Origin: Metallosphaera tengchongensis
GTDB lineage: Archaea > Thermoproteota > Thermoprotei_A > Sulfolobales > Sulfolobaceae
Reading direction: 5' to 3'
DNA length: 64,000 bases
Assembly: GCF_013343295.1 (NCBI RefSeq)
Contig: NZ_CP049074.1
Location: 601,501 to 665,500 of the forward strand
In this document: piece by piece, positions 1-64,000 of the stretch
How the letters are laid out: every line of letters starts with the position of its first letter
How positions within the stretch are numbered: position 1 is the stretch's first letter
The notes under the pieces: model-generated
Seen by the model: only the letters and a program-made list of their open reading frames with translations
What the model was told of the DNA's origin: nothing
Databases searched by the model: none
Position numbers and translations under genes: made by a program

Positions 1-1563
1 ATCTGTAACTCCGTATCCGAAGATGATCAGAGGCACTGTATATATAACTAGTAGGGGGAGTTTCTCGAACAGGAGGAACTCCGAGTCCCTCTTCTTAATT
101 GCGTTAATTACCCCCAGCAATGAACTGACGAATAACGCTATGGCACCGAGGAGAATGGAGAGGATGATGGTGTGCTCTATGGACGTGCTGGTGCTGTACT
201 CACCGAATGGTAGTAGCGGTGAAAGAGCCTCAGTAACAGAGACCGGTACGGGCCAGACACTATCCAAGGGACCCGAAACGTTAGCTATTCCCATCTCCTT
301 TAACCCTCCCACAGGGAGAGGACCGAAGAAGTCTCTGGCAAGGAAGCCTGTCACCATCGCAACCACTGAGGAGTAGCCCAAGATCAGGGATAGGTTCTTG
401 ATGTTCGTGCTACCCTTCTTGACTCCGTAACGGTGGAAGAAAACAGCGAAAACTAGGAGAACCAGTGCGTTACCAACGTCTGGGAACATAAGTCCAAATA
501 GAAGTGGGAAAGTGACGATAAGGAACACAAGGGGAGATATTTCCCAATATGACGGAGTGCCGTAAATCTCCACCACTGACTCTATGGCCGCGATGCTCTT
601 GGGTAGGTCCACGTAGGTCGGTGGCTCCTCTGCCTCACCGAACCTCTTTGGCGTTACGCTATAAACGAAGGCAAACTTCTCGAGGGATTTCTTTAGACGT
701 CCAAGGAACTTCTCAGGCATGTACCCCTCAATCTGCACGAAATGATCTGAAACTCTGGCCTTTGAAAGGAGGCTTAGCGCGTCCCTCACGGTCAGAAGCC
801 TACCATACAGGTTGTTGAGTTCCCTCTGGTTTTCCTTTATTTTCCTCATTAAGTTCTCCCTGGTCTCCCCCAGGATTTTCTCAAGTTCGCTGAGCCTCTC
901 CTTCATTGAACTGTAGACCTCAAACGGGGATTTACCGTCCTGAGTCTCAAATTTCCTAGCACCGATCTCCTTTAAGAGAGCTTCCAATTGAACCTTTCCC
1001 TTCAGGGTCACGAGAAGAGTTGCATACTTTCCGTTGGATGTCTCCCTTGTTTCAACGAATACGTCCTTCCTTTCCCTGACCTTACTCATTTGTTCCTTAG
1101 TGAGCAGAGTAAGCACTACCTCGAGTCTCTCGAGGGAGTACAACCTGCTTAGGTTCACAGTAATGGAACTGAAGGGCTCGATCTCAGTAAGCTGCGCTTT
1201 GATTACATCTATTTCGCCCTTAAGCTTTCCTATTTCCTCCAGTAGCTCCTTATACCTGAACTCCTGGAGCGACGCCTCCTCCGCGGTCTTTTTAGCTAGG
1301 TCCACCCATGCGGAATCTACCTTCATAGCTCCTGATGGCTCGATTGTGGCACCAGCAATCTCTATTATTAACCTTATTTTATTGACGTGGTCCTGGATCG
1401 GCGTTAGTTCCCTCCTCGCCTCCTCTATCCTCTCGTTGGATATGGGGTGGGACGGCTCCACTGGCTCCATCTTTCCGAGCTTCAGTATCTCCTTAACCAC
1501 GTTATCCTTTTCCTTGATGGGTGAGATTATTTCTACTTTTACCATGTTTTCAGGAAGGATCAA
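1..1563 (-). CDS. atpI: A-type ATP synthase subunit I (a subunit), 3' part missing
   Basis: This is the membrane stator/proton-channel subunit of the archaeal ATP synthase. It is read in one open frame from the minus strand to the window edge, so about 521 codons are present and the C-terminal membrane part is cut off. The N-terminal half is hydrophilic and coiled-coil-rich. The first hydrophobic segments appear from about codon 350 on, as in the V/A-type subunit I family. The TTG at 1563 gives the start (M)ILPENMVKVEI; an ATG lies 18 nt inside. TTG is preferred because an AT-rich box at 1591-1600 sits about 28-30 nt upstream, suiting a leaderless mRNA. The gene is divergent from the other ATPase genes, with which it shares the intergenic region. 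Confidence 0.93.
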   Translation of the reverse strand, partial: MILPENMVKVEIISPIKEKDNVVKEILKLGKMEPVEPSHPISNERIEEARRELTPIQDHVNKIRLIIEIAGATIEPSGAMKVDSAWVDLAKKTAEEASLQEFRYKELLEEIGKLKGEIDVIKAQLTEIEPFSSITVNLSRLYSLERLEVVLTLLTKEQMSKVRERKDVFVETRETSNGKYATLLVTLKGKVQLEALLKEIGARKFETQDGKSPFEVYSSMKERLSELEKILGETRENLMRKIKENQRELNNLYGRLLTVRDALSLLSKARVSDHFVQIEGYMPEKFLGRLKKSLEKFAFVYSVTPKRFGEAEEPPTYVDLPKSIAAIESVVEIYGTPSYWEISPLVFLIVTFPLLFGLMFPDVGNALVLLVFAVFFHRYGVKKGSTNIKNLSLILGYSSVVAMVTGFLARDFFGPLPVGGLKEMGIANVSGPLDSVWPVPVSVTEALSPLLPFGEYSTSTSIEHTIILSILLGAIALFVSSLLGVINAIKKRDSEFLLFEKLPLLVIYTVPLIIFGYGVTD

Positions 1564-1585
1564 TACACTATCGGGGGAAATATGA

Positions 1586-1610
1586 GTTATATCTTAAAAA
1601 TATTTAATCC
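1586..1610. promoter_or_regulatory. Divergent promoter region of atpI and the atpF operon
   Basis: The only spacer between atpI (minus) and atpF (plus) holds the AT-rich run TCTTAAAAATATTTAATCC. On the plus strand its centre lies about 30 nt before the atpF ATG. On the minus strand the complementary TTTTTAAG lies about 28-30 nt before the TTG of atpI. Both fit archaeal TATA placement. Assignment is by spacing only. Confidence 0.55.
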
Positions 1611-1630
1611 TCATAACAAATGAGGTCAGT

Positions 1631-1933
1631 ATGGGTAAAATTCTTTTAATCGGTGATAGGTACACGGTTTCCCTTTTTAGGACAATGGGGGCTGAGGGAA
1701 AAGTCATTGAGGATCCTTTCGCTCTGGAAAAGGAGATAGAGACAGCAAAGAAAAGGGAAGACCTAGACCTCGTTTTGATAACGAGGGACCTCTACGAACC
1801 AGTGAGGGAGAAGTTAGACGGGGTGATCTCAACGCAGACTAAGCCTCTGGTGACAATAATCCCTTCACCTTTCTCTGAGTCGAAGCCTGTTGACGTGAGG
1901 AAGATGGTTTTAAAGGCTTTGGGGTTTGGGTGA
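1631..1933 (+). CDS. atpF: A-type ATP synthase subunit F
   Basis: Central-stalk subunit F of the archaeal ATP synthase, 100 codons, the usual length of the family. The start MGKILLIGDR and the later DLVLITRDL stretch are the first and middle strands of the Rossmann-like CheY-type fold typical of NtpG/F. It is the first gene of the operon F-E-A-B-D-(small)-c. A GAGGT Shine-Dalgarno sequence lies 4 nt before the ATG. The next gene begins 6 nt after the stop. Confidence 0.93.
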   Translation: MGKILLIGDRYTVSLFRTMGAEGKVIEDPFALEKEIETAKKREDLDLVLITRDLYEPVREKLDGVISTQTKPLVTIIPSPFSESKPVDVRKMVLKALGFG

Positions 1934-1939
1934 TAGTAA

Positions 1940-2518
1940 ATGGTCTCTATAGAGGAATTAATGGAGCAGGTAGCCCAATCTGAGATAGAAGTGATAAAGG
2001 CAGAGCTCTCAAAGGCACTGCAGGAGTCCCTAAGAGTCGTACAGGACAGGTATGAACAAGCGGTTACAACTTACACGTCAAAGATTAACGAGATGGTTTC
2101 CCAAGCCAAGGAGGAGGTTGAAGGTGAAAGGGCAAAGTTAGACATAGAGAGTAAGAGAGCAATACTGAGCGAGAAGAATTACTGGCTCAACGTCGTCTAT
2201 GAGAGGACGCTTAAGTCCCTAAACAAGGTCAAGAACTCAGACAAGTACGTCAAGGGACTCGAAGAAGTGTTAAAGAGGGAAGCTAGGGAGAACTCAGTAA
2301 TTTTCTGTTCCCCAGACGAGGAGGAGGTAGTCAGAAAACTGGTCAAAAACCTGAAATTGAAGGTAGAGGTGAAGGTGGAGCAGAGAATGATAGGGGGCGT
2401 TAAGGTTCAGTACTCAGACGTAGGTTTGGTAAGGGACTATTCCCTTAATTTAATCTTGGATCAAGTTTTTGAGTCTCTAAAACCAAGAATAGCTGAGATT
2501 CTATTTGGTGAGATGTGA
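1940..2518 (+). CDS. atpE: A-type ATP synthase subunit E
   Basis: Peripheral-stalk subunit E, 192 codons. The N-terminal half is a long charged helix (roughly residues 1-100, with [13 protein letters not shown]), followed by the globular C-terminal domain with the family-typical 'GGVKV...G' strand ([13 protein letters not shown], about residue 145). It anchors the A3B3 head to the membrane part together with a second stalk protein. The stop codon overlaps the start of atpA. Confidence 0.92.
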
Positions 2519-4293
2519 TGGCACAAGGAAAAGTAGCCAGAGTTAACGGTCCCTTAGTTGTAGCTGAGGGGATGAAAGACGCTCAAATGTTTGAAGTGGT
2601 TGAGGTAGGAGAACCTAGGCTAGTCGGAGAGATAACTAGGATAGAGGGGGACAGAGCTTACATTCAGGTGTATGAGGACACAAGCGGTATAAGACCTGGA
2701 GAGCCAGTATACGGTAGCGGAGCCCCCCTCTCAGTGGAGCTGGGACCTGGACTTCTAGGGCAGCTTTTTGATGGTCTGCTTAGACCCTTGGGAGAGATAA
2801 GAGACGTTACTAAGTCGCCCTTCGTTAAAAGGGGCGTCAAGCTTCCTAGCCTAAATAGACAGAAGAAGTGGCACTTTGTGCCCAAGGTCAAGTCAGGGGA
2901 CAAGGTGGAGGGTGGCGATATCATAGGAACTGTCCAGGAGACAGGTCTAGTAGAACACAGGATACTGGTGCCACCCTATTATAGGGGAAAGGTCAAGGAA
3001 ATAGTCCCTGAGGGAGATTACACTGTTGAGGATAAAGTAGCTGTTGTGGATATGGAGGGTGACGAGATTCCTTTGGCAATGATGCAGAGGTGGCCGGTGA
3101 GAGTTCCAAGGCCTTTCAAGGAGAAGTTGGACCCCAGTGAACCCCTTTTAACGGGGATAAGGATTTTGGATACAATATTTCCCATAGCCAAGGGAGGTAC
3201 AGCAGCTATACCTGGTCCCTTCGGGAGTGGAAAGACAGTGACCCTCCAGAGCTTGGCTAAGTGGAGCGCTGCAAAGATAGTCATTTTCGTAGGATGCGGG
3301 GAGAGAGGGAACGAGATGACAGACGAATTGAGAAGCTTCCCCAAGCTGAAGGATCCATGGACAGGCAGGCCCTTGCTAGAGAGGACAGTCCTAGTTGCCA
3401 ATACCAGCAACATGCCTGTAGCTGCGAGGGAGGCTAGCATATACGTCGGTGTGACCCTAGCTGAGTACTTCAGGGATCAGGGTTATGACGTGCTAGCTGT
3501 CGCTGATTCAACCTCCAGGTGGGCTGAAGCCCTTAGGGACCTAGGAGGAAGAATGGAAGAGATGCCGGCGGAGGAAGGGTTCCCCAGTTATCTGTCCTCC
3601 AGGATTGCAGAGTATTATGAAAGGGCAGGTAGGGTAAGATCTCTTGGTAAGGAGAACCGATACGGGTCAGTTACCTTAGCTTCCGCTGTCTCACCTCCAG
3701 GAGGCGATTTCACGGAACCAGTCACTAGTACAACCCTGAGATTCGTAAGGGTCTTCTGGCCATTAGACGTGTCCCTGGCTCAAGCTAGGCACTATCCTGC
3801 GATTAATTGGCTGCAGGGGTTCTCCTCTTACGTGGACTTGGTATCTGACTGGTGGAACAAGAACGCTGACGCGGACTGGAGGAGAATAAGGGACTTCATG
3901 GTCAGGACTCTCATAAGGGAAGACGAGCTTAGGCAAATAGTGAGGCTGGTAGGTCCCGAGTCCTTAGCGGAGAAGGATAAGCTTGCCTTAGAGACCAGTA
4001 GGCTGATAAAGGAGGCATTCCTAAAACAGAACGCCTATGACGATATCGACGCGTTCTCATCGCCACAGAAGCAAGTCAGGATCATGAAGCTGATTTACCA
4101 CTTCAACGAGTATTCCACTAAGGCAGTCGAGAGGGGGATACCAGTGAAAAAGATAAGCGAGAAGATAACTATTCTTCCGGATATCATAAGATCCAAGGCT
4201 ACTATAAAGAACGACGAACTACAGAAATACGACGAACTTGAGAATAAGTTAAAAGCGCAATTTGACGAGCTTTTAAAGGAGGTTGGTGCTTAA
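2518..4293 (+). CDS. atpA: A-type ATP synthase catalytic subunit A
   Basis: Catalytic ATP-binding subunit of the A3B3 head (EC 7.1.2.2), about 591 residues, normal family length. The order is beta-barrel N-terminus, the extra 'non-homologous' insert of A subunits (about residues 110-190), then the nucleotide-binding domain with Walker A GPFGSGKT near residue 233. The GER..E switch motif follows (CGERGNEM) and then the helical C-terminal domain. A GTG lies directly before the ATG at 2518; both overlap the end of atpE, so translation is coupled. Confidence 0.97.
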
Positions 4294-5693
4294 TGGAAAC
4301 TTCCATGAACGTCAGGGAGTACTCCAACATATCCATGATAAAGGGTCCCCTCCTCGTGGTGCAGGGGGTCGCTGACTCAGCTTATAACGAGCTAGTTGAG
4401 GTCGAATTACCCAATGGGGAGAAGAGAAGGGGGATAGTGGTCGACTCTCAGAAAGGTGTCTCAATAGTTCAGGTCTTCGAAGGGACAAGGGGAATATCCC
4501 CTACAGGGACTAGGGTAAGGTACCTCGGAAGGGGTCTAGAGGTAAAGATATCTGAAGAAATGCTGGGGAGGATATTCAATCCGCTGGGTGACCCACTGGA
4601 CAACGGGCCCATGGTAATCAAGGGTGAGAAAAGGGACATCAATGGAGAGGCAATAAACCCAGCCGTCAGGGACTACCCTGAGGAGTTCATCCAGACGGGT
4701 ATATCGGCAATAGATGGTCTCAATTCTCTGCTTAGGGGTCAGAAGTTGCCCATATTCAGCGGGAGCGGTCTACCAGCCAACATTTTAGCTGCGCAGATTG
4801 CAAAGCAGGCTACTGTGAGGGGAGAGGAGAGCAACTTCGCAGTGGTCTTCGGTGCTATAGGGGTCAGATACGACGAGGCTTTATTCTTCAAGAAATTCTT
4901 CGAAGAGACTGGAGCAATAAACAGGGTCGCCTTAATTATGAGCCTGGCCAACGAGCCTCCAGTTATGAAAACTCTCACACCGAAGACAGCTCTCACTCTG
5001 GCTGAGTATTTGGCTTTTGAGCAGGATATGCACGTCCTAGCTATACTCATAGACATGACCAACTACTGTGAGGCACTTAGGGAAATCAGCGCCTCTAAGG
5101 AGGAGGTTCCAGGAAGGGGAGGATACCCAGGTTACATGTACACTGACCTAGCCCAGACGTATGAGAGGGCAGGGAAAGTTGTTGGAAAGAAAGGCTCCAT
5201 AACCCAAATGCCCATACTGACTATGCCGAATGACGACATTACCCATCCGATACCGGACCTAACTGGTTACATAACTGAGGGTCAGATCACGCTAGACAGA
5301 AGCCTTTATAACAAGGGTATTTATCCACCCATAAACGTGCTCATGAGCCTTTCAAGGTTAGCAAAGGATGGTATAGGTGAAGGGAAGACCAGGGACGATC
5401 ACAAGGACGTGTCCAACCAACTCTTCGCAGCGTACGCCAAGGCAGTAGATACGAGAGGTTTAGCAGCGATCATAGGTGAGGACAGTCTCTCTGAAACTGA
5501 CAGGAAGTATTTAATGTTCGGTGATGCCTTTGAGAGGAAGTTCGTCGCTCAAGGAGTCAATGAGAATAGGGACATCGAGACTACTCTTGACATTGGATGG
5601 GACGTGCTATCCATTTTGCCTGAGAGGGAGCTCACTAACATCAAAGTGGACTTCATCAAGAAATATCACCCCGCGTACCGTGGTAAGAAATGA
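4293..5693 (+). CDS. atpB: A-type ATP synthase regulatory subunit B
   Basis: Non-catalytic nucleotide-binding subunit B of the A3B3 head, 466 codons. It lacks the Walker A lysine motif of subunit A, having SGSGLPAN instead at about residue 155, which is diagnostic of B. The family signature [13 protein letters not shown] (as [13 protein letters not shown]) is near residue 330. The ATG overlaps the TAA of atpA by one base. A second in-frame ATG 12 nt inside is also possible. It overlaps atpD by 4 nt at its end. Confidence 0.96.
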
Positions 5694-6331
5694 GCTCAAG
5701 GAAAGTACTTCCCACAAAGATTAACCTAATTAGCATGAGGAACCAGCTTAAGCTGATTAGGGTAATCAAGAGGCTGCTGGAAAACAAGAGGGAAGTACTA
5801 CTGATATATCTCAGGACTTACATCAGTGAGTACGAACAGATGTACAACGAAGTCAATAAGTCGCTAGGACAGGTTTACGACAGGTTCATGAGGGCGGTAG
5901 TGGACGAGGGAATAGGGAGCATTGAAAACATAGCCTACTCCCAGGCCGATTCCCTTCAATTGAGGACTTCCACAAGGGTGATATTCGGGGTGAAAATACC
6001 CGTGACGGAGATGTTGGAGAGCTCCATCCCGCCTAAACCGTTCAGCGAAGTTGAAACTTCCCCGTATCTCTCTGAAGCTTACGACCAGATGAAAGAAACA
6101 CTAGTGAAGGTTATCAAGCTAGTTGAGCTTGAATCCACTATCAGGTCCCTAGTCTCAGAACTTAGAAAAACCCAAAGGCTTATCAATGCTATAGACACTT
6201 CAATCCTACCGTTTTACAACGGGTCTGTCAAATACATACGTTCCATACTCAACGACAGGAGCAGGGAGGAATTCGTAAGACTTAAAGTTACTAGAAGAAT
6301 ATTGCAGAGGAGGAGAGAACGTGGAAGCTAA
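5690..6331 (+). CDS. atpD: A-type ATP synthase subunit D
   Basis: Central rotor-stalk subunit D, 213 codons, predicted to form the long antiparallel coiled coil that turns inside the A3B3 head. The start [14 protein letters not shown] matches the conserved 'PTK..L..L...L' N-terminus of the family. The C-terminus is Arg-rich ([11 protein letters not shown]). Its start overlaps atpB in ATGA fashion and its end overlaps the next small gene by 11 nt. Confidence 0.93.
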
Positions 6332-6479
6332 GCCATTTATTAATAATCTTGTAAAAAAATTAGATCAGACTAAGATGAGCGTTGAGGAGCAGTTAAATAA
6401 AGAATATCAGTCCATTATCGAGAGCAAGAGGAACTCCATCGAAGAGATCAGGAGAAAGGCTTTAAAGGAACTGTCATAG
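6321..6479 (+). CDS. Small A-type ATPase subunit (52-aa coiled coil, Sulfolobus epsilon-like)
   Basis: A 52-codon gene starting with GTG inside the end of atpD, short enough to be missed by length cut-offs. The product begins [10 protein letters not shown] and is almost entirely one amphipathic charged helix ([20 protein letters not shown]). Its operon position between D and the proteolipid matches the 7-kDa epsilon protein described for the Sulfolobus ATPase. A peripheral-stalk role as partner of subunit E is inferred from the helical character. There is no start alternative upstream. Confidence 0.75.
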
Positions 6480-6499
6480 TAGAGAGTGGTGGATTTAAC

Positions 6500-6817
6500 A
6501 TGGAGTATACAAAGAGAATGAAATATATGGTTCTCCTTCTTCCAATTTTAATAAGTTCTGCAATAGCGTTTGCCCAAACTCCCCCATCGGAGACTTCAAC
6601 TGGCTTTTCTGGAATTAATATAGGTGCCGGGTTAGCTGTAGGTCTTGCCGCAATTGGTGCAGGAATGGCAGTCGGAATGGCAGCTGCAGCAGGTATTGGC
6701 GTGCTGACAGAGAGAAGGGATATGTTCGGTACAGTACTAATCTTCGTCGCAATTGGGGAAGGAATAGCGGTATATGGTATCCTGTTCGCGGTGCTAATGC
6801 TGTTCGGAAAGTTCTAA
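6500..6817 (+). CDS. atpK: A-type ATP synthase proteolipid c (K) subunit
   Basis: Membrane rotor-ring subunit, 105 codons. Residues 1-26 look like a signal/leader ([19 protein letters not shown] then QTPPS), followed by two membrane helices joined by a short polar loop (LTERRDMF). The second helix carries the ion-binding carboxylate in GEGIAVYG. A cleavable leader on the c subunit is known in Sulfolobus. It is the last gene of the operon and is followed by two T tracts. Confidence 0.93.
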
Positions 6818-6828
6818 AAAACCCCAAA

Positions 6829-6848
6829 TTTTTTAGTCCTGATTTTTT
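6829..6848 (+). terminator. T-tract terminator after the ATPase operon
   Basis: Two runs of six T (6829-6834 and 6843-6848) follow the atpK stop within 31 nt with no strong hairpin. Uridine-rich termination is typical of Sulfolobales. Confidence 0.55.
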
Positions 6849-6861
6849 GCTTTGTTTCCCA

Positions 6862-8304
6862 ATGAAGATAAGCAGGGAGAAGTGGAGCCAAAATTTTAGC
6901 CAATGGTTTGATTGGGTACTCTCCCAGGCGGAGTTTTACGATTATGGTAGGTACCCAGTCAAGGGCACTGGAGTCTGGATGCCCTACGGATTTAAGTTAA
7001 GGCAAAACGTCATTGACCTATTGAGGTCTTTGCTAGACCAGACGGGACATGAGGAACTCCTCTTTCCACTCCTAATACCGGAGGGTCTTCTCAAGAAAGA
7101 GTCGGAGCACATCAGGGGCTTTGAAAGAGAGGTTTTCTGGGTGACGCAGGGAGGAGAGGAGAAGCTAGAGGAGAGGTTCGCCCTGAGGCCGACCTCTGAA
7201 GTATCCATAACCTTTATGGAGTCGCTTTGGATAAAGGGCTACACTCAGCTCCCTAGGAAGTTCTACCAAATAGTGAGCGTCTTCAGGTATGAGACAAAGG
7301 CGACGAGGCCTTTAATAAGGGTGAGGGAGCTAACGACGTTCAAGGAGGCGCACACACTGCACGAAACCTACGATGACGCAGCTAGGCAGGTAAATGAAGC
7401 CGTGGAGATATATTCCAAGTTTTTTGATGCTCTGGGCATCCCGTACTTAATTTCCAAAAGACCGGAGTGGGACAAGTTCGCTGGGGCTGAGTATACCATT
7501 GCTCTGGATACCATAATGCCTGACGGCAGGGCACTTCAGATAGGGACAGCCCACCACCTTGGGCAACACTTCACTAAAGCCATGGACTATAAGGTTCAAC
7601 GGGCTGACGGCTCTCTGGACTACCCCCATCAGACCAGCTACGGTGTATCGGACAGGGTTATAGCCACGGTAATCTCCATAAATGGAGACGACCATGGTCC
7701 TATCCTCCCTCCTTTAGTGGCACCAATTGAGGTAGTAATCATCCCAATCCCAGCTAAAAATCCTGAAGATGATCAGAGGGTGCTAAGCTACGCAAAGGAA
7801 GTGCTGAGCATGTTAAGGTCTAGTGGAGTTAGGGCAACCCTTGATGACTCCAAGGACAAGACACCAGGTGAGAAGTACTACGTATGGGAGCTGAAGGGTG
7901 TCCCCATAAGGATAGAAATAGGGATGAGGGAGGTGACGTCTGGGACGGTCTTTTTGAAGAGAAGAGATACCTTAGAAAGCAAGGTTGTTGGTAGGGAGGG
8001 CGTTGTTGAAGAAATCAGAGAGCTGGAACGGAGAATGAGTGAGGATTTGAAGGCTAGGGCCTGGAAAGAGTTTAGGGAGAAAGTGAGGGCGTTTGACTCT
8101 TTGGACGACGTTAAGAAGTTTTTGGAGACCAGGGGAGGAATAGCGGAAGTGAGATGGTGCGGTTCTGAGTCCTGCGGTCTGAAGATTGAGGAGGAGACCA
8201 ACAGCCGAGTACTAGGTGCCCCATTAGAACCTACAGGCGGAGGAAATTGTGTGGTCTGCGGAAAACCAGCGTCAAATTCACTTCGAATAGCAAAAACTTA
8301 TTAG
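6862..8304 (+). CDS. proS: Prolyl-tRNA synthetase
   Basis: Class II aminoacyl-tRNA synthetase charging tRNA-Pro (EC 6.1.1.15), 480 codons, the archaeal/eukaryal type without the bacterial editing insert. Motif 2 is seen as [16 protein letters not shown] near residue 145. A class II active-site strand and the anticodon-binding domain follow, with a C-terminal zinc-type tail holding two Cys pairs (WCGSESCG and CVVCG). The ATG at 6862 (MKISREKW) is preferred over an in-frame TTG at 6847 that would fall inside the T-rich terminator. Confidence 0.96.
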
Positions 8305-8338
8305 AGATGGAAACTAGAGTTGAGAAGGTGCTAAAGTA

Positions 8339-8626
8339 TTGCCTAAAAAGCGAGAGAACAGAGGCAGAAGGAAGGGTGATAAAGGTCACGTAGGTTACGT
8401 TATGTGTGATAACTGTGGTGCCAGGGTACCAGAGGATAAGGCAATATGCGTGACTAGGAGCTACAGCCCCGTTGACGCCTCTCTAGCCAATGAGTTAGAG
8501 AAGAAAGGGGCCATAATAACTAGGTATCCAGTGACTAAGTGTTACTGCGTTAACTGCGCTGTTCACTTTGGTTTAGTTAAGATCAGGGCTGAAAATGAGA
8601 GGAAGTCTAGGGCAAAAATATTCTAG
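8339..8626 (+). CDS. rps26e: 30S ribosomal protein S26e
   Basis: Small-subunit ribosomal protein shared by Crenarchaeota and eukaryotes, 95 codons. It has a basic N-terminus (KKRENRGRRKGDKG) followed by the zinc-binding pairs CDNC (about residue 23) and CYCVNC (about residue 68). The TTG start at 8339 is set by the conserved N-terminus and a GGTG Shine-Dalgarno 8 nt upstream. Confidence 0.93.
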   Translation: MPKKRENRGRRKGDKGHVGYVMCDNCGARVPEDKAICVTRSYSPVDASLANELEKKGAIITRYPVTKCYCVNCAVHFGLVKIRAENERKSRAKIF

Positions 8627-8671
8627 CCCCAGAACCTAAGTTTTTAAATTGGTTAGATCTTTTTATGACAT

Positions 8672-9682
8672 ATGAGGCTTTACGAACTATCATTCAATGA
8701 GATAGAGGAGTTCTTCTACAAATTAGCCGAACTGAAGGACACCCTAAAGCACGAGGGTTTCCTCTCCTTTTACCCAAGTCCAGTTAACTCCGATATAGCT
8801 CAAGGTACCGCCAGGGTTAAGCATGCGTTTCCCATTTTCCAAAAGGGGGGAGTGGTCATGGACGTTACCAACGTGGATCAGGCGGGTATAGCTGAGGAAG
8901 CGGGCGCGGTCTCCGTAATGGTTCTAGACAAACTCCCATATGACGTAAGGAAGGCAGGAGGGGTCGCTAGAATGGCTGACCCAAAGATCATAGAAGAAGT
9001 GATGGGGTCAATAACCATACCAGTCATGGCGAAGGTAAGGATAGGCCACATATATGAGGCTAAGGTTCTCGAGGCCCTGGGAGTGGACATGATAGACGAG
9101 AGCGAAGTTTTGACACCGGCAGATGAGGAACACCACATAAATAAGTGGGAGTTCAAGGTTCCTTTCGTAAACGGTGCCAGAAACTTAGGCGAAGCCTTGA
9201 GAAGGATTTCAGAGGGAGCCTCCATGATAAGAACCAAGGGGGAACCAGGGACTGGAAACGTTAGTGAGGCCGTTAAACACATGAAGATAGTGAACCAGGA
9301 ACTGAGGTCGTTGATATCCATGAACCCGGAGGACAGGGTAAAGAAAGCCAGGGAGTTCCAGGTTCCCTACGAGATAGTCGAGCTCACAGCAAAGTATGCT
9401 AGACTGCCAGTTGTTAATTTCGCTGCAGGAGGTATAGCGACCCCTGCGGACGCAGCCCTCATGATGTGGTTGGGGTCAGATGGTATATTTGTAGGCTCAG
9501 GGATATTCAAAAGCCAGGACTCACTAGAGAGGGCTAAGGCTGTTGTTCTCGCTACTGCAGGTTGGGAGGAACCTGAAATAGTACTGGAAGCTCAGAAAAT
9601 GATCAGCGAACACAAGTCCATGATGGGAATAGACATTAAGAGCTTGAAGCCCGAGGAAATGATGCAGGTGAGAGGGACGTGA
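8672..9682 (+). CDS. pdxS: Pyridoxal 5'-phosphate synthase lyase subunit PdxS
   Basis: Forms PLP from ribose 5-phosphate, glyceraldehyde 3-phosphate and ammonia supplied by PdxT (EC 4.3.3.6), 336 codons. The TIM-barrel active-site lysines lie in the VMAKVRIGH stretch and nearby strands, and the phosphate-binding loop [14 protein letters not shown] is near residue 250. A TTTTTAAATT box at 8641-8650 lies about 26 nt before the ATG, predicting a leaderless mRNA. It overlaps pdxT by 4 nt. Confidence 0.97.
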
Positions 9683-10275
9683 GAATAGGCGTAGTTGCAT
9701 ACCAAGGTAGTTTTGAAGAGCACGCGCTTGCGGTTAAAAGAGTCTTTGAGAAGATAGGTAAGGGGGAAGTTATCCCAGTAAAGAGACCGAAGGATTTAGA
9801 CGTAGATGCCCTGATAATCCCTGGAGGAGAAAGCACGACAATAGGTCAGGTGGCCCAGAGAATGGGACTCCTGGAACCACTTAGGGAGAAAGTAATTCAG
9901 GGGATTCCAGTATTGGGTACATGTGCAGGGGCCATAATGTTATCTAAGGACGTAATTGACGCTAAGGTTGGTAAGAAGAGCCAACCACTCATAGGGGTAA
10001 TGGACTCAGCCGTGGTGAGGAACTACTATGGGAGGCAAAGGGAGAGCTTTGAGGCAACGCTAGACTTGAGCGAAATTGAGGGTGGAAAGGAACGGTTCGT
10101 GTTCATAAGAGCTCCGGCCATTACCAAGGTATGGGGAAAGGCTAAGCCTCTAGCTTCTTTGAATGAGGTGATTGTAATGGCAGAGGAGAATCAAATCCTA
10201 GCTACGACCTTCCATCCTGAGCTTTCAGGCTCAACAACGATTCACGAATACTTTGTTCGGATGGTAAAGAAGTAA
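9679..10275 (+). CDS. pdxT: Pyridoxal 5'-phosphate synthase glutaminase subunit PdxT
   Basis: Class I glutamine amidotransferase that feeds ammonia to PdxS, 198 codons. The nucleophile cysteine lies in GTCAGAIML (about residue 81). The catalytic His-x-Glu is in TTFHPELS near the C-terminus, and the oxyanion-loop GGESTTIG precedes it. The GTG start overlaps the pdxS stop (GTGA), so the two subunits are translationally coupled. A T6 tract follows the stop. Confidence 0.96.
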
Positions 10276-10279
10276 AGGA

Positions 10280-10285
10280 TTTTTT
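10280..10285 (+). terminator. T6 tract after pdxT
   Basis: Six T residues start 4 nt after the pdxT stop in an otherwise short 50-nt spacer, consistent with U-rich termination before pinA. Confidence 0.4.
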
Positions 10286-10325
10286 ACTCAGTATAGTTAA
10301 AGAGAACCTGAAGGGGAACCAACTT

Positions 10326-11843
10326 TTGCCTAACGAATTTTTGATAGATAAGAGTTCTCTGCTCCAGGGCATATCTAGATATGTAGAGAAAAATATAGTG
10401 AACGGAACCTTCTTGATTCACAGATCTCTTATCAGGCAATTGGAGCAGGAGTCGAAACAGGGCTTAGTTACAGGAGACATTGCCCTGGAAGAGATAAACC
10501 AGTTAAAGAACCTCTCTGAGAGATTCCTATTCGCGGTTGAACTCGTGGGGAGGGACTCGGATAACACGGAGCAAGAACTACGGAATTATTGCCTGGAAAG
10601 GGGTTGTACCCTGCTGACTGCAGATGAGCTCCAGAGGAAGATTAGCGAGATGTTGGGTATAAACACAATGTTCCTGGAACCTCTTCCGGAACCCCTTTCC
10701 ATAGAGAGGTACTTTGACGAGAACACCATGAGCGTTCATTTGAAAGAGGATGCATTGCCAAAGGCCAAGAAGGGGAGACCTGGAAACTGGGAGTTCTCCG
10801 TGATTGGGGAAAAACCCATTGCTGGAGCTGAAATTAAGCAGATAGTCTCGGAGATCCTAAATTCAATTAGGTGGACCAAGGGTTCTTTCATTGAGATTGA
10901 GAGGAAAGGATCTACCATTGTTCAGCTAAGTAACTACAGGATTGTAATCACCAGGCCACCACTATCTGATGGCTGGGAGATAACGGTCACTAGACCTGTA
11001 GCTAGAAAGAGGCTGGAGGAATACTCGCTTAATCCAGAGTTGGTCTCGAGGTTGGAACAGAGGGCAGAGGGAATACTGATCGCTGGATCCCCTGGGATGG
11101 GAAAGACTACATTTGCTCAGGCATTGGCTGAATACTACATGAAGATGGGGAAGATAGTCAAGACCATAGAGTCTCCAAGGGATATGCATTTACCTCCTGA
11201 TATTACTCAATACTCCAAGAACTATGCAGAAATTGGAGAACTCCACGATATACTACTGCTTAGCAGACCAGACTACACTGTCTACGACGAGATGAGGAAC
11301 GACGAGGACTTCAGGCTTTACATAGACCTTAGGCTTGCAGGGATAGGGATGATAGGCGTGGTTCACGCTACTACAGCCATAGATGCAATACACAGATTCC
11401 TAAGCAGGGTAGATCTGGGAACCATACCAGGGATACTCGATACTGTACTCTTTATTAACAAGGGAACAGTTGAGAAAGTTTACAGTCTGGAAATGACCGT
11501 AAAGGTTCCTGAGGGGCTCAGAGAGGCTGATTTAGCCAGACCTGTAGTTCAGATAAAGGACTTCCTCAACGATAAGGTTGAGTATGAAATATACGTCTTC
11601 GGGGAGCAGACCATGATCGTACCAGTTGGAAAGTTAAGTATAAACACCGTTGAGAACAGGATAACTAGGGCTATTTCGGGAGTCATTCCAAACGCAGCGG
11701 TTAAGAAGGAGAACGGGGAATACGTTGTTGAGATTCCCAGGGAAGGGATCGCAAGCTTCAACAGGAAGATTAACTCTAAGTTAAGGAGACTCGAGAAAAA
11801 GCATGGAGTCAAGATAAGGGTCAAGCTACAAGATAAGGACTAG
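10326..11843 (+). CDS. pinA: PINA: PIN-domain AAA-like ATPase (Holliday junction branch migration)
   Basis: A 505-residue protein with an N-terminal PIN domain (about 1-125, acidic residues at D8 and D95), a PilT/VirB11-like ATPase with Walker A GSPGMGKTT near residue 255, a Walker-B-like acidic strand (YTVYDEMR), and a C-terminal KH-type domain. In Sulfolobus the family member PINA forms a hexameric ATPase that promotes Holliday-junction migration and binds the resolvase Hjc. The neighbouring gene here is hjc, which supports the assignment. The start is TTG (MPNEFLIDKSS). Confidence 0.88.
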   Translation: MPNEFLIDKSSLLQGISRYVEKNIVNGTFLIHRSLIRQLEQESKQGLVTGDIALEEINQLKNLSERFLFAVELVGRDSDNTEQELRNYCLERGCTLLTADELQRKISEMLGINTMFLEPLPEPLSIERYFDENTMSVHLKEDALPKAKKGRPGNWEFSVIGEKPIAGAEIKQIVSEILNSIRWTKGSFIEIERKGSTIVQLSNYRIVITRPPLSDGWEITVTRPVARKRLEEYSLNPELVSRLEQRAEGILIAGSPGMGKTTFAQALAEYYMKMGKIVKTIESPRDMHLPPDITQYSKNYAEIGELHDILLLSRPDYTVYDEMRNDEDFRLYIDLRLAGIGMIGVVHATTAIDAIHRFLSRVDLGTIPGILDTVLFINKGTVEKVYSLEMTVKVPEGLREADLARPVVQIKDFLNDKVEYEIYVFGEQTMIVPVGKLSINTVENRITRAISGVIPNAAVKKENGEYVVEIPREGIASFNRKINSKLRRLEKKHGVKIRVKLQDKD

Positions 11844-12271
11844 AGGAAGGAGTCCAGGGTTTTGCTAAATTTAGCCTCCACATATCTAATTAGTGCGTCC
11901 AAGTCCTTCCCATTTTCAATAGCTTCCCTGGAAATCACGTAATTTCCACCTTCCGTCTTTTTAAGCTCGTTAAAGGAAACAAACTTCAGAGACCTGGGGT
12001 TCTTAACCGCCACGAATAGCTCACCGCCACTCTTTCTAGAGAACTCCATAATTCCCTCAGCCTGTTCCCTGGTCAAGTATACGTTCCCCTTTGACTTTCT
12101 GCTCTTGACCTCAATGAGCAGGATTACTCCCTCCTTCATGGCTACTATATCTGGGGCAGGATCCTTCCTCTTGCTCCCACTCGCAGGCGACCTTATGACA
12201 GCGAAACCCTTGTTCCTCAAGAGCGAGAGCACGTATCTCTCCACATCTGACCCTCTGCTCTTCCTACTCAT
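11840..12271 (-). CDS. hjc: Holliday junction resolvase Hjc
   Basis: Archaeal four-way-junction endonuclease, 143 codons. Catalytic residues of the nuclease fold are visible: Glu in GSDVERYV, Asp in PAPDIVAM and the E-x-K pair in LIEVKSRK. SPASGSKRKDPAPD is the Hjc signature. The ATG at 12271 aligns with the usual N-terminus; a GTG 9 nt upstream is possible. It is convergent with pinA and the two stop regions overlap by 4 nt. A GTTTAAAG box around 12311-12318 may be its promoter. Confidence 0.94.
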   Translation of the reverse strand: MSRKSRGSDVERYVLSLLRNKGFAVIRSPASGSKRKDPAPDIVAMKEGVILLIEVKSRKSKGNVYLTREQAEGIMEFSRKSGGELFVAVKNPRSLKFVSFNELKKTEGGNYVISREAIENGKDLDALIRYVEAKFSKTLDSFL

Positions 12272-12404
12272 GTCACTCACATGGAATTACAAATTGCTAT
12301 TATTAATTCAACTTTAAACGTTAGGGCTGGCTGAGCTTTAATGGGTTTTTCCTTAAAAATCGCTTATACCAGGATTAGGAGAGTTTATCCAAAAAAGTCT
12401 CTCA

Positions 12405-12423
12405 ATGTAAAATTAAAAAAGGA
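12405..12423 (-). terminator. U-rich terminator after ilvC
   Basis: On the minus strand the ilvC stop is followed at once by TCCTTTTTTAATTTTAC, a T6 plus T4 run typical of Sulfolobales termination. The rest of the 12.28-12.42 kb spacer shows no gene. Confidence 0.45.
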
Positions 12424-13763
<1,340 letters not shown>

Positions 13764-13786
<23 letters not shown>

Positions 13787-15482
13787 GCACTATCACCTGT
13801 TTAAGTTTTCCCCCAGGGGGTAACGTTGGCAAGGCGAGCTCTTCCTTGTCTATTGGCACCCTCACCACCGCAGGGATGTTTTCCTTTATTGCAGTCTTTA
13901 TGGACCTCTCAATCTCATCGTAACTTGTTGCGTTGAAGCCTAAAGCTCCAAAGGCCTCGGCGAACTTCACGAAGTCCGGAGATGGTCCGTAATCAACTCC
14001 CACAACTCTTCTGCTCTGGAATAGATCCTGGACCTGTCTCACTAACCCTAGGGTCCTGTTGTCAAATATGACCGATATGATTGGAATGTGTTCGTCCACT
14101 GCGGTTGCTAAATTGTTAGCAGTCATTAAAAAGGATCCATCCCCGTCCAGATCCACAACAACCTTATCTGGTCTAGCCATCTTAGCTCCCATGGCAGCAG
14201 GTAACCCGAAGCCCATGGTACCCATACCAGTGGAGGATAGAAACGTCCTAGGTTCCAACACTTCCCAGAACACCTCAGACCACATCTGGTGCTGCCCCAC
14301 TCCTGTAGTGACAATGGAATCCCTTGGAATAGCGTTCCTAATTGTCTTCAGGATCTTCCAAGGTTTAAGCTTACCGTCCTCCTCATGGTAGTAGAACTGA
14401 GCGTAGTATTCCCTAAGTTCCTTCGCCCTTTTAACCCAGGCGGAGTTGTCCTTTTTCCTTCCCAAGGCCTTCACGGCGTTAATTATCTCTCTCAAGAGGA
14501 TCTTAGCGTCTCCATAAAGAGGTACGTCAACCTTAAATGCCCTCTCGCTGTCCGTGGGGTCTATATTTATCATGATAAACTTCTTCCTGGTTTCGATCAT
14601 CTCGTCATAGGACGTGAAGGTTCTGTCGCTAAGCCTAGCTCCTACTATAAACATTGCGTCTGACTCTAAGGCCGCCATGGAAGCCTCTGCCCTTCCGTAA
14701 TAGCCCATTGCACCTAGGAAAAGTGGATGGTCGTGGGGGATGGCTGATTTACCAGGTAAAGTCGAGACCATTGGTATGGTCAAAAGTTCTGAGAGCTCTA
14801 AGATCTCCGGCGTAGCGTTGGACCAGACCGCTCCTGTTCCGGCTAGTATGATTGGCCTCTCCGCCTCTATTAGTATCTCCGCTGCCTTCTTTATTTTCAC
14901 TGGGTCAATTAAGGTCCTGAATGGTCTGTATCCCTTCACTTCAGGTTTCTCGGGCCACTTCACGTCATCTATCTTCTCTAGTTGAATATCCCTCGGTATG
15001 TCCACAACTACAGGTCCTGGTCTTCCAGTGGAAGCTATGTAGAAGGCGTTTTTTATCCAAACGGGTATCTCATATATGTTCTTAAGTTGGACTACGTATT
15101 TAGCAGCGTTTGCAAAGATGCCTGGTGTGTCAGCCTCTTGAAAAGCCATCTTACCTATCACTGATCTAACCACCTGTCCCGTTATGGCTACGACGGGTGA
15201 ACTGTCCCAGTAGGCCGTCACCATTCCGGTAACTAAGTTGGTCGCGCCTGGTCCTGAAGTCGCGGTGCACACCCCAGGCCTACCTGAAGCCCTGGCATAG
15301 CCGTCTGCTGCGTGGACTGCCGCTTGTTCGTGTCTCATGAGGACGTGTCTAAGCTCCCCGTTCTGCAGGTCCTCCAGGAAAGCGTCGTATATGGGCATGT
15401 TAGTGAGCCCAGGTATACCGAAGAGTACGTTCACTCCTTCCCTTTTTAAAGAATCAACTACCAATCTAGATCCAGTAGGCAT
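13764..15482 (-). CDS. ilvB: Acetolactate synthase catalytic (large) subunit
   Basis: TPP-dependent enzyme joining pyruvate with pyruvate or 2-oxobutyrate (EC 2.2.1.6), 572 codons. The activating Glu is in RHEQAAVHAADGYAR (about residue 52) and the TPP/Mg motif is LDGDGSFLMTANNLATA near residue 440. The ATG is preceded by an AGGTGG Shine-Dalgarno 6 nt upstream, so it is not leaderless. It heads the ilvBNC operon. Confidence 0.96.
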
Positions 15483-15695
15483 ACAAAACCACCTTTATAC
15501 AACTCGATACAACTAACGTGAAATTGCATGAAAACCTCAACTTTGGAAAAACTATCAGACTTGGAGGGTATGACCACCTATCATCTTTTTCACAAGTGTA
15601 GTGGAAAGAACCAAGGCTTTTAAACTTTATCATATAGTTTTTAATTCTAGTTGGTTTAGCCGTGAATGTTTAATCAGGCTAATTGGATGCCTAGT

Positions 15696-15737
15696 GATCT
15701 TTTAGAAGATCCTTTAAAAATGTTATGACATTTTTTG
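15696..15737 (-). terminator. Hairpin/T-tract terminator after the HAD phosphatase gene
   Basis: On the minus strand, downstream of the phosphatase stop, AAATGT-CATA-ACATTT followed by T residues forms a terminator-like hairpin (15716-15737). A perfect GATCTT-TTAG-AAGATC inverted repeat follows at 15696-15711. The remainder of the 15.48-15.76 kb spacer holds no gene. Confidence 0.5.
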
Positions 15738-15762
15738 TAAATAATCTTCAAATACTTCAACT

Positions 15763-16242
15763 TTATACCTTAGAAATAATTTCTAAGTGGTCGCTTATAT
15801 CCTTCCACATTTCCAAGCAGTTAACCTTACCTACGTAAATCCAGACGTTACCGAAATGGGCTCTCCTATCGTCTACAAATAAAATTTCCTCAGGTTTCAG
15901 GTTCAGATTCCTCTTCCTAAATTCCCTTATTATCTCGCTTATCATAACAAATTTGTAGGGATAGTCTCTAGACACGATTAGGTCAAAGTAGTCATAAAGT
16001 TCCAGTGCCTTGAGGACCTTGTCAGTCTTATGCGGGAAGTTCCATGTGGCCATGGCTAACCTCACCCCTCTCCTCCTCAGTTCCTCTAAGGTCTTCCTCA
16101 CGTTAGGGAAGAGAGATAATGTTCTACCCTTGCTGTCTACGACAACGTCCCTACCAGCAAGGGTGAGAGGGTCTTGAAATTCAGAAATGTTGTAATGATC
16201 CCATAAAGTTTTGTCCGCATCAAATATTACTAGTTTTATCAT
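15763..16242 (-). CDS. HAD-family phosphatase, magnesium-dependent phosphatase-1 type
   Basis: About 159 residues from the ATG at 16242 ([17 protein letters not shown]). The catalytic D-x-D-x-T motif with following LW is characteristic of the MDP-1/acid phosphatase branch of the HAD superfamily. Motif II is seen as [11 protein letters not shown] and motif III/IV as [13 protein letters not shown]. The open frame extends 45 nt upstream but that adds a non-conserved tail inside the preceding gene. It overlaps the GTPase gene by 23 nt. The substrate is not predictable. Confidence 0.85.
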
Positions 16243-17017
16243 CTTCGAAACCCTTTGGTTTAGTGTAGTAAACAATCTTACCCTCATGGAAGTCCCTTAT
16301 AAGTTGTACTGCCGCCTGATCAACGTTAGGCTCCCTGTCCTTTCTGAATATCCAACCTCTCTTTAACGCTATCTTCTCTAAGAGGTCCAATGGGGTGGAG
16401 AACTCCGTACCGTAAGCCTGGGTGAGCGACCCCTTGTTGAACCTAGATATCCTTTCGATGAGTGCCATTGCCACTTTCAACGGGTCCTCAAGGTCTTCAG
16501 GCTTACTCCCCCTTATTGCTCGTTCTAGAGGGTCTCCATCAGGTGGGATGATGCCTGGGGTGTCTATAGCGTATATCCTGGAGTCTATTCTAACGATTTG
16601 GAGAGCTTTGGTGAATCCTGTACTCATGGGAACAGAAGAGGTTGACGCTGCGTGTCTCCCTTTTAGGACGTTGATCACCGAGGACTTTCCGGTTTTGGGG
16701 TAGCCAATAACCCCAACAACCCCTGTTCTCCCTCTCAGGGACTCCTTTATGACGTTCCTCAGGAACTTAGTCCCCTGGTGCTCCCTGCTGGATACGAAGA
16801 CGCATTTAAACCCCTGCATCTCGTAAAAGTCCTTCCACCCCTTCAAGACGTCTAACGGGACCAGATCTCCTTTGTTTAAAACAAGGATGATAGGCTTACC
16901 ACTTCCCTTCACGATCCTCTCAATCCTCCTTGACCTAGTCAGTTCTGGTTCCCTGGAATCTAGGACTTCCAGAATCACATCGGACCTCTTAATGACCGAC
17001 TTTAGTATGCTCAGCAT
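16220..17017 (-). CDS. Circularly permuted GTPase (YlqF/Lsg1/Nog2-like)
   Basis: A 265-residue GTPase with permuted motifs: G4 NKGD (about residue 48) precedes G1 GYPKTGKSS (about residue 104) and G3 DTPG (about residue 152). This order defines the YlqF/YawG family, which act in ribosome assembly, usually of the large subunit. It lies upstream of the HAD phosphatase and is divergent from an unknown gene. A TTATAA-like box about 26 nt upstream suggests a leaderless mRNA. Confidence 0.9.
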
Positions 17018-17051
17018 TTGCTTTATTTTGGATAAGCCAGAATTATAACGT

Positions 17052-18005
17052 ATGACAGTGAATTTCGTTACGTTCGACGAGGGTGAAATAGGAGGCTACG
17101 TTGACCATCAGAGCTCTGTGAAGTCAGCAATTCTAGGTTCCACGTTTAACGAACATACCTTCAACTTTTACGTTGAACATAAACCGGTAAAGGGTTACTT
17201 GGTCATAGTTACCGAATCCCCTCCTGAGTTCATTAAGTGGAGACTTTGGCTCAACAACTTCTCCTTGACAAAGGAGTTCAAACCCAACCTTAGTTTCTCA
17301 GGTGAAAGTAAGAAGGAAACCAGCTTCCATATTTTCGACGTAACCCATCTCATTACCAGCGGAAAGAACGAGCTGACAATAAGTTATAATGGAGCTAGGT
17401 CTTTGGCAGTTAAGGTCGTCAGCGTGGTCTCCATCATTGAGGCAACTGGTTTCCACACCGCATACTCGTTGAGGGGAGGCTACCTTCAGCTCAGACCGGG
17501 AGACCAAATAGAGCTGAAGTCCCTAGGGAGAAACTACATAGTGTTAAAGGGGAACTTGAGGGAGCAAGTTAGGATAATGAACGGAAAGAACTTTGACGAC
17601 CTGATTGAGCTCAATCATGAGTGCGAGGAGGTCGAGCCTGAGAGTGAAGGTATAGTAAAGGTACTCAATGTGACGGAAGCCTCCAAGGCTTCAGTACAAC
17701 TTCTTTTGCACTACACCTACAAGTCAGAAGCACCTGCGCTGGACTTTGACCTCATACCCAACGTAATTGGTAACGTCCTACAGATAAGGATAGTGAACAC
17801 GGGAGAGGTCGATATCGAGAAAGTAACGTTAAACGTCATGGTCAACGGTGTAACTGCTAGCTTTAGGACCATCACTAACGTGGGAAAGGGGAGGGATGCC
17901 GTTTGTGAGGTCCAGATCCCACCCAGGAAGGGGAACGTTCTAATAAGGGCGGTCGGAATAAAGGCTGGGCTAAGGAGGATACTAGATAAGGAATTGGATA
18001 GGTAA
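17052..18005 (+). CDS. Conserved hypothetical protein, beta-rich, 317 aa
   Basis: I do not recognise this family. The 317-residue product begins [16 protein letters not shown] and has no signal peptide or membrane helix. Predicted strands dominate, and residues about 225-315 read like an immunoglobulin/CARDB-type beta sandwich ([20 protein letters not shown]). The first half may form a second beta domain. It is divergent from the GTPase and converges with the UbiA gene, overlapping its end by 24 nt. It is probably cytosolic. Confidence 0.75.
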
Positions 18006-18824
18006 GCTTCCCAGGGCGAAGGCTACCATGCCCAAAAAGGCGGAGACTTTGAGATAAGATCTGGCCTTGCTTGCGCCTTCCTCGCTGGTTTGGGAAACTA
18101 ATGCCCGCGAGGTTACGTACAGGAAAGGTATCAGGAGTACCCCATATAGTATGTTGAAGCCAAGTATCAGAGGTGCTGGCGAGGTGACCTCAGTTATGAG
18201 TAAAGTTATCCGGGCTATTTGCCACGCCCTGGCTATCCCATTAGTTGTGGCTAAAGTCCTCACCCCGTGCGCCATATCCCCCCTGTAGTCCTCTACTCCC
18301 TTAATGATCTCCCTGGCTAAAGTAAGTAGGAATGTGTAAAGGACCGGGATCCATATCCTCTGAATCCAGAAGCCCGAGTGGTAGGAGAGGCCGCCGTAAA
18401 AGAGGGACAATGCGGTCGTAGATGCCACAATTAAATTACCGTAAAGCCCTGTCTTTTTCAGATCCCTAGCGTAAATAACTAGGGCTACACTGGTCAAAAG
18501 CGCCACCAAGAACTCATAGAGGCCCTGAAAAATGGCTATGACGGTCCCCAGCCCCATCAAGGCATACGATAGGGCAGTAGCAGTCCCCACTGAGACTGAG
18601 CCTGAAGGAATTGGCCTATCGGGTTTGTTTATTTTATCTATCTCAACGTCATACACGTCGTTGATGGCATACCCCCCTGCTGAGACCAACGCTACAACGA
18701 CTATAGCCTCGACTATCTCCAAGAGGTTGAACTTCCACATTGACGATACTACGTACCCTGTAAAGGCTCCAAGACTAGCCCCAATAACGTTGTGAATCCT
18801 GACGAGCCTTAGAAATGCATTCAA
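17982..18824 (-). CDS. ubiA: UbiA-family prenyltransferase (digeranylgeranylglyceryl phosphate synthase)
   Basis: Membrane prenyltransferase of about 280 residues, most likely the enzyme adding the second geranylgeranyl chain in archaeal ether-lipid synthesis (EC 2.5.1.42). The first Asp-rich motif is [17 protein letters not shown] (about residue 65) and the second is [16 protein letters not shown]. About eight hydrophobic helices are present. The TTG at 18824 ((M)[14 protein letters not shown]) fits the family N-terminus and has a TTTTATTT box about 26 nt upstream. A TTG at 18851 and further upstream codons are possible but overlap the divergent gene. Confidence 0.88.
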
Positions 18825-18867
18825 GATAAGGTTAAATCCATTAAGTGACAAATAAAATTGAGGGACA

Positions 18868-19074
18868 ATGGGGGAAACCACAAACAAGGACATCGAGGTG
18901 GCAAAGAAGTATTTCGTCACTAACGTTTCGGTTGGGGAAATTGCAGCAGTTAGGGATCTGAAAGCCCTTGGAGTAAAGGAGCCGGAGAGAGTAATTGCGG
19001 AGTTGTTGAGGATGAACGTGATAGTGAAGGGCGACGGGTGTTATAATCTCCTGAGGGAGAAGAGGAAGGTGTGA
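18868..19074 (+). CDS. Small conserved protein with winged-helix-like tail, 68 aa
   Basis: A 68-residue protein ([17 protein letters not shown]) of three predicted helices and a short C-terminal hairpin ([14 protein letters not shown]) resembling a minimal winged helix. The function is unknown. It is divergent from the UbiA gene and convergent with the geranylgeranyl-reductase-like gene, overlapping its last 34 nt. The coding appearance is good but the family was not recognised. Confidence 0.65.
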
Positions 19075-19931
19075 AAGTCAAACTCTCTGTCTACCCTAAT
19101 GGTCCTTCCATGTAGCAACCTGAGAGCTAGGAGGTCTATCCTCCACGTCCTCTGAAGAATTTCGGTTAACAGGTACTGTCTCTCTATCTCCTTCTTTATT
19201 TTCCTGGAATTGGAAAAGTTCTGTAAGAGCTCCGCTATCCCGAAAATTCCTCCACCTGTAAACGTTTTTATTAAACCAGTTCGATCTCCTATTGCTGGTA
19301 CGGACAGCTGGATTGGTTTAACCCTAGGTATTCCGCCACCATGGACGCTCAACCTCCTCTTCTCCACAGCAGGGACGAAAGGTCTAGGGTCTCCTAGGGA
19401 GAGTGCTCCCACTAGGGCTTTATCAGGTAGGGGTACGATCCAACCGAAACCAGCAGGATTCCTAGGGTCAAGGGTCACAAGAATCTCATCTAGATTCAAA
19501 GGTTCCGTAACGTACTCCATTGCCTTTACCCACTTGGCCTTACCCTTCCATCCAGATGCGTCGAACACTTTACCTGTATACTTGGTCCCTCTGACCATAA
19601 CCTCGCCTTCACCCTTGATTGTGGCGTCGGCGGGTCTAACGACGTTCAGTTCAGAACTTAACCAAATTTCTAGCTTCTCCCTGTTTAGCCTGACGAAATC
19701 CCCTTCAATGAAAACTTCCCCCCGCCCATCGACTACCCTAATGGACTTAAACTCCCTGTCCACGAACTCCTTAGATAGACCCAATTTGATGAAGGTACCT
19801 CTACTTATGATGCCCGTGCACTGCTTTCCAGGGGCACGCCTCCTGTCAAAAATGAGAGGGTTAAGATCCCGGAATTTTAACCCCAGAAGAAGTCCAGCTA
19901 TTCCTCCTCCTACAATTAGAACTCCGATGAT
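19041..19931 (-). CDS. Geranylgeranyl-reductase-like FAD oxidoreductase with near-cognate (ATC) start
   Basis: FAD-dependent reductase of the geranylgeranyl reductase family, about 297 residues, shorter than typical archaeal GGRs (about 400-450). The N-terminus has the dinucleotide loop VGGGIAG, the ribose-binding acidic residue (PLIFDRR) and the GGR cysteine in KQCTGIIS. All of these lie upstream of the first canonical start, a TTG at 19784. The frame opens at 19931 after TAG with ATC ATC GGA; GAGG lies 7 nt before the first ATC. The gene overlaps the speD end by 16 nt. An ATC start, or less likely a frameshift from speD, is inferred. Its role in saturating isoprenoid chains is family-based. 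Confidence 0.8.
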
Positions 19932-20287
19932 CTATCAGCCTCATTTATCCTGAAACGTTTCGCCTTAAGTTCCTTTGTGATGTAGTTGAAGGCTCTCCTG
20001 GGGTCTGTATGGCTACCGCAGGAGTAAACATCGACCGTGGCAAATCCGTGCTCAGGCCAGGTATGTATGGTAACGTGGCTTTCTAGAACTATTGCTACAA
20101 CGCTTACTCCTTCGCCAATCTTCCATGCCTTTACGTCAAGTAACGTCATGTTTCCCTCCCTCACTGCACCAGTGGCAATCTCCTTTAATCTCTCAGGATC
20201 CTTCAAAGTTTCAATGTCACACTCGTAAAGGTTGCCAAATACTTCCTTTCCGACTACTCTAGGTGAATCTCTTAACTCTACCCCCAT
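19916..20287 (-). CDS. speD: S-adenosylmethionine decarboxylase proenzyme (arginine decarboxylase paralogues cannot be excluded)
   Basis: Pyruvoyl-dependent decarboxylase of the SpeD family, 123 residues from the ATG at 20287. The self-cleavage site is Glu-Ser at about residues 69-70 in [13 protein letters not shown], the Ser becoming the pyruvoyl group. The Cys of VDVYSCG is the catalytic acid. Crenarchaea carry two paralogues, one acting on AdoMet and one on arginine; they cannot be separated here by eye. The product would feed spermidine/thermospermine or agmatine synthesis. A GGTGA sits directly before the start. It is followed by the overlapping reductase gene. Confidence 0.88.
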
Positions 20288-20293
20288 CACCTT

Positions 20294-20363
20294 TTGACCC
20301 CCCGTTTATATACCCCTATACCTAATCATATTTAAACTTATCCTACTCAACCCGGGGGGTTAA
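20294..20363. promoter_or_regulatory. Inverted repeat flanking the speD promoter
   Basis: The arm TTGACCCCCCG (20294-20304) and its near-complement CGGGGGGTTAA (20353-20363, 10 of 11 matching) bracket two TATA-like boxes on the minus strand, TTTAAATAT (about 20325-20333) and TATATAAA (about 20305-20312). A third C6 run lies at 20403-20408. The symmetry around the promoter suggests an operator. This is inferred from symmetry alone. Confidence 0.4.
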
Positions 20364-20475
20364 TAAAGGAGAATCGTTCAATTTTAATGAAGACTTTTAT
20401 ATTCCCCCCTTAGCTGTCGAAGAAAATAGTCAGAAATTTAACGGAGAAAGAAGTAAAGTGAAGTATCGATGAAAT

Positions 20476-20766
20476 TTGCCAATTAGGAGAGTTGTCCTTG
20501 ACGTCTTGAAACCAATAAGGGGGTCCTCAATTGTGGATCTCGCGGAAAAACTCGACAACTTGCCTGGAGTGGAAGGTGTTAACATAAGCGTAACCGATAT
20601 GGACGTAGAGACCATGGGCTTGTCCATTGTGGTTGAGGGGACTGACGTTAATTTCAAGCAGGTCCAAGAGGTACTTGAAGGGGAAGGGTGCGCAATCCAC
20701 AGTATAGATGAGGTAGCCAGCGGTAAATCCCTGGTAGAAGGGCGACGTCCCAATGATATGCGATGA
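20476..20766 (+). CDS. DUF211 family protein
   Basis: A 96-residue ferredoxin-like-fold protein of the archaeal DUF211 family, recognised by [13 protein letters not shown] at the start, the VEGVNISV strand and the IHSIDEV stretch near the end. Biochemical function is unknown. The start is TTG at 20476; a five-codon ATG reading frame (20469-20486) overlaps it out of frame. A TTTTATATT box at about 20393-20401 is the likely promoter. It overlaps the tRNA thiolase gene by 14 nt. Confidence 0.88.
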
Positions 20767-21763
20767 ATGTAAATCCAGGGACGCGGACGTACTGCAACCG
20801 CACACAGGTAAGAGGCTATGTAAGTCCTGTTTCCTGAAGGACGTTCAGAGAAGAGTTTCAGAGGAGGCTGTGAAGCTAGGTGTTACCAAGGCATCCAAAG
20901 TTCTAATTGCGGTATCAGGAGGTAAGGATAGCTTGGTCTTGGCTGATACGTTGGCTATGGTGATCGATCCTAAGAGGATCATCGCGTTCAACATAGTGGA
21001 GGGAATAGCGAACTATAACAGGGAAGGACAAGTCAAGGAACTTAACGCCTATCTCAGGGATCTAGGGATAGAGTTAATCTCCACTTCCTTCAGGGACGAA
21101 GTCGGGTTTTCACTCGATGATATGGTTAAATCCTCTAGGGAGAGAGGGTTGAACATCGCGGCCTGCACCTTTTGTGGTGGGTTCAGGAGGAAGTTAATTA
21201 ACCAAGCGGGGAGGAACGTCAACGCAGACTTAGTAGCTACAGGTCACAACTTAGATGACGAAGTTCAGACAGTCATCATTAATCTGCTGAGAGGCGATGT
21301 CAAGAAGTTGGGCAGAATAGGGGATTTACCCTTCAAGCTCAGCGATAAGTTCGTCATGAGGATCAAACCCTTGCGAAGGATCTATGAGTGGGAGACCACC
21401 CTCTACGCCCATTTCAAGGGGTACCACTTCCAGGAGGTTGAGTGTCCCTACATATCCCTGAGACCGACCATGAGAGCGAAGGTTAGGGATCTAATGTACG
21501 ATTTGGAGGAGAGATCTCCAGGGATTCTCCTTAAGATATTGGAAACCTATGACAGTCTGGGAGATCAAGTCAGGAAGGAATCTAAGTTACCTAACCTACC
21601 CTCATGTAAAATATGTGGAGATCCCACAAGTTTTGGAAGAGAGTATTGTAAAAACTGTGAGCTACTGATTTCATCAGGTCTACTGGGTGGTGAGGGTCTC
21701 GTCCAGGGGGAAGAAGGAGAGGCTGGTAAAACAGTTCCCTATAGCGGAAGAACATTGGAGTGA
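20753..21763 (+). CDS. tRNA 2-thiolation protein, TtuA/NcsA/CTU1 type
   Basis: PP-loop ATPase that thiolates tRNA uridine (U34 or U54), 336 codons. The N-terminal zinc pairs CDEC and CKSC are within residues 3-27 and the PP-loop SGGKDS is near residue 55. The internal CTFCG and the downstream ATGHNLDDE motif bind a cluster or the substrate. A C-terminal zinc ribbon (CKICGDPT...CKNC) is followed by a Gly/Glu-rich tail. The sulfur donor would be a ubiquitin-like protein encoded elsewhere. It is translationally overlapped with DUF211. Confidence 0.92.
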
Positions 21764-21920
21764 GCGTTCTCAGGTTCTCAAAACGGGAGGTCTTGGGGGT
21801 TCAAAGCTTGCACTTTTAGGTTAAGGCTTACCCCACAATCATTTAATCTGGACCCTCACTCCAGTGATAATAGAACGGCCAACCTCGCCCCTTGGAGCGT
21901 GGAGGAAGTCAGCTAGACAA

Positions 21921-21952
21921 AGGTCAATGTATCAGGTCGTGAACACTGACCT
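21921..21952. other. Imperfect hairpin between convergent genes
   Basis: Arms AGGTCAATGT (21921-21930) and ACACTGACCT (21943-21952) pair at 9 of 10 positions across a 12-nt loop. They lie in the 214-nt spacer between the convergent thiolase and cobalamin adenosyltransferase genes. No T tract follows on either strand. It may be a weak terminator or processing stem; nothing else was recognised in this spacer. Confidence 0.3.
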
Positions 21953-21977
21953 CAACCATAATCGAGATCCGACTCAA

Positions 21978-22505
21978 TTAGAAGTACTTTCCAATATCGT
22001 AGTACCTTTCCGAGACTCCCTTTCTAGCATTGGCGGCAACTGCCATGATGAAGAGGAGGGAAGATAGCCTATTTAGATAAACGATGGTCGTCTTATTCCT
22101 CACCTCTAGCTCTCTGGAATACTTCACAGCATTCCTTTCTAACCTCCTTACCACTGCCCTCGCCACGTGGAGCGTCGAAGCCTCTTCACTTCCCCCTGGA
22201 ACTATGAAGAGCTTGACTGGACCGGTCTCCTTTCTGTAGACAACGGTCCTCTCCTCTATCCATTTCACCTTATCCATTGTAATTTTCTCTGAAAAAGTGC
22301 TCCAGTCCTCACCCAAGGAGAACAAGTCTAGTTGGACCTTCTCAAGATCCCTCCTCATGTCCTCCCAAGGAACCTTAGCGAGAGCTAGACCAATGAAGGA
22401 GTTGGCCTCATCTATATCCCCAAGGAAGTTAACCAAAGGAGAGTCCTTCCCTATGCGTCCCTTAGGGACGTTAGTTTCACCTTTGTCTCCAGAACGGGTG
22501 AACAT
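21978..22505 (-). CDS. Cob(I)alamin adenosyltransferase, PduO type
   Basis: Transfers adenosyl from ATP to corrinoid (EC 2.5.1.17), 175 codons. It is recognised by the ATP-binding N-terminus [12 protein letters not shown] and the helical-bundle motif [13 protein letters not shown] with the conserved Arg/Glu. The [13 protein letters not shown] helix is also typical. Adenosylcobalamin would be needed for methylmalonyl-CoA mutase of the carbon-fixation cycle encoded at the right edge of the window. It is divergent from leuS, 35 nt away. Confidence 0.93.
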
Positions 22506-22513
22506 TTAATAAG

Positions 22514-22521
22514 CTTATAAA
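22514..22521 (+). promoter_or_regulatory. TATA box of leuS
   Basis: TTATAAAA lies 20-27 nt upstream of the TTG at 22541, the distance expected when transcription starts at the start codon itself. Confidence 0.5.
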
Positions 22522-22540
22522 AGTTGTTCTTAAATAGGTT

Positions 22541-25399
22541 TTGGTGATCACGATTCCACCTCAAGAATTTACGGAGTTTCTCAACGAGATTTCTAAGAAA
22601 TGGCAAGAAGAGTGGAGAAGAAGCAGAATTTTCGAGGCGGAGCCCAAGGATCAAAAGAAGTTCTTCACTACAGTGGCCTTTCCGTATCCCAATTCACCCT
22701 TTCATCTTGGTCACGGAAGAACCTACGTCACTGGTGACATTTACGCCAGGTATATGAGAATGAAGGGTTATAACGTGCTCTATCCAATGGCGTTCCACTT
22801 CACTGGGACTCCCATAATTACCATGGCAGACGACGTCGCTAAGGGGGACAAGGAACTCCTGGACATATTCCAGAACATATACGAGATCCCATCTGAAGTT
22901 CTGCCTAAACTCTCTGACCCTCTCTTTATGGCCAACTATTTCAAGGAGGACATAAAGAAAGCCATGTCGGAGCTCGGTTTATCCATAGACTGGAGAAGGG
23001 AGTTCACCACCATAGACCCTAACTTTTCAGCCTTCATTGTCTGGCAGTTCTCCAAACTTCAAGAGAAGGGTTACGTTGTGAGGGATACCCATCCTGTCGG
23101 TTGGTGCCCTGTCCACAACCTACCTGTGGGCATGCACGATACTAAGGGGGATAAAGAACCGGACATAGGGGAATACACCCTGATCTTCTTTGAGACTAAA
23201 CAGGGAGATCTCGCAGCTGCTACCCTTAGGCCGGAGACCGTGTTTGGTGCAGTTGCAGTATGGGTAAACCCAAAGGCCACTTACGTTATTGCGGAAGCTT
23301 GGGGGAGGACCGTAATAGTCTCAGAGAAATCGGCAGAGAAGTTGAAATTCCAGCTTGATTCGGTTAAGGTAATAAAGAAGGTATCTGGCAGCGAGCTAAC
23401 AAAGATGACTTCAGTTAACCCCATAACAGGGAAGGAGATTCCGGTTCTTCCAGCCGACTTTGTGGATCCTTCCACAGCTACGGGAGTTGTGATGAGCGTT
23501 CCAGCTCACGCCCCGTTCGACTATTTTTATCTCAAGAAGGTTAAACCAAACGCTCAACCAATACCTGTGGTTTCGGTTGAGGGCTACTCAGACCTACCAG
23601 CGAGAGACCTAGTTGAGAGCACCCATCCAAAAGACGATGAGGATCTGAAGAAGTTAACTGAACAGCTTTACAGAGCGGAGTTTAACAAGGGAAAAATGAG
23701 GAACGACGTCCTCACCTTAGTAAAGAGTGAGTACAGGTCAGCGCTGGAATCCGTAGGTGGAAAACCCGTTCCAGAGGGCAGGGAGATTATCACCAAATTC
23801 CTTGTGGAAGTAGGAAAGGGTGGGAAACTGCTGGAAATAATGAATAAGCCGGTGTACTGCAGGTGCGGAAACGAGGTGGTCGTGAAAATACTGAAGGATC
23901 AATGGTTTCTGGACTACGGAAACCCGGAGTGGAAAAGCTTAGCCAAGGAACTCCTGTCCAAAATGAGGGTTGTTCCTGAGGAGACCAGGAAGGACTTCGA
24001 GTACGCCTTAGATTGGTTGCAGAAGAGGGCGTGTGCTAGGACCAGAGGTTTAGGGACGCCTCTACCCTGGGATAAGAGGTGGATAATAGAGAGCCTATCC
24101 GATTCAACAATTTACATGGCTTACTATACCATATCCCATAAGATCAAGGAAGCTGGTTTGCATCCGTTCCAGCTCACCGGTGAGACCTGGGATTACATCC
24201 TCCTAGGGAAGGGTAACCCGGAGGAAATCGCAACCAAGACTGGAATCGGGAAGGATCTGTTGATGGAGCTCAGGAGACACTTCACTTACTGGTACCCATT
24301 GGACATGAGACACAGCGGGCCAGACCTCATTCCCAACCATCTGAGCTTCTTCATTTTCAACCATGCAGGAGTTTTCCCCAAGGAACTATGGCCCAGGGGA
24401 GTCGCAGTAAACGGTTTCATACTTTACGAAGGGAAGAAAATGAGTAAATCCTTGAGGAATATAGTTCCACTTAGGAAGGCGATAAGGATTTACGGTTCCG
24501 ACGTGGTGAGAATAGCCCTCACTTCCACAGTGGACATGGGCTCAGACGCGAACTTCACGGAAAGCGTCGCTAAGTCCATCTCCGATAGCCTAAAGAGGTT
24601 CTTCGAACTTCTGGATTACACTAGTGGCTCTCAACTGGACGGTACGCCAGAGAAGTGGCTGAGGTCAAAACTCAATAGGATAGTCAAGGAGTCCACTCCT
24701 CTCATGGAAGAGATGAAGTACAGGGAAGTTGTAAACGATCTCCTATTCAACCTCTCCTCCTACATCAATGAGTATCTAGAGATGGTTAGATCGGAGTCCA
24801 GGGAGTATAACCCTAAGGTGATCAGGGAGGTTCTGGAGGTTTGGACTAAGATGATTTCACCCTTCGCTCCCCACACGGCAGAGGAGGTTTGGCACAGACT
24901 TGGGCACGAATCCTTTGTTGTCACTGAGACCTGGCCAGTCCCTGACGAGGGCAAGATAGACGACAAGATCGAACTAGAGCACGAGTACTATAAGCAACTT
25001 ATAGACGACATCAGGGCAATTCTCAACGTGTACAAGGGTAAACCTTCTTCCGTAACCCTCTACGTTCACGACGGAAGTCTGAGGAGGTTGGTTTCCACAG
25101 CGTTAGAGGTCTTAAGTAAGGGAGGCAGCGTCAAGGAATTCATGCAGACAAACCAGCCTAAGACTAAGGAAGAAGCGAAGAGACTCCAGAGAGTAGTTCA
25201 GTATGTGACCGAGATGTCTGAGACCAACAAGAGGTTGCTTAAGGTGGAAGATGACGAAATGGAAATGTTAAGGAGAGGAATACCATTCATAAGATATAAG
25301 TTGAACCTAGAGGTTGAAGTGCTCCAGTTTACTGAGGAAGTAGGGAAATTGATCAAGAAGGAAGCTTTACCCCTGAGACCAGCGATAGTCTTGAAGTAG
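22541..25399 (+). CDS. leuS: Leucyl-tRNA synthetase
   Basis: Class Ia synthetase for tRNA-Leu (EC 6.1.1.4), 952 codons, the archaeal/eukaryal form. It has the HIGH-type motif HLGHGRTY (about residue 57), a CP1 editing domain with [11 protein letters not shown] and [13 protein letters not shown], and KKMSKSLRN near residue 633. A helical anticodon-binding domain follows. Intact catalytic and editing motifs argue that this is the active LeuRS rather than the degenerate paralogue found in Sulfolobales. TTG at 22541 fits a leaderless mRNA; a GTG follows directly. Confidence 0.96.
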
Positions 25400-25401
25400 G
25401 T

Positions 25402-25971
25402 CTACTTCAACCTCACTCTACTTTTCTTTATCTCAACTCTTCCAATTTTTACGAGATGCGATAGCTCCTCCCTAATTTCCTCCTTAGATCTCCTGAGCTT
25501 CCTTGATGAGATATTAACTAGGTCCTGGAGCGTAGCCTCTCCACCTAGCTCCCTCAGGATTTGGATCACGTCATCCCTCTCCTGAACGTCCTCTATTACG
25601 CCATGGTTTAACCTAAACAGGAACCTAGTCCCCTCCCCTATGGCCAAAAAGGAATTAGCATCGACCTTGGTAACCTTGAATTTCCTAGAATCTGGTAGTT
25701 TCAACTCCCTAATTGACGTGACCAGTAAGTAATTGGGAGGGACTTGGTTTTCGCTGTCAGCTTCAAATACCATGTTTACCGAACCTTGATCGCATGTTAA
25801 GTCTACGGAAAAGGGTACCAAGTTCCACTTTATTTTCTCTTGATTAAGTATGCAGACCTTTTCCCCTCTCCTAGTCAACTCTCTTGCTATAGAGAACGTG
25901 ATGGATAAATTAACACTATAATAGTAGGATACAATAAGGTGTTTCCCTGATAGGAGCTCCTCGAGGAACAT
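25402..25971 (-). CDS. Conserved hypothetical protein with C-terminal winged-helix region, 189 aa
   Basis: I do not recognise the N-terminal part (MFLEELLSGKHLIVSYYYSV), which reads like a small alpha/beta domain without an intact P-loop. The last 60 residues (IQILRELGGEATLQDLVNIS...LVKIGRVEIKKSRVRLK) look like a winged helix. It converges on leuS with a 2-nt gap and is divergent from hisC, sharing the intergenic GTTAAAAAC box. Confidence 0.65.
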   Translation of the reverse strand: MFLEELLSGKHLIVSYYYSVNLSITFSIARELTRRGEKVCILNQEKIKWNLVPFSVDLTCDQGSVNMVFEADSENQVPPNYLLVTSIRELKLPDSRKFKVTKVDANSFLAIGEGTRFLFRLNHGVIEDVQERDDVIQILRELGGEATLQDLVNISSRKLRRSKEEIREELSHLVKIGRVEIKKSRVRLK

Positions 25972-25990
25972 GAAGGAAAAAGCTTAAAGG

Positions 25991-26001
25991 AAGTTAAAAA
26001 C
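25991..26001. promoter_or_regulatory. Shared TATA-like box between the unknown gene and hisC
   Basis: AAGTTAAAAAC is centred near 25996, about 25 nt from the ATG of the minus-strand gene (25971) and about 26 nt from the proposed ATT start of hisC (26022). A second box, AGCTTAAAGG (25981-25990), could serve hisC with a short leader instead. Confidence 0.4.
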
Positions 26002-26021
26002 TATAACCACGAGGGATTCTT

Positions 26022-27098
26022 ATTGCACCAACCGACGTAAATGAATTAATATACCCCTGGTTAAGGGAGGCAAAGGAGTACGACTTCACTGACATAAAGG
26101 ACGGAATTAGGTTACACCTCAACGAGTCTCCCTATTCTCCACCGGATTTCGTATTGGAGGCTGTTTCTAAGTACTTGAGCAAGGGGAACAGGTATCAGCA
26201 TCCAGATCTCTCTAGGAGGTTCAAGGAGCTAGCAGCGGAGTACAACAAGGTTGAACCTGAGGAGATATTCCCCACGCCGGGAGGAGATGGAGCCATCAGG
26301 TCGGTGTTCATGAGCCTGGCCCAAACAGGCGATAACGTTGTTACTAACTATCCGAGTTATAGCATGTACTCGGTCTACTCCTCCTTTAGGGGGTTAAATC
26401 AAGTGAAGATATCATTGAAGGAAGGAGAAGATTGGTGGAATGAGGATTGGGAAAACTTGCTCTCAAACTCAAAGAAAGCCAGGTTAGTAGCCATAGACGA
26501 TCCAAACAACCCAACTGGATCCCCTATGTTAAGTGCCGACGAAAGTAAAATAGCAGAGCTTGCACAATCCACCAAAGGCTTTGTCCTCTTGGATGAGGCC
26601 TACTACGAGTTCTCAGGTTATACAGCGTCCCGGCTAGTTAGTAAGTACCCAAACCTAATTATTGTTAGAACCATGAGCAAGGCATTCTCCCTAGCCTCCT
26701 TCAGAGTGGGTTACCTCATTGCAAATAAAGATGTGGTGAAGACGCTTGAGAAGGGATCCACTCCGTTCGACGTAGCCTTACCTTCACTGATAGCTGGCAT
26801 CACGGCCCTGGAAAACCCTAAATACGCGAGGGACGTAGCTGGGGAAATATCTAGGAATAGAAACGAACTTTACAATTCGCTCAGGGGTATGGGGGTTAAG
26901 GTATACAAGTCCATCACAAATTTCCTTCTCATTAAACACCAAGGTGATTTAGTGAACCCTCTGCTTAGGAAGGGGATAGCGATCAGGAACCCAATGAAAG
27001 GATTTTATAGGGTCACAGTGGGGACAAGAGACCAGTGTAAAGTTTTCATTGAGAGGTTGGGTGAGATTCTTGAAAATAGCGATACCAAACAAGGGTAG
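26022..27098 (+). CDS. hisC: Histidinol-phosphate aminotransferase with near-cognate (ATT) start
   Basis: PLP enzyme of histidine synthesis (EC 2.6.1.9), about 358 residues if started at ATT 26022. Conserved N-terminal sequence ((M)[13 protein letters not shown] and [13 protein letters not shown], the substrate-binding part of the family) lies in frame upstream of the first canonical start, a TTG at 26154. The frame closes at a TAA at 26004 with no ATG, GTG or TTG between. GAGGG lies 6 nt before the ATT. Later landmarks are [17 protein letters not shown] and the PLP lysine in [10 protein letters not shown]. First gene of the his operon; it overlaps hisG by 29 nt. Confidence 0.88.
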
Positions 27099-27927
27099 AT
27101 TGCAGGGTCCAGCTATTCAATTTTTAAACTACGTTGGGATTAAGCCCCTCGCCAACGACGATAGGGCACTTATGGTTCCAACGAGTTGGGAAGGGGTTCA
27201 GCTAATAACCGTTAGAACAGAGGACATTCCAAGTATAGTGGAGACCGGAGCTGTGGATATAGGTATCACAGGGTTGGACTACGTCCTGGAATCTGAGGCA
27301 GATGTGGAGGAGTTGGTGAAACTTGACTTTGGAAGGTCTAGGATAGTCCTAGCAGTACCCCAGAGTTGGAACGTAGAAAGACCTGAGGAAATAAGGAGGG
27401 AGATTAGAATCGCGACCAAGTACTCCAACTTAGCTACTAAGTACTTGGAGAGGAAGGGATTGAAGGCCAAGCTTGTGAAAATTAGTGGAGCTGCTGAGAT
27501 CATGCCTTCCTTAGGAGCTGCTGATGCCATAATAGATGTGACGAGTACCGGCACGACCCTGAAGCTTCATGGCCTTAAGCCTATAGATACTGTGGTTGAA
27601 AGTTACGGTGTTGTAATAGGGAATAGATCGTGGGTAAAGAGCGAGGAGGCTGACAGGATAAACCTAGTCCTCACAATGATGAAGGGTGCATTAAACGCTA
27701 GGGGGAAGAAAATGATATTTATGAACGTTGCCGACGCCTACCTCTCCTCAGTTGTGTCTTCGTTACCAGCCATGCTTGCCCCAGCCATATCCAAGCTAAG
27801 TAACTCGGATGCCTGGGAAGTGGTCACGGTCACCGATGAGGATAGACTACCAGAGGTCATAGCTAAGGCAAAGACTGCTGGGGCAAAGGATATCGTAGTA
27901 GTTAACATTGAAAAGGTGATAAAGTGA
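27070..27927 (+). CDS. hisG: ATP phosphoribosyltransferase (long form)
   Basis: First committed step of histidine synthesis (EC 2.4.2.17), about 285 residues including the C-terminal regulatory ACT-like domain, so it needs no HisZ. Recognised by [11 protein letters not shown], the [11 protein letters not shown] strand and the PRPP loop DVTSTGTTL near residue 160. TTG at 27070 matches the normal N-terminus; the frame extends 21 nt upstream to another TTG. Feedback inhibition by histidine is expected of the long form. Confidence 0.95.
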
Positions 27928-28613
27928 AAGTGGTTCCGAGCATTGATATCAGTCAAGGCAAAGCAGTCAAGAGGGTGAAGGGCAGGGAGGGCACTGGGCT
28001 GATCCTCGGGGATCCCATAAAAATAGCTAGGGAGTTGAGATCGTTCGGATACGATGCAATCCATGTGGTTGACCTAGACGCTGCTGAGGGTAAGGGAGAC
28101 AACACGTCCTTAGTGGTGGAGATTGTCAAGGAAGGGTTCGACCATGTGAGTGTAGGGGGAGGGATTAGGACAAGGGAAAGACTGGAAAGACTGATCTCTT
28201 TAGGGGTAACCAGGGTAGTCATGTCTACTTTACCTTTCACCATGGTGAATGACTTCATGAAAATCTCCCAGGGATATCTGGACAAGGTGATGATCTCCGT
28301 GGACTATTGTGGCGATGAGGTATTGATAAAGGGCTGGAAGGCCAGCGCACTTTCAGTATCTAAGGCTCTAGAAATTGTGAGTTCCCTGGGAGTGAGAGGG
28401 GTTATATTCACTTACGTTTGTAATGAGGGCACAACCATGGGCATAGACCCGCAGGTAGGCGACTACGCACGGAGGGTTCCAGGAGAGAGGGGTTACGCTG
28501 GGGGGATAGGGACCTTTGAGGACTTGAGGTTACTAAGTTCAATGGGCTTCGACTTCGCCATAGTAGGTATGGCGCTCTATACTGGCGTTCTCAGGGGTGT
28601 CGTTGATGTCTAG
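27924..28613 (+). CDS. hisA: ProFAR isomerase HisA
   Basis: TIM-barrel isomerase of N'-ProFAR to PRFAR (EC 5.3.1.16), 229 codons. The catalytic Asp is in PSIDISQGKAVKR (residue 8) and the second Asp lies in VDYCGDEV. The phosphate-binding VGGGIRTRE and YAGGIGTFEDL loops are visible. The GTG start overlaps hisG by 4 nt. Confidence 0.93.
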   Translation: MKVVPSIDISQGKAVKRVKGREGTGLILGDPIKIARELRSFGYDAIHVVDLDAAEGKGDNTSLVVEIVKEGFDHVSVGGGIRTRERLERLISLGVTRVVMSTLPFTMVNDFMKISQGYLDKVMISVDYCGDEVLIKGWKASALSVSKALEIVSSLGVRGVIFTYVCNEGTTMGIDPQVGDYARRVPGERGYAGGIGTFEDLRLLSSMGFDFAIVGMALYTGVLRGVVDV

Positions 28614-29187
28614 GTATTCTGAAAAGGTGAGGGATACCAAGGAGACTAGAGTGCAGGTTAAGCTTGAGCTGGACGGTGACGGAAAAGTGGAGGTGAAAAC
28701 GCCAGTGTCCTTCTTCAATCATATGGTTCACTCCCTCCTCTTTTACATGGGTACAAACTCCCTTGTTGTCGCTGAGGACAAGCAGAACTTTGACGACCAC
28801 CACATTGTGGAAGATGTGGGGATAACCCTAGGACTTACCTTAAAGGAAGCCCTCGGGGACAAGAGGGGGATAAGAAGGTTCTCAAGCGCCATAGTGCCGA
28901 TGGACGAGGCGTTAGTTATGGTTGCTGTGGACGTGTCAGGGAGAGGTTACGCCTCCGTAAATCTGGACCTGAAGAGGGAAAAGGTTGGCGACCTGTCTAC
29001 AGAGAACGTGTCCCACTTCTTTTGGTCATTTGCGACCAATGCAGGGGTGACTCTTCACATTAGGAAACTGGACGGTTATAACGAGCATCACATAATAGAG
29101 GCCTCTTTTAAGGGGGTCGGTCTAGTCCTAAAGGACGCCTGTTCATTGACAGGAACGGACATCAGGAGCACTAAGGGATCACTATGA
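28606..29187 (+). CDS. hisB: Imidazoleglycerol-phosphate dehydratase
   Basis: Dehydratase step of histidine synthesis (EC 4.2.1.19), 193 codons from the ATG at 28606. It is monofunctional: the histidinol-phosphatase half of bacterial HisB is absent, so that enzyme must be encoded elsewhere. Metal-binding motifs DDHHIVEDVG and EHHIIEASFK are present. A GTG 9 nt upstream is an alternative start. It overlaps hisA by 8 nt. Confidence 0.95.
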   Translation: MSRYSEKVRDTKETRVQVKLELDGDGKVEVKTPVSFFNHMVHSLLFYMGTNSLVVAEDKQNFDDHHIVEDVGITLGLTLKEALGDKRGIRRFSSAIVPMDEALVMVAVDVSGRGYASVNLDLKREKVGDLSTENVSHFFWSFATNAGVTLHIRKLDGYNEHHIIEASFKGVGLVLKDACSLTGTDIRSTKGSL

Positions 29188-29939
29188 CGACTAAGAGGAT
29201 AATAGCTTGCTTAGACGTAAAGGACGGGAAAGTGGTTAAGGGCGTGAAATTCTTAGATCTGAAGTTGAAAGGGGATCCTGCAGAGTTGGCATCAAGGTAT
29301 GAGGAGGAGGGGGCAGACGAAATAGTATTCCTCGACATCTCAGCCACAATAGAAGGAAGGAGGACCCTGTTGGAAAAGGTTAGGGAGACCGCAAGCGTTC
29401 TATCCATACCCCTTACCGTCGGAGGAGGGGTAAGGTCAGTTGAGGACGTCTCTAGACTGCTTTCCAACGGAGCTGATAAGGTTAGCTTAAACACCATTTC
29501 AGTCGAGAACCCGGCGGTTGTCTCTGAAGCCTCCAGAGAATTTGGAGCGCAAGCCGTGGTGGTTGCGATCGACGCCAAGAAGGAGGGAAAATCGTGGAGA
29601 GTATTTACCAAATCTGGTACCAAGGACACAGGGCTAGACGTCTTAGCATGGGCTAAGAAAGTTGAGGTACTAGGAGCAGGGGAGATCCTCCTCACAAGCA
29701 TAGACAGAGACGGAACCAGGGAAGGATTTGACGTGGAGTTAACCAAGAACGTTGTAGAAATTACGAACATACCTGTAATAGCGAGCGGTGGTGCAGGAAG
29801 ACCGGAGCACTTCCTGGACGTCTTTAAGCTTTCTGGTGCAGATGCAGCCCTAGCCGCAGGTATCTTCCACGATGGCGTGGTAAGGATACGGGACTTAAAG
29901 GATTACTTAAAAAGGGAGGGGGTAGAGGTTAGAGCATGA
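29184..29939 (+). CDS. hisF: Imidazole glycerol phosphate synthase cyclase subunit
   Basis: TIM-barrel cyclase that works with HisH (EC 4.3.2.10), 251 codons. Catalytic Asp residues are in IACLDVKDGKVVKG (residue 11) and SIDRDGTREGFD (near residue 174). Phosphate loops VGGGVRSVED and ASGGAGRPEH are clear. ATG start overlapping hisB by 4 nt. Confidence 0.97.
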   Translation: MTTKRIIACLDVKDGKVVKGVKFLDLKLKGDPAELASRYEEEGADEIVFLDISATIEGRRTLLEKVRETASVLSIPLTVGGGVRSVEDVSRLLSNGADKVSLNTISVENPAVVSEASREFGAQAVVVAIDAKKEGKSWRVFTKSGTKDTGLDVLAWAKKVEVLGAGEILLTSIDRDGTREGFDVELTKNVVEITNIPVIASGGAGRPEHFLDVFKLSGADAALAAGIFHDGVVRIRDLKDYLKREGVEVRA

Positions 29940-31123
29940 TAAGGAGAGAGTTACCGAAGAGAAGGGTCCAGTCCTTCTCTGACGTTTTAGACAGGGTTAG
30001 GGAAATTATAAATAGGGTAAGGGTAGGTGGCGACCAAGCTCTGAGGGAGCTTACTTTACAGATAGACGGTGTTAAGTTGGATAGGCTTGTGTTGGAGGAC
30101 AGTTACATTAAGGAGAGATCTGAAGTCCTTGACCCTAAGGTTAAAGAGGCGATAGACAACGTTTGGCTCCAACTGACTTCATTCCACGATCTCATTAAGC
30201 CACCTAACCTGGGTGGGGGAAGCGAGGGGGTGGAGTACGGGATAATATGGAAACCTATTAGGAAGCTTGGGATATACGTTCCTGGAGGGAAGAAAGCCTA
30301 TCCCTCCTCGTTAATGATGGCTGGAATTCCGGCTAAGATAGCTGGAGTGAAGGAGATATTTGTATCCACGCCAACGAGGGGAGATCTGGACCCAGCGATT
30401 GCTTATATTGCACAGAAACTTCAAGTCAAGAACGTCTATCCCATAGGAGGAGCTCAGGCAATAGCAGCTATGGCTTACGGAACTGAGAGCGTGAAGGCGG
30501 TGGACAAAATAGTTGGTCCAGGGAATGTGTACGTTCAGGGTGCCAAGTTTTTAGTTAGCAGTGACGTCGGAATAGACGCAATTGAAGGGCCTACAGAGCT
30601 CGTGATCATTGCAGATGAGAACGCCAATCCTAAGAACGTTGCCCTAGACCTTATGGCACAGGGAGAGCACGGTTCTTCCTCAATGTTGGTACTAATTTCA
30701 AACTCCGCCGAGTTGCTGAATGAAGTTTCGAACCTCCTTCAAGGGGATAACGAGTTCTACTTGGTGAAAGTCTCTTCCTTAGAGGAGGGCATCCAGATAG
30801 CTAATGAGCTGGCTCCAGAACACCTGTCCTTATACACTTCTAGGGCAAGGGAACTTCTAGCGAGGGTGGAGAACGCCGGAGCTATCACACTTGGAAACAC
30901 TCCGCCAGCTCTTATTGACTACTCCGCTGGACCTGATCACATACTTCCCACTAACGGTTGGGCTAGATTTAAGGGAGGGCTCACGGTATTCGACTTCCTA
31001 AAGGGCATATCCTACGTTAGGGCGGAAAGGATTTCCGAGTCCCTGGTGAAATCTGCTGAGATTATTGCGAGATATGAAGGTTTTAACGTTCACGCCAATA
31101 GCGTAGGTGTTAGATATGAGTGA
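29936..31123 (+). CDS. hisD: Histidinol dehydrogenase
   Basis: Zinc enzyme oxidising histidinol to histidine with NAD (EC 1.1.1.23), 395 codons, a little shorter than bacterial forms (about 430). Signature stretches include YVPGGKKAYPSSLMM, IVGPGNVYVQGAK, the zinc/His region AQGEHGSSSM, and DYSAGPDHILPTNGWAR. It overlaps hisF by 4 nt and hisE by 8 nt. Confidence 0.96.
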   Translation: MIRRELPKRRVQSFSDVLDRVREIINRVRVGGDQALRELTLQIDGVKLDRLVLEDSYIKERSEVLDPKVKEAIDNVWLQLTSFHDLIKPPNLGGGSEGVEYGIIWKPIRKLGIYVPGGKKAYPSSLMMAGIPAKIAGVKEIFVSTPTRGDLDPAIAYIAQKLQVKNVYPIGGAQAIAAMAYGTESVKAVDKIVGPGNVYVQGAKFLVSSDVGIDAIEGPTELVIIADENANPKNVALDLMAQGEHGSSSMLVLISNSAELLNEVSNLLQGDNEFYLVKVSSLEEGIQIANELAPEHLSLYTSRARELLARVENAGAITLGNTPPALIDYSAGPDHILPTNGWARFKGGLTVFDFLKGISYVRAERISESLVKSAEIIARYEGFNVHANSVGVRYE

Positions 31124-31397
31124 AGTGTTGGGAGATCTCTACTCCGTAATACAGAAGAGGTTGAAGGAGATGCCTGAACAAAGCTATACCGCCTCCTTAG
31201 TAAGGAAAGGGAAACATTACGTAGCGAGGAAAGTGGGTGAAGAAGCTGTAGAAGTAGTAACGGCGTCCCTAGCTGAGGGGAGGGAGAGAGTGATAAGTGA
31301 GAGCGCAGACCTCCTTTACCACCTTCTGGTTCTTTTGGCTCTAGATGGGATATCCCTAGATGAAGTATACGCTGAATTAAGGAGGAGAATGAGATGA
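31116..31397 (+). CDS. hisE: Phosphoribosyl-ATP pyrophosphatase
   Basis: Second step of histidine synthesis (EC 3.6.1.31), about 93 residues from the ATG at 31116 (MSEVLGDLYSVI). The MazG-like metal-binding helix GEEAVEVVTASL and the later ESADLLYHLLVLL helix define the family. An upstream GTG at 31107 is possible. In this operon hisE is separate from hisI. Confidence 0.93.
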   Translation: MSEVLGDLYSVIQKRLKEMPEQSYTASLVRKGKHYVARKVGEEAVEVVTASLAEGRERVISESADLLYHLLVLLALDGISLDEVYAELRRRMR

Positions 31398-31981
31398 AGG
31401 CAGTTGTGCTCAATTACGGTGTAGGTAACCTCTTCAGCATTTCCTCTGCTCTCAGGAAGCATGGACTTGAGGTAGAGATCCTCAACGAACCCAAAGAAGC
31501 TGACTTGGTAGTTTTGCCAGGAGTTGGCGCATTCAACGCTGTGGGTACTTTCCTTGAAAGATGGAGAGATGAGCTGAACGAATTAAGGAAATCAGGCACT
31601 CGCTTCCTGGGCGTGTGTCTCGGTATGCAGGTTCTATTTGAGGAAGGCAATGAAGGGGGTAGGACCAGAGGGTTAGGGTGGCTCCCTGGACGGGTAGACC
31701 TCTTGGTGAATGCCCCTAAGCTACCTCATATCGGATGGGACGTCCTGGTTGAGGGTACCCCATGTGAGATGAACGAAGGTCTGCAAGGGAAGTACGCCTA
31801 TTTCGTACACAGCTATGTAGCCTACACCCCTGAAAAACCAGCCATGACTTCGGTTTACGGAGTGGAGTTCCCTGCTCTAGTGTGCAAGGGTGAAGTCGTA
31901 GGGACTCAGTTCCATCCTGAGAAAAGCGGAGAGACAGGTAAAGTATTCTTTTCGAATTTAATGAGGTGGCTTAAGACATGA
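31394..31981 (+). CDS. hisH: Imidazole glycerol phosphate synthase glutaminase subunit
   Basis: Class I glutamine amidotransferase partner of HisF, 195 codons. The nucleophile is in LGVCLGMQVLFE (near residue 77) and the His-x-Glu pair in GTQFHPEKSG. The conserved VVLPGVGAF precedes them. It overlaps hisE and hisI by 4 nt each. Confidence 0.95.
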   Translation: MKAVVLNYGVGNLFSISSALRKHGLEVEILNEPKEADLVVLPGVGAFNAVGTFLERWRDELNELRKSGTRFLGVCLGMQVLFEEGNEGGRTRGLGWLPGRVDLLVNAPKLPHIGWDVLVEGTPCEMNEGLQGKYAYFVHSYVAYTPEKPAMTSVYGVEFPALVCKGEVVGTQFHPEKSGETGKVFFSNLMRWLKT

Positions 31982-32346
31982 GGTTGACCAGGAATGCTGC
32001 TGAAGCACTAGCTTCAAAATTGAGATACAGGCATGAAATGGACACGGTAATAGCTGTCCTTCAGCACCACGAGAGTAGAGAGGTTCTGATGGTGGGTAAC
32101 ATGAACAGGGAAGCTGTAATCCTGACCTTAACTACAGGCTTAGTACATTTTTGGTCCATATCAAGGGGAAAGATATGGTTGAAGGGAGAGACGAGCGGTC
32201 ATTATCAAGAGGTTCGAAAGGTCAAGGTGGACTGTGACGAAGATGCGCTTGTAATTGAGGTTATCCCTAAAGGTCCAACTTGTCATACTGGAAACCAATC
32301 CTGCTTTTACAGGAACTTGGAGGAATTAGGGTCGTCTGTATCGTGA
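31978..32346 (+). CDS. hisI: Phosphoribosyl-AMP cyclohydrolase
   Basis: Third step of histidine synthesis (EC 3.5.4.19), 122 codons. Zinc/magnesium ligands are seen in VKVDCDEDAL and in CHTGNQSCFY at the C-terminus. NREAVILTLTTGLVHFWSISR is the family core. Last gene of the operon; an inverted repeat follows 24 nt downstream. Confidence 0.94.
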   Translation: MRLTRNAAEALASKLRYRHEMDTVIAVLQHHESREVLMVGNMNREAVILTLTTGLVHFWSISRGKIWLKGETSGHYQEVRKVKVDCDEDALVIEVIPKGPTCHTGNQSCFYRNLEELGSSVS

Positions 32347-32369
32347 GATGAGAGTTTCATGGGATGATT

Positions 32370-32396
32370 TGTAACGAGTTGTTTACGCTCGTTACA
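32370..32396 (+). terminator. Perfect 9-bp inverted repeat after the his operon
   Basis: TGTAACGAG and CTCGTTACA are separated by 9 nt and followed by AT-rich sequence. Its place 24 nt after the hisI stop suggests a terminator or RNA-stabilising hairpin. A regulatory site for the next gene (start 32510) is less likely at 114 nt. Confidence 0.55.
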
Positions 32397-32509
32397 CAAT
32401 TTAACTTAATTTATGAATTGAATTATAATAAACTTAAGCGATTTAAATCATTCTAGGGCTTATTAGAAAAAAAGAATAAAACCTTTGTAGCTAATATGTT
32501 TCGATTGAA

Positions 32510-32911
32510 ATGACCGAGAAAACCATTGATAAGGAGGAATGGAAAAGGAAGCTCATGGAGGGCTTAAAGGAGGTTTACGATCCAGAAATTCCGGTTGACA
32601 TAGTGAACTTAGGCTTGATATATGATTTGAAAATATCTGATGAGGGGGATGTTTATCTCAAGTTGGGACTAACGGCCCCAGGTTGTCCTGTAGTTGATGA
32701 CCTGGTTTATACTGTTCAGGAGGTTGTAAAGGAGACAGTCCCAGCTAGGAATGTTGACGTGGACGTTGATATGGAGACTCAATGGTCCCCTCTAAAGATG
32801 ACAGCTGAGGGGAGGGATAAGTTTAAGAAGATTTACGGGTACGACATCGTTGAAATGTGGATACAGACTTATGGCATGCCCACTGAGGATCAAAAGGCAC
32901 AGTCGTCTTAG
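32510..32911 (+). CDS. MIP18/DUF59 iron-sulfur assembly factor (SufT-like)
   Basis: A 133-residue protein of the DUF59 family that helps iron-sulfur cluster assembly. The core is YDPEIPVDIVNLGLIYDL followed by LTAPGCPVVDDL with the family's reactive Cys. Unlike ApbC fusions it stands alone, followed by a short tail after the domain (about residue 110). The start is ATG in a clean intergenic context. Confidence 0.9.
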   Translation: MTEKTIDKEEWKRKLMEGLKEVYDPEIPVDIVNLGLIYDLKISDEGDVYLKLGLTAPGCPVVDDLVYTVQEVVKETVPARNVDVDVDMETQWSPLKMTAEGRDKFKKIYGYDIVEMWIQTYGMPTEDQKAQSS

Positions 32912-32970
32912 ACAAGGCAAACTGGGTTTAAGATAGTAGAAGATAAAACCCCGCACTATTTTTATGAGTT

Positions 32971-34338
32971 ATGTCTTGGAGTTTACTCGAGCTAATCCGA
33001 AACAATCCCGAGATCCTAATGGAGAGCCTTAAGAAAAGGAACATCGATCCCAAGATTGCAGAGAAAGCGTCTGAGTTGGATAGGAAATGGCGACAAACAC
33101 TCCAGGAAGTTGAGAGGTTGAGGCATGAGCATAATGTAGCTAGTTCCCAGATACCTAAACTGCCTCCTGAAGAAAGGAAAAAGAAAATCGAGGAGGTCAG
33201 GAGCCTTCTGTCCGTAATCGATGCCAAGGAGAAGGAGCTCGAGAGTATAGAGGAGGAGAGGGACAACCTCTTGAAGTCACTCCCGAACATTGTTCATGAG
33301 AGCGTCCCAATCGGTCCAGACGATAGCTACAACGTGCCAGTTAAGGTTTGGGGAAAGTTTCAGGTTTATGAGAAGGACGTTGAAGTTTTCCTAACACAGG
33401 TGAGAGGTCTTTCTCCCTCCTATGAGACCGTAAAACGGAAGCCAGCGGGTCATGCAGAGGAACTGGAATATGTATTAAGGTTAGCGAACACAATTAAGGC
33501 AGGGGAGATAGCAGGATCAAGGTTCTACTATCTCTTTGAGGATATAGTGTGGCTCGAGCAGGCTCTAATACTGTACGCATTGGACGTTGTAACCTCTAAG
33601 GGTTTCTCCCCGGTAGTCCCACCCTACATGTTAAGGGGTGAGGTAATTCAGTCGGTAATTGACATAGACACGTTTAAGGATGCCATATACAAGATCCAAG
33701 ACGAAGACCTTTACTTGATAGCTACCGCTGAGCACCCTATTGCTGCACTCTTCTTCAAGGAGGAGATTGAGTCGGAAAAGCTCCCTCTGAAATACGTAGG
33801 GCTTAGTCCTGCATTTAGAAAAGAAGCTGGGGCAGCAAATAAGGATCTTAAGGGGATATTTAGGGTTCATCAGTTCAACAAGGTGGAACAGTTCATCTTT
33901 TCCTTGCCGGAGGAGAGCTGGAAGTACCACGAAGAACTTCTTAGGAACGCAGAGGAGATATTCCAAGGCCTCGAGTTGCCCTACAGGATCGTTAACATAG
34001 CGTCAGGAGACTTAGGGGCATGTGCAGCAAAGAAGTATGATTTGGAGGTATGGATGCCAGCTCAAGCTAAATTCAGGGAGATGGTGAGCTGTAGTAACTG
34101 TACAGATTGGCAGGCTTTCAGAATGAAGATAAGGTTTGTCGACAGGAAAAATAACAGGAAGGGATACGTCCACACGCTAAATAGCACCGCAATAGCGACA
34201 ACAAGGGCTATAACTGCCATCCTTGAGAACAATCAACAGGAGGACGGTTCAGTGATAATTCCAAAGGTACTGAGACCCTATCTAGAGAGGTTTCAAAAAG
34301 CTCCCAAGGACGTCATTTCACCTAGGAAAAAAACTTAA
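32971..34338 (+). CDS. serS: Seryl-tRNA synthetase
   Basis: Class II synthetase for tRNA-Ser (EC 6.1.1.11), 455 codons, of the common bacterial/eukaryal type and not the rare methanogenic one. It has an N-terminal tRNA-binding coiled coil (about residues 25-105), motif 2 [24 protein letters not shown], and motif 3 [17 protein letters not shown]. It converges with the radical SAM gene and overlaps it by 4 nt. Confidence 0.96.
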
Positions 34339-35855
34339 GCCTTCATTTGAGACTCTAGCCAAGCCTCGACTTCTTTCATTCTCTTCTTCGCCATTCTCAA
34401 GAATATCTTCAGTATCGCCCTAACGGGGTAGTACACGGGTCCCTTCATGTAGAACTGGTTTAGTATGTTCTCCGCCCAGTACACATCGTGCCAGAACACC
34501 CTCTTGTACAGTTCTATATGAGATGGACTGAGCTGTATCCTAGTGAACCAGTCCTTGTTCTTGAAGTAACCCATAGGTACGAAGAACATAGGTACCAAAA
34601 TACTCCTGAAGGGCTTTAGGTTGTCCACTAGTTCAATTGTCCTATTCACATCGTCCTCTTTCTCCTCAGGAAGACCAACTATCATCGTGCCTGCAGGTAC
34701 GATGTTATGCTCATGCATTATCTTAAACGCCTCTTCAACAGTCTCAGGGTAGCTCTCCGGCTTGTACGGAGCTGACTTCGCAGGCATTATCTCCTTGGCT
34801 AACCTAGGGGATCCGGTCTCTATTCCCACCTCAACCCCGAGGTAGTTCTGGGAACCGTTTTCGTAAATGATCTCAGATAGTTTTGAGATTAAGCCGTACT
34901 TCTCCTCAGAGAACCTTATTGCTGCTAAGCTAGCGTGACTCCAGGCAATAGTCTTATAGTACTTCTTGACCATCTTGTGGAGTTTTATGAGTGGCTCAGG
35001 TCTAGGCATTATTCCTACCGCCCCGTAGAACAATACATCATCGCTGTGGATTACTCCATGCCTGACTCCTGCCCTTACGTTGACTTGCAGCTCTCTCTCA
35101 ATTTTCTCCAATGGATAATACCTTGTGGGCCTCAAAGTGACCGAGCAGAACCTGCAGGATCTCGCGCATCCTCTCATTATCTCGATAAGCCCGTTAACGC
35201 TGGCTCCCTTAATGTCAGGTATGTCCTCTATTCCTGGGACGTCCTCTCCACTGACGTACATATATCTTGGCAGATCTTGGTTGTCAAGGATCATCTGAGC
35301 CAACTTCCCTATGACCCTCTCTGCCTCTCCGTCCACAAGGGTGTCAATCCCGACTTTTTCAATCATATCTTCCCTCCACAACCACTGCCATACTGAAGGT
35401 CCTCCAGCGATCATCTTTACTCCCCTCTTCTTTGCCTGTTGGACTTCCTCCTTGTTCACCAGCTCCTGGAAGCTCTTGTAGTTAGTCGGCTCCTTCTTTG
35501 TTATCCCCCACCAGGTTGACGATGGTGGTCCGAACGCGAAGTAGTCGTGGTGAGAGAACATCAGAGCTTTGGCATTCTTTAGGTGGGGGGCCAGGTGGTC
35601 TGGGTCTATGATCGCAGCTTTGAACCCCTCCTCTATGAGCTTGGCCTCCACCTTTCTCATTCCATAGGGTGCTTCCCAGGGTCTGCCAAGTTCATCGGTC
35701 TTCATTTTGGGACACGCTAACCACTTCCAGGCGGACTCCGGGACACCGACAGCAGGTCCAGTACCTAGGAAACCTAGAAACTCTTTACCGTGATGGTTTG
35801 TCATCAAACATCTGTCAGTGGTTATTATGAAATCGAATGTCTCCAACGTTAGCAC
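34335..35855 (-). CDS. B12-binding-type radical SAM protein
   Basis: A 506-residue radical SAM enzyme. Residues about 60-190 resemble a cobalamin-binding Rossmann domain ending in [11 protein letters not shown] and [12 protein letters not shown], but no clear D-x-H-x-x-G motif is seen. The cluster motif is [10 protein letters not shown] (C-x3-C-x2-C, about residue 230), followed by a TIM-barrel with [11 protein letters not shown]. Lipid-modifying enzymes of Sulfolobales (GDGT ring and calditol synthases) are in this broad class, but the substrate here cannot be told by eye. GTG start with a 5-nt gap from the upstream small gene. Confidence 0.85.
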
Positions 35856-35860
35856 CCCTT

Positions 35861-36088
35861 TCAGAGGGAGCTAAGGAGCTTTTTCAAGTCGGCATCCATG
35901 TTCTTTCTATCTATGGTCTTATATGTGCTGACGTCAATACTCCAGTTGTCCCCCTCAGCTGTCTGGGCCGATTTTAGGACTCCCACGGTGTAAATTCTCT
36001 CTCCCTTCTCGCTCTTCAGCTCCTCTATAACAAGCTCGTTTCTCCCACGCCTCAAGAGATACTTGTTTGTAGTTTCTGAGATTCTCAT
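35861..36088 (-). CDS. Small conserved hypothetical protein, 75 aa
   Basis: A 75-residue beta-rich protein ([20 protein letters not shown]) with no recognised domain, signal or cysteine. It lies 5 nt upstream of the radical SAM gene in the same direction, so the two are probably cotranscribed and it may be an accessory or chaperone-like partner; that role is inference. Confidence 0.6.
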
Positions 36089-36186
36089 AAGCTAATGAAT
36101 AATGAGATTGATAATATAATGTTTACGGTGTTAAAGCAAAGTTAATCGGTTAATATTCAGTCACTAAATAATCTGGAGAAGTCCAA

Positions 36187-36492
36187 CTACTCCTCTTCGT
36201 GTTCTTCAGATCCCTCAAGCTCGTCTCTAAGTAGATCCAAACCTATTTCCTTATAGTACTCTTCCCTCTCCTGCTCCCACTCGTCATCCTCTCTTCTTCT
36301 TCCCTCATTCTCGCTCACGATGGATGTAGTCAACACCTTATTGGACTTGGATTTGTTCTCCTTAATCTGGTACGCCTTCTTAGACTTCTTATCTAAGGGT
36401 TCCTCATATCCGCACTTTTTGCACTTCAGTACCTCCTTACCGTCTTTCTTTACAGGCACCATAACTCCTCCATCCATGGGACAGAACTTCAG
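36187..36492 (-). CDS. Zinc-ribbon protein of the TFS/RpoM N-terminal type, with near-cognate (CTG) start
   Basis: The product, read from CTG 36492, begins (M)[15 protein letters not shown] and continues [10 protein letters not shown], the RPB9/TFS-type N-terminal zinc ribbon. The second ligand of the first knuckle is Asp where Cys is usual. The remainder is Lys-rich then strongly acidic (ending EGSEEHEEE) and lacks the TFIIS-like C-terminal ribbon with its catalytic DE, so it is not a cleavage factor. The first canonical start is ATG 36477, which would delete KFCP. GGTGA lies 6 nt before the CTG. A role with RNA polymerase is a guess. Confidence 0.65.
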
Positions 36493-36611
36493 ATCAGTTC
36501 ACCATAATATAGGTAAGCCCTTCAAATGCTATTTAAGGATTTTGGATAACATGAGTTTTGGAGAATTTCAAGAACTCTGCCTGTGGAAAGTTGAAAGATA
36601 GGACACTAAGC

Positions 36612-36932
36612 TTAGATGGAGCATGGAGGCAATCCAAATATCCTCCTAGTCTTGGAACACAGTATACAAAAGCTAATCTCCTCTATTTTCTCCCCAGAGG
36701 CTATCCTGTAAGCTAGAGCCTCTAACATATCTCCCACCTCAGGGTCATTAAATATCATCTTCAATTTTTCTTCGTTTTTAACTCTCTTTTCGTAAGAGGT
36801 GGCTGACAGACCAACTATTTTAGTTGACTTTTTGACAGGAATTCCTCTCTCTACCAATTTCCTGATCAAGGCGACCCTTAAGTTTGGTATTACAACGTTA
36901 AATGCCTGCTCGCATGGTGTCTCCCACTTCAT
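36612..36932 (-). CDS. Cys-rich HTH transcriptional regulator (COG2522-like)
   Basis: About 106 residues from the ATG at 36932 (MKWETPCEQAFNVVIPNL); the frame extends 24 nt further. An XRE-like helix-turn-helix is at about residues 20-55 (KKSTKIVGLSATSYEKRV). Cysteines are placed at PCE near the start and CILC...C at the end, suggesting a metal or thiol-sensing site. It is paralogous to the gene at 58796. A TTAAC-N3-GTTAA palindrome lies at 36994-37006, upstream. Confidence 0.75.
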   Translation of the reverse strand: MKWETPCEQAFNVVIPNLRVALIRKLVERGIPVKKSTKIVGLSATSYEKRVKNEEKLKMIFNDPEVGDMLEALAYRIASGEKIEEISFCILCSKTRRIFGLPPCSI

Positions 36933-36993
36933 GTTATGAACTGTGTTTAGAAACAAAATATCTATTTCCTGAGAATATTGGGCTAAGGCTATG

Positions 36994-37006
36994 TTAACAC
37001 TGTTAA
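36994..37006. promoter_or_regulatory. TTAAC-N3-GTTAA palindrome upstream of the Cys-rich regulator
   Basis: TTAACACTGTTAA is a perfect inverted repeat with a 3-nt centre, 62 nt upstream of the regulator's ATG. A related GTGTTAAC sequence lies between the TATA box and the start of the paralogous gene at 58796. It is a candidate autoregulatory site. Confidence 0.3.
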
Positions 37007-37181
37007 ATTTTTGGTGCGTCCTCTCGTACCAAATATTAAGTTAACTGAGGGATGGGGAGACCCAATCGGAGGGTAGGTCATGTCCCTTTAAATAAATTTA
37101 TTCTATCCTTGTATATCTATCCCTGAATTAAATCATTAATATCATTAACTCACTTAACCACTTTTATCTAATATTCCGTAC

Positions 37182-37255
37182 ATATATATACATTTTTATG
37201 TGAAAGTATGTACTTTCATATTGTTCTAAACATTAATATATATACATTTTTTAAG
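37182..37255. promoter_or_regulatory. Operator/promoter array upstream of the Lrs14-like regulator
   Basis: The 332-nt gene-free stretch 36957-37288 is very AT-rich. Two identical 16-mers, ATATATATACATTTTT (37182-37197 and 37236-37251), flank a palindrome TGAAAGTA-TG-TACTTTCA (37201-37218). A TATA-like TTTTTTAAG (37247-37255) lies about 37 nt before the ATG at 37289. Winged-helix regulators of this family often repress their own promoters, so this is a likely autoregulatory site. No other gene was found in the stretch. Confidence 0.5.
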
Positions 37256-37288
37256 TTAGTAAAGTAAAGAGGTATCTAGTGAGTTAGA

Positions 37289-37684
37289 ATGAATAAGACG
37301 GTCAATAAGATAAGATTTCCAGACGGGAGAGAAGTGGACGTACAGGACGTAATTGCTTTCCTATATGGGCTCTCTAGAAGTGATGTTGAGGTCCTGCACT
37401 TACTGATGTGCAAAGGTGAGAAAATGTCTACGGACGATCTGGCCAATTCGTTAAAAGTAACTAAAGCTTCCATAAGTAAGTCCATAAATAACCTGTTGTA
37501 TAAGGGGCTTATCAATAGAGAGAAAGTAACTGATGATGAAAAAAGGAAAGGGAGGCCTGCGTACTTGTATTGGGTAGTTAAGGAAGAACTTTACGAAAGA
37601 GTCACTCAGGATATGGAAAAACTGGCTCAATTGATGAAGTCTGAGTTCAAGACCCATGTAGCACTGGCTGTTGCTGTGAGTTAA
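37289..37684 (+). CDS. Lrs14-like winged-helix transcriptional regulator
   Basis: A 131-residue DNA-binding protein. The winged helix spans about residues 30-95 with recognition helix SLKVTKASISKSINNLLYKG and the wing EKVTDDEKRKGRPAYLYWV, typical of Sulfolobales Lrs14/TrmB-like regulators such as those controlling motility and biofilm. A C-terminal helix probably dimerises. It converges with the next gene, overlapping by 4 nt. Which Lrs14 paralogue it is cannot be decided. Confidence 0.75.
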   Translation: MNKTVNKIRFPDGREVDVQDVIAFLYGLSRSDVEVLHLLMCKGEKMSTDDLANSLKVTKASISKSINNLLYKGLINREKVTDDEKRKGRPAYLYWVVKEELYERVTQDMEKLAQLMKSEFKTHVALAVAVS

Positions 37685-38004
37685 GTCTGTCCCTTTTCCT
37701 CCACGTTCTGAGCGTTTTGTGTCTGCTTTTGTTCATCCTTCTTTTCAGCTTTTTCCTCCTTTTTAGGTTCCTGTTTCTTAGGTTTTACTATTCTATTTTT
37801 TCTTATCTCAAACTCGTAAGTACTCGACTGAGAGGAGCACTGGATCCTTATTTTATCGTTCTCCTCGGTCCACTTACATTCCCCTTCCGTTAGCGACCTT
37901 ACGTATTCCTTAGCGAACTTAAGATGTCTATATTTTCGTTTAAAAGTAGTAGTTTTACCATTTTTCTCCAATTTGCCCTCAACTTCGTACTTAACAACCT
38001 TCAT
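37681..38004 (-). CDS. Conserved hypothetical protein with Lys/Glu/Gln-rich tail, 107 aa
   Basis: The N-terminal 75 residues (MKVVKYEVEGKLEKNGK) form a predicted small alpha/beta domain. The tail from about residue 75 is low-complexity and highly charged (KPKKQEPKKEEKAEKKDEQK), likely disordered. No family was recognised. It converges with the Lrs14-like gene and is divergent from the FUN14-like gene. Confidence 0.6.
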   Translation of the reverse strand: MKVVKYEVEGKLEKNGKTTTFKRKYRHLKFAKEYVRSLTEGECKWTEENDKIRIQCSSQSSTYEFEIRKNRIVKPKKQEPKKEEKAEKKDEQKQTQNAQNVEEKGQT

Positions 38005-38064
38005 GCGGTTAGATTATAGTCACAAAGATTAAAAGTCACCTATCTTATAGTTATTAGATTGGAA

Positions 38065-38358
38065 ATGGTTGGAATAACTGAAACTTCAGTTTTGTCGCTT
38101 GTGATAGCATTCGTGCTGGGGTTGCTGATAGGTTTGCTTATAAAGAAAGTCGTACAAATAGGTATAATTCTACTAGCTATCATTGTAATCCTTGTAGCTG
38201 TTGGTGCGCTCTCCCCTACAACCGTTGAGCACGCTTTAATGCAGCTGGGTCAAAGTGCAACTCAAGCCGAAGGCAAGGTAAGCGGGTATCTCAATCTTCT
38301 ACCGTATAACTCTATAGTTTTCATAATTGGCTTAGTTATAGGCTTGGTTAAAGGTTAA
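38065..38358 (+). CDS. Small membrane protein, FUN14-like
   Basis: About 97 residues with three hydrophobic segments. The first two are joined by LIGLLIKKVV (about residues 20-30), the Gly-spaced helix followed by KK being typical of the FUN14 family, and the last ends IGLVIGLVKG. No soluble domain is present. The ATG at 38065 is preferred; a TTG 6 nt upstream is possible. The family function in archaea is unknown. Confidence 0.6.
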   Translation: MVGITETSVLSLVIAFVLGLLIGLLIKKVVQIGIILLAIIVILVAVGALSPTTVEHALMQLGQSATQAEGKVSGYLNLLPYNSIVFIIGLVIGLVKG

Positions 38359-38402
38359 GGAAAAGAAAACGCCTCAGAGAAAATTTACACTTTTTAGGGA
38401 AT

Positions 38403-38873
38403 TCAAACCTTTACTCTGGGATCTTCCTTTACTGAGTTTAGGACTATGCTGGTATAGGTTCTCTCTACCTTAGAGTTCTTTAATAGCTGTTTGAGAAAGA
38501 CATCCAGGTCCTCCACACTTTTGAATTTGGCTATGAGAACCACATCATACTCTCCCACAACGTCGTACACGGCAACAATGTTGTCGGTGTTCGCGATCTC
38601 TTTCTCGAACTCCACCAAGTACTTGCCATTCACCTTAACCATTATAATAGCTGAAAGTGAATAGCCCAACTTAGTGTAATCGACCAAAGCTGTGAATCCT
38701 CTAATTACTCCTTCCTGAATTAGTCTGGTTAGTCTGTTGTGAAGGGTAGCAGGGGAGACGTTCATTTCTTCAGAAAGTCTCCTTAAGCTAACCCTAGAGT
38801 CCCTCAACAGCTCTATAAGCAACCTTCTGTCAACAGTATCTAGGTCCACCTTCCTCTTGTTACTGTTGGACAT
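38403..38873 (-). CDS. Lrp/AsnC-family transcriptional regulator
   Basis: A 156-residue regulator with an N-terminal winged HTH ([27 protein letters not shown]...[12 protein letters not shown], residues about 10-60) and a C-terminal RAM/ACT-like ligand domain ([17 protein letters not shown], about residue 105). It is a local or global regulator of amino-acid metabolism by family; the effector is unknown. It is followed on the plus strand by T-rich spacer shared with the FUN14-like gene. Confidence 0.92.
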
Positions 38874-38931
38874 CTATATCATATTAACATTTACGAAGGG
38901 AATAAAAACTTTTCAGTATCCACAGGATTTG

Positions 38932-39534
38932 TCATACAATCTTTACTTGAGATATACCAGTAATAATTAGTTGGACACCAAAGGCAGCTATTATGATCGC
39001 CGTGAACCTTCCTGCTGCGACTGTACCAGTTCTCCCCAGGACCTTTATTAAGAGTGGACCGGTCAGTAGAACCAAATATGTCAGGAGGGCTGCAATCATG
39101 CTTCCCACGGCTAGCTCTAGAACGCTGTTCTGAACAGACAACGATACCAACGCAGTCATAGTTCCAGGGCCCACTATCAGTGGGGTCGCTATGGGAGTAA
39201 CTACCGCCTCCTCCAGCCTCTTTGAGAGGAACTTCAACTGTTGAAAACCACCTAGGGTATCTATACCCAGGTAGACTAGGAGTATGCCTCCGCCTATTTC
39301 GAGGGAGTACGGTTGTATACCCAGGAACAGGAGTATGAACCTCCCTATAACGGAGAATATCAGCACTAGGATGACAACAGCCACTTCAACCTTGTTGACT
39401 AGATAGGTCCATTTCATGTTCTCTCCTCCCTGGGTAGCTTCCTCAAAAATGGAGAGGATGTATGGGATAATAGAGAATGGATCCATTACAGCAAAAACCT
39501 TAATCGCTATAACAAGGATATTATCTAAACTCAT
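38932..39534 (-). CDS. MarC-family integral membrane protein
   Basis: A 200-residue membrane protein with six predicted helices. The family features [15 protein letters not shown], the [16 protein letters not shown] region and [17 protein letters not shown] are clear. The transport function of MarC proteins is not established. It is the last gene of the minus-strand run that begins with pyrB, overlapping the upstream gene by 14 nt. Confidence 0.9.
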
Positions 39535-39856
39535 TATCCAACACGGACAGAATTTCAGCTAGTATCTTCTTTTTATCGTCATTGTTCTCCGTGGTTACTA
39601 AAGAAATTACCTTGGAGAGAACCTTGTATAGGGTTGCAACCTCCTTCCTGTAAAGATCTCTCTCTTCTTCCAGCTCCTTAACCTTGGCCTCTAAACTTTG
39701 ATAGTTAACGTAGAGCTCCCCTAAGACGGACTCGAGGTCGTTTTCTCCATGGTGCTCATGGTTGTGCTCATGATGTTCGTGCGAACTCTCGACCTCTCTC
39801 TGGATCTCCGCAAGATCCTCATCAGTTTTGGGAAGTTTGTCAATTCTGAGTTTCAT
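39521..39856 (-). CDS. Coiled-coil protein with His-rich segment, 111 aa
   Basis: No known family was recognised. Residues about 24-40 are His-rich ([17 protein letters not shown]), a possible metal-binding loop, followed by a coiled coil (about 45-105, [20 protein letters not shown]). It overlaps the upstream 97-aa gene by 17 nt and marC by 14 nt, so it is part of the extended pyr transcription unit. Confidence 0.65.
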
Positions 39857-40133
39857 CCTCTCCTCCCTCAGTATCTAAACTTCCTTGTACCTCTCCTTCC
39901 TTTATTATATATTTTCCTACTCCTAACCTAAGATAATGTTTCATGACGGTCGATATTTTGCCTGCAGCCCTTATTGGGATGCAGTCAGTCTCAACTTCCT
40001 CCTCAGTGTCCAACTTAGCAACGACCTTAGCCATGGTTTTCGTGGGGTTGCAGAACTCAACGTTGACGCTCTTTACCCTTCCCAGAAACACCAGGTTTTC
40101 CATGTCCCTGCCCTTCATGTTAATTCTCGTCAT
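39840..40133 (-). CDS. Conserved hypothetical protein, 97 aa
   Basis: A 97-residue alpha/beta protein (MTRINMKGRDMENLVFLGRV) with two cysteines, FCNP and TDCIPIR, and no identified domain. Its ATG overlaps the pyrD stop by 4 nt, indicating translational coupling with the pyr operon. A nucleotide-related function is only an inference from position. Confidence 0.6.
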   Translation of the reverse strand: MTRINMKGRDMENLVFLGRVKSVNVEFCNPTKTMAKVVAKLDTEEEVETDCIPIRAAGKISTVMKHYLRLGVGKYIIKEGEVQGSLDTEGGEDETQN

Positions 40134-41008
40134 TTTCTCACTGCCATTCCTATAACATCTGAAAGATTTATTCCCTTCTCTTCCATAAAGGCTGTTAGAC
40201 CTACTCTAAGTTCATTCAGGACTTCAAACCCTCTCTCCAATATGGCTGATCCAACCCCTACTGCGGTCGCCCCAGCCAAAAAGAGTTCCATGGCATCCTC
40301 CCAAGAGAAAACCCCTCCAGTCCCAATAATCTGCGCAGAGTACTCCGAGTAAACCTCCCCTATAACTCTCACAGCCAAGGGATGGATGCACCTTCCTGAT
40401 ACCCCTCCAGTCCCGTAGGAGAGTACAGGTTTCCCTGCATCTACGTCCAGTTTCATTCCCTTTACTGTGTTGATTAGAGTCAAACCGTCCGCGCCTCCCT
40501 CCAGTGCTTTCCCCGCAAGGTCTACAACGTTGTCCCAAGGTCCTAACTTAACGAATATCGGCTTACGAACCTTACCTTTCACTTCCTTAACTATCTCCCT
40601 AACGAACTTGGCAGTATCCGCCCCGTATCCTCTCCTGTTGGGACTGCTGAGGTTTATTTCAATTAAGGATGCCTTACCCTCACCGATTATCGCTGTTTCA
40701 ACGATCTCCTCTAGGGAGGATCCCCCGACACTCACGAAAAGGTTGCACGGAACCTCCATGGACCCCATTACCTTAATCCCAGGGTTTCCCAGTCCTATGG
40801 CGTTTAAGAAACAACCGTCCGATATCTTCACTAACGTTGGAGGCTTGTGCGGTTCAAGGGGGTTTAACGTGAAGGTCTTGGTGGTAATGGCTGAGGGGGA
40901 GAATTCTTGGCATACCCTTGCCATGTACTCAGGCACATCAGGAACGATACCAGATGCTATTACGAAAGGGTCTCTTAGCTCAATTCCGGATAGCCTTATC
41001 GAATACAT
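40130..41008 (-). CDS. pyrD: Dihydroorotate dehydrogenase
   Basis: FMN-dependent TIM-barrel enzyme (EC 1.3.-.-), 292 codons, class 1 type. FMN and substrate motifs include NAIGLGNPG, EINLSSPNRRGYG (with the active-site loop), VKLGPWDN and the phosphate loops TGGVSGR and GTGGVFSWED. The class 1B partner PyrK lies in the same operon. It overlaps pyrC by 29 nt. Confidence 0.94.
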   Translation of the reverse strand: MYSIRLSGIELRDPFVIASGIVPDVPEYMARVCQEFSPSAITTKTFTLNPLEPHKPPTLVKISDGCFLNAIGLGNPGIKVMGSMEVPCNLFVSVGGSSLEEIVETAIIGEGKASLIEINLSSPNRRGYGADTAKFVREIVKEVKGKVRKPIFVKLGPWDNVVDLAGKALEGGADGLTLINTVKGMKLDVDAGKPVLSYGTGGVSGRCIHPLAVRVIGEVYSEYSAQIIGTGGVFSWEDAMELFLAGATAVGVGSAILERGFEVLNELRVGLTAFMEEKGINLSDVIGMAVRK

Positions 41009-42131
41009 TGGATCCCCTCACAGGATACACATCCCCATCTAGGTACGCTACCTTCCCCTCAACTATGGTAGAGAATATCGCGGCATCTAGGGGAAAACCG
41101 TCTAAGGGAGTATGGATCACCTTACTAAACTTTGTGGAGTACCTCCACCTTTCTTTCCTAATGATAACCAAGTTAGCCAGTTTCCCTATGGCAAATTCGC
41201 CGGAATCTATTCCCAAGATCTTACTGGGATTTTCTGTAGTGAGTTCCACAGCCCTGCTCAAGGTTAAAACGCCCCTAAAAGCTAAAGTGTAAATGAATGG
41301 TATATTGAATGAAACTCCAGCAATCCCTGGTGGACACAATTCGTAGGGCAGCTCCTTCTCCCTGGAGGAGTGGGGTGCGTGATCGCTGGCCACCGCATCG
41401 ACCTCAAAGAGCGCTGAAATTAGTCTCCTCCTCTCAGTGGTATCTCTAATCGGCGGGTTAACCTTAGTTAGACAGTCCCTCTCCTCCACAAGGAGGTGAT
41501 GCATGGTTAAGTCTGTAGTAAAATGATGACCCTTGGCAATCCTAACAGTTTCTAGGTTAGTGGAGTGAGTTACGTGGAAGTTTCCTTTAACGAGATAGAT
41601 GGAAGCCAGCTCTTGCCACAACCTCCTATTTCCCCTTCCAGGTCTTAAGGACATGGGTATCTCAGGGTGCAGTACCTTCAACTTGTTTGAGCCTAGCACA
41701 TTGCTAATTTCCTCCCTCTCTAGGTCTTCAGGGAAGACCTTGTAACCAGCTATGGGCATGTCATCCACCTTATCTGAAGTTACACCAGAATATATCCCGT
41801 AGTCTGTTCTAGAATAATTGGAAAGCTCCACGAGTCTCATGTCAATCGTAGAGCGGGAGTTAATAACAGGTAAGGTGTTGGGCATATCGACCACTACGCC
41901 TACCCCTCCATATACTGCCTCTGAGGTGGCTGTAGCTACCGTCTCCTTATACGAGAGCTCGAGCCCCCTCAGATGTACGTGCATGTCTACGCCAGCAGGC
42001 ATTATGATTGAGCCTTCAGGAAGCTTTAGGTCAGGTTTGCACTCTCTTTTCATTTGTCTTATTCTCCTATCGAATCCGATGCATCCCTCTACGAGCTCTC
42101 CGGACGAGTAAAGTTTACCCTTAAGCCACAA
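40980..42131 (-). CDS. pyrC: Dihydroorotase
   Basis: Zinc amidohydrolase closing the pyrimidine ring (EC 3.5.2.3), 383 codons. The first metal pair is DMHVHLRG (about residue 50) and later ligands are in HVTHSTNLETV and AVASDHAPHS. It overlaps the ends of both neighbours. GTG/ATG start choice near 42131 is not critical because the N-terminus [13 protein letters not shown] fits. Confidence 0.93.
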   Translation of the reverse strand: MWLKGKLYSSGELVEGCIGFDRRIRQMKRECKPDLKLPEGSIIMPAGVDMHVHLRGLELSYKETVATATSEAVYGGVGVVVDMPNTLPVINSRSTIDMRLVELSNYSRTDYGIYSGVTSDKVDDMPIAGYKVFPEDLEREEISNVLGSNKLKVLHPEIPMSLRPGRGNRRLWQELASIYLVKGNFHVTHSTNLETVRIAKGHHFTTDLTMHHLLVEERDCLTKVNPPIRDTTERRRLISALFEVDAVASDHAPHSSREKELPYELCPPGIAGVSFNIPFIYTLAFRGVLTLSRAVELTTENPSKILGIDSGEFAIGKLANLVIIRKERWRYSTKFSKVIHTPLDGFPLDAAIFSTIVEGKVAYLDGDVYPVRGSNVFDKAIRN

Positions 42132-42705
42132 TCTTCCTCAACTCCAGGAACGGACCGTCTACGCAAGCCAGGTTTCCATTAACTTGACACACGCCGCACA
42201 CACCCGCCATGCAGTTCATGTTGACCCACCTTACATAAACCATGGTACTCCTCGGAAGTTTATCGAGCATCTCCCTGGGAACCGAGGCTACGACTACATC
42301 CCACTTTACCCCTTCCCTATGGGGGAAATCGGCCCCGCAACTCCCCCAACACTCTAGCGAAGCTTCGAAGCCCTTCCTTTTTGCCTCCCTCAATGGGAAG
42401 AGAACGTCATGGAAAAGGTCTTCTGTGGCCACACCTAGGGTATTTCCCATGGGTATAGGTTTTCCGAAAGGTCCTTCAAGGACAACGTACCTGGAGGAAA
42501 GTATCCTCTTAAATAATTTTGGTGAGTCTACATACACTTCTATTGTGGAGTCATTATAGTCTGTAACCCCTAAGGGTATCTCCTTCTCCCCAGGGAGGAT
42601 GAGTGCTATAAACTGTCCGGGTAAAGGTCTTCTTCCTTGGAACGTGAAGACTATTCTATGGGACTTACCAACCTCACTGTACTCTACAACCTTCGACCTA
42701 ATCAT
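42121..42705 (-). CDS. pyrK: Dihydroorotate dehydrogenase electron-transfer subunit (PyrK-like)
   Basis: A 194-residue FAD/2Fe-2S-type reductase partner of PyrD. The N-terminal FAD-binding barrel ([14 protein letters not shown]) is followed by a reduced Rossmann part. The iron-sulfur loop is C-x4-C-x2-C...C ([17 protein letters not shown]) near the C-terminus. It is shorter than bacterial PyrK (about 260). It overlaps pyrI and pyrC. Confidence 0.85.
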
Positions 42706-43187
42706 TGCAAGATCTGCCTCAGAACTTCCTCCTCTGTCAGCTTAGTTTCACAGTACTCACATACTAATGTTATTGGCTTCCTCCCTCTAGTTCTGAACTT
42801 GGTTACAGCTTCTGGATCATTGTTGGTTATGCAGGAAGGGTTAGTACATTTCAAAATACCCCTAACTACCTCAGGTATTTTCTGCGTCCTCTTCTCCACC
42901 ACCTCATAGTCACTTACAATGTTTATTGTAGCCTCGGGAGCAATCAGAGTTATCAGCTCTGCTTCCCTTTCCTCGATCTTCCTCTCTTCGATCTTAACTA
43001 TATCTTTTCTTCCTATCTTGGAGCTCTCTACGTTCATGACTAGAGCTATTCTGTGCCCTTCAACCCCCTTTATTCCCAATATCTTCAGTATAGCCAATGC
43101 CCTCCCCGCAGGGATATGGTCGATCACTGTCCCGTTCCTGATCTTGCTCACTATTAATCCGTCTTTCAATTCAATCACCTTCAACAA
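42702..43187 (-). CDS. pyrI: Aspartate carbamoyltransferase regulatory chain
   Basis: Nucleotide-binding regulatory subunit of ATCase, 161 codons. The allosteric domain begins [20 protein letters not shown]. The zinc domain has C-x4-C (CTNPSC) and C-x2-C (CEYC) near the C-terminus. It forms the holoenzyme with PyrB; feedback by CTP is expected. It overlaps pyrB by 17 nt. Confidence 0.96.
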
Positions 43188-44067
43188 CCTCGTGAAGAAG
43201 CACAGATCTAAGTGGAGTTGCGTAAGATGCTTGAAGGAAGTATTTGGCTTGGGGCATCGAGTCTATCCTTCTGTCTATCTCAGACACCCTAGGAAGAGGG
43301 TGAAGGATTATGGCATCCTTCCGCATTCCTTCAACAGTCTTCACGTCGACCTTGTAACTCTCCTTGACCTTTTCATACTCGTCCTCGTCCAGGAACCTCT
43401 CCCTCTGAATCCTAGTGACGTAAAGGACGTCGATCTCTCCTATAACTTCCCTTATGTCCGAAACCTCCCTGTAGGGGTAGTTTAAGCCTTCTAGGATTTC
43501 TGATCTAACCCTTAATGGCTGCGGTGAAATCAAATAAACCATCTTAGGGTTGAAGAGCGTCAGAGCCTTTAACATGCTGTTTACAGTCCTTGCGTACCTT
43601 AAATCTCCAAAGAAGCCGAAGGTTAGTCCTTCTATACTCCCAAAAGTCTTGTAAACTGTGTAAATATCTATCATGGTCTGGGTAGGGTGTTCCCTCTTTC
43701 CATCCCCTGCGTTAATGACAGGTTTACTTGCGATTTCTGCTGCAAACTTAGCAGCACCATCGAACTTATGTCTCATGACTATGCAGTCTGAGTAGTTCTC
43801 CAGCATCCTGATGGTATCAGCCAAGTTTTCCCCTTTTGATACCGACAAGGACTCCTCGGAGGAGAAGCCCAGCACTTTAGCCCCGAGGGCTAGAGCGGCA
43901 CTTGAGAAGCTGAGGGCAGTCCTAGTGCTGGGTTCAAAGAACGCCATGGCTATTATCTTATTGTCCAATCTAGGCCTGAATTTTCCCTCTAAAAACTCAT
44001 CGGTGTGCTCAAAAATATCGAGAATGTAGTTTTTAGAGAAATCCAGGATTGAAATTACATCCCTCAC
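43171..44067 (-). CDS. pyrB: Aspartate carbamoyltransferase catalytic chain
   Basis: Transfers carbamoyl phosphate to aspartate (EC 2.1.3.2), 298 codons. The carbamoyl-phosphate site is [11 protein letters not shown] (about residue 46); [11 protein letters not shown] and [11 protein letters not shown] are further landmarks. The start is GTG at 44067 with a TATATAC-type box about 30-40 nt upstream. First gene of the leftward pyr operon. Confidence 0.96.
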
Positions 44068-44096
44068 TAAAAGCCCTTAAAACAATTGACGCTAAC

Positions 44097-44108
44097 TGTA
44101 TATAAACT
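44097..44108. promoter_or_regulatory. Bidirectional TATA element between pyrB and pyrE
   Basis: CTGTATATAAAC in the 65-nt divergent spacer reads as a TATA box on both strands. Its centre is about 30 nt before the pyrE ATG (44133) and about 35 nt before the pyrB GTG (44067). It is a plausible shared element allowing joint control. A CTTAAAAC box (44080-44087) is an alternative for pyrE. Confidence 0.45.
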
Positions 44109-44132
44109 CTTTTCTCCTTATTACTTGGGAAC

Positions 44133-44708
44133 ATGAATATAGGTGAAGTCCTTCTTAGGAGGAAGCTCCTGTTAATAGGAAGTTTCATACTAACCTCTGG
44201 TAAGACAAGCCCTTATTACATTGATCTAAGGAGGTTTCCAAGTTTTCCTGAGTTTTCAGATGTGGTGAGCGATGCCATAGAGAAGGTTAAGGGAGTCGAC
44301 TTCGACTTTGTGGTTGGAATAGCTACAGGAGGGGTACCTTTAGCCTCTTACTTAGCGTGTAGGTTAGGTAAACCCATGGGTTACGTAAGGGTGGAGAAGA
44401 AGGGACACGGTACTGATAAACTGGTTGAGGCAGAGGTGGCAGACAGAAAAGTGCTTTTGGTAGATGACGTGGCGACCACAGGAGGTTCACTGGAGAGAGC
44501 CATAATGGAAGTGAAGCGGAGTGGCGCCAAGTCTGTCCACGCACTGGTCATAGTTGATAGGGAGGAAGGATCGGCGGAGAGGCTTGAGAAGATAGGGGTC
44601 AAGTTGATGCCAGTGTATAGGATATCAGATATTCTAAGGTCAATTTCAGATAAACTAAGTGAGGGGGAGAAAGCCTTAATCCTTGACTACCTTGGTGGAA
44701 CCAAGTGA
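44133..44708 (+). CDS. pyrE: Orotate phosphoribosyltransferase
   Basis: Makes OMP from orotate and PRPP (EC 2.4.2.10), 191 codons. The PRPP-binding motif [13 protein letters not shown] is near residue 108 and the [15 protein letters not shown] region near residue 22 is typical. Divergent from pyrB; it overlaps pyrF by 4 nt. Confidence 0.96.
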
Positions 44709-45355
44709 GGAGGATAATACTCTCCATCGATGAACCAATATCGAAGGAAAAACTAGTTGAGATGGAGGATGGGCTAGCAGCAGTTAAGGTCGGTTGGCCA
44801 CTGATCTTGAGTATAGGAGTGGATGGGGTCAATAAACTCTTGACGGGGTTAGGTCTTAAGAAGATCTTTGACTTAAAGTTGGCCGACATAGATAATACAA
44901 TGAACTTAATAGTAGAGAAATTGAAGCCAATGGCAGACGCTTTTATTGCACATTCCTTCATTGGAGTAAGGGGATCGTTGGGCTCCCTCAATCTCCAGGG
45001 GAGAGAGCTATATCTAGTTCTCTCTATGTCTCATCCTGGTTGGAATGAGAGCTTCTACCCATATCTTAGGGAGGTAGCCATGGAGGTGAACCCGGAGGGG
45101 TTAGTAGCTCCCGCAACTAGGCCTTCAGTTATCCGGAAGGTAAGGGAGGACTTCCCCACTAAGGTGGTCATATCTCCCGGAGTAGGTGCACAGGGAGCAG
45201 AGCCCGGCGATGCTATCTGCAGTGGAGCTGACTATGAAATAATGGGAAGGGCAATTTATCTATCCGAAAGACCAGTTGAAAAGTTGCGTGAAATAACTAA
45301 GAAAATGGAGGATAGGCTGTATGAGTGCAAAAGAGCAAAGGATAGACCAAGATGA
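44705..45355 (+). CDS. pyrF: Orotidine 5'-phosphate decarboxylase
   Basis: Final step of UMP synthesis (EC 4.1.1.23), 216 codons. The catalytic D-x-K-x-x-D is FDLKLADID (about residue 60), and the phosphate loop region [17 protein letters not shown] is near the end. GTG start overlapping the pyrE stop. The next gene begins 35 nt before its end. Confidence 0.95.
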
Positions 45356-45968
45356 GACATCGAGGAGACTGGCTCATCTTTACCAGCTTCTAATGAAAGC
45401 TGAGGAAACTTACGAGGAGACTGAGAGTATACCCACAACGGACTTTAAAGAGATATATACTGAGGACGGAGCGAATGGAACCAAGGTAGGAAGGGGCGAA
45501 CATCCATATCAGGTGATCTACGCTGAAATTGCTAGGGAGCACCTGAAGTTCCTAGGTAAAGTCTTCATGCCTTACGCCATGAGGACGATTAACGACGGTG
45601 TGGAGTTCATCTCCTTCACTTTGGACACAGGAGAGTACGTGATATTCCAGGGCGAGGAAAACAGGGTTTCCCTGCCCATGCCCTCTGGCGTCACATCCGC
45701 CCACACCCATCCTGGGGTGTGTTTGTTCTCAGGACAGGATCTAGAGACGGCCGACTTCCTGTTTATTAAGGGGTACGTAAGTGTAGGAGTAATGAACCCG
45801 GAGTGCGCCCTTTTAATTTATAGAGATGGGCCCTACACACTGGAGGATAGGGATGCCTTATTGAATCTCACCAAGAGAGTGAAGAGCTCCAAAAAGTTAA
45901 ATGACCTTGTGAACGCCTATCTCTCGTTTAAGACGGAGAACCTCAAGTTAATGCAACATAAGTTCTAG
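45321..45968 (+). CDS. JAMM/MPN-like metalloprotein, 215 aa
   Basis: The central stretch SAHTHPGVCLFSGQDLETAD (about residues 126-144) closely resembles the JAMM zinc-protease motif H-x-H-P...S-x-x-D, with one residue fewer between the second His and the Ser than in Rpn11-like enzymes. A preceding beta strand region (VEFISFTLDTGEYVIF) may supply the Glu. The N-terminal 80 residues are helical and unknown. The gene overlaps pyrF by 35 nt, so it is cotranscribed with pyrEF. Peptidase or deubiquitinase-like (SAMP/Urm) activity is inferred. Confidence 0.65.
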   Translation: MSAKEQRIDQDETSRRLAHLYQLLMKAEETYEETESIPTTDFKEIYTEDGANGTKVGRGEHPYQVIYAEIAREHLKFLGKVFMPYAMRTINDGVEFISFTLDTGEYVIFQGEENRVSLPMPSGVTSAHTHPGVCLFSGQDLETADFLFIKGYVSVGVMNPECALLIYRDGPYTLEDRDALLNLTKRVKSSKKLNDLVNAYLSFKTENLKLMQHKF

Positions 45969-46090
45969 GGAAAGGTTTGACCACACCTAGAACAGGTCTC
46001 TACAATTAGGTCTTGTTATATATAGTATTAGTAATATTACATAAGATCGTATAAACTTAACGGACTCACGGAAACTGTTAACTACTGCAT

Positions 46091-46177
46091 CTTGATCAAA
46101 TGAACGTGCCACAGAACTCTCGACAAATGGAAGCAGAGTAGAGCTTTGTATACTGTTCTACTTCATCAAATGAATGT
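46091..46177 (+). repeat. Pair of 17-nt near-identical direct repeats, 70 nt apart
   Basis: CTTGATCAAATGAACGT (46091-46107) and CTTCATCAAATGAATGT (46161-46177) match at 15 of 17 positions exactly 70 nt apart, with weaker similarity in the flanks (GACAAA in both). They lie in the 270-nt spacer before rfcS, which holds no gene. An AGTAGA...TCTACT stem of 6 bp lies between them. Confidence 0.45.
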
Positions 46178-46238
46178 TTCAAAGCGATGAGGGGACAAAC
46201 TGTTTTTATCCTCAGATATCTTTCATAAGGTGATTGTG

Positions 46239-47216
46239 ATGGATGAAGTTTTGTGGGCTGAAAAGTATAGGCCAAGGACTTTAGACGACATTGTAGATCA
46301 GAAGGACATTGTAGAAAGATTGAAGCGCTTTGTCAAGGAGAGAAACATGCCCCATCTCCTTTTCGCAGGTCCCCCTGGAACGGGTAAAACGACCTCAGCA
46401 TTGGCCCTAGTTCACGACTTATACGGGGAAAACTACGAGCAGTATTTCCTTGAACTTAACGCGAGCGACGAGAGGGGCATTGACGTTATCAGGAACAAAG
46501 TGAAGGAGTTTGCGAGGACGACTACACCGGCTGATGTACCTTTCAAGACAGTTCTTTTGGATGAAGCTGACAACATGACAGCAGACGCTCAGCAAGCGCT
46601 AAGGAGAACTATGGAACTTTACACTGAAACGACCAGGTTCATACTGGCTTGTAACTACCTGAGCAAGATCATTGATCCCATCCAGTCTAGGACAGCTCTC
46701 TTTAGGTTTTACCCTCTAAAGAAGGAAGACGTTGTTTCTAGGTTGGAGTATATATCCAAGACAGAAAAGACTGAGTATGACGTAAAGGGTTTGGAGACCA
46801 TATATGACGTAACCATGGGGGACATGAGGAAGTCAATAAACCTATTGCAGGCGGCCTCAGCTTATGGAAAAGTAACGCAGGAGGTAGTGTTCAAGGTCCT
46901 AGGTCTCGCCCAACCAAAGGAAGTTAGAGATATGATAAGGTTAGCCCTTCAAGGTAAATTCTCAGATGCAAGGTCGAAGCTACTCTCGCTAATAATTACT
47001 TACGGTTTGTCAGGTGAAGATATCGTGAAGCAAGTACATAGGGATATCTTCTCTAACGAGTACCAGATCCCTGAGGAGTTAAGGGTCTTAATGACCGATT
47101 ACATCGGGGAAGTAGAATTCAGGATAATTGAGGGGGCTGACGACGAGATCCAGCTATCTGCCATGTTGGCAAAGCTTTCGCTTTTAGGACAGAAGTACTT
47201 GGGCGAAAAGAGATGA
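46239..47216 (+). CDS. rfcS: Replication factor C small subunit
   Basis: Clamp-loader ATPase subunit, about 325 residues from the ATG at 46239 (MDEVLWAEKYRP); a GTG 9 nt upstream is also in frame. Walker A GPPGTGKT is near residue 45, Walker B LLDEADNM near residue 108, and the SRC motif is seen as IDPIQSRTALFRF. It loads the PCNA ring together with RfcL. It overlaps rfcL by 4 nt. Confidence 0.97.
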   Translation: MDEVLWAEKYRPRTLDDIVDQKDIVERLKRFVKERNMPHLLFAGPPGTGKTTSALALVHDLYGENYEQYFLELNASDERGIDVIRNKVKEFARTTTPADVPFKTVLLDEADNMTADAQQALRRTMELYTETTRFILACNYLSKIIDPIQSRTALFRFYPLKKEDVVSRLEYISKTEKTEYDVKGLETIYDVTMGDMRKSINLLQAASAYGKVTQEVVFKVLGLAQPKEVRDMIRLALQGKFSDARSKLLSLIITYGLSGEDIVKQVHRDIFSNEYQIPEELRVLMTDYIGEVEFRIIEGADDEIQLSAMLAKLSLLGQKYLGEKR

Positions 47217-48538
47217 TTCCTTGGGTAGCCAAATATAGACCCAAGACCTTGGACGAGGTTGAAAACCAGGAAGATGTAAAGGATCAGTTAAGATCCTGGA
47301 TTGAGGACTGGCTAAAGGGGTCATCAGAAGCCAAGGGAGTACTGCTGTATGGACCCCCTGGCACAGGAAAGACAACCCTTGCCTTAGCTTTGGCAAATTC
47401 TTACAACCTTGAGTTAGTAGAGACCAACGCCAGCGACACTAGAAACCTGACGTCCCTCAGGAACATAGTGGAGCGGGCATCAATTACAGGTTCCCTGTTT
47501 GGGTCAAGGGGAAAGTTAATATTTTTAGATGAGGTTGATGGCGTTCAGCCCAAGCAGGATTACGGAGCGATTCCGGCCATACTGGAGATACTTAAAAGCA
47601 GTAAGTATCCCATAATTATGGCAGCTAACGACCCCTGGAGCCCAAATTTGAGGGATTTGAGGAGCGCCGTGAGGATGATCGAGGTTAAGAAGTTAGGGAA
47701 GGTTCCAATGAGGAGGTTGCTCAAGAAGATTTGTAACTCGGAGAAAATAAAGTGTGAAGACGCAGCTATAGATGAAATTGTTGAAGCTTCTGACGGTGAT
47801 GCCAGATACGCCATAAACTTCTTGGAGGCAGTGGCAGAGGGATATAACATGGTAAGTAAGAGCCTTGTTGAGGAATTAGTTAAAAGGAAGGAGAGGGAGC
47901 TGGATCCCTTTGAGACCGTTAGGAGCGTCTTTTGGGCGAGATATGGGTGGCAGGCAAAGTTGGCTGTATCCAATTCTCAAGTGGATTACGAACTTTTAAT
48001 GAGATGGATATCTGAGAACATTCCAATACAATACGAAGAGTTGAACGACGTGTGGAGAGCCTACGATGCTCTGTCCAGAGCCTCCATTTTCCTGACCAGA
48101 GCGAAGCTCTCCAGCTGGGATATGCTGAGCTATACCTTTGACCTAATGGGACCAGGTGTTGCTTTGGCGGAAGTTGGCAAAAAAAGTCAGACGTGGAAGG
48201 CAAAGTGGAAAAAGTACCAATTCCCAACCATGGTACAGCAAATGTACAAGTCCAAGAGCTCTAGACAAGTTAGGGACAGTCTAATTCAGAAACTAGGGTT
48301 TCATCTCCACTCTTCAACAAAGAAGATCTTTAATGACGTTTATCCATTCTTTACTTTAATGGCTTCAGCGGATCAGAGCGATTTCGCCAAATCCCTAGAG
48401 CTATCACAAGAGGAGGTTAACTATTTGTCATCAAATAAGGGTGAAACTCACGAACGTCCAAGTGGACGCGAAGATGGCGAAAACAAGAGCTCGACAACTA
48501 GAAACACGCGTACTAGGTCAAGGAGATCTAGATCTTAA
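47213..48538 (+). CDS. rfcL: Replication factor C large subunit
   Basis: Large clamp-loader subunit, 441 codons. Walker A GPPGTGKT is near residue 48 and Walker B LIFLDEVDGV near residue 103. The arginine-finger region differs from RfcS, as is normal for the large subunit. The C-terminal 30 residues are an Arg/Ser-rich tail (STTRNTRTRSRRSRS), and no QxxLxxFF-type PCNA-interacting box was seen there. The end overlaps convergent moaC by 11 nt. Confidence 0.95.
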   Translation: MIPWVAKYRPKTLDEVENQEDVKDQLRSWIEDWLKGSSEAKGVLLYGPPGTGKTTLALALANSYNLELVETNASDTRNLTSLRNIVERASITGSLFGSRGKLIFLDEVDGVQPKQDYGAIPAILEILKSSKYPIIMAANDPWSPNLRDLRSAVRMIEVKKLGKVPMRRLLKKICNSEKIKCEDAAIDEIVEASDGDARYAINFLEAVAEGYNMVSKSLVEELVKRKERELDPFETVRSVFWARYGWQAKLAVSNSQVDYELLMRWISENIPIQYEELNDVWRAYDALSRASIFLTRAKLSSWDMLSYTFDLMGPGVALAEVGKKSQTWKAKWKKYQFPTMVQQMYKSKSSRQVRDSLIQKLGFHLHSSTKKIFNDVYPFFTLMASADQSDFAKSLELSQEEVNYLSSNKGETHERPSGREDGENKSSTTRNTRTRSRRSRS

Positions 48539-48968
48539 TCTTGCTCACTACTCTAATGTTTTCTATGGAGGTCTCTGGGTATTGACCTTGGTCATTCTTC
48601 TCATATTTCTTCACCATATCCCATACGGTTAAGAGAGCTACAGAGGCAGCTGTAAGAGCCTCCATCTCCACCCCAGTCTTATAGTGGGCCATTACTCTGC
48701 TAGTCACCCTAATACCGTTTGTCTCCAAAGACACGTCCACGTCCACCTTTTCCAAGGGTATTGGGTGGCAGAGAGGGAGTAGGTCTGGGGTTCTTTTGGC
48801 CGCAAGAATTCCAGCGGTTTTGGCTACCGTAATGACGTCCCCCTTCTCTACTTTTCCGTCCCTTATCAGCTCCACTGTACTGGGCCTTAATCTTATGAAA
48901 CCCTCAGCGACAGCCTCCCTCAGGGATACCCCCTTACCTGATATATCGACCATTTTAGCTTCTGTCAA
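48528..48968 (-). CDS. moaC: Cyclic pyranopterin monophosphate synthase MoaC
   Basis: Second enzyme of molybdopterin synthesis (EC 4.6.1.17), 146 codons. Signature motifs are DLLPLCHPIPLEKVDV and the VEMEALTAASVALLTVWDMVKKYEK helix. Start TTG 48968 (MTEAKMVDISGKG) overlaps the wHTH gene by 4 nt; an ATG 15 nt inside is also possible. It forms a short run cdc6-wHTH-moaC. Confidence 0.95.
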   Translation of the reverse strand: MTEAKMVDISGKGVSLREAVAEGFIRLRPSTVELIRDGKVEKGDVITVAKTAGILAAKRTPDLLPLCHPIPLEKVDVDVSLETNGIRVTSRVMAHYKTGVEMEALTAASVALLTVWDMVKKYEKNDQGQYPETSIENIRVVSKIKI

Positions 48969-49219
48969 ATGTCCTCCAGTTCCTCTATGAGATTTCTTAA
49001 TATTATAACTTTCCTATTGGTCAGATTGATTTTAACTATTTTAACTCTCTTGGATTCTAAAATCTCTACCAAACCGTCTCTCTCCAGCTCCTCGACCTCC
49101 TCCTTTACGGTATTAAACCTAATTCCCGACTTCCTAGCCAAGTTGGAAATGGAGAGATCCCCGTACTTCAACAGGATGTATAAAATCCTAAGCTTATACA
49201 GGCTCTTCTCTGTTATCAA
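48965..49219 (-). CDS. Small winged-helix DNA-binding protein, 84 aa
   Basis: An 84-residue protein that is almost only a winged helix (KLRILYILLKYGDLSISNLARKSGIRF, then VEELERDGLVEIL), with a short C-terminal strand/helix. The start is TTG at 49219, 26 nt inside the end of cdc6; it also overlaps moaC by 4 nt. Function is unknown; it may regulate this locus. Confidence 0.75.
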   Translation of the reverse strand: MITEKSLYKLRILYILLKYGDLSISNLARKSGIRFNTVKEEVEELERDGLVEILESKRVKIVKINLTNRKVIILRNLIEELEDI

Positions 49220-50438
49220 GCCTCATCCGCATCTTTTTAGTTATTAAGGTCTCAAATTCAGGGGTAACAGGTACGGTCAAAGAAATTAGGGTAGTCCTAC
49301 CTCTCATTCCTCTACCACTTTGTCTAGTCTCCAGTATCCCCATAAGCCTCATCCTCTTTACGTACTCGTAAATTTGCGTATGTCTGCGGGGCTCCTCTCC
49401 CAGTTCGGTGCATATATCCGAGTATTCCTTTTCTAATCTTCCAATTGGGATGGAGTCGGTCTTTAACCTGTTGTGGAGGTTGATTAGCGCCTTCAGAATG
49501 ATGAGGGGATGAAGTTCGAGATAGGAAATCTCATCAACAATTTCACTTGCTTCTTTGTTGATCTTGGAGAACGCCTCTTTCACGTGTTCTGGGAGGACTA
49601 AAGCTGAATTCTTGACCTCTGCTAATTTACCTGCCATCTCAAGAGTCTCTATGGCTAGTCTAGCGTTTCCGCTACCACCCTTATCGCTTCCGTAAAGCTC
49701 TGCAATGAAATTTAAAGTTTCCTCTGGAACGACGTTGGGTTGAAAGGCATCCTCAACCCTATCTGCCAGTATGTCCCTCAGCTCCAAAGAGGTGTAAGGG
49801 TTGAAATAGATTAAATTTCGCATTATGTGATCCCTTATGCCCCTATCCAATGTGGAGATGTTCTGCTCGTCCCTCATAACGAAAATGTAACTTATCCTTC
49901 TAGTTGCTGAAGACAGCTCATCGTATAGTCTTACGAGGAAGTAGACGTCCTCTTGAGACGAGGCGTTGACGAAGTAATCGAACTCGTCCAACGTTATTAT
50001 GGCGTAAATGTTCCTCTTTTCCAGATAATCGTGGATAATTCTGAAAGCCTCCTGAGTGGACAGACCTCTAACTGGTATTGGAAGCTTAAGGCTTGAGGCG
50101 ATCTCCATCGTCAGAAGATATAGAGTTCTCTGCTTGTGGCAGTTTAGATGGATGTACTCCATTTTAACCCCCCTGTCCTTAAGTCTACTCTTGAAAGTAT
50201 TTCCGAAAGTTTTGGTGGTAACTGTTTTCCCTGTACCTGTGGGTCCAGACACTACTACCCTTATGGAAGTGAGACCTAGGTTGGAGAGTAAGTCCCTAAA
50301 GGCAAGCGTGAGTTCCTTTATCTTCTCCTCCCTGTGAGGCAGTCTAGAGGGCACGTGTTCTGGCGCAAGAACCTCCAGTCTCTTGAAGATGTTGCTCCCT
50401 GAAAGTCCGCTCTCTATAATGTCTTCAATATTTGGCAT
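49194..50438 (-). CDS. cdc6-2: Orc1/Cdc6-type replication protein (probably Cdc6-2)
   Basis: AAA+ origin-binding protein, 414 residues from the ATG at 50438, which has GGTGA 5 nt upstream. Walker A GPTGTGKT is near residue 66, Walker B IITLDEFDYFV near residue 148, sensor 1 IFVMRDEQN follows, and a C-terminal winged helix lies from about residue 320. Assignment to Cdc6-2 rests on its place beside the RFC genes and moaC, the arrangement I recall from Sulfolobus. Cdc6-2 is not normally next to an origin, and no origin-like repeat cluster was seen here. Confidence 0.88.
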   Translation of the reverse strand: MPNIEDIIESGLSGSNIFKRLEVLAPEHVPSRLPHREEKIKELTLAFRDLLSNLGLTSIRVVVSGPTGTGKTVTTKTFGNTFKSRLKDRGVKMEYIHLNCHKQRTLYLLTMEIASSLKLPIPVRGLSTQEAFRIIHDYLEKRNIYAIITLDEFDYFVNASSQEDVYFLVRLYDELSSATRRISYIFVMRDEQNISTLDRGIRDHIMRNLIYFNPYTSLELRDILADRVEDAFQPNVVPEETLNFIAELYGSDKGGSGNARLAIETLEMAGKLAEVKNSALVLPEHVKEAFSKINKEASEIVDEISYLELHPLIILKALINLHNRLKTDSIPIGRLEKEYSDICTELGEEPRRHTQIYEYVKRMRLMGILETRQSGRGMRGRTTLISLTVPVTPEFETLITKKMRMRLDNREEPV

Positions 50439-50469
50439 AACTTTCACCTCATCCTTAAAGTGGTCAGTA

Positions 50470-50979
50470 CTACCTTATATTTTGGCCCGGAGACTTAACT
50501 GAAACTTTCTCTTGACCCTTGGAGAGCAACGAGAAAGTAGTAACGTCCTTTAACACATTAAGCGTCAGCTTAATGCTGTAATTTTTAGAATCTATCTTGG
50601 TGTCTTTTAGAAGTCCACCTATAGCCATCTGAAGAACTCTGCAATCCAGGGAGCCCCCTCTGACAAAACATTCCACATATGACGTCCCTCGTAGCCTATC
50701 TAGGAGTAGTTTACTGGTTTCCAGCACGTCTTGGTAAGTAGACGGAGAGAATAGAACAATAGGATAGACCTTTCTGGCGCAAGCAGGCGGTGCAGAGATT
50801 ACTAATCCGTAGCAGAGTTGGCTTGGTAGCTTGGAGTTAACCAGAAGGACGTTTGCTACTACCTCATCTACGCTTGCCTCACTATCGTGGGGTAATATCC
50901 TGTTCAGGACCTCAATTCTACATTTTCTACCCTTGTTTGGTGCTGTCGTTATGAGTAGGCAAAGGTTTTTGCTTGACAT
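50470..50979 (-). CDS. Conserved hypothetical protein, possibly THUMP-like, 169 aa
   Basis: Starts MSSKNLCLLITTAPNKGRKC. The C-terminal half (RGGSLDCRVLQMAIGGLLKDT, then a YSIKLTLNVLKDVTTFSLL strand pair) resembles a THUMP RNA-binding domain as in TAN1-like tRNA acetylation cofactors, but the match is by eye only. It is rich in cysteine (six). It lies 32 nt upstream of cdc6 on the same strand. Confidence 0.5.
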   Translation of the reverse strand: MSSKNLCLLITTAPNKGRKCRIEVLNRILPHDSEASVDEVVANVLLVNSKLPSQLCYGLVISAPPACARKVYPIVLFSPSTYQDVLETSKLLLDRLRGTSYVECFVRGGSLDCRVLQMAIGGLLKDTKIDSKNYSIKLTLNVLKDVTTFSLLSKGQEKVSVKSPGQNIR

Positions 50980-51114
50980 GGAAATTTCATCCTTTCCTTA
51001 CAAGATTTAAGATCGTTGAGCCACGTTTTAAGTTTCCTTCGGATAGGTAGGACTAGGCTCAAACACCTTCAAAACCTTTGGTAATACATCAACTTTGATG
51101 AAGTTATAGATATA

Positions 51115-52119
51115 CTAGATAACCTTTAGCCCGTTTCCTGTAAGTACTACCACTGCATCGTTCGCTTTACGTTTCCATAACCCAGCGAGACCGACTGCAG
51201 AACTGTATTCCGCAAGAAGACCCTTTCTAGCTAGGTATTTCCACGCCTCCATTACCTCGTTTTCAGAAACTACGACGCAATCCCCCGTTTCCCTTAGTAC
51301 CTTTATCATTTCATCTAATAGTACAGGCTTTGTGGATACTAGGGCGTCTGCGACTGAAGTTATTTCACGGGGAGGGGAATAGGGAACGCCATTAAATTTA
51401 GAGCACACAGGGCTTACCTGCTCCGTTTGAACTGCAACTAACTTTGGCATTTCCTGAATCACGCCTTGATTGATAAGGTGTTTGAACCCTTCGTAAACTC
51501 CAAGGAGAAGGGTGCCTGCTGAGGTGGGCAAATAAACCTCTTCTGGAGCCTTCCATCCCCCATCCCTTGCTATCTCATATGCTAAGGATCTTATACCGTC
51601 CCTGAATTCAGGTTGCAACACGTGGGATGCATAATAGGCTCCTGAACGTTCAGCCTCTGAGGAAACAGACTCTCTATCTCCTTGGACTTTTATCACATGA
51701 GCTCCGTATGCCTGTATCTGCTTCAGCTTACCACTGGCAGACTTACTCGGAACAAAAATCGAGACTTTCATTCCTGCAGCAGCTCCGTAGGCAGACATTG
51801 AGGCGCCTGCGTTTCCCGAAGAGTCCTCGGCTATGTCTGTAATCCCCTTCTGGGAAAGGTAAGAAATCAGAGTAACAGAACCCCTATCCTTATAGGAACC
51901 TGTCGGATTTAAGAAGTCCAACTTGAACGTAATGTTCTCGAGCTTCACGGACGGGGTGTTCCACTCGCCCAAGGACACCCATTTCTTTATATAGGGAAAA
52001 TTCAATCTAAGATCTTTTTGAAAAGGAAAGTCTACATCAACCTTATAGATACCGCCGCATCTACACCTAACTTCGTTTCCTTCTCTTTCCCTACCACAGT
52101 TGATGCATCTTACAGTCAT
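51115..52119 (-). CDS. thrC: Threonine synthase (PLP fold type II)
   Basis: Converts O-phosphohomoserine to threonine (EC 4.2.3.1), 334 codons. An N-terminal zinc knuckle (CINC...CRC, residues 5-21) is followed by the PLP lysine in [10 protein letters not shown] (about residue 74) and the asparagine loop DSSGNAGAS. The C-terminal Gly-rich [10 protein letters not shown] ends the fold. A GTTAAAAAC box about 24 nt upstream of the ATG suggests a leaderless mRNA. Related dehydratases are a less likely reading. Confidence 0.9.
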
Positions 52120-52170
52120 GATAGATCCTGTACCCTTATGGTTTTTAACCGTTGCTTTGAAACTAAAGAG

Positions 52171-52187
52171 AAGACGCGATACGTCTT
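52171..52187. other. Small perfect hairpin upstream of thrC
   Basis: AAGACG-CGATA-CGTCTT forms a 6-bp stem with a 5-nt loop in the 499-nt gene-free stretch 52120-52618. It lies upstream of the thrC promoter and has no known partner. Confidence 0.3.
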
Positions 52188-52327
52188 AAGCTCATCGGTC
52201 ATCTGAGCACACTGGATTGTATTACATGGATCTTGAGCTAGTCTTGAGGCGACGTCTAATCTATCTTTAAACTCTCATAAATAAGTGTGTAGCTCTCTCA
52301 TGCGATTTGTTAGATACATCATTCATT

Positions 52328-52365
52328 TAGACTATTCTAAAATAAATAGACTATTCTAAAATAAA
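52328..52365 (+). repeat. Two perfect 19-bp tandem repeats
   Basis: TAGACTATTCTAAAATAAA occurs twice head-to-tail (52328-52346 and 52347-52365) in the gene-free stretch. A single duplication or a protein-binding site are both possible. Confidence 0.7.
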
Positions 52366-52461
52366 ACGATCATTTCCTACGACGTCCCGTCATGTCCAGC
52401 TGGAACTGGGGGAACTCGACGTTAGGATTAGTCTGATCTATTTCTCGCATTGCACTTCACC

Positions 52462-52599
52462 GGTTTTCCGTAAAACCAGTTATGGCTTTACCTTTTTTCA
52501 TTCCTCTCTTTATCCTAGCCCTCAAAACTAGGTTTCAGAATCTTAAAGTAGTGACAAAAGAACGACAGGCCTCGCCCTTCAGGGCGGGGAGGAGGTCAG
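52462..52599 (+). mobile_element. Solitary IS200/IS605-type right end (omegaRNA-like tail) without tnpB
   Basis: The last 49 nt (52551-52599) start GTGACAAAAGAA, contain the stem CTCGCCC-TTC-AGGGCGGG, and end GGAGGAGGTCAG, the form of the right end of IS605-family (TnpB) elements of Sulfolobales. Two more stems precede it: GGTTTT-CCGT-AAAACC (52462-52477) and CCTAG...CTAGG (52513-52532). No tnpB frame is present. A 48-nt relative lies at 58669-58716 on the other strand. Family assignment is from memory of such ends. Confidence 0.6.
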
Positions 52600-52618
52600 T
52601 AGAATAACTACACAGCTC

Positions 52619-54604
52619 TTAACCTAGAACTACCCTGACATCAACAGCAAAGGCTCCCCTTTCATTGACAATGAGTGGATTGATATCTAATTCATTAACG
52701 TTTAAGTCTATTATTAGCCTAGAAACATTAACTATAGTTCTAATAATGGATCCTTCGTCGTATCCTCTCTTTCTAGCCCTTATCATGTCTATTAACCTGC
52801 TATCCTTAAGCATCTCAAATGCCTCATCCTCATAGACTGGGGCTATCCCGTAGGTTACGCTCTTTAATGCCTCTACGTATATCCCTCCAACTCCAGCTAC
52901 CACAGTGTGTCCAAAGACCTGATCCCTTATTCCTCCCACGTAAGCCTCTATCCCACCCAGTTGCTCCTGCACCATGACCCTTTTAGATATCTTAGAGAGA
53001 TTGGCGAAAACATCCTTCACCATGTCTCTCTCCACGTTCATAAAAACTCCTTTCAGTTCCGTCTTATGAACTGGGACATCTGATGAAATTTTCATAACTA
53101 CTGGATACCCTATGGAGTCTGCCGCCCTTTGAACTTCCTCATATGTTTCGCCTACACCCCACTTAGGAGTTCTTATCCCGTAGGTCTCCATAAGCTTAAG
53201 TCCTTCATAGTCCGACAAGACTGTCTTTCCCTTTACCAATTCCATAGCTGAGTTAACAGGTTGGCTTACTCTCATTTTCTTTCTGGGAGTAGGTTTCCTA
53301 ACAAGTTTAGCCAACGCGTTAACTGCCTCCTCGGGAAAGGAGAAAACAGGTATGGATGCCGACTCCAATATTCTAGAAGCAGAGTCCTCGTCGTAGCCCA
53401 TGGTTACTGCGATTATCCCTTTCCCCTTAAACCCTAGGATGACCTTGGCTACCTCGGTACAGCTTATGAAAGGAAGGGACTGCACTATGACCAACTTAGT
53501 GCAATCCAAATCCTGAACTACCTTGAGGGCATTAAGATATCTGTCTCTCCCAGCGTCCCCAGATAGGTCTAGCGGGTTCTTTGGAAGGCTTTGGGGAGGT
53601 AAAACTTTCTTTAACTCCTGGTTTAACCTCTCAGGTAGCCTAACTTGCGTTAACCTAGCCCTAGAAATCGCATCTGAAGTTAAAACACCGTGCCCTCCAG
53701 AGTTCGTGATAACCAGGATATCATCCCTAATAGGTTCAGAGGAGTTCACCAACCTCGATAAGTTGAGAAAGTCCCTCAAATCCTCCACAAAGATTGCTCC
53801 TATTGTCCTTATGGCTGCCTTAAACACCTCATATGACCCCGCTAAGCTTCCCGTGTGAGTTTTCACAGCCTCAGCGCTCTGAGAAGTTGACCCTCCCTTT
53901 ATGAAGACCAAGGGCTTCCTGACAGATGCCTCAGGCATAAGGTCTAGGAACTTCTGACCATCTGAGACCCCCTCAATATAAATGAAAATGGCCTTAGTCT
54001 CTGGGTCTTTAGAAAGGTAGTCAATAACCTCATACTCCTTTACGTCAGCCTGGTTTCCTAAACTGACCAGGAAACTTATACCTGTCCTAGTTCTTTGTGC
54101 CCAGTTGAGCATGTAAGCACCTATCCCACCACTTTGAACTACTAATGCTATCTCTCCCTTCTTAACGTCAGCGAAGGCGAAGGTTCCATTGAAATCGGGA
54201 GTGATTATCCCCATAGTGTTAGGTCCTAGAAACCTCACCCCGTACTTTTCAGCTATCTTGGAGATCTCTAGCTCTAACTTCTCTCCCTCCTCTCCTACTT
54301 CCCTAAATCCTGAAGTTATGACCACTGCAGAACCTATCCCCTTCTCCCCAACATCCTCCATTACCCCTGGAACCAATTCCCTGGGTACTGATATAATGGC
54401 CAAGTCAACATCGTCCTGAATATCCTTTACTGACCTAAAGGACGTGACGTTTTCGATTCTTTCTGCCTTATTATTTACAGGGTATACTTTACCTCTAAAG
54501 CTTGAGGAGATGTTTCTGAAAATAACGTTGCCCACTTTCTCCCTGTTTCGTGAGGCCCCTATCACGGCGATGGATCTAGGGTGGAAAAGTTTATCCAAAG
54601 ACAT
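52619..54604 (-). CDS. ADP-forming acyl-CoA synthetase, fused alpha-beta subunits
   Basis: A 661-residue enzyme making acyl-CoA (or ATP from acyl-CoA) with ADP/Pi. Order: CoA-binding Rossmann domain (HPRSIAVIGASRN, residues 8-20), ligase-CoA domains with the phosphohistidine His250 in VKTHTGSLAG, then the ATP-grasp beta part from about residue 440 (YPVVMKISSDVPVHKTELKGV). In thaumarchaea and some crenarchaea such enzymes act on acetate, 3-hydroxypropionate or 4-hydroxybutyrate; the substrate is not determinable here. ATG start. Confidence 0.93.
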   Translation of the reverse strand: MSLDKLFHPRSIAVIGASRNREKVGNVIFRNISSSFRGKVYPVNNKAERIENVTSFRSVKDIQDDVDLAIISVPRELVPGVMEDVGEKGIGSAVVITSGFREVGEEGEKLELEISKIAEKYGVRFLGPNTMGIITPDFNGTFAFADVKKGEIALVVQSGGIGAYMLNWAQRTRTGISFLVSLGNQADVKEYEVIDYLSKDPETKAIFIYIEGVSDGQKFLDLMPEASVRKPLVFIKGGSTSQSAEAVKTHTGSLAGSYEVFKAAIRTIGAIFVEDLRDFLNLSRLVNSSEPIRDDILVITNSGGHGVLTSDAISRARLTQVRLPERLNQELKKVLPPQSLPKNPLDLSGDAGRDRYLNALKVVQDLDCTKLVIVQSLPFISCTEVAKVILGFKGKGIIAVTMGYDEDSASRILESASIPVFSFPEEAVNALAKLVRKPTPRKKMRVSQPVNSAMELVKGKTVLSDYEGLKLMETYGIRTPKWGVGETYEEVQRAADSIGYPVVMKISSDVPVHKTELKGVFMNVERDMVKDVFANLSKISKRVMVQEQLGGIEAYVGGIRDQVFGHTVVAGVGGIYVEALKSVTYGIAPVYEDEAFEMLKDSRLIDMIRARKRGYDEGSIIRTIVNVSRLIIDLNVNELDINPLIVNERGAFAVDVRVVLG

Positions 54605-54689
54605 AAAATATTACACTGTTTCCTAATTAAAAATCTATCCTCCACTTTATTTCTTGCCACTTTCCGTAAAGGAGATTGAAACGCATCGT

Positions 54690-54719
54690 GTAAAAATTAC
54701 AAAACGAGGAAAGCCTCGT
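54690..54719 (-). terminator. Hairpin plus T tract after the two-gene unknown operon
   Basis: On the minus strand ACGAGG-CTTT-CCTCGT is followed by TTTGTAATTTTTAC, a classic stem-loop and T-rich terminator. It ends the operon whose last stop is at 54734. Confidence 0.6.
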
Positions 54720-54733
54720 ACTTTAGGGTAGAT

Positions 54734-55201
54734 TCAGAAATTAGTTGTAAGCCTCCTTAAGGCTGAAATTGGATCCTTTGTGATTTGGGCGTAGATTAGT
54801 TTCTCATATCTTATTCCGAAACCGTCATCCCAGTTCTGCACTTCAAATCCGTAACACCTTTCGCAATATCCTCTCAAGATCTTGGTAAAACCTAGATCAC
54901 TCACGCTATACTTTATCCCATCAAGTTCCTTGACGTCTCTTAACTCAGTGCTCCTTGACAGTCTCCTCAGAAACTCATGGAGGGTACTTCTAACGAGCCT
55001 GTGGGAATCAACACCTTCTTCCCTCAATGATGCCGGAACGAGCCATTCCTGATTTATCCTTTCCATGACTTTTCTTATATCCTTAATGAGATCTCTCTCC
55101 TCAAATTCTTTGATACATTGGCTTACTACCCTATCCACGTAGGCTTTATCCCCGACCCATGACAGGTAGTAAGCCCTTGAAATCTCCTCTGAGCAGTTCA
55201 A
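54734..55201 (-). CDS. Hypothetical protein, 155 aa
   Basis: An unrecognised helical protein (MNCSEEISRAYYLSWVG) with a Cys pair in GYCERCYGFEVQNWDDGFG near residue 115 that could bind a metal. It is the second gene of a two-gene operon, overlapping the first by 4 nt. Confidence 0.6.
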   Translation of the reverse strand: MNCSEEISRAYYLSWVGDKAYVDRVVSQCIKEFEERDLIKDIRKVMERINQEWLVPASLREEGVDSHRLVRSTLHEFLRRLSRSTELRDVKELDGIKYSVSDLGFTKILRGYCERCYGFEVQNWDDGFGIRYEKLIYAQITKDPISALRRLTTNF

Positions 55202-55800
55202 GGTCTAATCACCACACCTGCCAAGTTCCATCCCTCATCTCTGTATACATAGCTCAAGAGACCGTAATTATCTGGATACCTAATTTTCTCCACTTGAATC
55301 AGGTCACGCACCAGATTTCTGGTTAACCAGTTCTGTGACCACCTAAAGGATCCCCTAGCATTAATGAAAAGAAAACCTTTTCCCCCAAGGTAAGTAAGGA
55401 GGGTTGGACTTTTTCCAGCATCTACTAACGCATCAGGTGAGTAGCCGAGATACTTGACTTGCCTAAGCGGAACTATATCAGTGAACTTTACGTCGAACTT
55501 TTCCTCAAGGAACGCATAGGTAAGGGTCTCCCCAATGGTTGCAGAGACGTCACCGGAGTAATACTTTCCTCCCCATCTGCTCGGATCTAGGTTGTACGGT
55601 ATCCCCTCGATTAGTCTACTGGAGAGCAGGGAAGCCATAAATACTTTCCCTTCATCGATGTCCACGACCTCTGAGGGCATTCCCTTAGTTAGAGCCTCTA
55701 CCAGGAGGTGCGAGACCGTTGAGATATCATCATCACTTTCATTGAGGTGATGGGGTATAACCTCCGAACTTATTTCAATTAAGGATATTTTCAATCTCAT
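55198..55800 (-). CDS. Hypothetical protein, 200 aa
   Basis: Unrecognised (MRLKISLIEISSEVIPHHLN). The middle part has GETLTYAFLEEKFDVKF, then GYSPDALVDAG and LFINARGSFRW. This spacing of an acidic helix, a PD pair and a later strand recalls PD-(D/E)xK nucleases, although the E-x-K element is replaced by NAR, so the resemblance is weak. No signal peptide or membrane helix. First gene of the two-gene operon. Confidence 0.6.
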   Translation of the reverse strand: MRLKISLIEISSEVIPHHLNESDDDISTVSHLLVEALTKGMPSEVVDIDEGKVFMASLLSSRLIEGIPYNLDPSRWGGKYYSGDVSATIGETLTYAFLEEKFDVKFTDIVPLRQVKYLGYSPDALVDAGKSPTLLTYLGGKGFLFINARGSFRWSQNWLTRNLVRDLIQVEKIRYPDNYGLLSYVYRDEGWNLAGVVIRP

Positions 55801-55905
55801 GATCTATAATACATATGTAGGAATTAAAAACAGTCATTCAGACCTTGATTATACTGACAGATTTATGACAGACACTAATTTATTTCGCTTCGCCTTATTC
55901 CACAC

Positions 55906-56283
55906 ATGAAAGACGTAGTTTTCTCAAAGGACGCTCCCCAACCCATAGGTCCTTATTCCCAGGCTATTCTAACAGACGGGTTTCTTTTCATATCTGGACA
56001 AATCCCGGTGGATCCAAAAAGCAATGAGGTTGTGAAGGGAGAAATAAGGGAACAGACCGAAAGGGTTATGGAAAACATGAAGGGCGTACTGTCAGCTGCC
56101 GGGCTTAGTTTCGAAAACGTTGTAATGACTTTTGTTTACCTTAAGGACTTATCGGACTTTTCAAAGTTTAATGAAGTCTATTCTAAATACTTTAAGGACA
56201 AGCCCCCTGCCAGGGTTACTGTACAAGTGAGTGACTTACCCAAGGGTTCTCTTATAGAAATAGCTGCAATTGCACAGAGGTAG
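55906..56283 (+). CDS. ridA: RidA-family reactive imine deaminase
   Basis: YjgF/YER057c/UK114 family protein of 125 codons that hydrolyses 2-aminoacrylate-type enamines/imines. The N-terminus PQPIGPYSQAI, the carboxylate-binding Arg103 in PPARVTVQV and Glu118 in SLIEIAAIA are all present. An AATTTATTTC box about 24 nt upstream of the ATG fits leaderless transcription. Confidence 0.94.
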   Translation: MKDVVFSKDAPQPIGPYSQAILTDGFLFISGQIPVDPKSNEVVKGEIREQTERVMENMKGVLSAAGLSFENVVMTFVYLKDLSDFSKFNEVYSKYFKDKPPARVTVQVSDLPKGSLIEIAAIAQR

Positions 56284-56286
56284 TTT

Positions 56287-56466
56287 TTAGGAAAAAACTT
56301 TCTTTAGTAGTCTCTCCACGTGGGGACAATTTATATCGAACATGTCGTGATTTCCGTGCTCTATGCAGGAGCCCACTATGGGCTTTCCTTCAAGGAAAAC
56401 AACGGATGCTTCCTCGTCCTCCACTATGGAGTAGGCTATGCCTTCAAAGACTTTCTTGTACTGCAT
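56287..56466 (-). CDS. Small conserved-looking protein, 59 aa
   Basis: A short minus-strand gene starting MQYKKVFEGIAYSIVEDEEA and ending NCPHVERLLKKVFS. It has a good start codon, a TTTATAC/TTTTAAG box 15-25 nt upstream, balanced amino-acid use and a His/Asp/Cys-containing centre (CIEHGNHDMFDINC) suggestive of a metal or thiol site. It converges with ridA, stops 4 nt apart. The family is unknown. Confidence 0.65.
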   Translation of the reverse strand: MQYKKVFEGIAYSIVEDEEASVVFLEGKPIVGSCIEHGNHDMFDINCPHVERLLKKVFS

Positions 56467-56640
56467 TTGGCTTCACTTAAAAGTATAAATGTTCACTTCA
56501 AAGATATAAGCTTTTCTCCGCCTTCCGCAAGTAGTCAGGAAGAGGGAGGTGTTTTATCCACTTTTTAAACCTTCTGTAGAAAACTTGAAGAGAACTAGGT
56601 TAGCTGTTAATCAGATCTTGCAACCAGACATCACAGCTCA

Positions 56641-56658
56641 ATGAGCCTGGAAGCTCAT
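56641..56658. other. Hairpin upstream of the creatininase-family gene
   Basis: ATGAGC-CTGGAA-GCTCAT (6-bp stem, 6-nt loop) is followed by CATCTTATTTTC. It lies 49 nt before the next gene in a 240-nt spacer (56467-56706) with no other recognisable content. Confidence 0.3.
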
Positions 56659-56706
56659 CATCTTATTTTCTTTTAACTTATCCGACTAAAAGTACTTTGG
56701 TAAAAG

Positions 56707-57390
56707 ATGAGACTTTTGGATATCACTAAGGATCAGACCTTCCCCTTAATCGGGGTTTTACCTGTGGGAAGTGTAGAGCAACACGGACCGCATCTTCCCA
56801 TGGGAACCGATTCCATTATTTCTGAAATGGTCGCAAAGGAGGTTGAAAGGAGAGTTAAGGAGGTACTTATTTTACCCACTTTTTACTTTGGATGTTCCTT
56901 CGAACACGGAAACTTACCACATGTCAGTTTGGATCAGATTACGTTCATATCCGCCATTACTGATATTTTGACCTCGTGCAAACGCCTTGGGTTAAAGGGA
57001 GCTATAATAATTAACGGTCATGGGGGTAACTCGCACTTATTGGAAACAGTATCGCGAAGGTTGAACTTTGAAGTACGGTCGTTCAAAGTTATGGTCATAA
57101 ATCTTACCAAGCATAGGTTCTTCCGTGAATATAATGATCTTCATGCCGGCACAATTGAGACTTCCATAATGAAGTTCCTCTTCCCAGATCTAGTAAAGGA
57201 TGAGCTTATACCAAGGGAGGTTCACTTCGCTGAAGGTACATTTGAGACGCTCTCCTCAGAGGAAGGAGGAACCAACGGAGTTGTAGCTAGAGGGAAAATA
57301 GAGTCTAAGGCTGAATTGGGTAAAGTTATCTTTGAGGAAATGGTAAATCTAGTCATCTCTAAGGTTCAAGAGCTAAGAAATAGCATTTAG
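56707..57390 (+). CDS. Creatininase-family metal-dependent amidohydrolase
   Basis: A 227-residue member of the creatininase family (creatininase, MftE, ArfB-type formamide hydrolases). Metal-binding residues are in GSVEQHGPHLPMGTD (about residues 22-36), FGCSFEHGNLP and NGHGGN, with Glu in HAGTIETS. The specific substrate is unknown; in archaea ArfB-like enzymes act in deazaflavin/riboflavin synthesis. It converges with a minus-strand operon, overlapping by 4 nt. Confidence 0.88.
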   Translation: MRLLDITKDQTFPLIGVLPVGSVEQHGPHLPMGTDSIISEMVAKEVERRVKEVLILPTFYFGCSFEHGNLPHVSLDQITFISAITDILTSCKRLGLKGAIIINGHGGNSHLLETVSRRLNFEVRSFKVMVINLTKHRFFREYNDLHAGTIETSIMKFLFPDLVKDELIPREVHFAEGTFETLSSEEGGTNGVVARGKIESKAELGKVIFEEMVNLVISKVQELRNSI

Positions 57391-57689
57391 CTATACGTTC
57401 CTTTCCTGTTGCTAGCAGCTATAATTTGTGAGCATTCCCTTAGTTTAGGTCTCAAGACGAGAGCTAGTATCCCCTCGTAACTGACCTCTAAAATCCTACC
57501 CTGTGCTACCCTGATAGTTCCCATTCCTTCAGGGTTTCTAAACCTTATAATTAATTCAGTAACCATACCAGGATTCAGCTCCACTGTCCCAGTGAGCAAT
57601 ATGGTTTCCCTTAACTTAAAGGACCACTGAAGATCAGAGGTCCTACTTAGATCTACTATTTTCCCTAAACAGTTGATGAATGACTCCAC
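57387..57689 (-). CDS. Hypothetical protein, 100 aa
   Basis: An unrecognised beta-rich protein (MESFINCLGKIVDLSRTSDL) with a likely single beta-sandwich or barrel (VELNPGMVTELIIRFRNPEG). Last gene of a three-gene operon, 2 nt after the stop of the preceding gene. Confidence 0.55.
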   Translation of the reverse strand: MESFINCLGKIVDLSRTSDLQWSFKLRETILLTGTVELNPGMVTELIIRFRNPEGMGTIRVAQGRILEVSYEGILALVLRPKLRECSQIIAASNRKGTYS

Positions 57690-57691
57690 AT

Positions 57692-58006
57692 CTATGGCAA
57701 CATCACCACTATATCCTTCTCACAATTGAACCGTTTCACGATAAGTGGTCTCACCTTGCGTTGTACAGCGTCAGCAACACACTCAAGGTATTTAACAGAC
57801 TCTTCGTCAACTTGTCCAATCTTATAATAGTACTTAAAGATAGAAACTTGTGATGGTGGGACGTACTTCCCCAGCTGATCCCTCCAAGCGTCGACTAGAA
57901 ATACCTTGGTAGGGTTCTCTAGAATCACAATGACGTTCCTCCAGTAGATCATTGGGGCTTTAAGCGAAGATACCTGTTGCCAACTTATGGCTGGTTTCAA
58001 AATCAT
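57692..58006 (-). CDS. Hypothetical protein, 104 aa
   Basis: Unrecognised (MILKPAISWQQVSSLKAPMI). An alpha/beta pattern with VIVILENPTKVFLVDAWRD is followed by a basic C-terminus (KRFNCEKDIVVMLP). Middle gene of the operon; it overlaps the membrane-protein gene by 4 nt. Confidence 0.55.
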   Translation of the reverse strand: MILKPAISWQQVSSLKAPMIYWRNVIVILENPTKVFLVDAWRDQLGKYVPPSQVSIFKYYYKIGQVDEESVKYLECVADAVQRKVRPLIVKRFNCEKDIVVMLP

Positions 58007-58470
58007 TCATACATCTTCCTCTCAATATTTCTCATCCATATAGAAATTATCATTGCTACTCCATTGAAAACCATCGCAAAGACGCCACTCCCAATGAATA
58101 TTGTTTGCGTCAACTCATCAAATGGACTTCCGACCTTGCTCGTTAATACGGAGGCAAATATAACTAACATTAATATAATAACTAAACTGGATTTCATTAT
58201 GTTCATTAAATATATCTTGTTTAACATTAATTGTATGCCTAAAATAACAATCGCGTCAAACATTATGGAGAATATCGGGGTTCCTACCTCCAAAGCTAGT
58301 AAAGCTATATTAGGAACCTGATATGTACCTGAGATATCGTAAGCGTAGGCGGCGTCGAAAGTTGCCCTTATTATGGCCAATACCATGAAAACCACAGCAG
58401 CAATAGATGAGAAGAAGTATGAAATTATAGTGGAATATCTAAGGTAATTGAAAATGGAATTTTGTGACAT
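58003..58470 (-). CDS. Four-helix membrane protein, 155 aa
   Basis: An unrecognised integral membrane protein (MSQNSIFNYLRYSTIISYFF) with about four predicted helices at 14-34, 55-75, 90-112 and 125-147. The coding sequence is clearly more AT-rich than that of neighbouring housekeeping genes. First gene of a three-gene operon; an ATTTATAAC box about 26 nt upstream fits a leaderless mRNA. Confidence 0.7.
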   Translation of the reverse strand: MSQNSIFNYLRYSTIISYFFSSIAAVVFMVLAIIRATFDAAYAYDISGTYQVPNIALLALEVGTPIFSIMFDAIVILGIQLMLNKIYLMNIMKSSLVIILMLVIFASVLTSKVGSPFDELTQTIFIGSGVFAMVFNGVAMIISIWMRNIERKMYE

Positions 58471-58668
58471 ATTAGAGTTAAAAAGAAGGTAGTTATAAAT
58501 CTTTCTCCTCTCAAAAATGGTGAATAAAAATACCTTATAAGGTGATTATAGTGAAGCTTAAGTACGGGGCTTTCTTAACATTTAATCTCAATTTTATAGA
58601 ATTCTTAAAAAGAACTGAGAATAAAATAATTTTCTTTTTCCAAATTATTTAGTGGTCTGTCTAATCAT

Positions 58669-58716
58669 CTGACCTTCTCCACGCCCTAACGGGCGAGCTT
58701 GCATTTCTTCTATCAC
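58669..58716 (-). mobile_element. Second solitary IS200/IS605-type right end without tnpB
   Basis: Read on the minus strand, 48 nt begin GTGATAGAAGAA, contain CTCGCCC-GTT-AGGGCG and end GGAGAAGGTCAG. They align base by base with the element at 52551-52599 (about three quarters identical). No transposase or TnpB frame is present. The rest of the 325-nt spacer 58471-58795 is AT-rich and without a recognisable gene. Confidence 0.55.
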
Positions 58717-58795
58717 GACAGGAAGACAGAAAAACTGATTCGAAACCCTTTATGAGTAAGAAAGGTTTAAATGGTGTTAACGTGAGATATAAATA

Positions 58796-59146
58796 ATGAA
58801 AACTAACGAAAGAAAGTTATTGATCCCTTGCGAAACCGCGATGAAGGACATAATTCCAAGCATAAAGGCGTTGTTGGTCCAACAATTAGTCAAAGATGGG
58901 ATTTCCCAATTTAAGGCTGCATCGCTTCTAGGACTTACCCCTGCCGAAGTAAGCTATTATCTTAAGGGGAAAAGAGCAGACAGCGAGAATAAAAAGATCC
59001 TGGAGATGGACGAGGAGTTTATGGAAATGGTGAGGCACTATTCGCAAAAGTTAGTTGATGCAGACCAAGTAAATATATGCCCCCTGTGCAGTTTAGCTAG
59101 GAAGAAACTAGGTATCATGGATTACACTTGCCCATATGATTGGTAA
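58796..59146 (+). CDS. Cys-rich HTH transcriptional regulator (COG2522-like)
   Basis: A 116-residue paralogue of the gene at 36612. An XRE-like HTH is at about residues 40-62 (FKAASLLGLTPAEVSYYLKG) and cysteines are at LIPCETA near the start and CPLC...C at the end. These four conserved Cys positions suggest metal or redox sensing. The promoter AAGGTTTAAATGG lies about 26 nt upstream, with GTGTTAAC between box and start. Confidence 0.8.
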   Translation: MKTNERKLLIPCETAMKDIIPSIKALLVQQLVKDGISQFKAASLLGLTPAEVSYYLKGKRADSENKKILEMDEEFMEMVRHYSQKLVDADQVNICPLCSLARKKLGIMDYTCPYDW

Positions 59147-59151
59147 CCTTT

Positions 59152-59604
59152 TTAGTTTAAATTAAGGGTACCTTTCACCTGGTCCTCCTCATATTCGAGA
59201 CTAAATCCCAACTTTTTCCCTATCTTAATCATGGGGTAGTTTTCAGGCAACGTGTAAAAGAATATAGTTTTTAGCCCTAGTTCTCTGGCCTTACGGATAA
59301 GTCCCGAAACCAAAGAGGTTCCTAGACCCGTCCTCCTTTCATGGGGGTCAACAACCACAGAAAACTCCCCGTCATCATAAAGGGTTGCTTCTCCTATTAT
59401 TTTTCCGTCAGACTCAGCCAGCAACGTAACGTGGTCCTGTCTACTAAACAACTGCTCTATCTCCTCGTGAGAGACCCTGTGAAAAGTGAAGAACCTCATG
59501 TAAAGATCTTCAGGGGAGAGAGATTGGTAAAGTCTATAGACCCCCTCTATGTCGCTCTTTCTCGACTCCCGTATTGTGATGGGCAAACTTATACTCTCCA
59601 TCAT
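59152..59604 (-). CDS. pat: Protein acetyltransferase Pat (GNAT)
   Basis: A 150-residue GNAT enzyme. The N-terminal SPEDLYMRFFTFHRVSHEE, the CoA-binding pyrophosphate loop RRTGLGTSLV and FYTLPENYPMIKIGKKLGF near the C-terminus match the Sulfolobus Pat protein that acetylates Lys16 of the chromatin protein Alba. The assignment to Pat is from remembered sequence similarity. ATG at 59604 or the next codon. Confidence 0.82.
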   Translation of the reverse strand: MMESISLPITIRESRKSDIEGVYRLYQSLSPEDLYMRFFTFHRVSHEEIEQLFSRQDHVTLLAESDGKIIGEATLYDDGEFSVVVDPHERRTGLGTSLVSGLIRKARELGLKTIFFYTLPENYPMIKIGKKLGFSLEYEEDQVKGTLNLN

Positions 59605-59657
59605 AGGTATAAACTTAAACTGTATAATTTAAACTTATTTCTCTCCCTGTTAAGGCA

Positions 59658-60995
59658 TTAGTCGATGAAATGGAGCTTGAGAAGGTTAGTCCTCCCAGAC
59701 TCCATCTTCGGATCCCCCGCAACTATCACAACGTTACCCTTTATCCCAATCTCCCTGCATTTCCCTTCGATAATTGAGATTAGATCGTTGATGTTCCCGG
59801 CGGTTTCCTGAATAGAGACAGGTTGGACACCCCAACACAGTTTCAGCTTCCTGGTTATGGAGTTGTCAGGAGATAAGGCTAGAATCGTAGCCTTTGGCCT
59901 TAGCCTCGAGACTCTTATGACGGAGAGGCCGCTTCTACTATGAACCGCAATGACCTCTGATCTTGAGAGCTCTGATAGTGAGAGCGAAGCGTAGGCTATA
60001 GCATCATCGGGGCTTCTCATGGGAGAAGGTCTTAGTGGTTTTACCTTATCCTCCGAAGACGAGATGATTTGGTCCAGATACTGAATCGCTTCCAACGGAT
60101 ATTTCCCTGCTGCCGTCTCGTCACTCAGCATTATGGCGTCAACCCCCTGGTAAACAGAGTTGGCTACGTCTATCACCTCTGCCCTAGAGGGAAGTGGGCT
60201 ATTGACCATTGATTCAAGAACTTGTGTTGCAAGGATTACAGGTTTTCCTAGAAGCTTGGAGGTTCTTATGATTTTCCTCTGAACGTAAGGAAGGTTTTCT
60301 AAGCCTATCTCCACCCCTAGATCCCCCCTAGCAACCATTACGGCGTCACTTTCCTCCACTATATTGAAGAGTCTGTCCACCGCCTGTCCCTTCTCTATCT
60401 TAGATATGACCCAAACCCTAGAGCCAACCGACTCCTTTACCTTCCTTACGTCATTTTCGCTGAGAACGAAGGAAAGTCCCAGGTAATCTGCTCCCATCTC
60501 TAAGGCTTTCCTCATTAGTCTCAGATCATTATCAGTGAGCCCAGAAGCAAGCTTCATGTCAGGAATGTTTATTCCCTTTCTAGCTGTTAGGATGCCATCA
60601 GTGAGAACCACTCCCCTTACCTCGTCCTTCTCTACCTCCTCTACCTTTACCTTAATCATACCGTCAGAGAGGAGAATTATCGAACCTGGAATAACACTGG
60701 AAAAAAATATCGGCTCATTTACTATAATATCATGATAAGGTGAGAAAGTAACCCTTTGTCCTCGCCTGAGTTCCATCTTGGGTATATCACCTATTCTGAG
60801 CTTAGGCCCTGGAAGATCTGCCAATATTGATGAATTAGGGGCCTTCTCTCTAAGGAGCCTAAAATACCTCTCTTGAGATTCATCGTCTCCATGGGCTAGG
60901 TTCACTCTAAAAACGTCCACGAAATGTTGGAGTTTATCAACCAAGTTCTCCGATGAGGGGCCTAAGGTAGCTACAATTTTGGTTTTCCGTTTCAT
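59658..60995 (-). CDS. pyk: Pyruvate kinase
   Basis: Glycolytic enzyme making pyruvate and ATP (EC 2.7.1.40), 445 codons. It has KTKIVATLGPSSEN at the start, the substrate/metal motif VWVISKIEKGQAV, then VMVARGDLGVEIG, and MLSDETAAGKYP. Archaeal pyruvate kinases usually lack fructose-bisphosphate control. It overlaps the upstream helical-repeat gene by 4 nt. Confidence 0.96.
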   Translation of the reverse strand: MKRKTKIVATLGPSSENLVDKLQHFVDVFRVNLAHGDDESQERYFRLLREKAPNSSILADLPGPKLRIGDIPKMELRRGQRVTFSPYHDIIVNEPIFFSSVIPGSIILLSDGMIKVKVEEVEKDEVRGVVLTDGILTARKGINIPDMKLASGLTDNDLRLMRKALEMGADYLGLSFVLSENDVRKVKESVGSRVWVISKIEKGQAVDRLFNIVEESDAVMVARGDLGVEIGLENLPYVQRKIIRTSKLLGKPVILATQVLESMVNSPLPSRAEVIDVANSVYQGVDAIMLSDETAAGKYPLEAIQYLDQIISSSEDKVKPLRPSPMRSPDDAIAYASLSLSELSRSEVIAVHSRSGLSVIRVSRLRPKATILALSPDNSITRKLKLCWGVQPVSIQETAGNINDLISIIEGKCREIGIKGNVVIVAGDPKMESGRTNLLKLHFID

Positions 60996-61501
60996 GTTAT
61001 TCTGGAGTAAACTTGGTTAATATCTCTGCAAGCTTCTTTAAGACCTTTCTCGCAGGCATGCCTCAACAACTCCTCTTCCTTGCGTTTGTTCCCCAACTTA
61101 GCGTAGGCCTGAGCAAGCTTAACCAAAAATCTAGGGTCAACCTCGCTCACCTCAGCCAGAATTTTGTCTAGCTGATCTTCTCTCCTCCTTTCAACTAGGG
61201 CAGAGAGAGCTAAATCTACGTAATCTGAGTCTATTCCCTTCTTCATAAAGCAAGTGACCACTCTCTTGAGGTTTCCGCAAGCTGTTATATCAAATATTTT
61301 CCCGATCAGATTCAAAGTTTCCACTACTGTTTCACATTCCGCTGCGTCGATTACGTTGCAGATTACCCAGTTTGATTGCTTAATGTTTGATGAATTTACA
61401 ACTTTTTCTATTATCTCTACACCACGTTTTACTTCCCCCGAGACTATACTTTCCTTAGCTTGCATAAGGGATTTAATTAACTCCCTGTTTTCTGGCACCA
61501 T
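60992..61501 (-). CDS. Helical-repeat (TPR-like) protein, 169 aa
   Basis: An all-helical protein (MVPENRELIKSLMQAKESIV) with a probable TPR pair at the C-terminus (PRFLVKLAQAYAKLGNKRKEEELLRHA). The family is unknown. It is translationally coupled to pyk (4-nt overlap), so a link to central carbon metabolism is possible but unproven. It begins a two-gene unit. Confidence 0.65.
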   Translation of the reverse strand: MVPENRELIKSLMQAKESIVSGEVKRGVEIIEKVVNSSNIKQSNWVICNVIDAAECETVVETLNLIGKIFDITACGNLKRVVTCFMKKGIDSDYVDLALSALVERRREDQLDKILAEVSEVDPRFLVKLAQAYAKLGNKRKEEELLRHACEKGLKEACRDINQVYSRIT

Positions 61502-61677
61502 TAAGTAATATGTGACTCAGGAAGTTAAATAGGTTATACCAATAAGATTTAATTTGTCTCCATTTCAGTGGTGTGGCGTCTCAGGTTAATCAAAGCTTAG
61601 ATTCGAGATTTCGTTTGGCTGTCCTTAAAGAGATCTTTAGACCTCTACAGTGGCTAAATTCACGTTATAATAAAGGG

Positions 61678-62676
61678 TCAAGGTTTAAGAAGGACTTTCC
61701 CAACTTTGTTTTTATCCCTCAGCATTTCATATCCCTTATCGATCTCCTCCAGCGACACCGTACCTGCTATCACTGGAGTTATTTTCCCTTCGGAAGTAAT
61801 TTTTAGTGTTTCCTCTAAATCCCTCCTAGTCGCAGACGCGTGGCCTATCACACTTATGTCCTTGAGTATTACATATCCCAGCTTAAGAGTGTACGACTGA
61901 GATGGATCTACGTTTCCAATTTGGACTATCCTTCCACCCATCCACAGAGATTTCAGACTCTCATCAAATGTAGGAGTTCCTACGGTGTCTATAACGACGT
62001 TTACGTCCTCCTTCTTAGCTTCTTCGGAGAATTGCTTCCCGACTATTACGGTATCTGCGTACTTCTTCAGTAGAGTAGCCTTGCTCTCGGATGTAGTGAC
62101 AGCGATAACTCTCGCCCCTAAAGCTTTGGCCACTTGAAGGGCGTGAATGCCTACACCGCCACTCGCTCCCGTGACCAGCACAGTCTCCCCTCTCTCAAGC
62201 TTAGCCTTTCTTAGCCCCCTATAGATCATTCCTGTCACACAAGGGACTATAACTGCTCCTTCATCTGAGACACCTTTTGGAACCTTCACTAAACTCGTAA
62301 CCTTCACCTTAGCTAGCTCGGCAAAGAATCCGTCAAGCTCTTCAGAATAGCCCTGTCTTGAATGACAGTAAGCCTCCTCTCCCTTCCTACAATAGTTACA
62401 AGTTCCGTCCGGAGCGTAGAGCAGAGAAGTAACCCTATCTCCTGGGGAGAACCCGACCACGCCCTCCCCAACTTCAACGATTTCGCCAACTACCTCATGG
62501 CCTAGTATCACTGGGTACTTCATTCTAGGGTAGAAGCCTTGAAGTTGTAAAAGATCCCTGTAGCAGAGCGCTGCTCTATTTACCTTGATTGTGACCTCCC
62601 CAGGTGCAGGTTTGGGGTCATCTACATCTCTTACCTCGTATCCCTCCCTCTTTCCCTTGACTACTACAGCCTTCAT
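61678..62676 (-). CDS. acr: Acryloyl-CoA reductase (NADPH), 3HP/4HB cycle
   Basis: Zinc-type medium-chain dehydrogenase, 332 codons. The N-terminus MKAVVVKGKREGYEV, ALCYRDLLQLQGFYPRMKYP, the structural-zinc loop GTCNYCRKGEEAYC and the NADPH loop VTGASGGVGIHALQ match the Metallosphaera/Sulfurisphaera enzyme reducing acryloyl-CoA to propionyl-CoA (EC 1.3.1.84). This step belongs to the 3-hydroxypropionate/4-hydroxybutyrate CO2-fixation cycle. Close neighbours are a CBS protein and a second zinc dehydrogenase, as I recall for the M. sedula locus. Confidence 0.88.
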   Translation of the reverse strand: MKAVVVKGKREGYEVRDVDDPKPAPGEVTIKVNRAALCYRDLLQLQGFYPRMKYPVILGHEVVGEIVEVGEGVVGFSPGDRVTSLLYAPDGTCNYCRKGEEAYCHSRQGYSEELDGFFAELAKVKVTSLVKVPKGVSDEGAVIVPCVTGMIYRGLRKAKLERGETVLVTGASGGVGIHALQVAKALGARVIAVTTSESKATLLKKYADTVIVGKQFSEEAKKEDVNVVIDTVGTPTFDESLKSLWMGGRIVQIGNVDPSQSYTLKLGYVILKDISVIGHASATRRDLEETLKITSEGKITPVIAGTVSLEEIDKGYEMLRDKNKVGKVLLKP

Positions 62677-62680
62677 AGGT

Positions 62681-62730
62681 TTTAACAGACTTAAATAAAT
62701 TAAAAATTAGACGGTTCAGTTTAACAGACT
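62681..62730. repeat. Direct repeat TTTAACAGACT in the acr/CBS divergent promoter
   Basis: TTTAACAGACT occurs at 62681-62691 and again at 62720-62730, bracketing the AT-rich core (TTTTTAATTT on the minus strand) that is the likely acr TATA box. It may be a regulator site of the carbon-fixation gene; inferred from position only. Confidence 0.4.
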
Positions 62731-62776
62731 AGTTTCAATTTGAGCTTTATTAACCTAAACGCCCAAAGTAAATACA

Positions 62777-63166
62777 ATGACTGTGAAAGATTTAATCTCA
62801 AGAGAACCTGTTAGTGTAAGCCCCAACGCCACCATAGTTGAGGCCGCTAAGATCATGAAAAGAGAGAGGGTTGGATCTCTGTTGGTTAGGATAGGGGAGG
62901 AGGCTAAGGGCATACTCTCCGAGAGAGATATCATATACGCTATAGCATCCGATCTGCCTCTTAACACAAGAGTTGAGGAAGTGATGAGCACCAACCTAGT
63001 CACAGCAGACTCAGGTATGGATGTGGGTGAAGCAGCCCTATTGCTAGCTGATAAGGGCGTTAGGCACCTCGTTATAAAGGAGAACGGAAAAATAATAGGT
63101 GTAATTTCCATAAGAGATATAGCGAGGAGTTTAGGTTTACTTACCACTGATTTAAGTGTTTGGTGA
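62777..63166 (+). CDS. CBS-domain pair protein
   Basis: A 129-residue protein consisting of two CBS domains (about 1-60 and 65-125). The features VSPNATIVEAAKIMKRERVGSLLV and VISIRDIARSLG are typical. Such stand-alone Bateman modules bind adenine nucleotides and usually act as energy sensors. It sits between acr and a zinc dehydrogenase, so a role in regulating the carbon-fixation cycle is plausible but inferred. Confidence 0.9.
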   Translation: MTVKDLISREPVSVSPNATIVEAAKIMKRERVGSLLVRIGEEAKGILSERDIIYAIASDLPLNTRVEEVMSTNLVTADSGMDVGEAALLLADKGVRHLVIKENGKIIGVISIRDIARSLGLLTTDLSVW

Positions 63167-63187
63167 ACAATCTAGTTATTTAAAACC

Positions 63188-64000
63188 TTAAGGCACTATT
63201 AAACTCCTGATCGCTTCCCCCTTTTCTAGGAGTTCCACAGCTTCATTTATTTCCTCTAGTTTGTACCTTCCTGTTACCAAAGCGCTTGGGTCATACTTGC
63301 CCAATCTTACGAGTTCCAGGAGTTTGGGCATGTCTACCCTAGGTCTACCACCGTAATTCCCCACAAGTTCTATGCCACCCCTTACAACCGATGCAACCTT
63401 AATTGGTATCATGGCGTTTGCTGGGGGCAATCCCACTAGAACCACCTTACCTCCTATTCTCACAGAGTCCAAGGCCATGTGTATAGTCTCCTCGTTACCT
63501 CCAGCCTCTATAATTACCTCAGGACCTCCCCCAGTAACTTCCTTTAAAGCTTTAACAGGGTCAACCTCCTTCGAGTTCACCACGTCCGTAGCACCTAACT
63601 CCAGAGCCCTATTGAGCTTCCACTTCTTTGTACCTACAGCTATAATCCGTCCTGCCCCTGAAGCTTTCAACAGTTGTATTGTGGACAGGCCAACCCCACC
63701 TACTCCTATTACCGCCACTGTATCACCGGGCTCTATCCTAGAGAGGGAAACGGCTCCGTAACCTGTTAACCCTGCACATCCTAGCACAGCTACCTTCTCT
63801 AGGTCCATATCATCTGGGACTTTGGTTAGCCCGTTCTCGCCCACTATGGCGTACTCAGCAAATCCTCCTCCCAAGAACGTCCTTATCTCCTTCCCGTCCT
63901 TACTCAGTCTGCTGGTTCCGTCCTGCATTACACCCTTAAGTCTGACCTGGGAAAAAGTTTCACAAAGGTTCTCTTTTCCCGATACACAGTTCCTGCACTT
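63188..64000 (-). CDS. Zinc alcohol dehydrogenase, probably succinate semialdehyde reductase; N-terminus missing
   Basis: The open frame runs from the stop at 63188 off the window end, 271 codons seen. The structural-zinc loop CRNC...C is at the very edge, the Rossmann loop [15 protein letters not shown] follows, and a typical C-terminus [18 protein letters not shown] closes it. Only the catalytic-zinc N-terminal part lies outside. Beside acr and the CBS gene, it matches the position of the NADPH-dependent succinate semialdehyde reductase of the 3HP/4HB cycle in M. sedula. Other alcohol dehydrogenases of the family are not excluded. Confidence 0.8.

Follow-up and report, generated by a model that had tools for sequence, protein, structure and literature searches.

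The heptamer ATTGCAY lies in frame and at the same place in every operon-heading hisC, in 43 genomes from three Sulfolobales families. Its invariant bases exactly spell AUU in the hisC frame and, shifted one base downstream, UUG-CAY, which joins a canonical start to a His codon. We regard this double start, AUUGCAY, as almost certainly genuine and under selection. The overlapping UUG-His start was absent from the original prediction, and it is what sequence conservation points to. From this architecture (a heptamer fixed in frame and tied to the intact operon, with no conserved canonical start) we infer a mechanism in which the overlapping UUG-His start would sense histidyl-tRNA, a reading to which we give not quite an even chance.

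Reading frame and candidate start of hisC

The window, that is the whole stretch of 64,000 nucleotides analysed, belongs to a genome of 2.18 Mb in a single contig. It carries the his operon in the order hisC-G-A-B-F-D-E-H-I, next to a divergent gene:

25402..25971 (ATG at 25971), minus strand: divergent gene, 189 aa, no Pfam match
26022..27098, plus strand: hisC, histidinol-phosphate aminotransferase, 358 aa if read from the candidate ATT start (Pfam PF00155; best solved relatives)
27070..27927, plus strand: hisG, overlapping the 3' end of hisC; start codon TTG, preceded by GGTGA (Pfam PF01634)
27924..32346, plus strand: hisA, hisB, hisF, hisD, hisE, hisH and hisI (ORFs and Pfam)

That hisC is the first of nine his genes, as originally predicted, agrees with the ORFs, with Pfam and with tblastn against relatives, which established hisE and the gene order. 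The divergent gene adjoins hisC in 29 of 30 Sulfolobaceae and its identity falls to about 30% between genera; no counterpart was found beside hisC in families f2 and f3, and the gene is therefore not tied to the heptamer.

In the hisC frame the stop codon TAA at 26004-26006 is followed by CCA CGA GGG ATT CTT ATT GCA CCA ACC. No ATG, GTG or TTG occurs in this frame of the window sequence from TAA 26004 to TTG 26154, which is the first such codon (codon index 44) and lies past RLHLNESP. The candidate ATT is at 26022-26024 with GAGGG (26011-26015) 6 nt upstream, and these coordinates of the original prediction hold in the sequence. Another in-frame ATT precedes it at 26016 and is not the conserved one.

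The encoded protein has the aminotransferase fold I (PF00155), matches PDB HisC chains (to 1.8e-34) and sits in a his operon context, which together place it in the HisC class. Among solved structures its best relatives are histidinol-phosphate aminotransferases, and the alignment to them starts at residue 15-26. RLHLNESP is invariant in relatives and falls within this alignment. Frame 0 is kept in all 43 orthologues while the distance from ATT to RLHLNE ranges from 18 to 33 codons; 27 of the 43 have no canonical start between the two, and in 7 species a stop codon stands immediately 5' of ATT. Because of these preceding stops, the missing canonical starts and the frame kept despite variable spacing, entry into frame 0 at AUU is well supported. 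The frame is thus conserved with no usable ATG, GTG or TTG before essential residues, as expected of a non-canonical AUU start, and AUU 26022 is very probably the functional start of hisC. A sequencing error or a pseudogene as the source of ATT is ruled out by its presence in 43 genomes, and the comparison of hisC starts among related genomes that the original prediction had proposed thereby supports its choice of ATT 26022. In one locus (L150, genome G042) an in-frame ATG lies two codons 5' of ATTGCAC, in the probable leader, and the heptamer is still kept.

Conservation of the heptamer and its link to the operon

Two further features overlap the start of hisC:

26022..26028, plus strand: heptamer ATTGCAC (consensus ATTGCAY), read AUU-GCA in frame 0 and UUG-CAY in frame +1; present in 43/43 intact his operons of three families
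26023..26040, plus strand: mini-ORF in the +1 frame, TTG CAC CAA CCG ACG TAA (M-H-Q-P-T-stop); TTG-CAY in 43/43

All 31 Sulfolobaceae genomes examined have a hisC homologue, and ATTGCAY is in frame in 30 of them, the exception being G011. Outside this family the heptamer is present in 10/10 hisC of genus g13 (f3) and in 3/3 close hisC in f2. The 43-row table was built by requiring ATTGCA; the denominators are 31, 10 and 3, and the motif is missing from G011 and from G060, whose hisC is distant. A scan of a wider contig collection returned distant HisC only and no close relatives.

Positions +1 to +6 are identical in all 43 sequences, position +7 is a pyrimidine throughout (30 C, 13 T), and position +8 takes all four bases. 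On a HisC tree computed without the first eight codons, +1 to +6 can be explained without any change and +7 with four, all between C and T; positions just 3' of +7 show several purine/pyrimidine switches. Of the 42 columns whose residue is invariant and degenerate (40 sequences counted), only those of ATT and GCA keep a single codon throughout, while the remaining invariant Ala columns of hisC use all four Ala codons. The constraint therefore acts on nucleotides. No other hisC column combines a start in the +1 frame with a following His codon in at least three species. No species with an intact operon has ATG in place of ATT; one T-to-G substitution is all that this change takes, and it would abolish UUG.

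These patterns bear on another explanation, in which AUU is a plain conserved weak start that holds HisC or operon expression low and GCAY is just a favourable context downstream of it, with no sensing of histidine. An AUU in frame in 43/43 fits such a start; AUU starts with regulatory weight are found in bacteria (infC) and GCA is frequent as a second codon, both of which count in its favour. However, GCA is never replaced by another Ala codon, and +7 is always a pyrimidine although codon 3 encodes six amino acids (P, S, Y, H, L or C) across the 43. We consider this explanation rather unlikely.

The motif accompanies the operon rather than the protein. hisG lies directly downstream of hisC in all 43 motif-bearing loci, and the motif is absent where hisC is apart from hisG or outside the three families. 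The clearest case is G011, of the same family (one contig, 91% completeness), where hisC stands alone:

L172 (G011:C1:560000-573000; also L050): stand-alone hisC of G011, ATG start, no motif

Neither hisG nor hisD was detected in G011, which suggests that this genome lost histidine synthesis and is probably an auxotroph retaining the aminotransferase. G060 is a weaker case, since hisG is missing but hisD is present and the genome is incomplete; its distant hisC has no motif. Motif-less hisC have an upstream ATG or GTG in G011 and G056, and a TTG at the match edge in G050. In G200 and G057, from other families, hisC and hisG are adjacent and the motif is absent, so the motif is a device of the three families only. 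The association with the operon supports the earlier proposal that a weak start tunes the pathway.

Past the heptamer, conservation extends over 26022-26033 (ATTGCACCAACC, with fixed wobble bases) in most of the Sulfolobaceae and is lost in f2, f3 and divergent genera; three loci (L024, L025, L030) retain only ATTGCATC. A search with the 21-nt motif that tolerated up to 3 mismatches hit the genome only once, and a repeated genomic motif or regulon was rejected for this single-copy element. The 14-mer is present in 17 of 31 Sulfolobaceae genomes, with one additional copy apart from hisC, in G003 (L037, G003:C1:591308-591321, TTATTGCACCAACC), probably by chance.

A contiguous, near-invariant block that is unique in the genome and has a GG at fixed distance might also be the binding site of a trans-acting regulator, either a protein or a small RNA, recognizing AUUGCAY and the upstream GG and so covering the start, with TTG-His coincidental. 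Against such a site, no palindrome was seen and no conserved RNA fold was found: the region from -12 to +60 gave no consensus structure and fold energies near random, and the motif region had no Rfam match. Alternative hairpins or a terminator, the marks of a leader-peptide attenuator, were likewise not found. Moreover, the hisC frame is preserved without exception, even in f3, where the TATA-like box lies at varying distances, and the fixed bases are just those required for AUU and UUG-CAY. Binding by a regulator is, in our view, unlikely.

Predicted promoter and leader, and a Shine-Dalgarno-like sequence

Three elements lie upstream of the heptamer:

25980..25988, plus strand: probable TATA region of the his operon, AAGCTTAAA, at -42 from ATT; conserved position, putative promoter function
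25993..26001, minus strand: GTTAAAAAC box, GTTTTTAAC on the minus strand, about 26 nt from the divergent ATG; this form only in same-genus relatives
26011..26017, plus strand: GAGGGAT, Shine-Dalgarno-like by duplex energy (GAGGTGAT minus one T)

Pattern matching places the start of a TATA-like sequence between -41 and -43 in 28 of 30 Sulfolobaceae, and two more have AACGTTATTT there by eye. Its distance is more variable in f3, where leaders look longer. The usual spacing from an archaeal TATA box to the transcript start is about 26 nt, and the box at -42 thus predicts a his transcript leader of about 11 nt. A start near -11 would not qualify as leaderless (start within 5 nt).

The original prediction had named a leaderless or short-leader mRNA as part of its confirmation and had drawn attention to GTTAAAAAC, which begins 4 nt past the TATA-like box. 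The box is indeed about equidistant from ATT 26022 and the divergent ATG 25971, but as a his promoter it is not supported, its form being seen in one genus only. Since it is confined in this way and, read on the minus strand, is spaced from the divergent ATG as a promoter would be, GTTAAAAAC is more likely the TATA box of the divergent gene than of the his operon. A leaderless his mRNA beginning at ATT, driven by a GTTAAAAAC box common to both genes, would suit the distance of about 26 nt to either start and is very improbable, since the family-wide box at -42 implies a leader of about 11 nt and the f3 leaders look longer still; this part of the original prediction is left unsupported. Even less credible is a start at TTG 26154, the first canonical start codon in frame, or at another canonical codon with the upstream frame untranslated, as the protein would lose RLHLNESP, invariant and alignable to solved HisC structures, and canonical starts 5' of it differ in place from species to species.

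The duplex of GAGGGAT with GGAUCACCUCC has an energy of -11.8 kcal/mol, equalled here by 0 of 200 shuffles; this anti-Shine-Dalgarno sequence is an assumed one, based on general background and on the CCUCC end given in PMC11698992. Pairing is strong just in this genus and a few others and weak in many other genera, and we rejected a Shine-Dalgarno sequence as a universal feature. The GG at -9/-8 is nevertheless kept in 41-42 of the 43. In S. solfataricus, mRNAs are for the most part leaderless (PMC11698992).

Possible sensing of histidyl-tRNA at the start codon

The reading that we prefer makes the UUG-His start a one-codon histidine sensor. The short leader would position ribosomes, which would mostly engage UUG, a codon that can act as a start in all archaeal mRNA types and is accepted in S. 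solfataricus (PMC7531240). With plentiful histidyl-tRNA, UUG-CAY would be read and the ribosome would end in the short out-of-frame ORF, giving little HisC. When histidyl-tRNA is scarce, the ribosome would pause, the initiator tRNA being paired to UUG while the His codon in the A site stays empty. This tRNA might then re-pair one base back on AUU, moving GCA into the A site and opening frame 0, so that HisC and the coupled his genes would be produced. From the sequence, the initiator anticodon CAU forms two Watson-Crick pairs on UUG and two on AUU. We rate this slip from UUG to AUU as somewhat less likely than not; in a weaker form, to which the sequence evidence applies just as well, direct initiation at AUU and at UUG would compete with no slippage.

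A sensor would explain the invariant GCA and the pyrimidine at +7, and its sign is right for a biosynthetic operon: scarcity of histidine would raise HisC through a slip to AUU but lower it through plain stalling on UUG-CAY. Also in its favour are frame 0 in 43/43, the lack of any ATT-to-ATG change, the single-codon ATT and GCA, the link between motif and operon, the motif-less G011, and the fact that hungry codons are known to cause frameshifting (PMC5009743). Several observations count against it. The finding that +7 alternates between C and T alone depends on 4 inferred changes, and would arise by chance with a probability of roughly 0.05 if pyrimidine-purine switches made up about half of all changes. 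The mini-ORF, 3-24 codons long over the 43 loci, has a length typical of the +1 frame and is not shorter than expected by chance, leaving selection for a short mini-ORF unsupported. A sensor gives no account of the GG at -9/-8 or of the ACCAACC tail common to most of the family. Neither the trp operon nor any of three leuA-like genes in this genome showed the same overlap, L150 has its upstream in-frame ATG, and G200 and G057 have no motif. Finally, slow A sites are more important for +1 than for -1 shifts (PMC5009743).

The proposed control resembles bacterial his and trp leader-peptide attenuation in having a short ORF with a codon for the end product at the operon head, where the ribosome would sense charged tRNA. 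Unlike those systems, hisC has one His codon immediately behind the start, in an ORF that overlaps the first structural gene in another frame, with neither a conserved RNA fold nor a separate leader. In bacterial infC a conserved weak AUU start has a regulatory role and senses IF3, its own product; AUU is common to both, and hisC is a histidine gene whose AUU overlaps an out-of-frame UUG-His. The dicistrovirus IGR IRES likewise chooses between frames 0 and +1 at initiation without AUG, as set by the A-site aminoacyl-tRNA (PMC4132737), but it is a structured viral IRES, while hisC has a short archaeal leader and presumably an initiator tRNA. The alpha-fucosidase of S. solfataricus uses a programmed -1 frameshift, the sole archaeal -1 case reported in PMC8211752; it would share -1 recoding and the archaeal family with hisC, but depends on a slippery A-run and a stem-loop inside the gene, whereas the shift proposed for hisC is at the start codon. 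In E. coli, too, an empty A-site codon under amino-acid starvation promotes a shift, though such shifts are mostly non-programmed and occur in elongation (PMC5009743), in contrast to the conserved initiation switch proposed here.

Our searches of the open-access literature turned up neither an archaeal hisC reported to start at AUU nor this element in a Sulfolobus his leader, nor any archaeal amino-acid operon under control resembling that by a leader peptide. If the sensor is real, a seven-base element in three families of heat- and acid-loving archaea (Sulfolobales), model Sulfolobus-type species among them, might be the smallest known sensor of an amino acid. A start-codon frame switch would then run an amino-acid operon without a leader gene, terminator or regulator protein, and a reading frame could be chosen at the initiation step. 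Were the AUU start alone real, it would still be a rare start codon fixed over three families and heading a nine-gene operon. hisC is likely mis-annotated wherever only ATG, GTG and TTG are allowed.

One His codon of the mini-ORF, at position 2, is invariant (43/43). Two occur only in L146 and L147 (f3), where the mini-ORF reads TTG CAT CAC stop, with two His codons in three codons.
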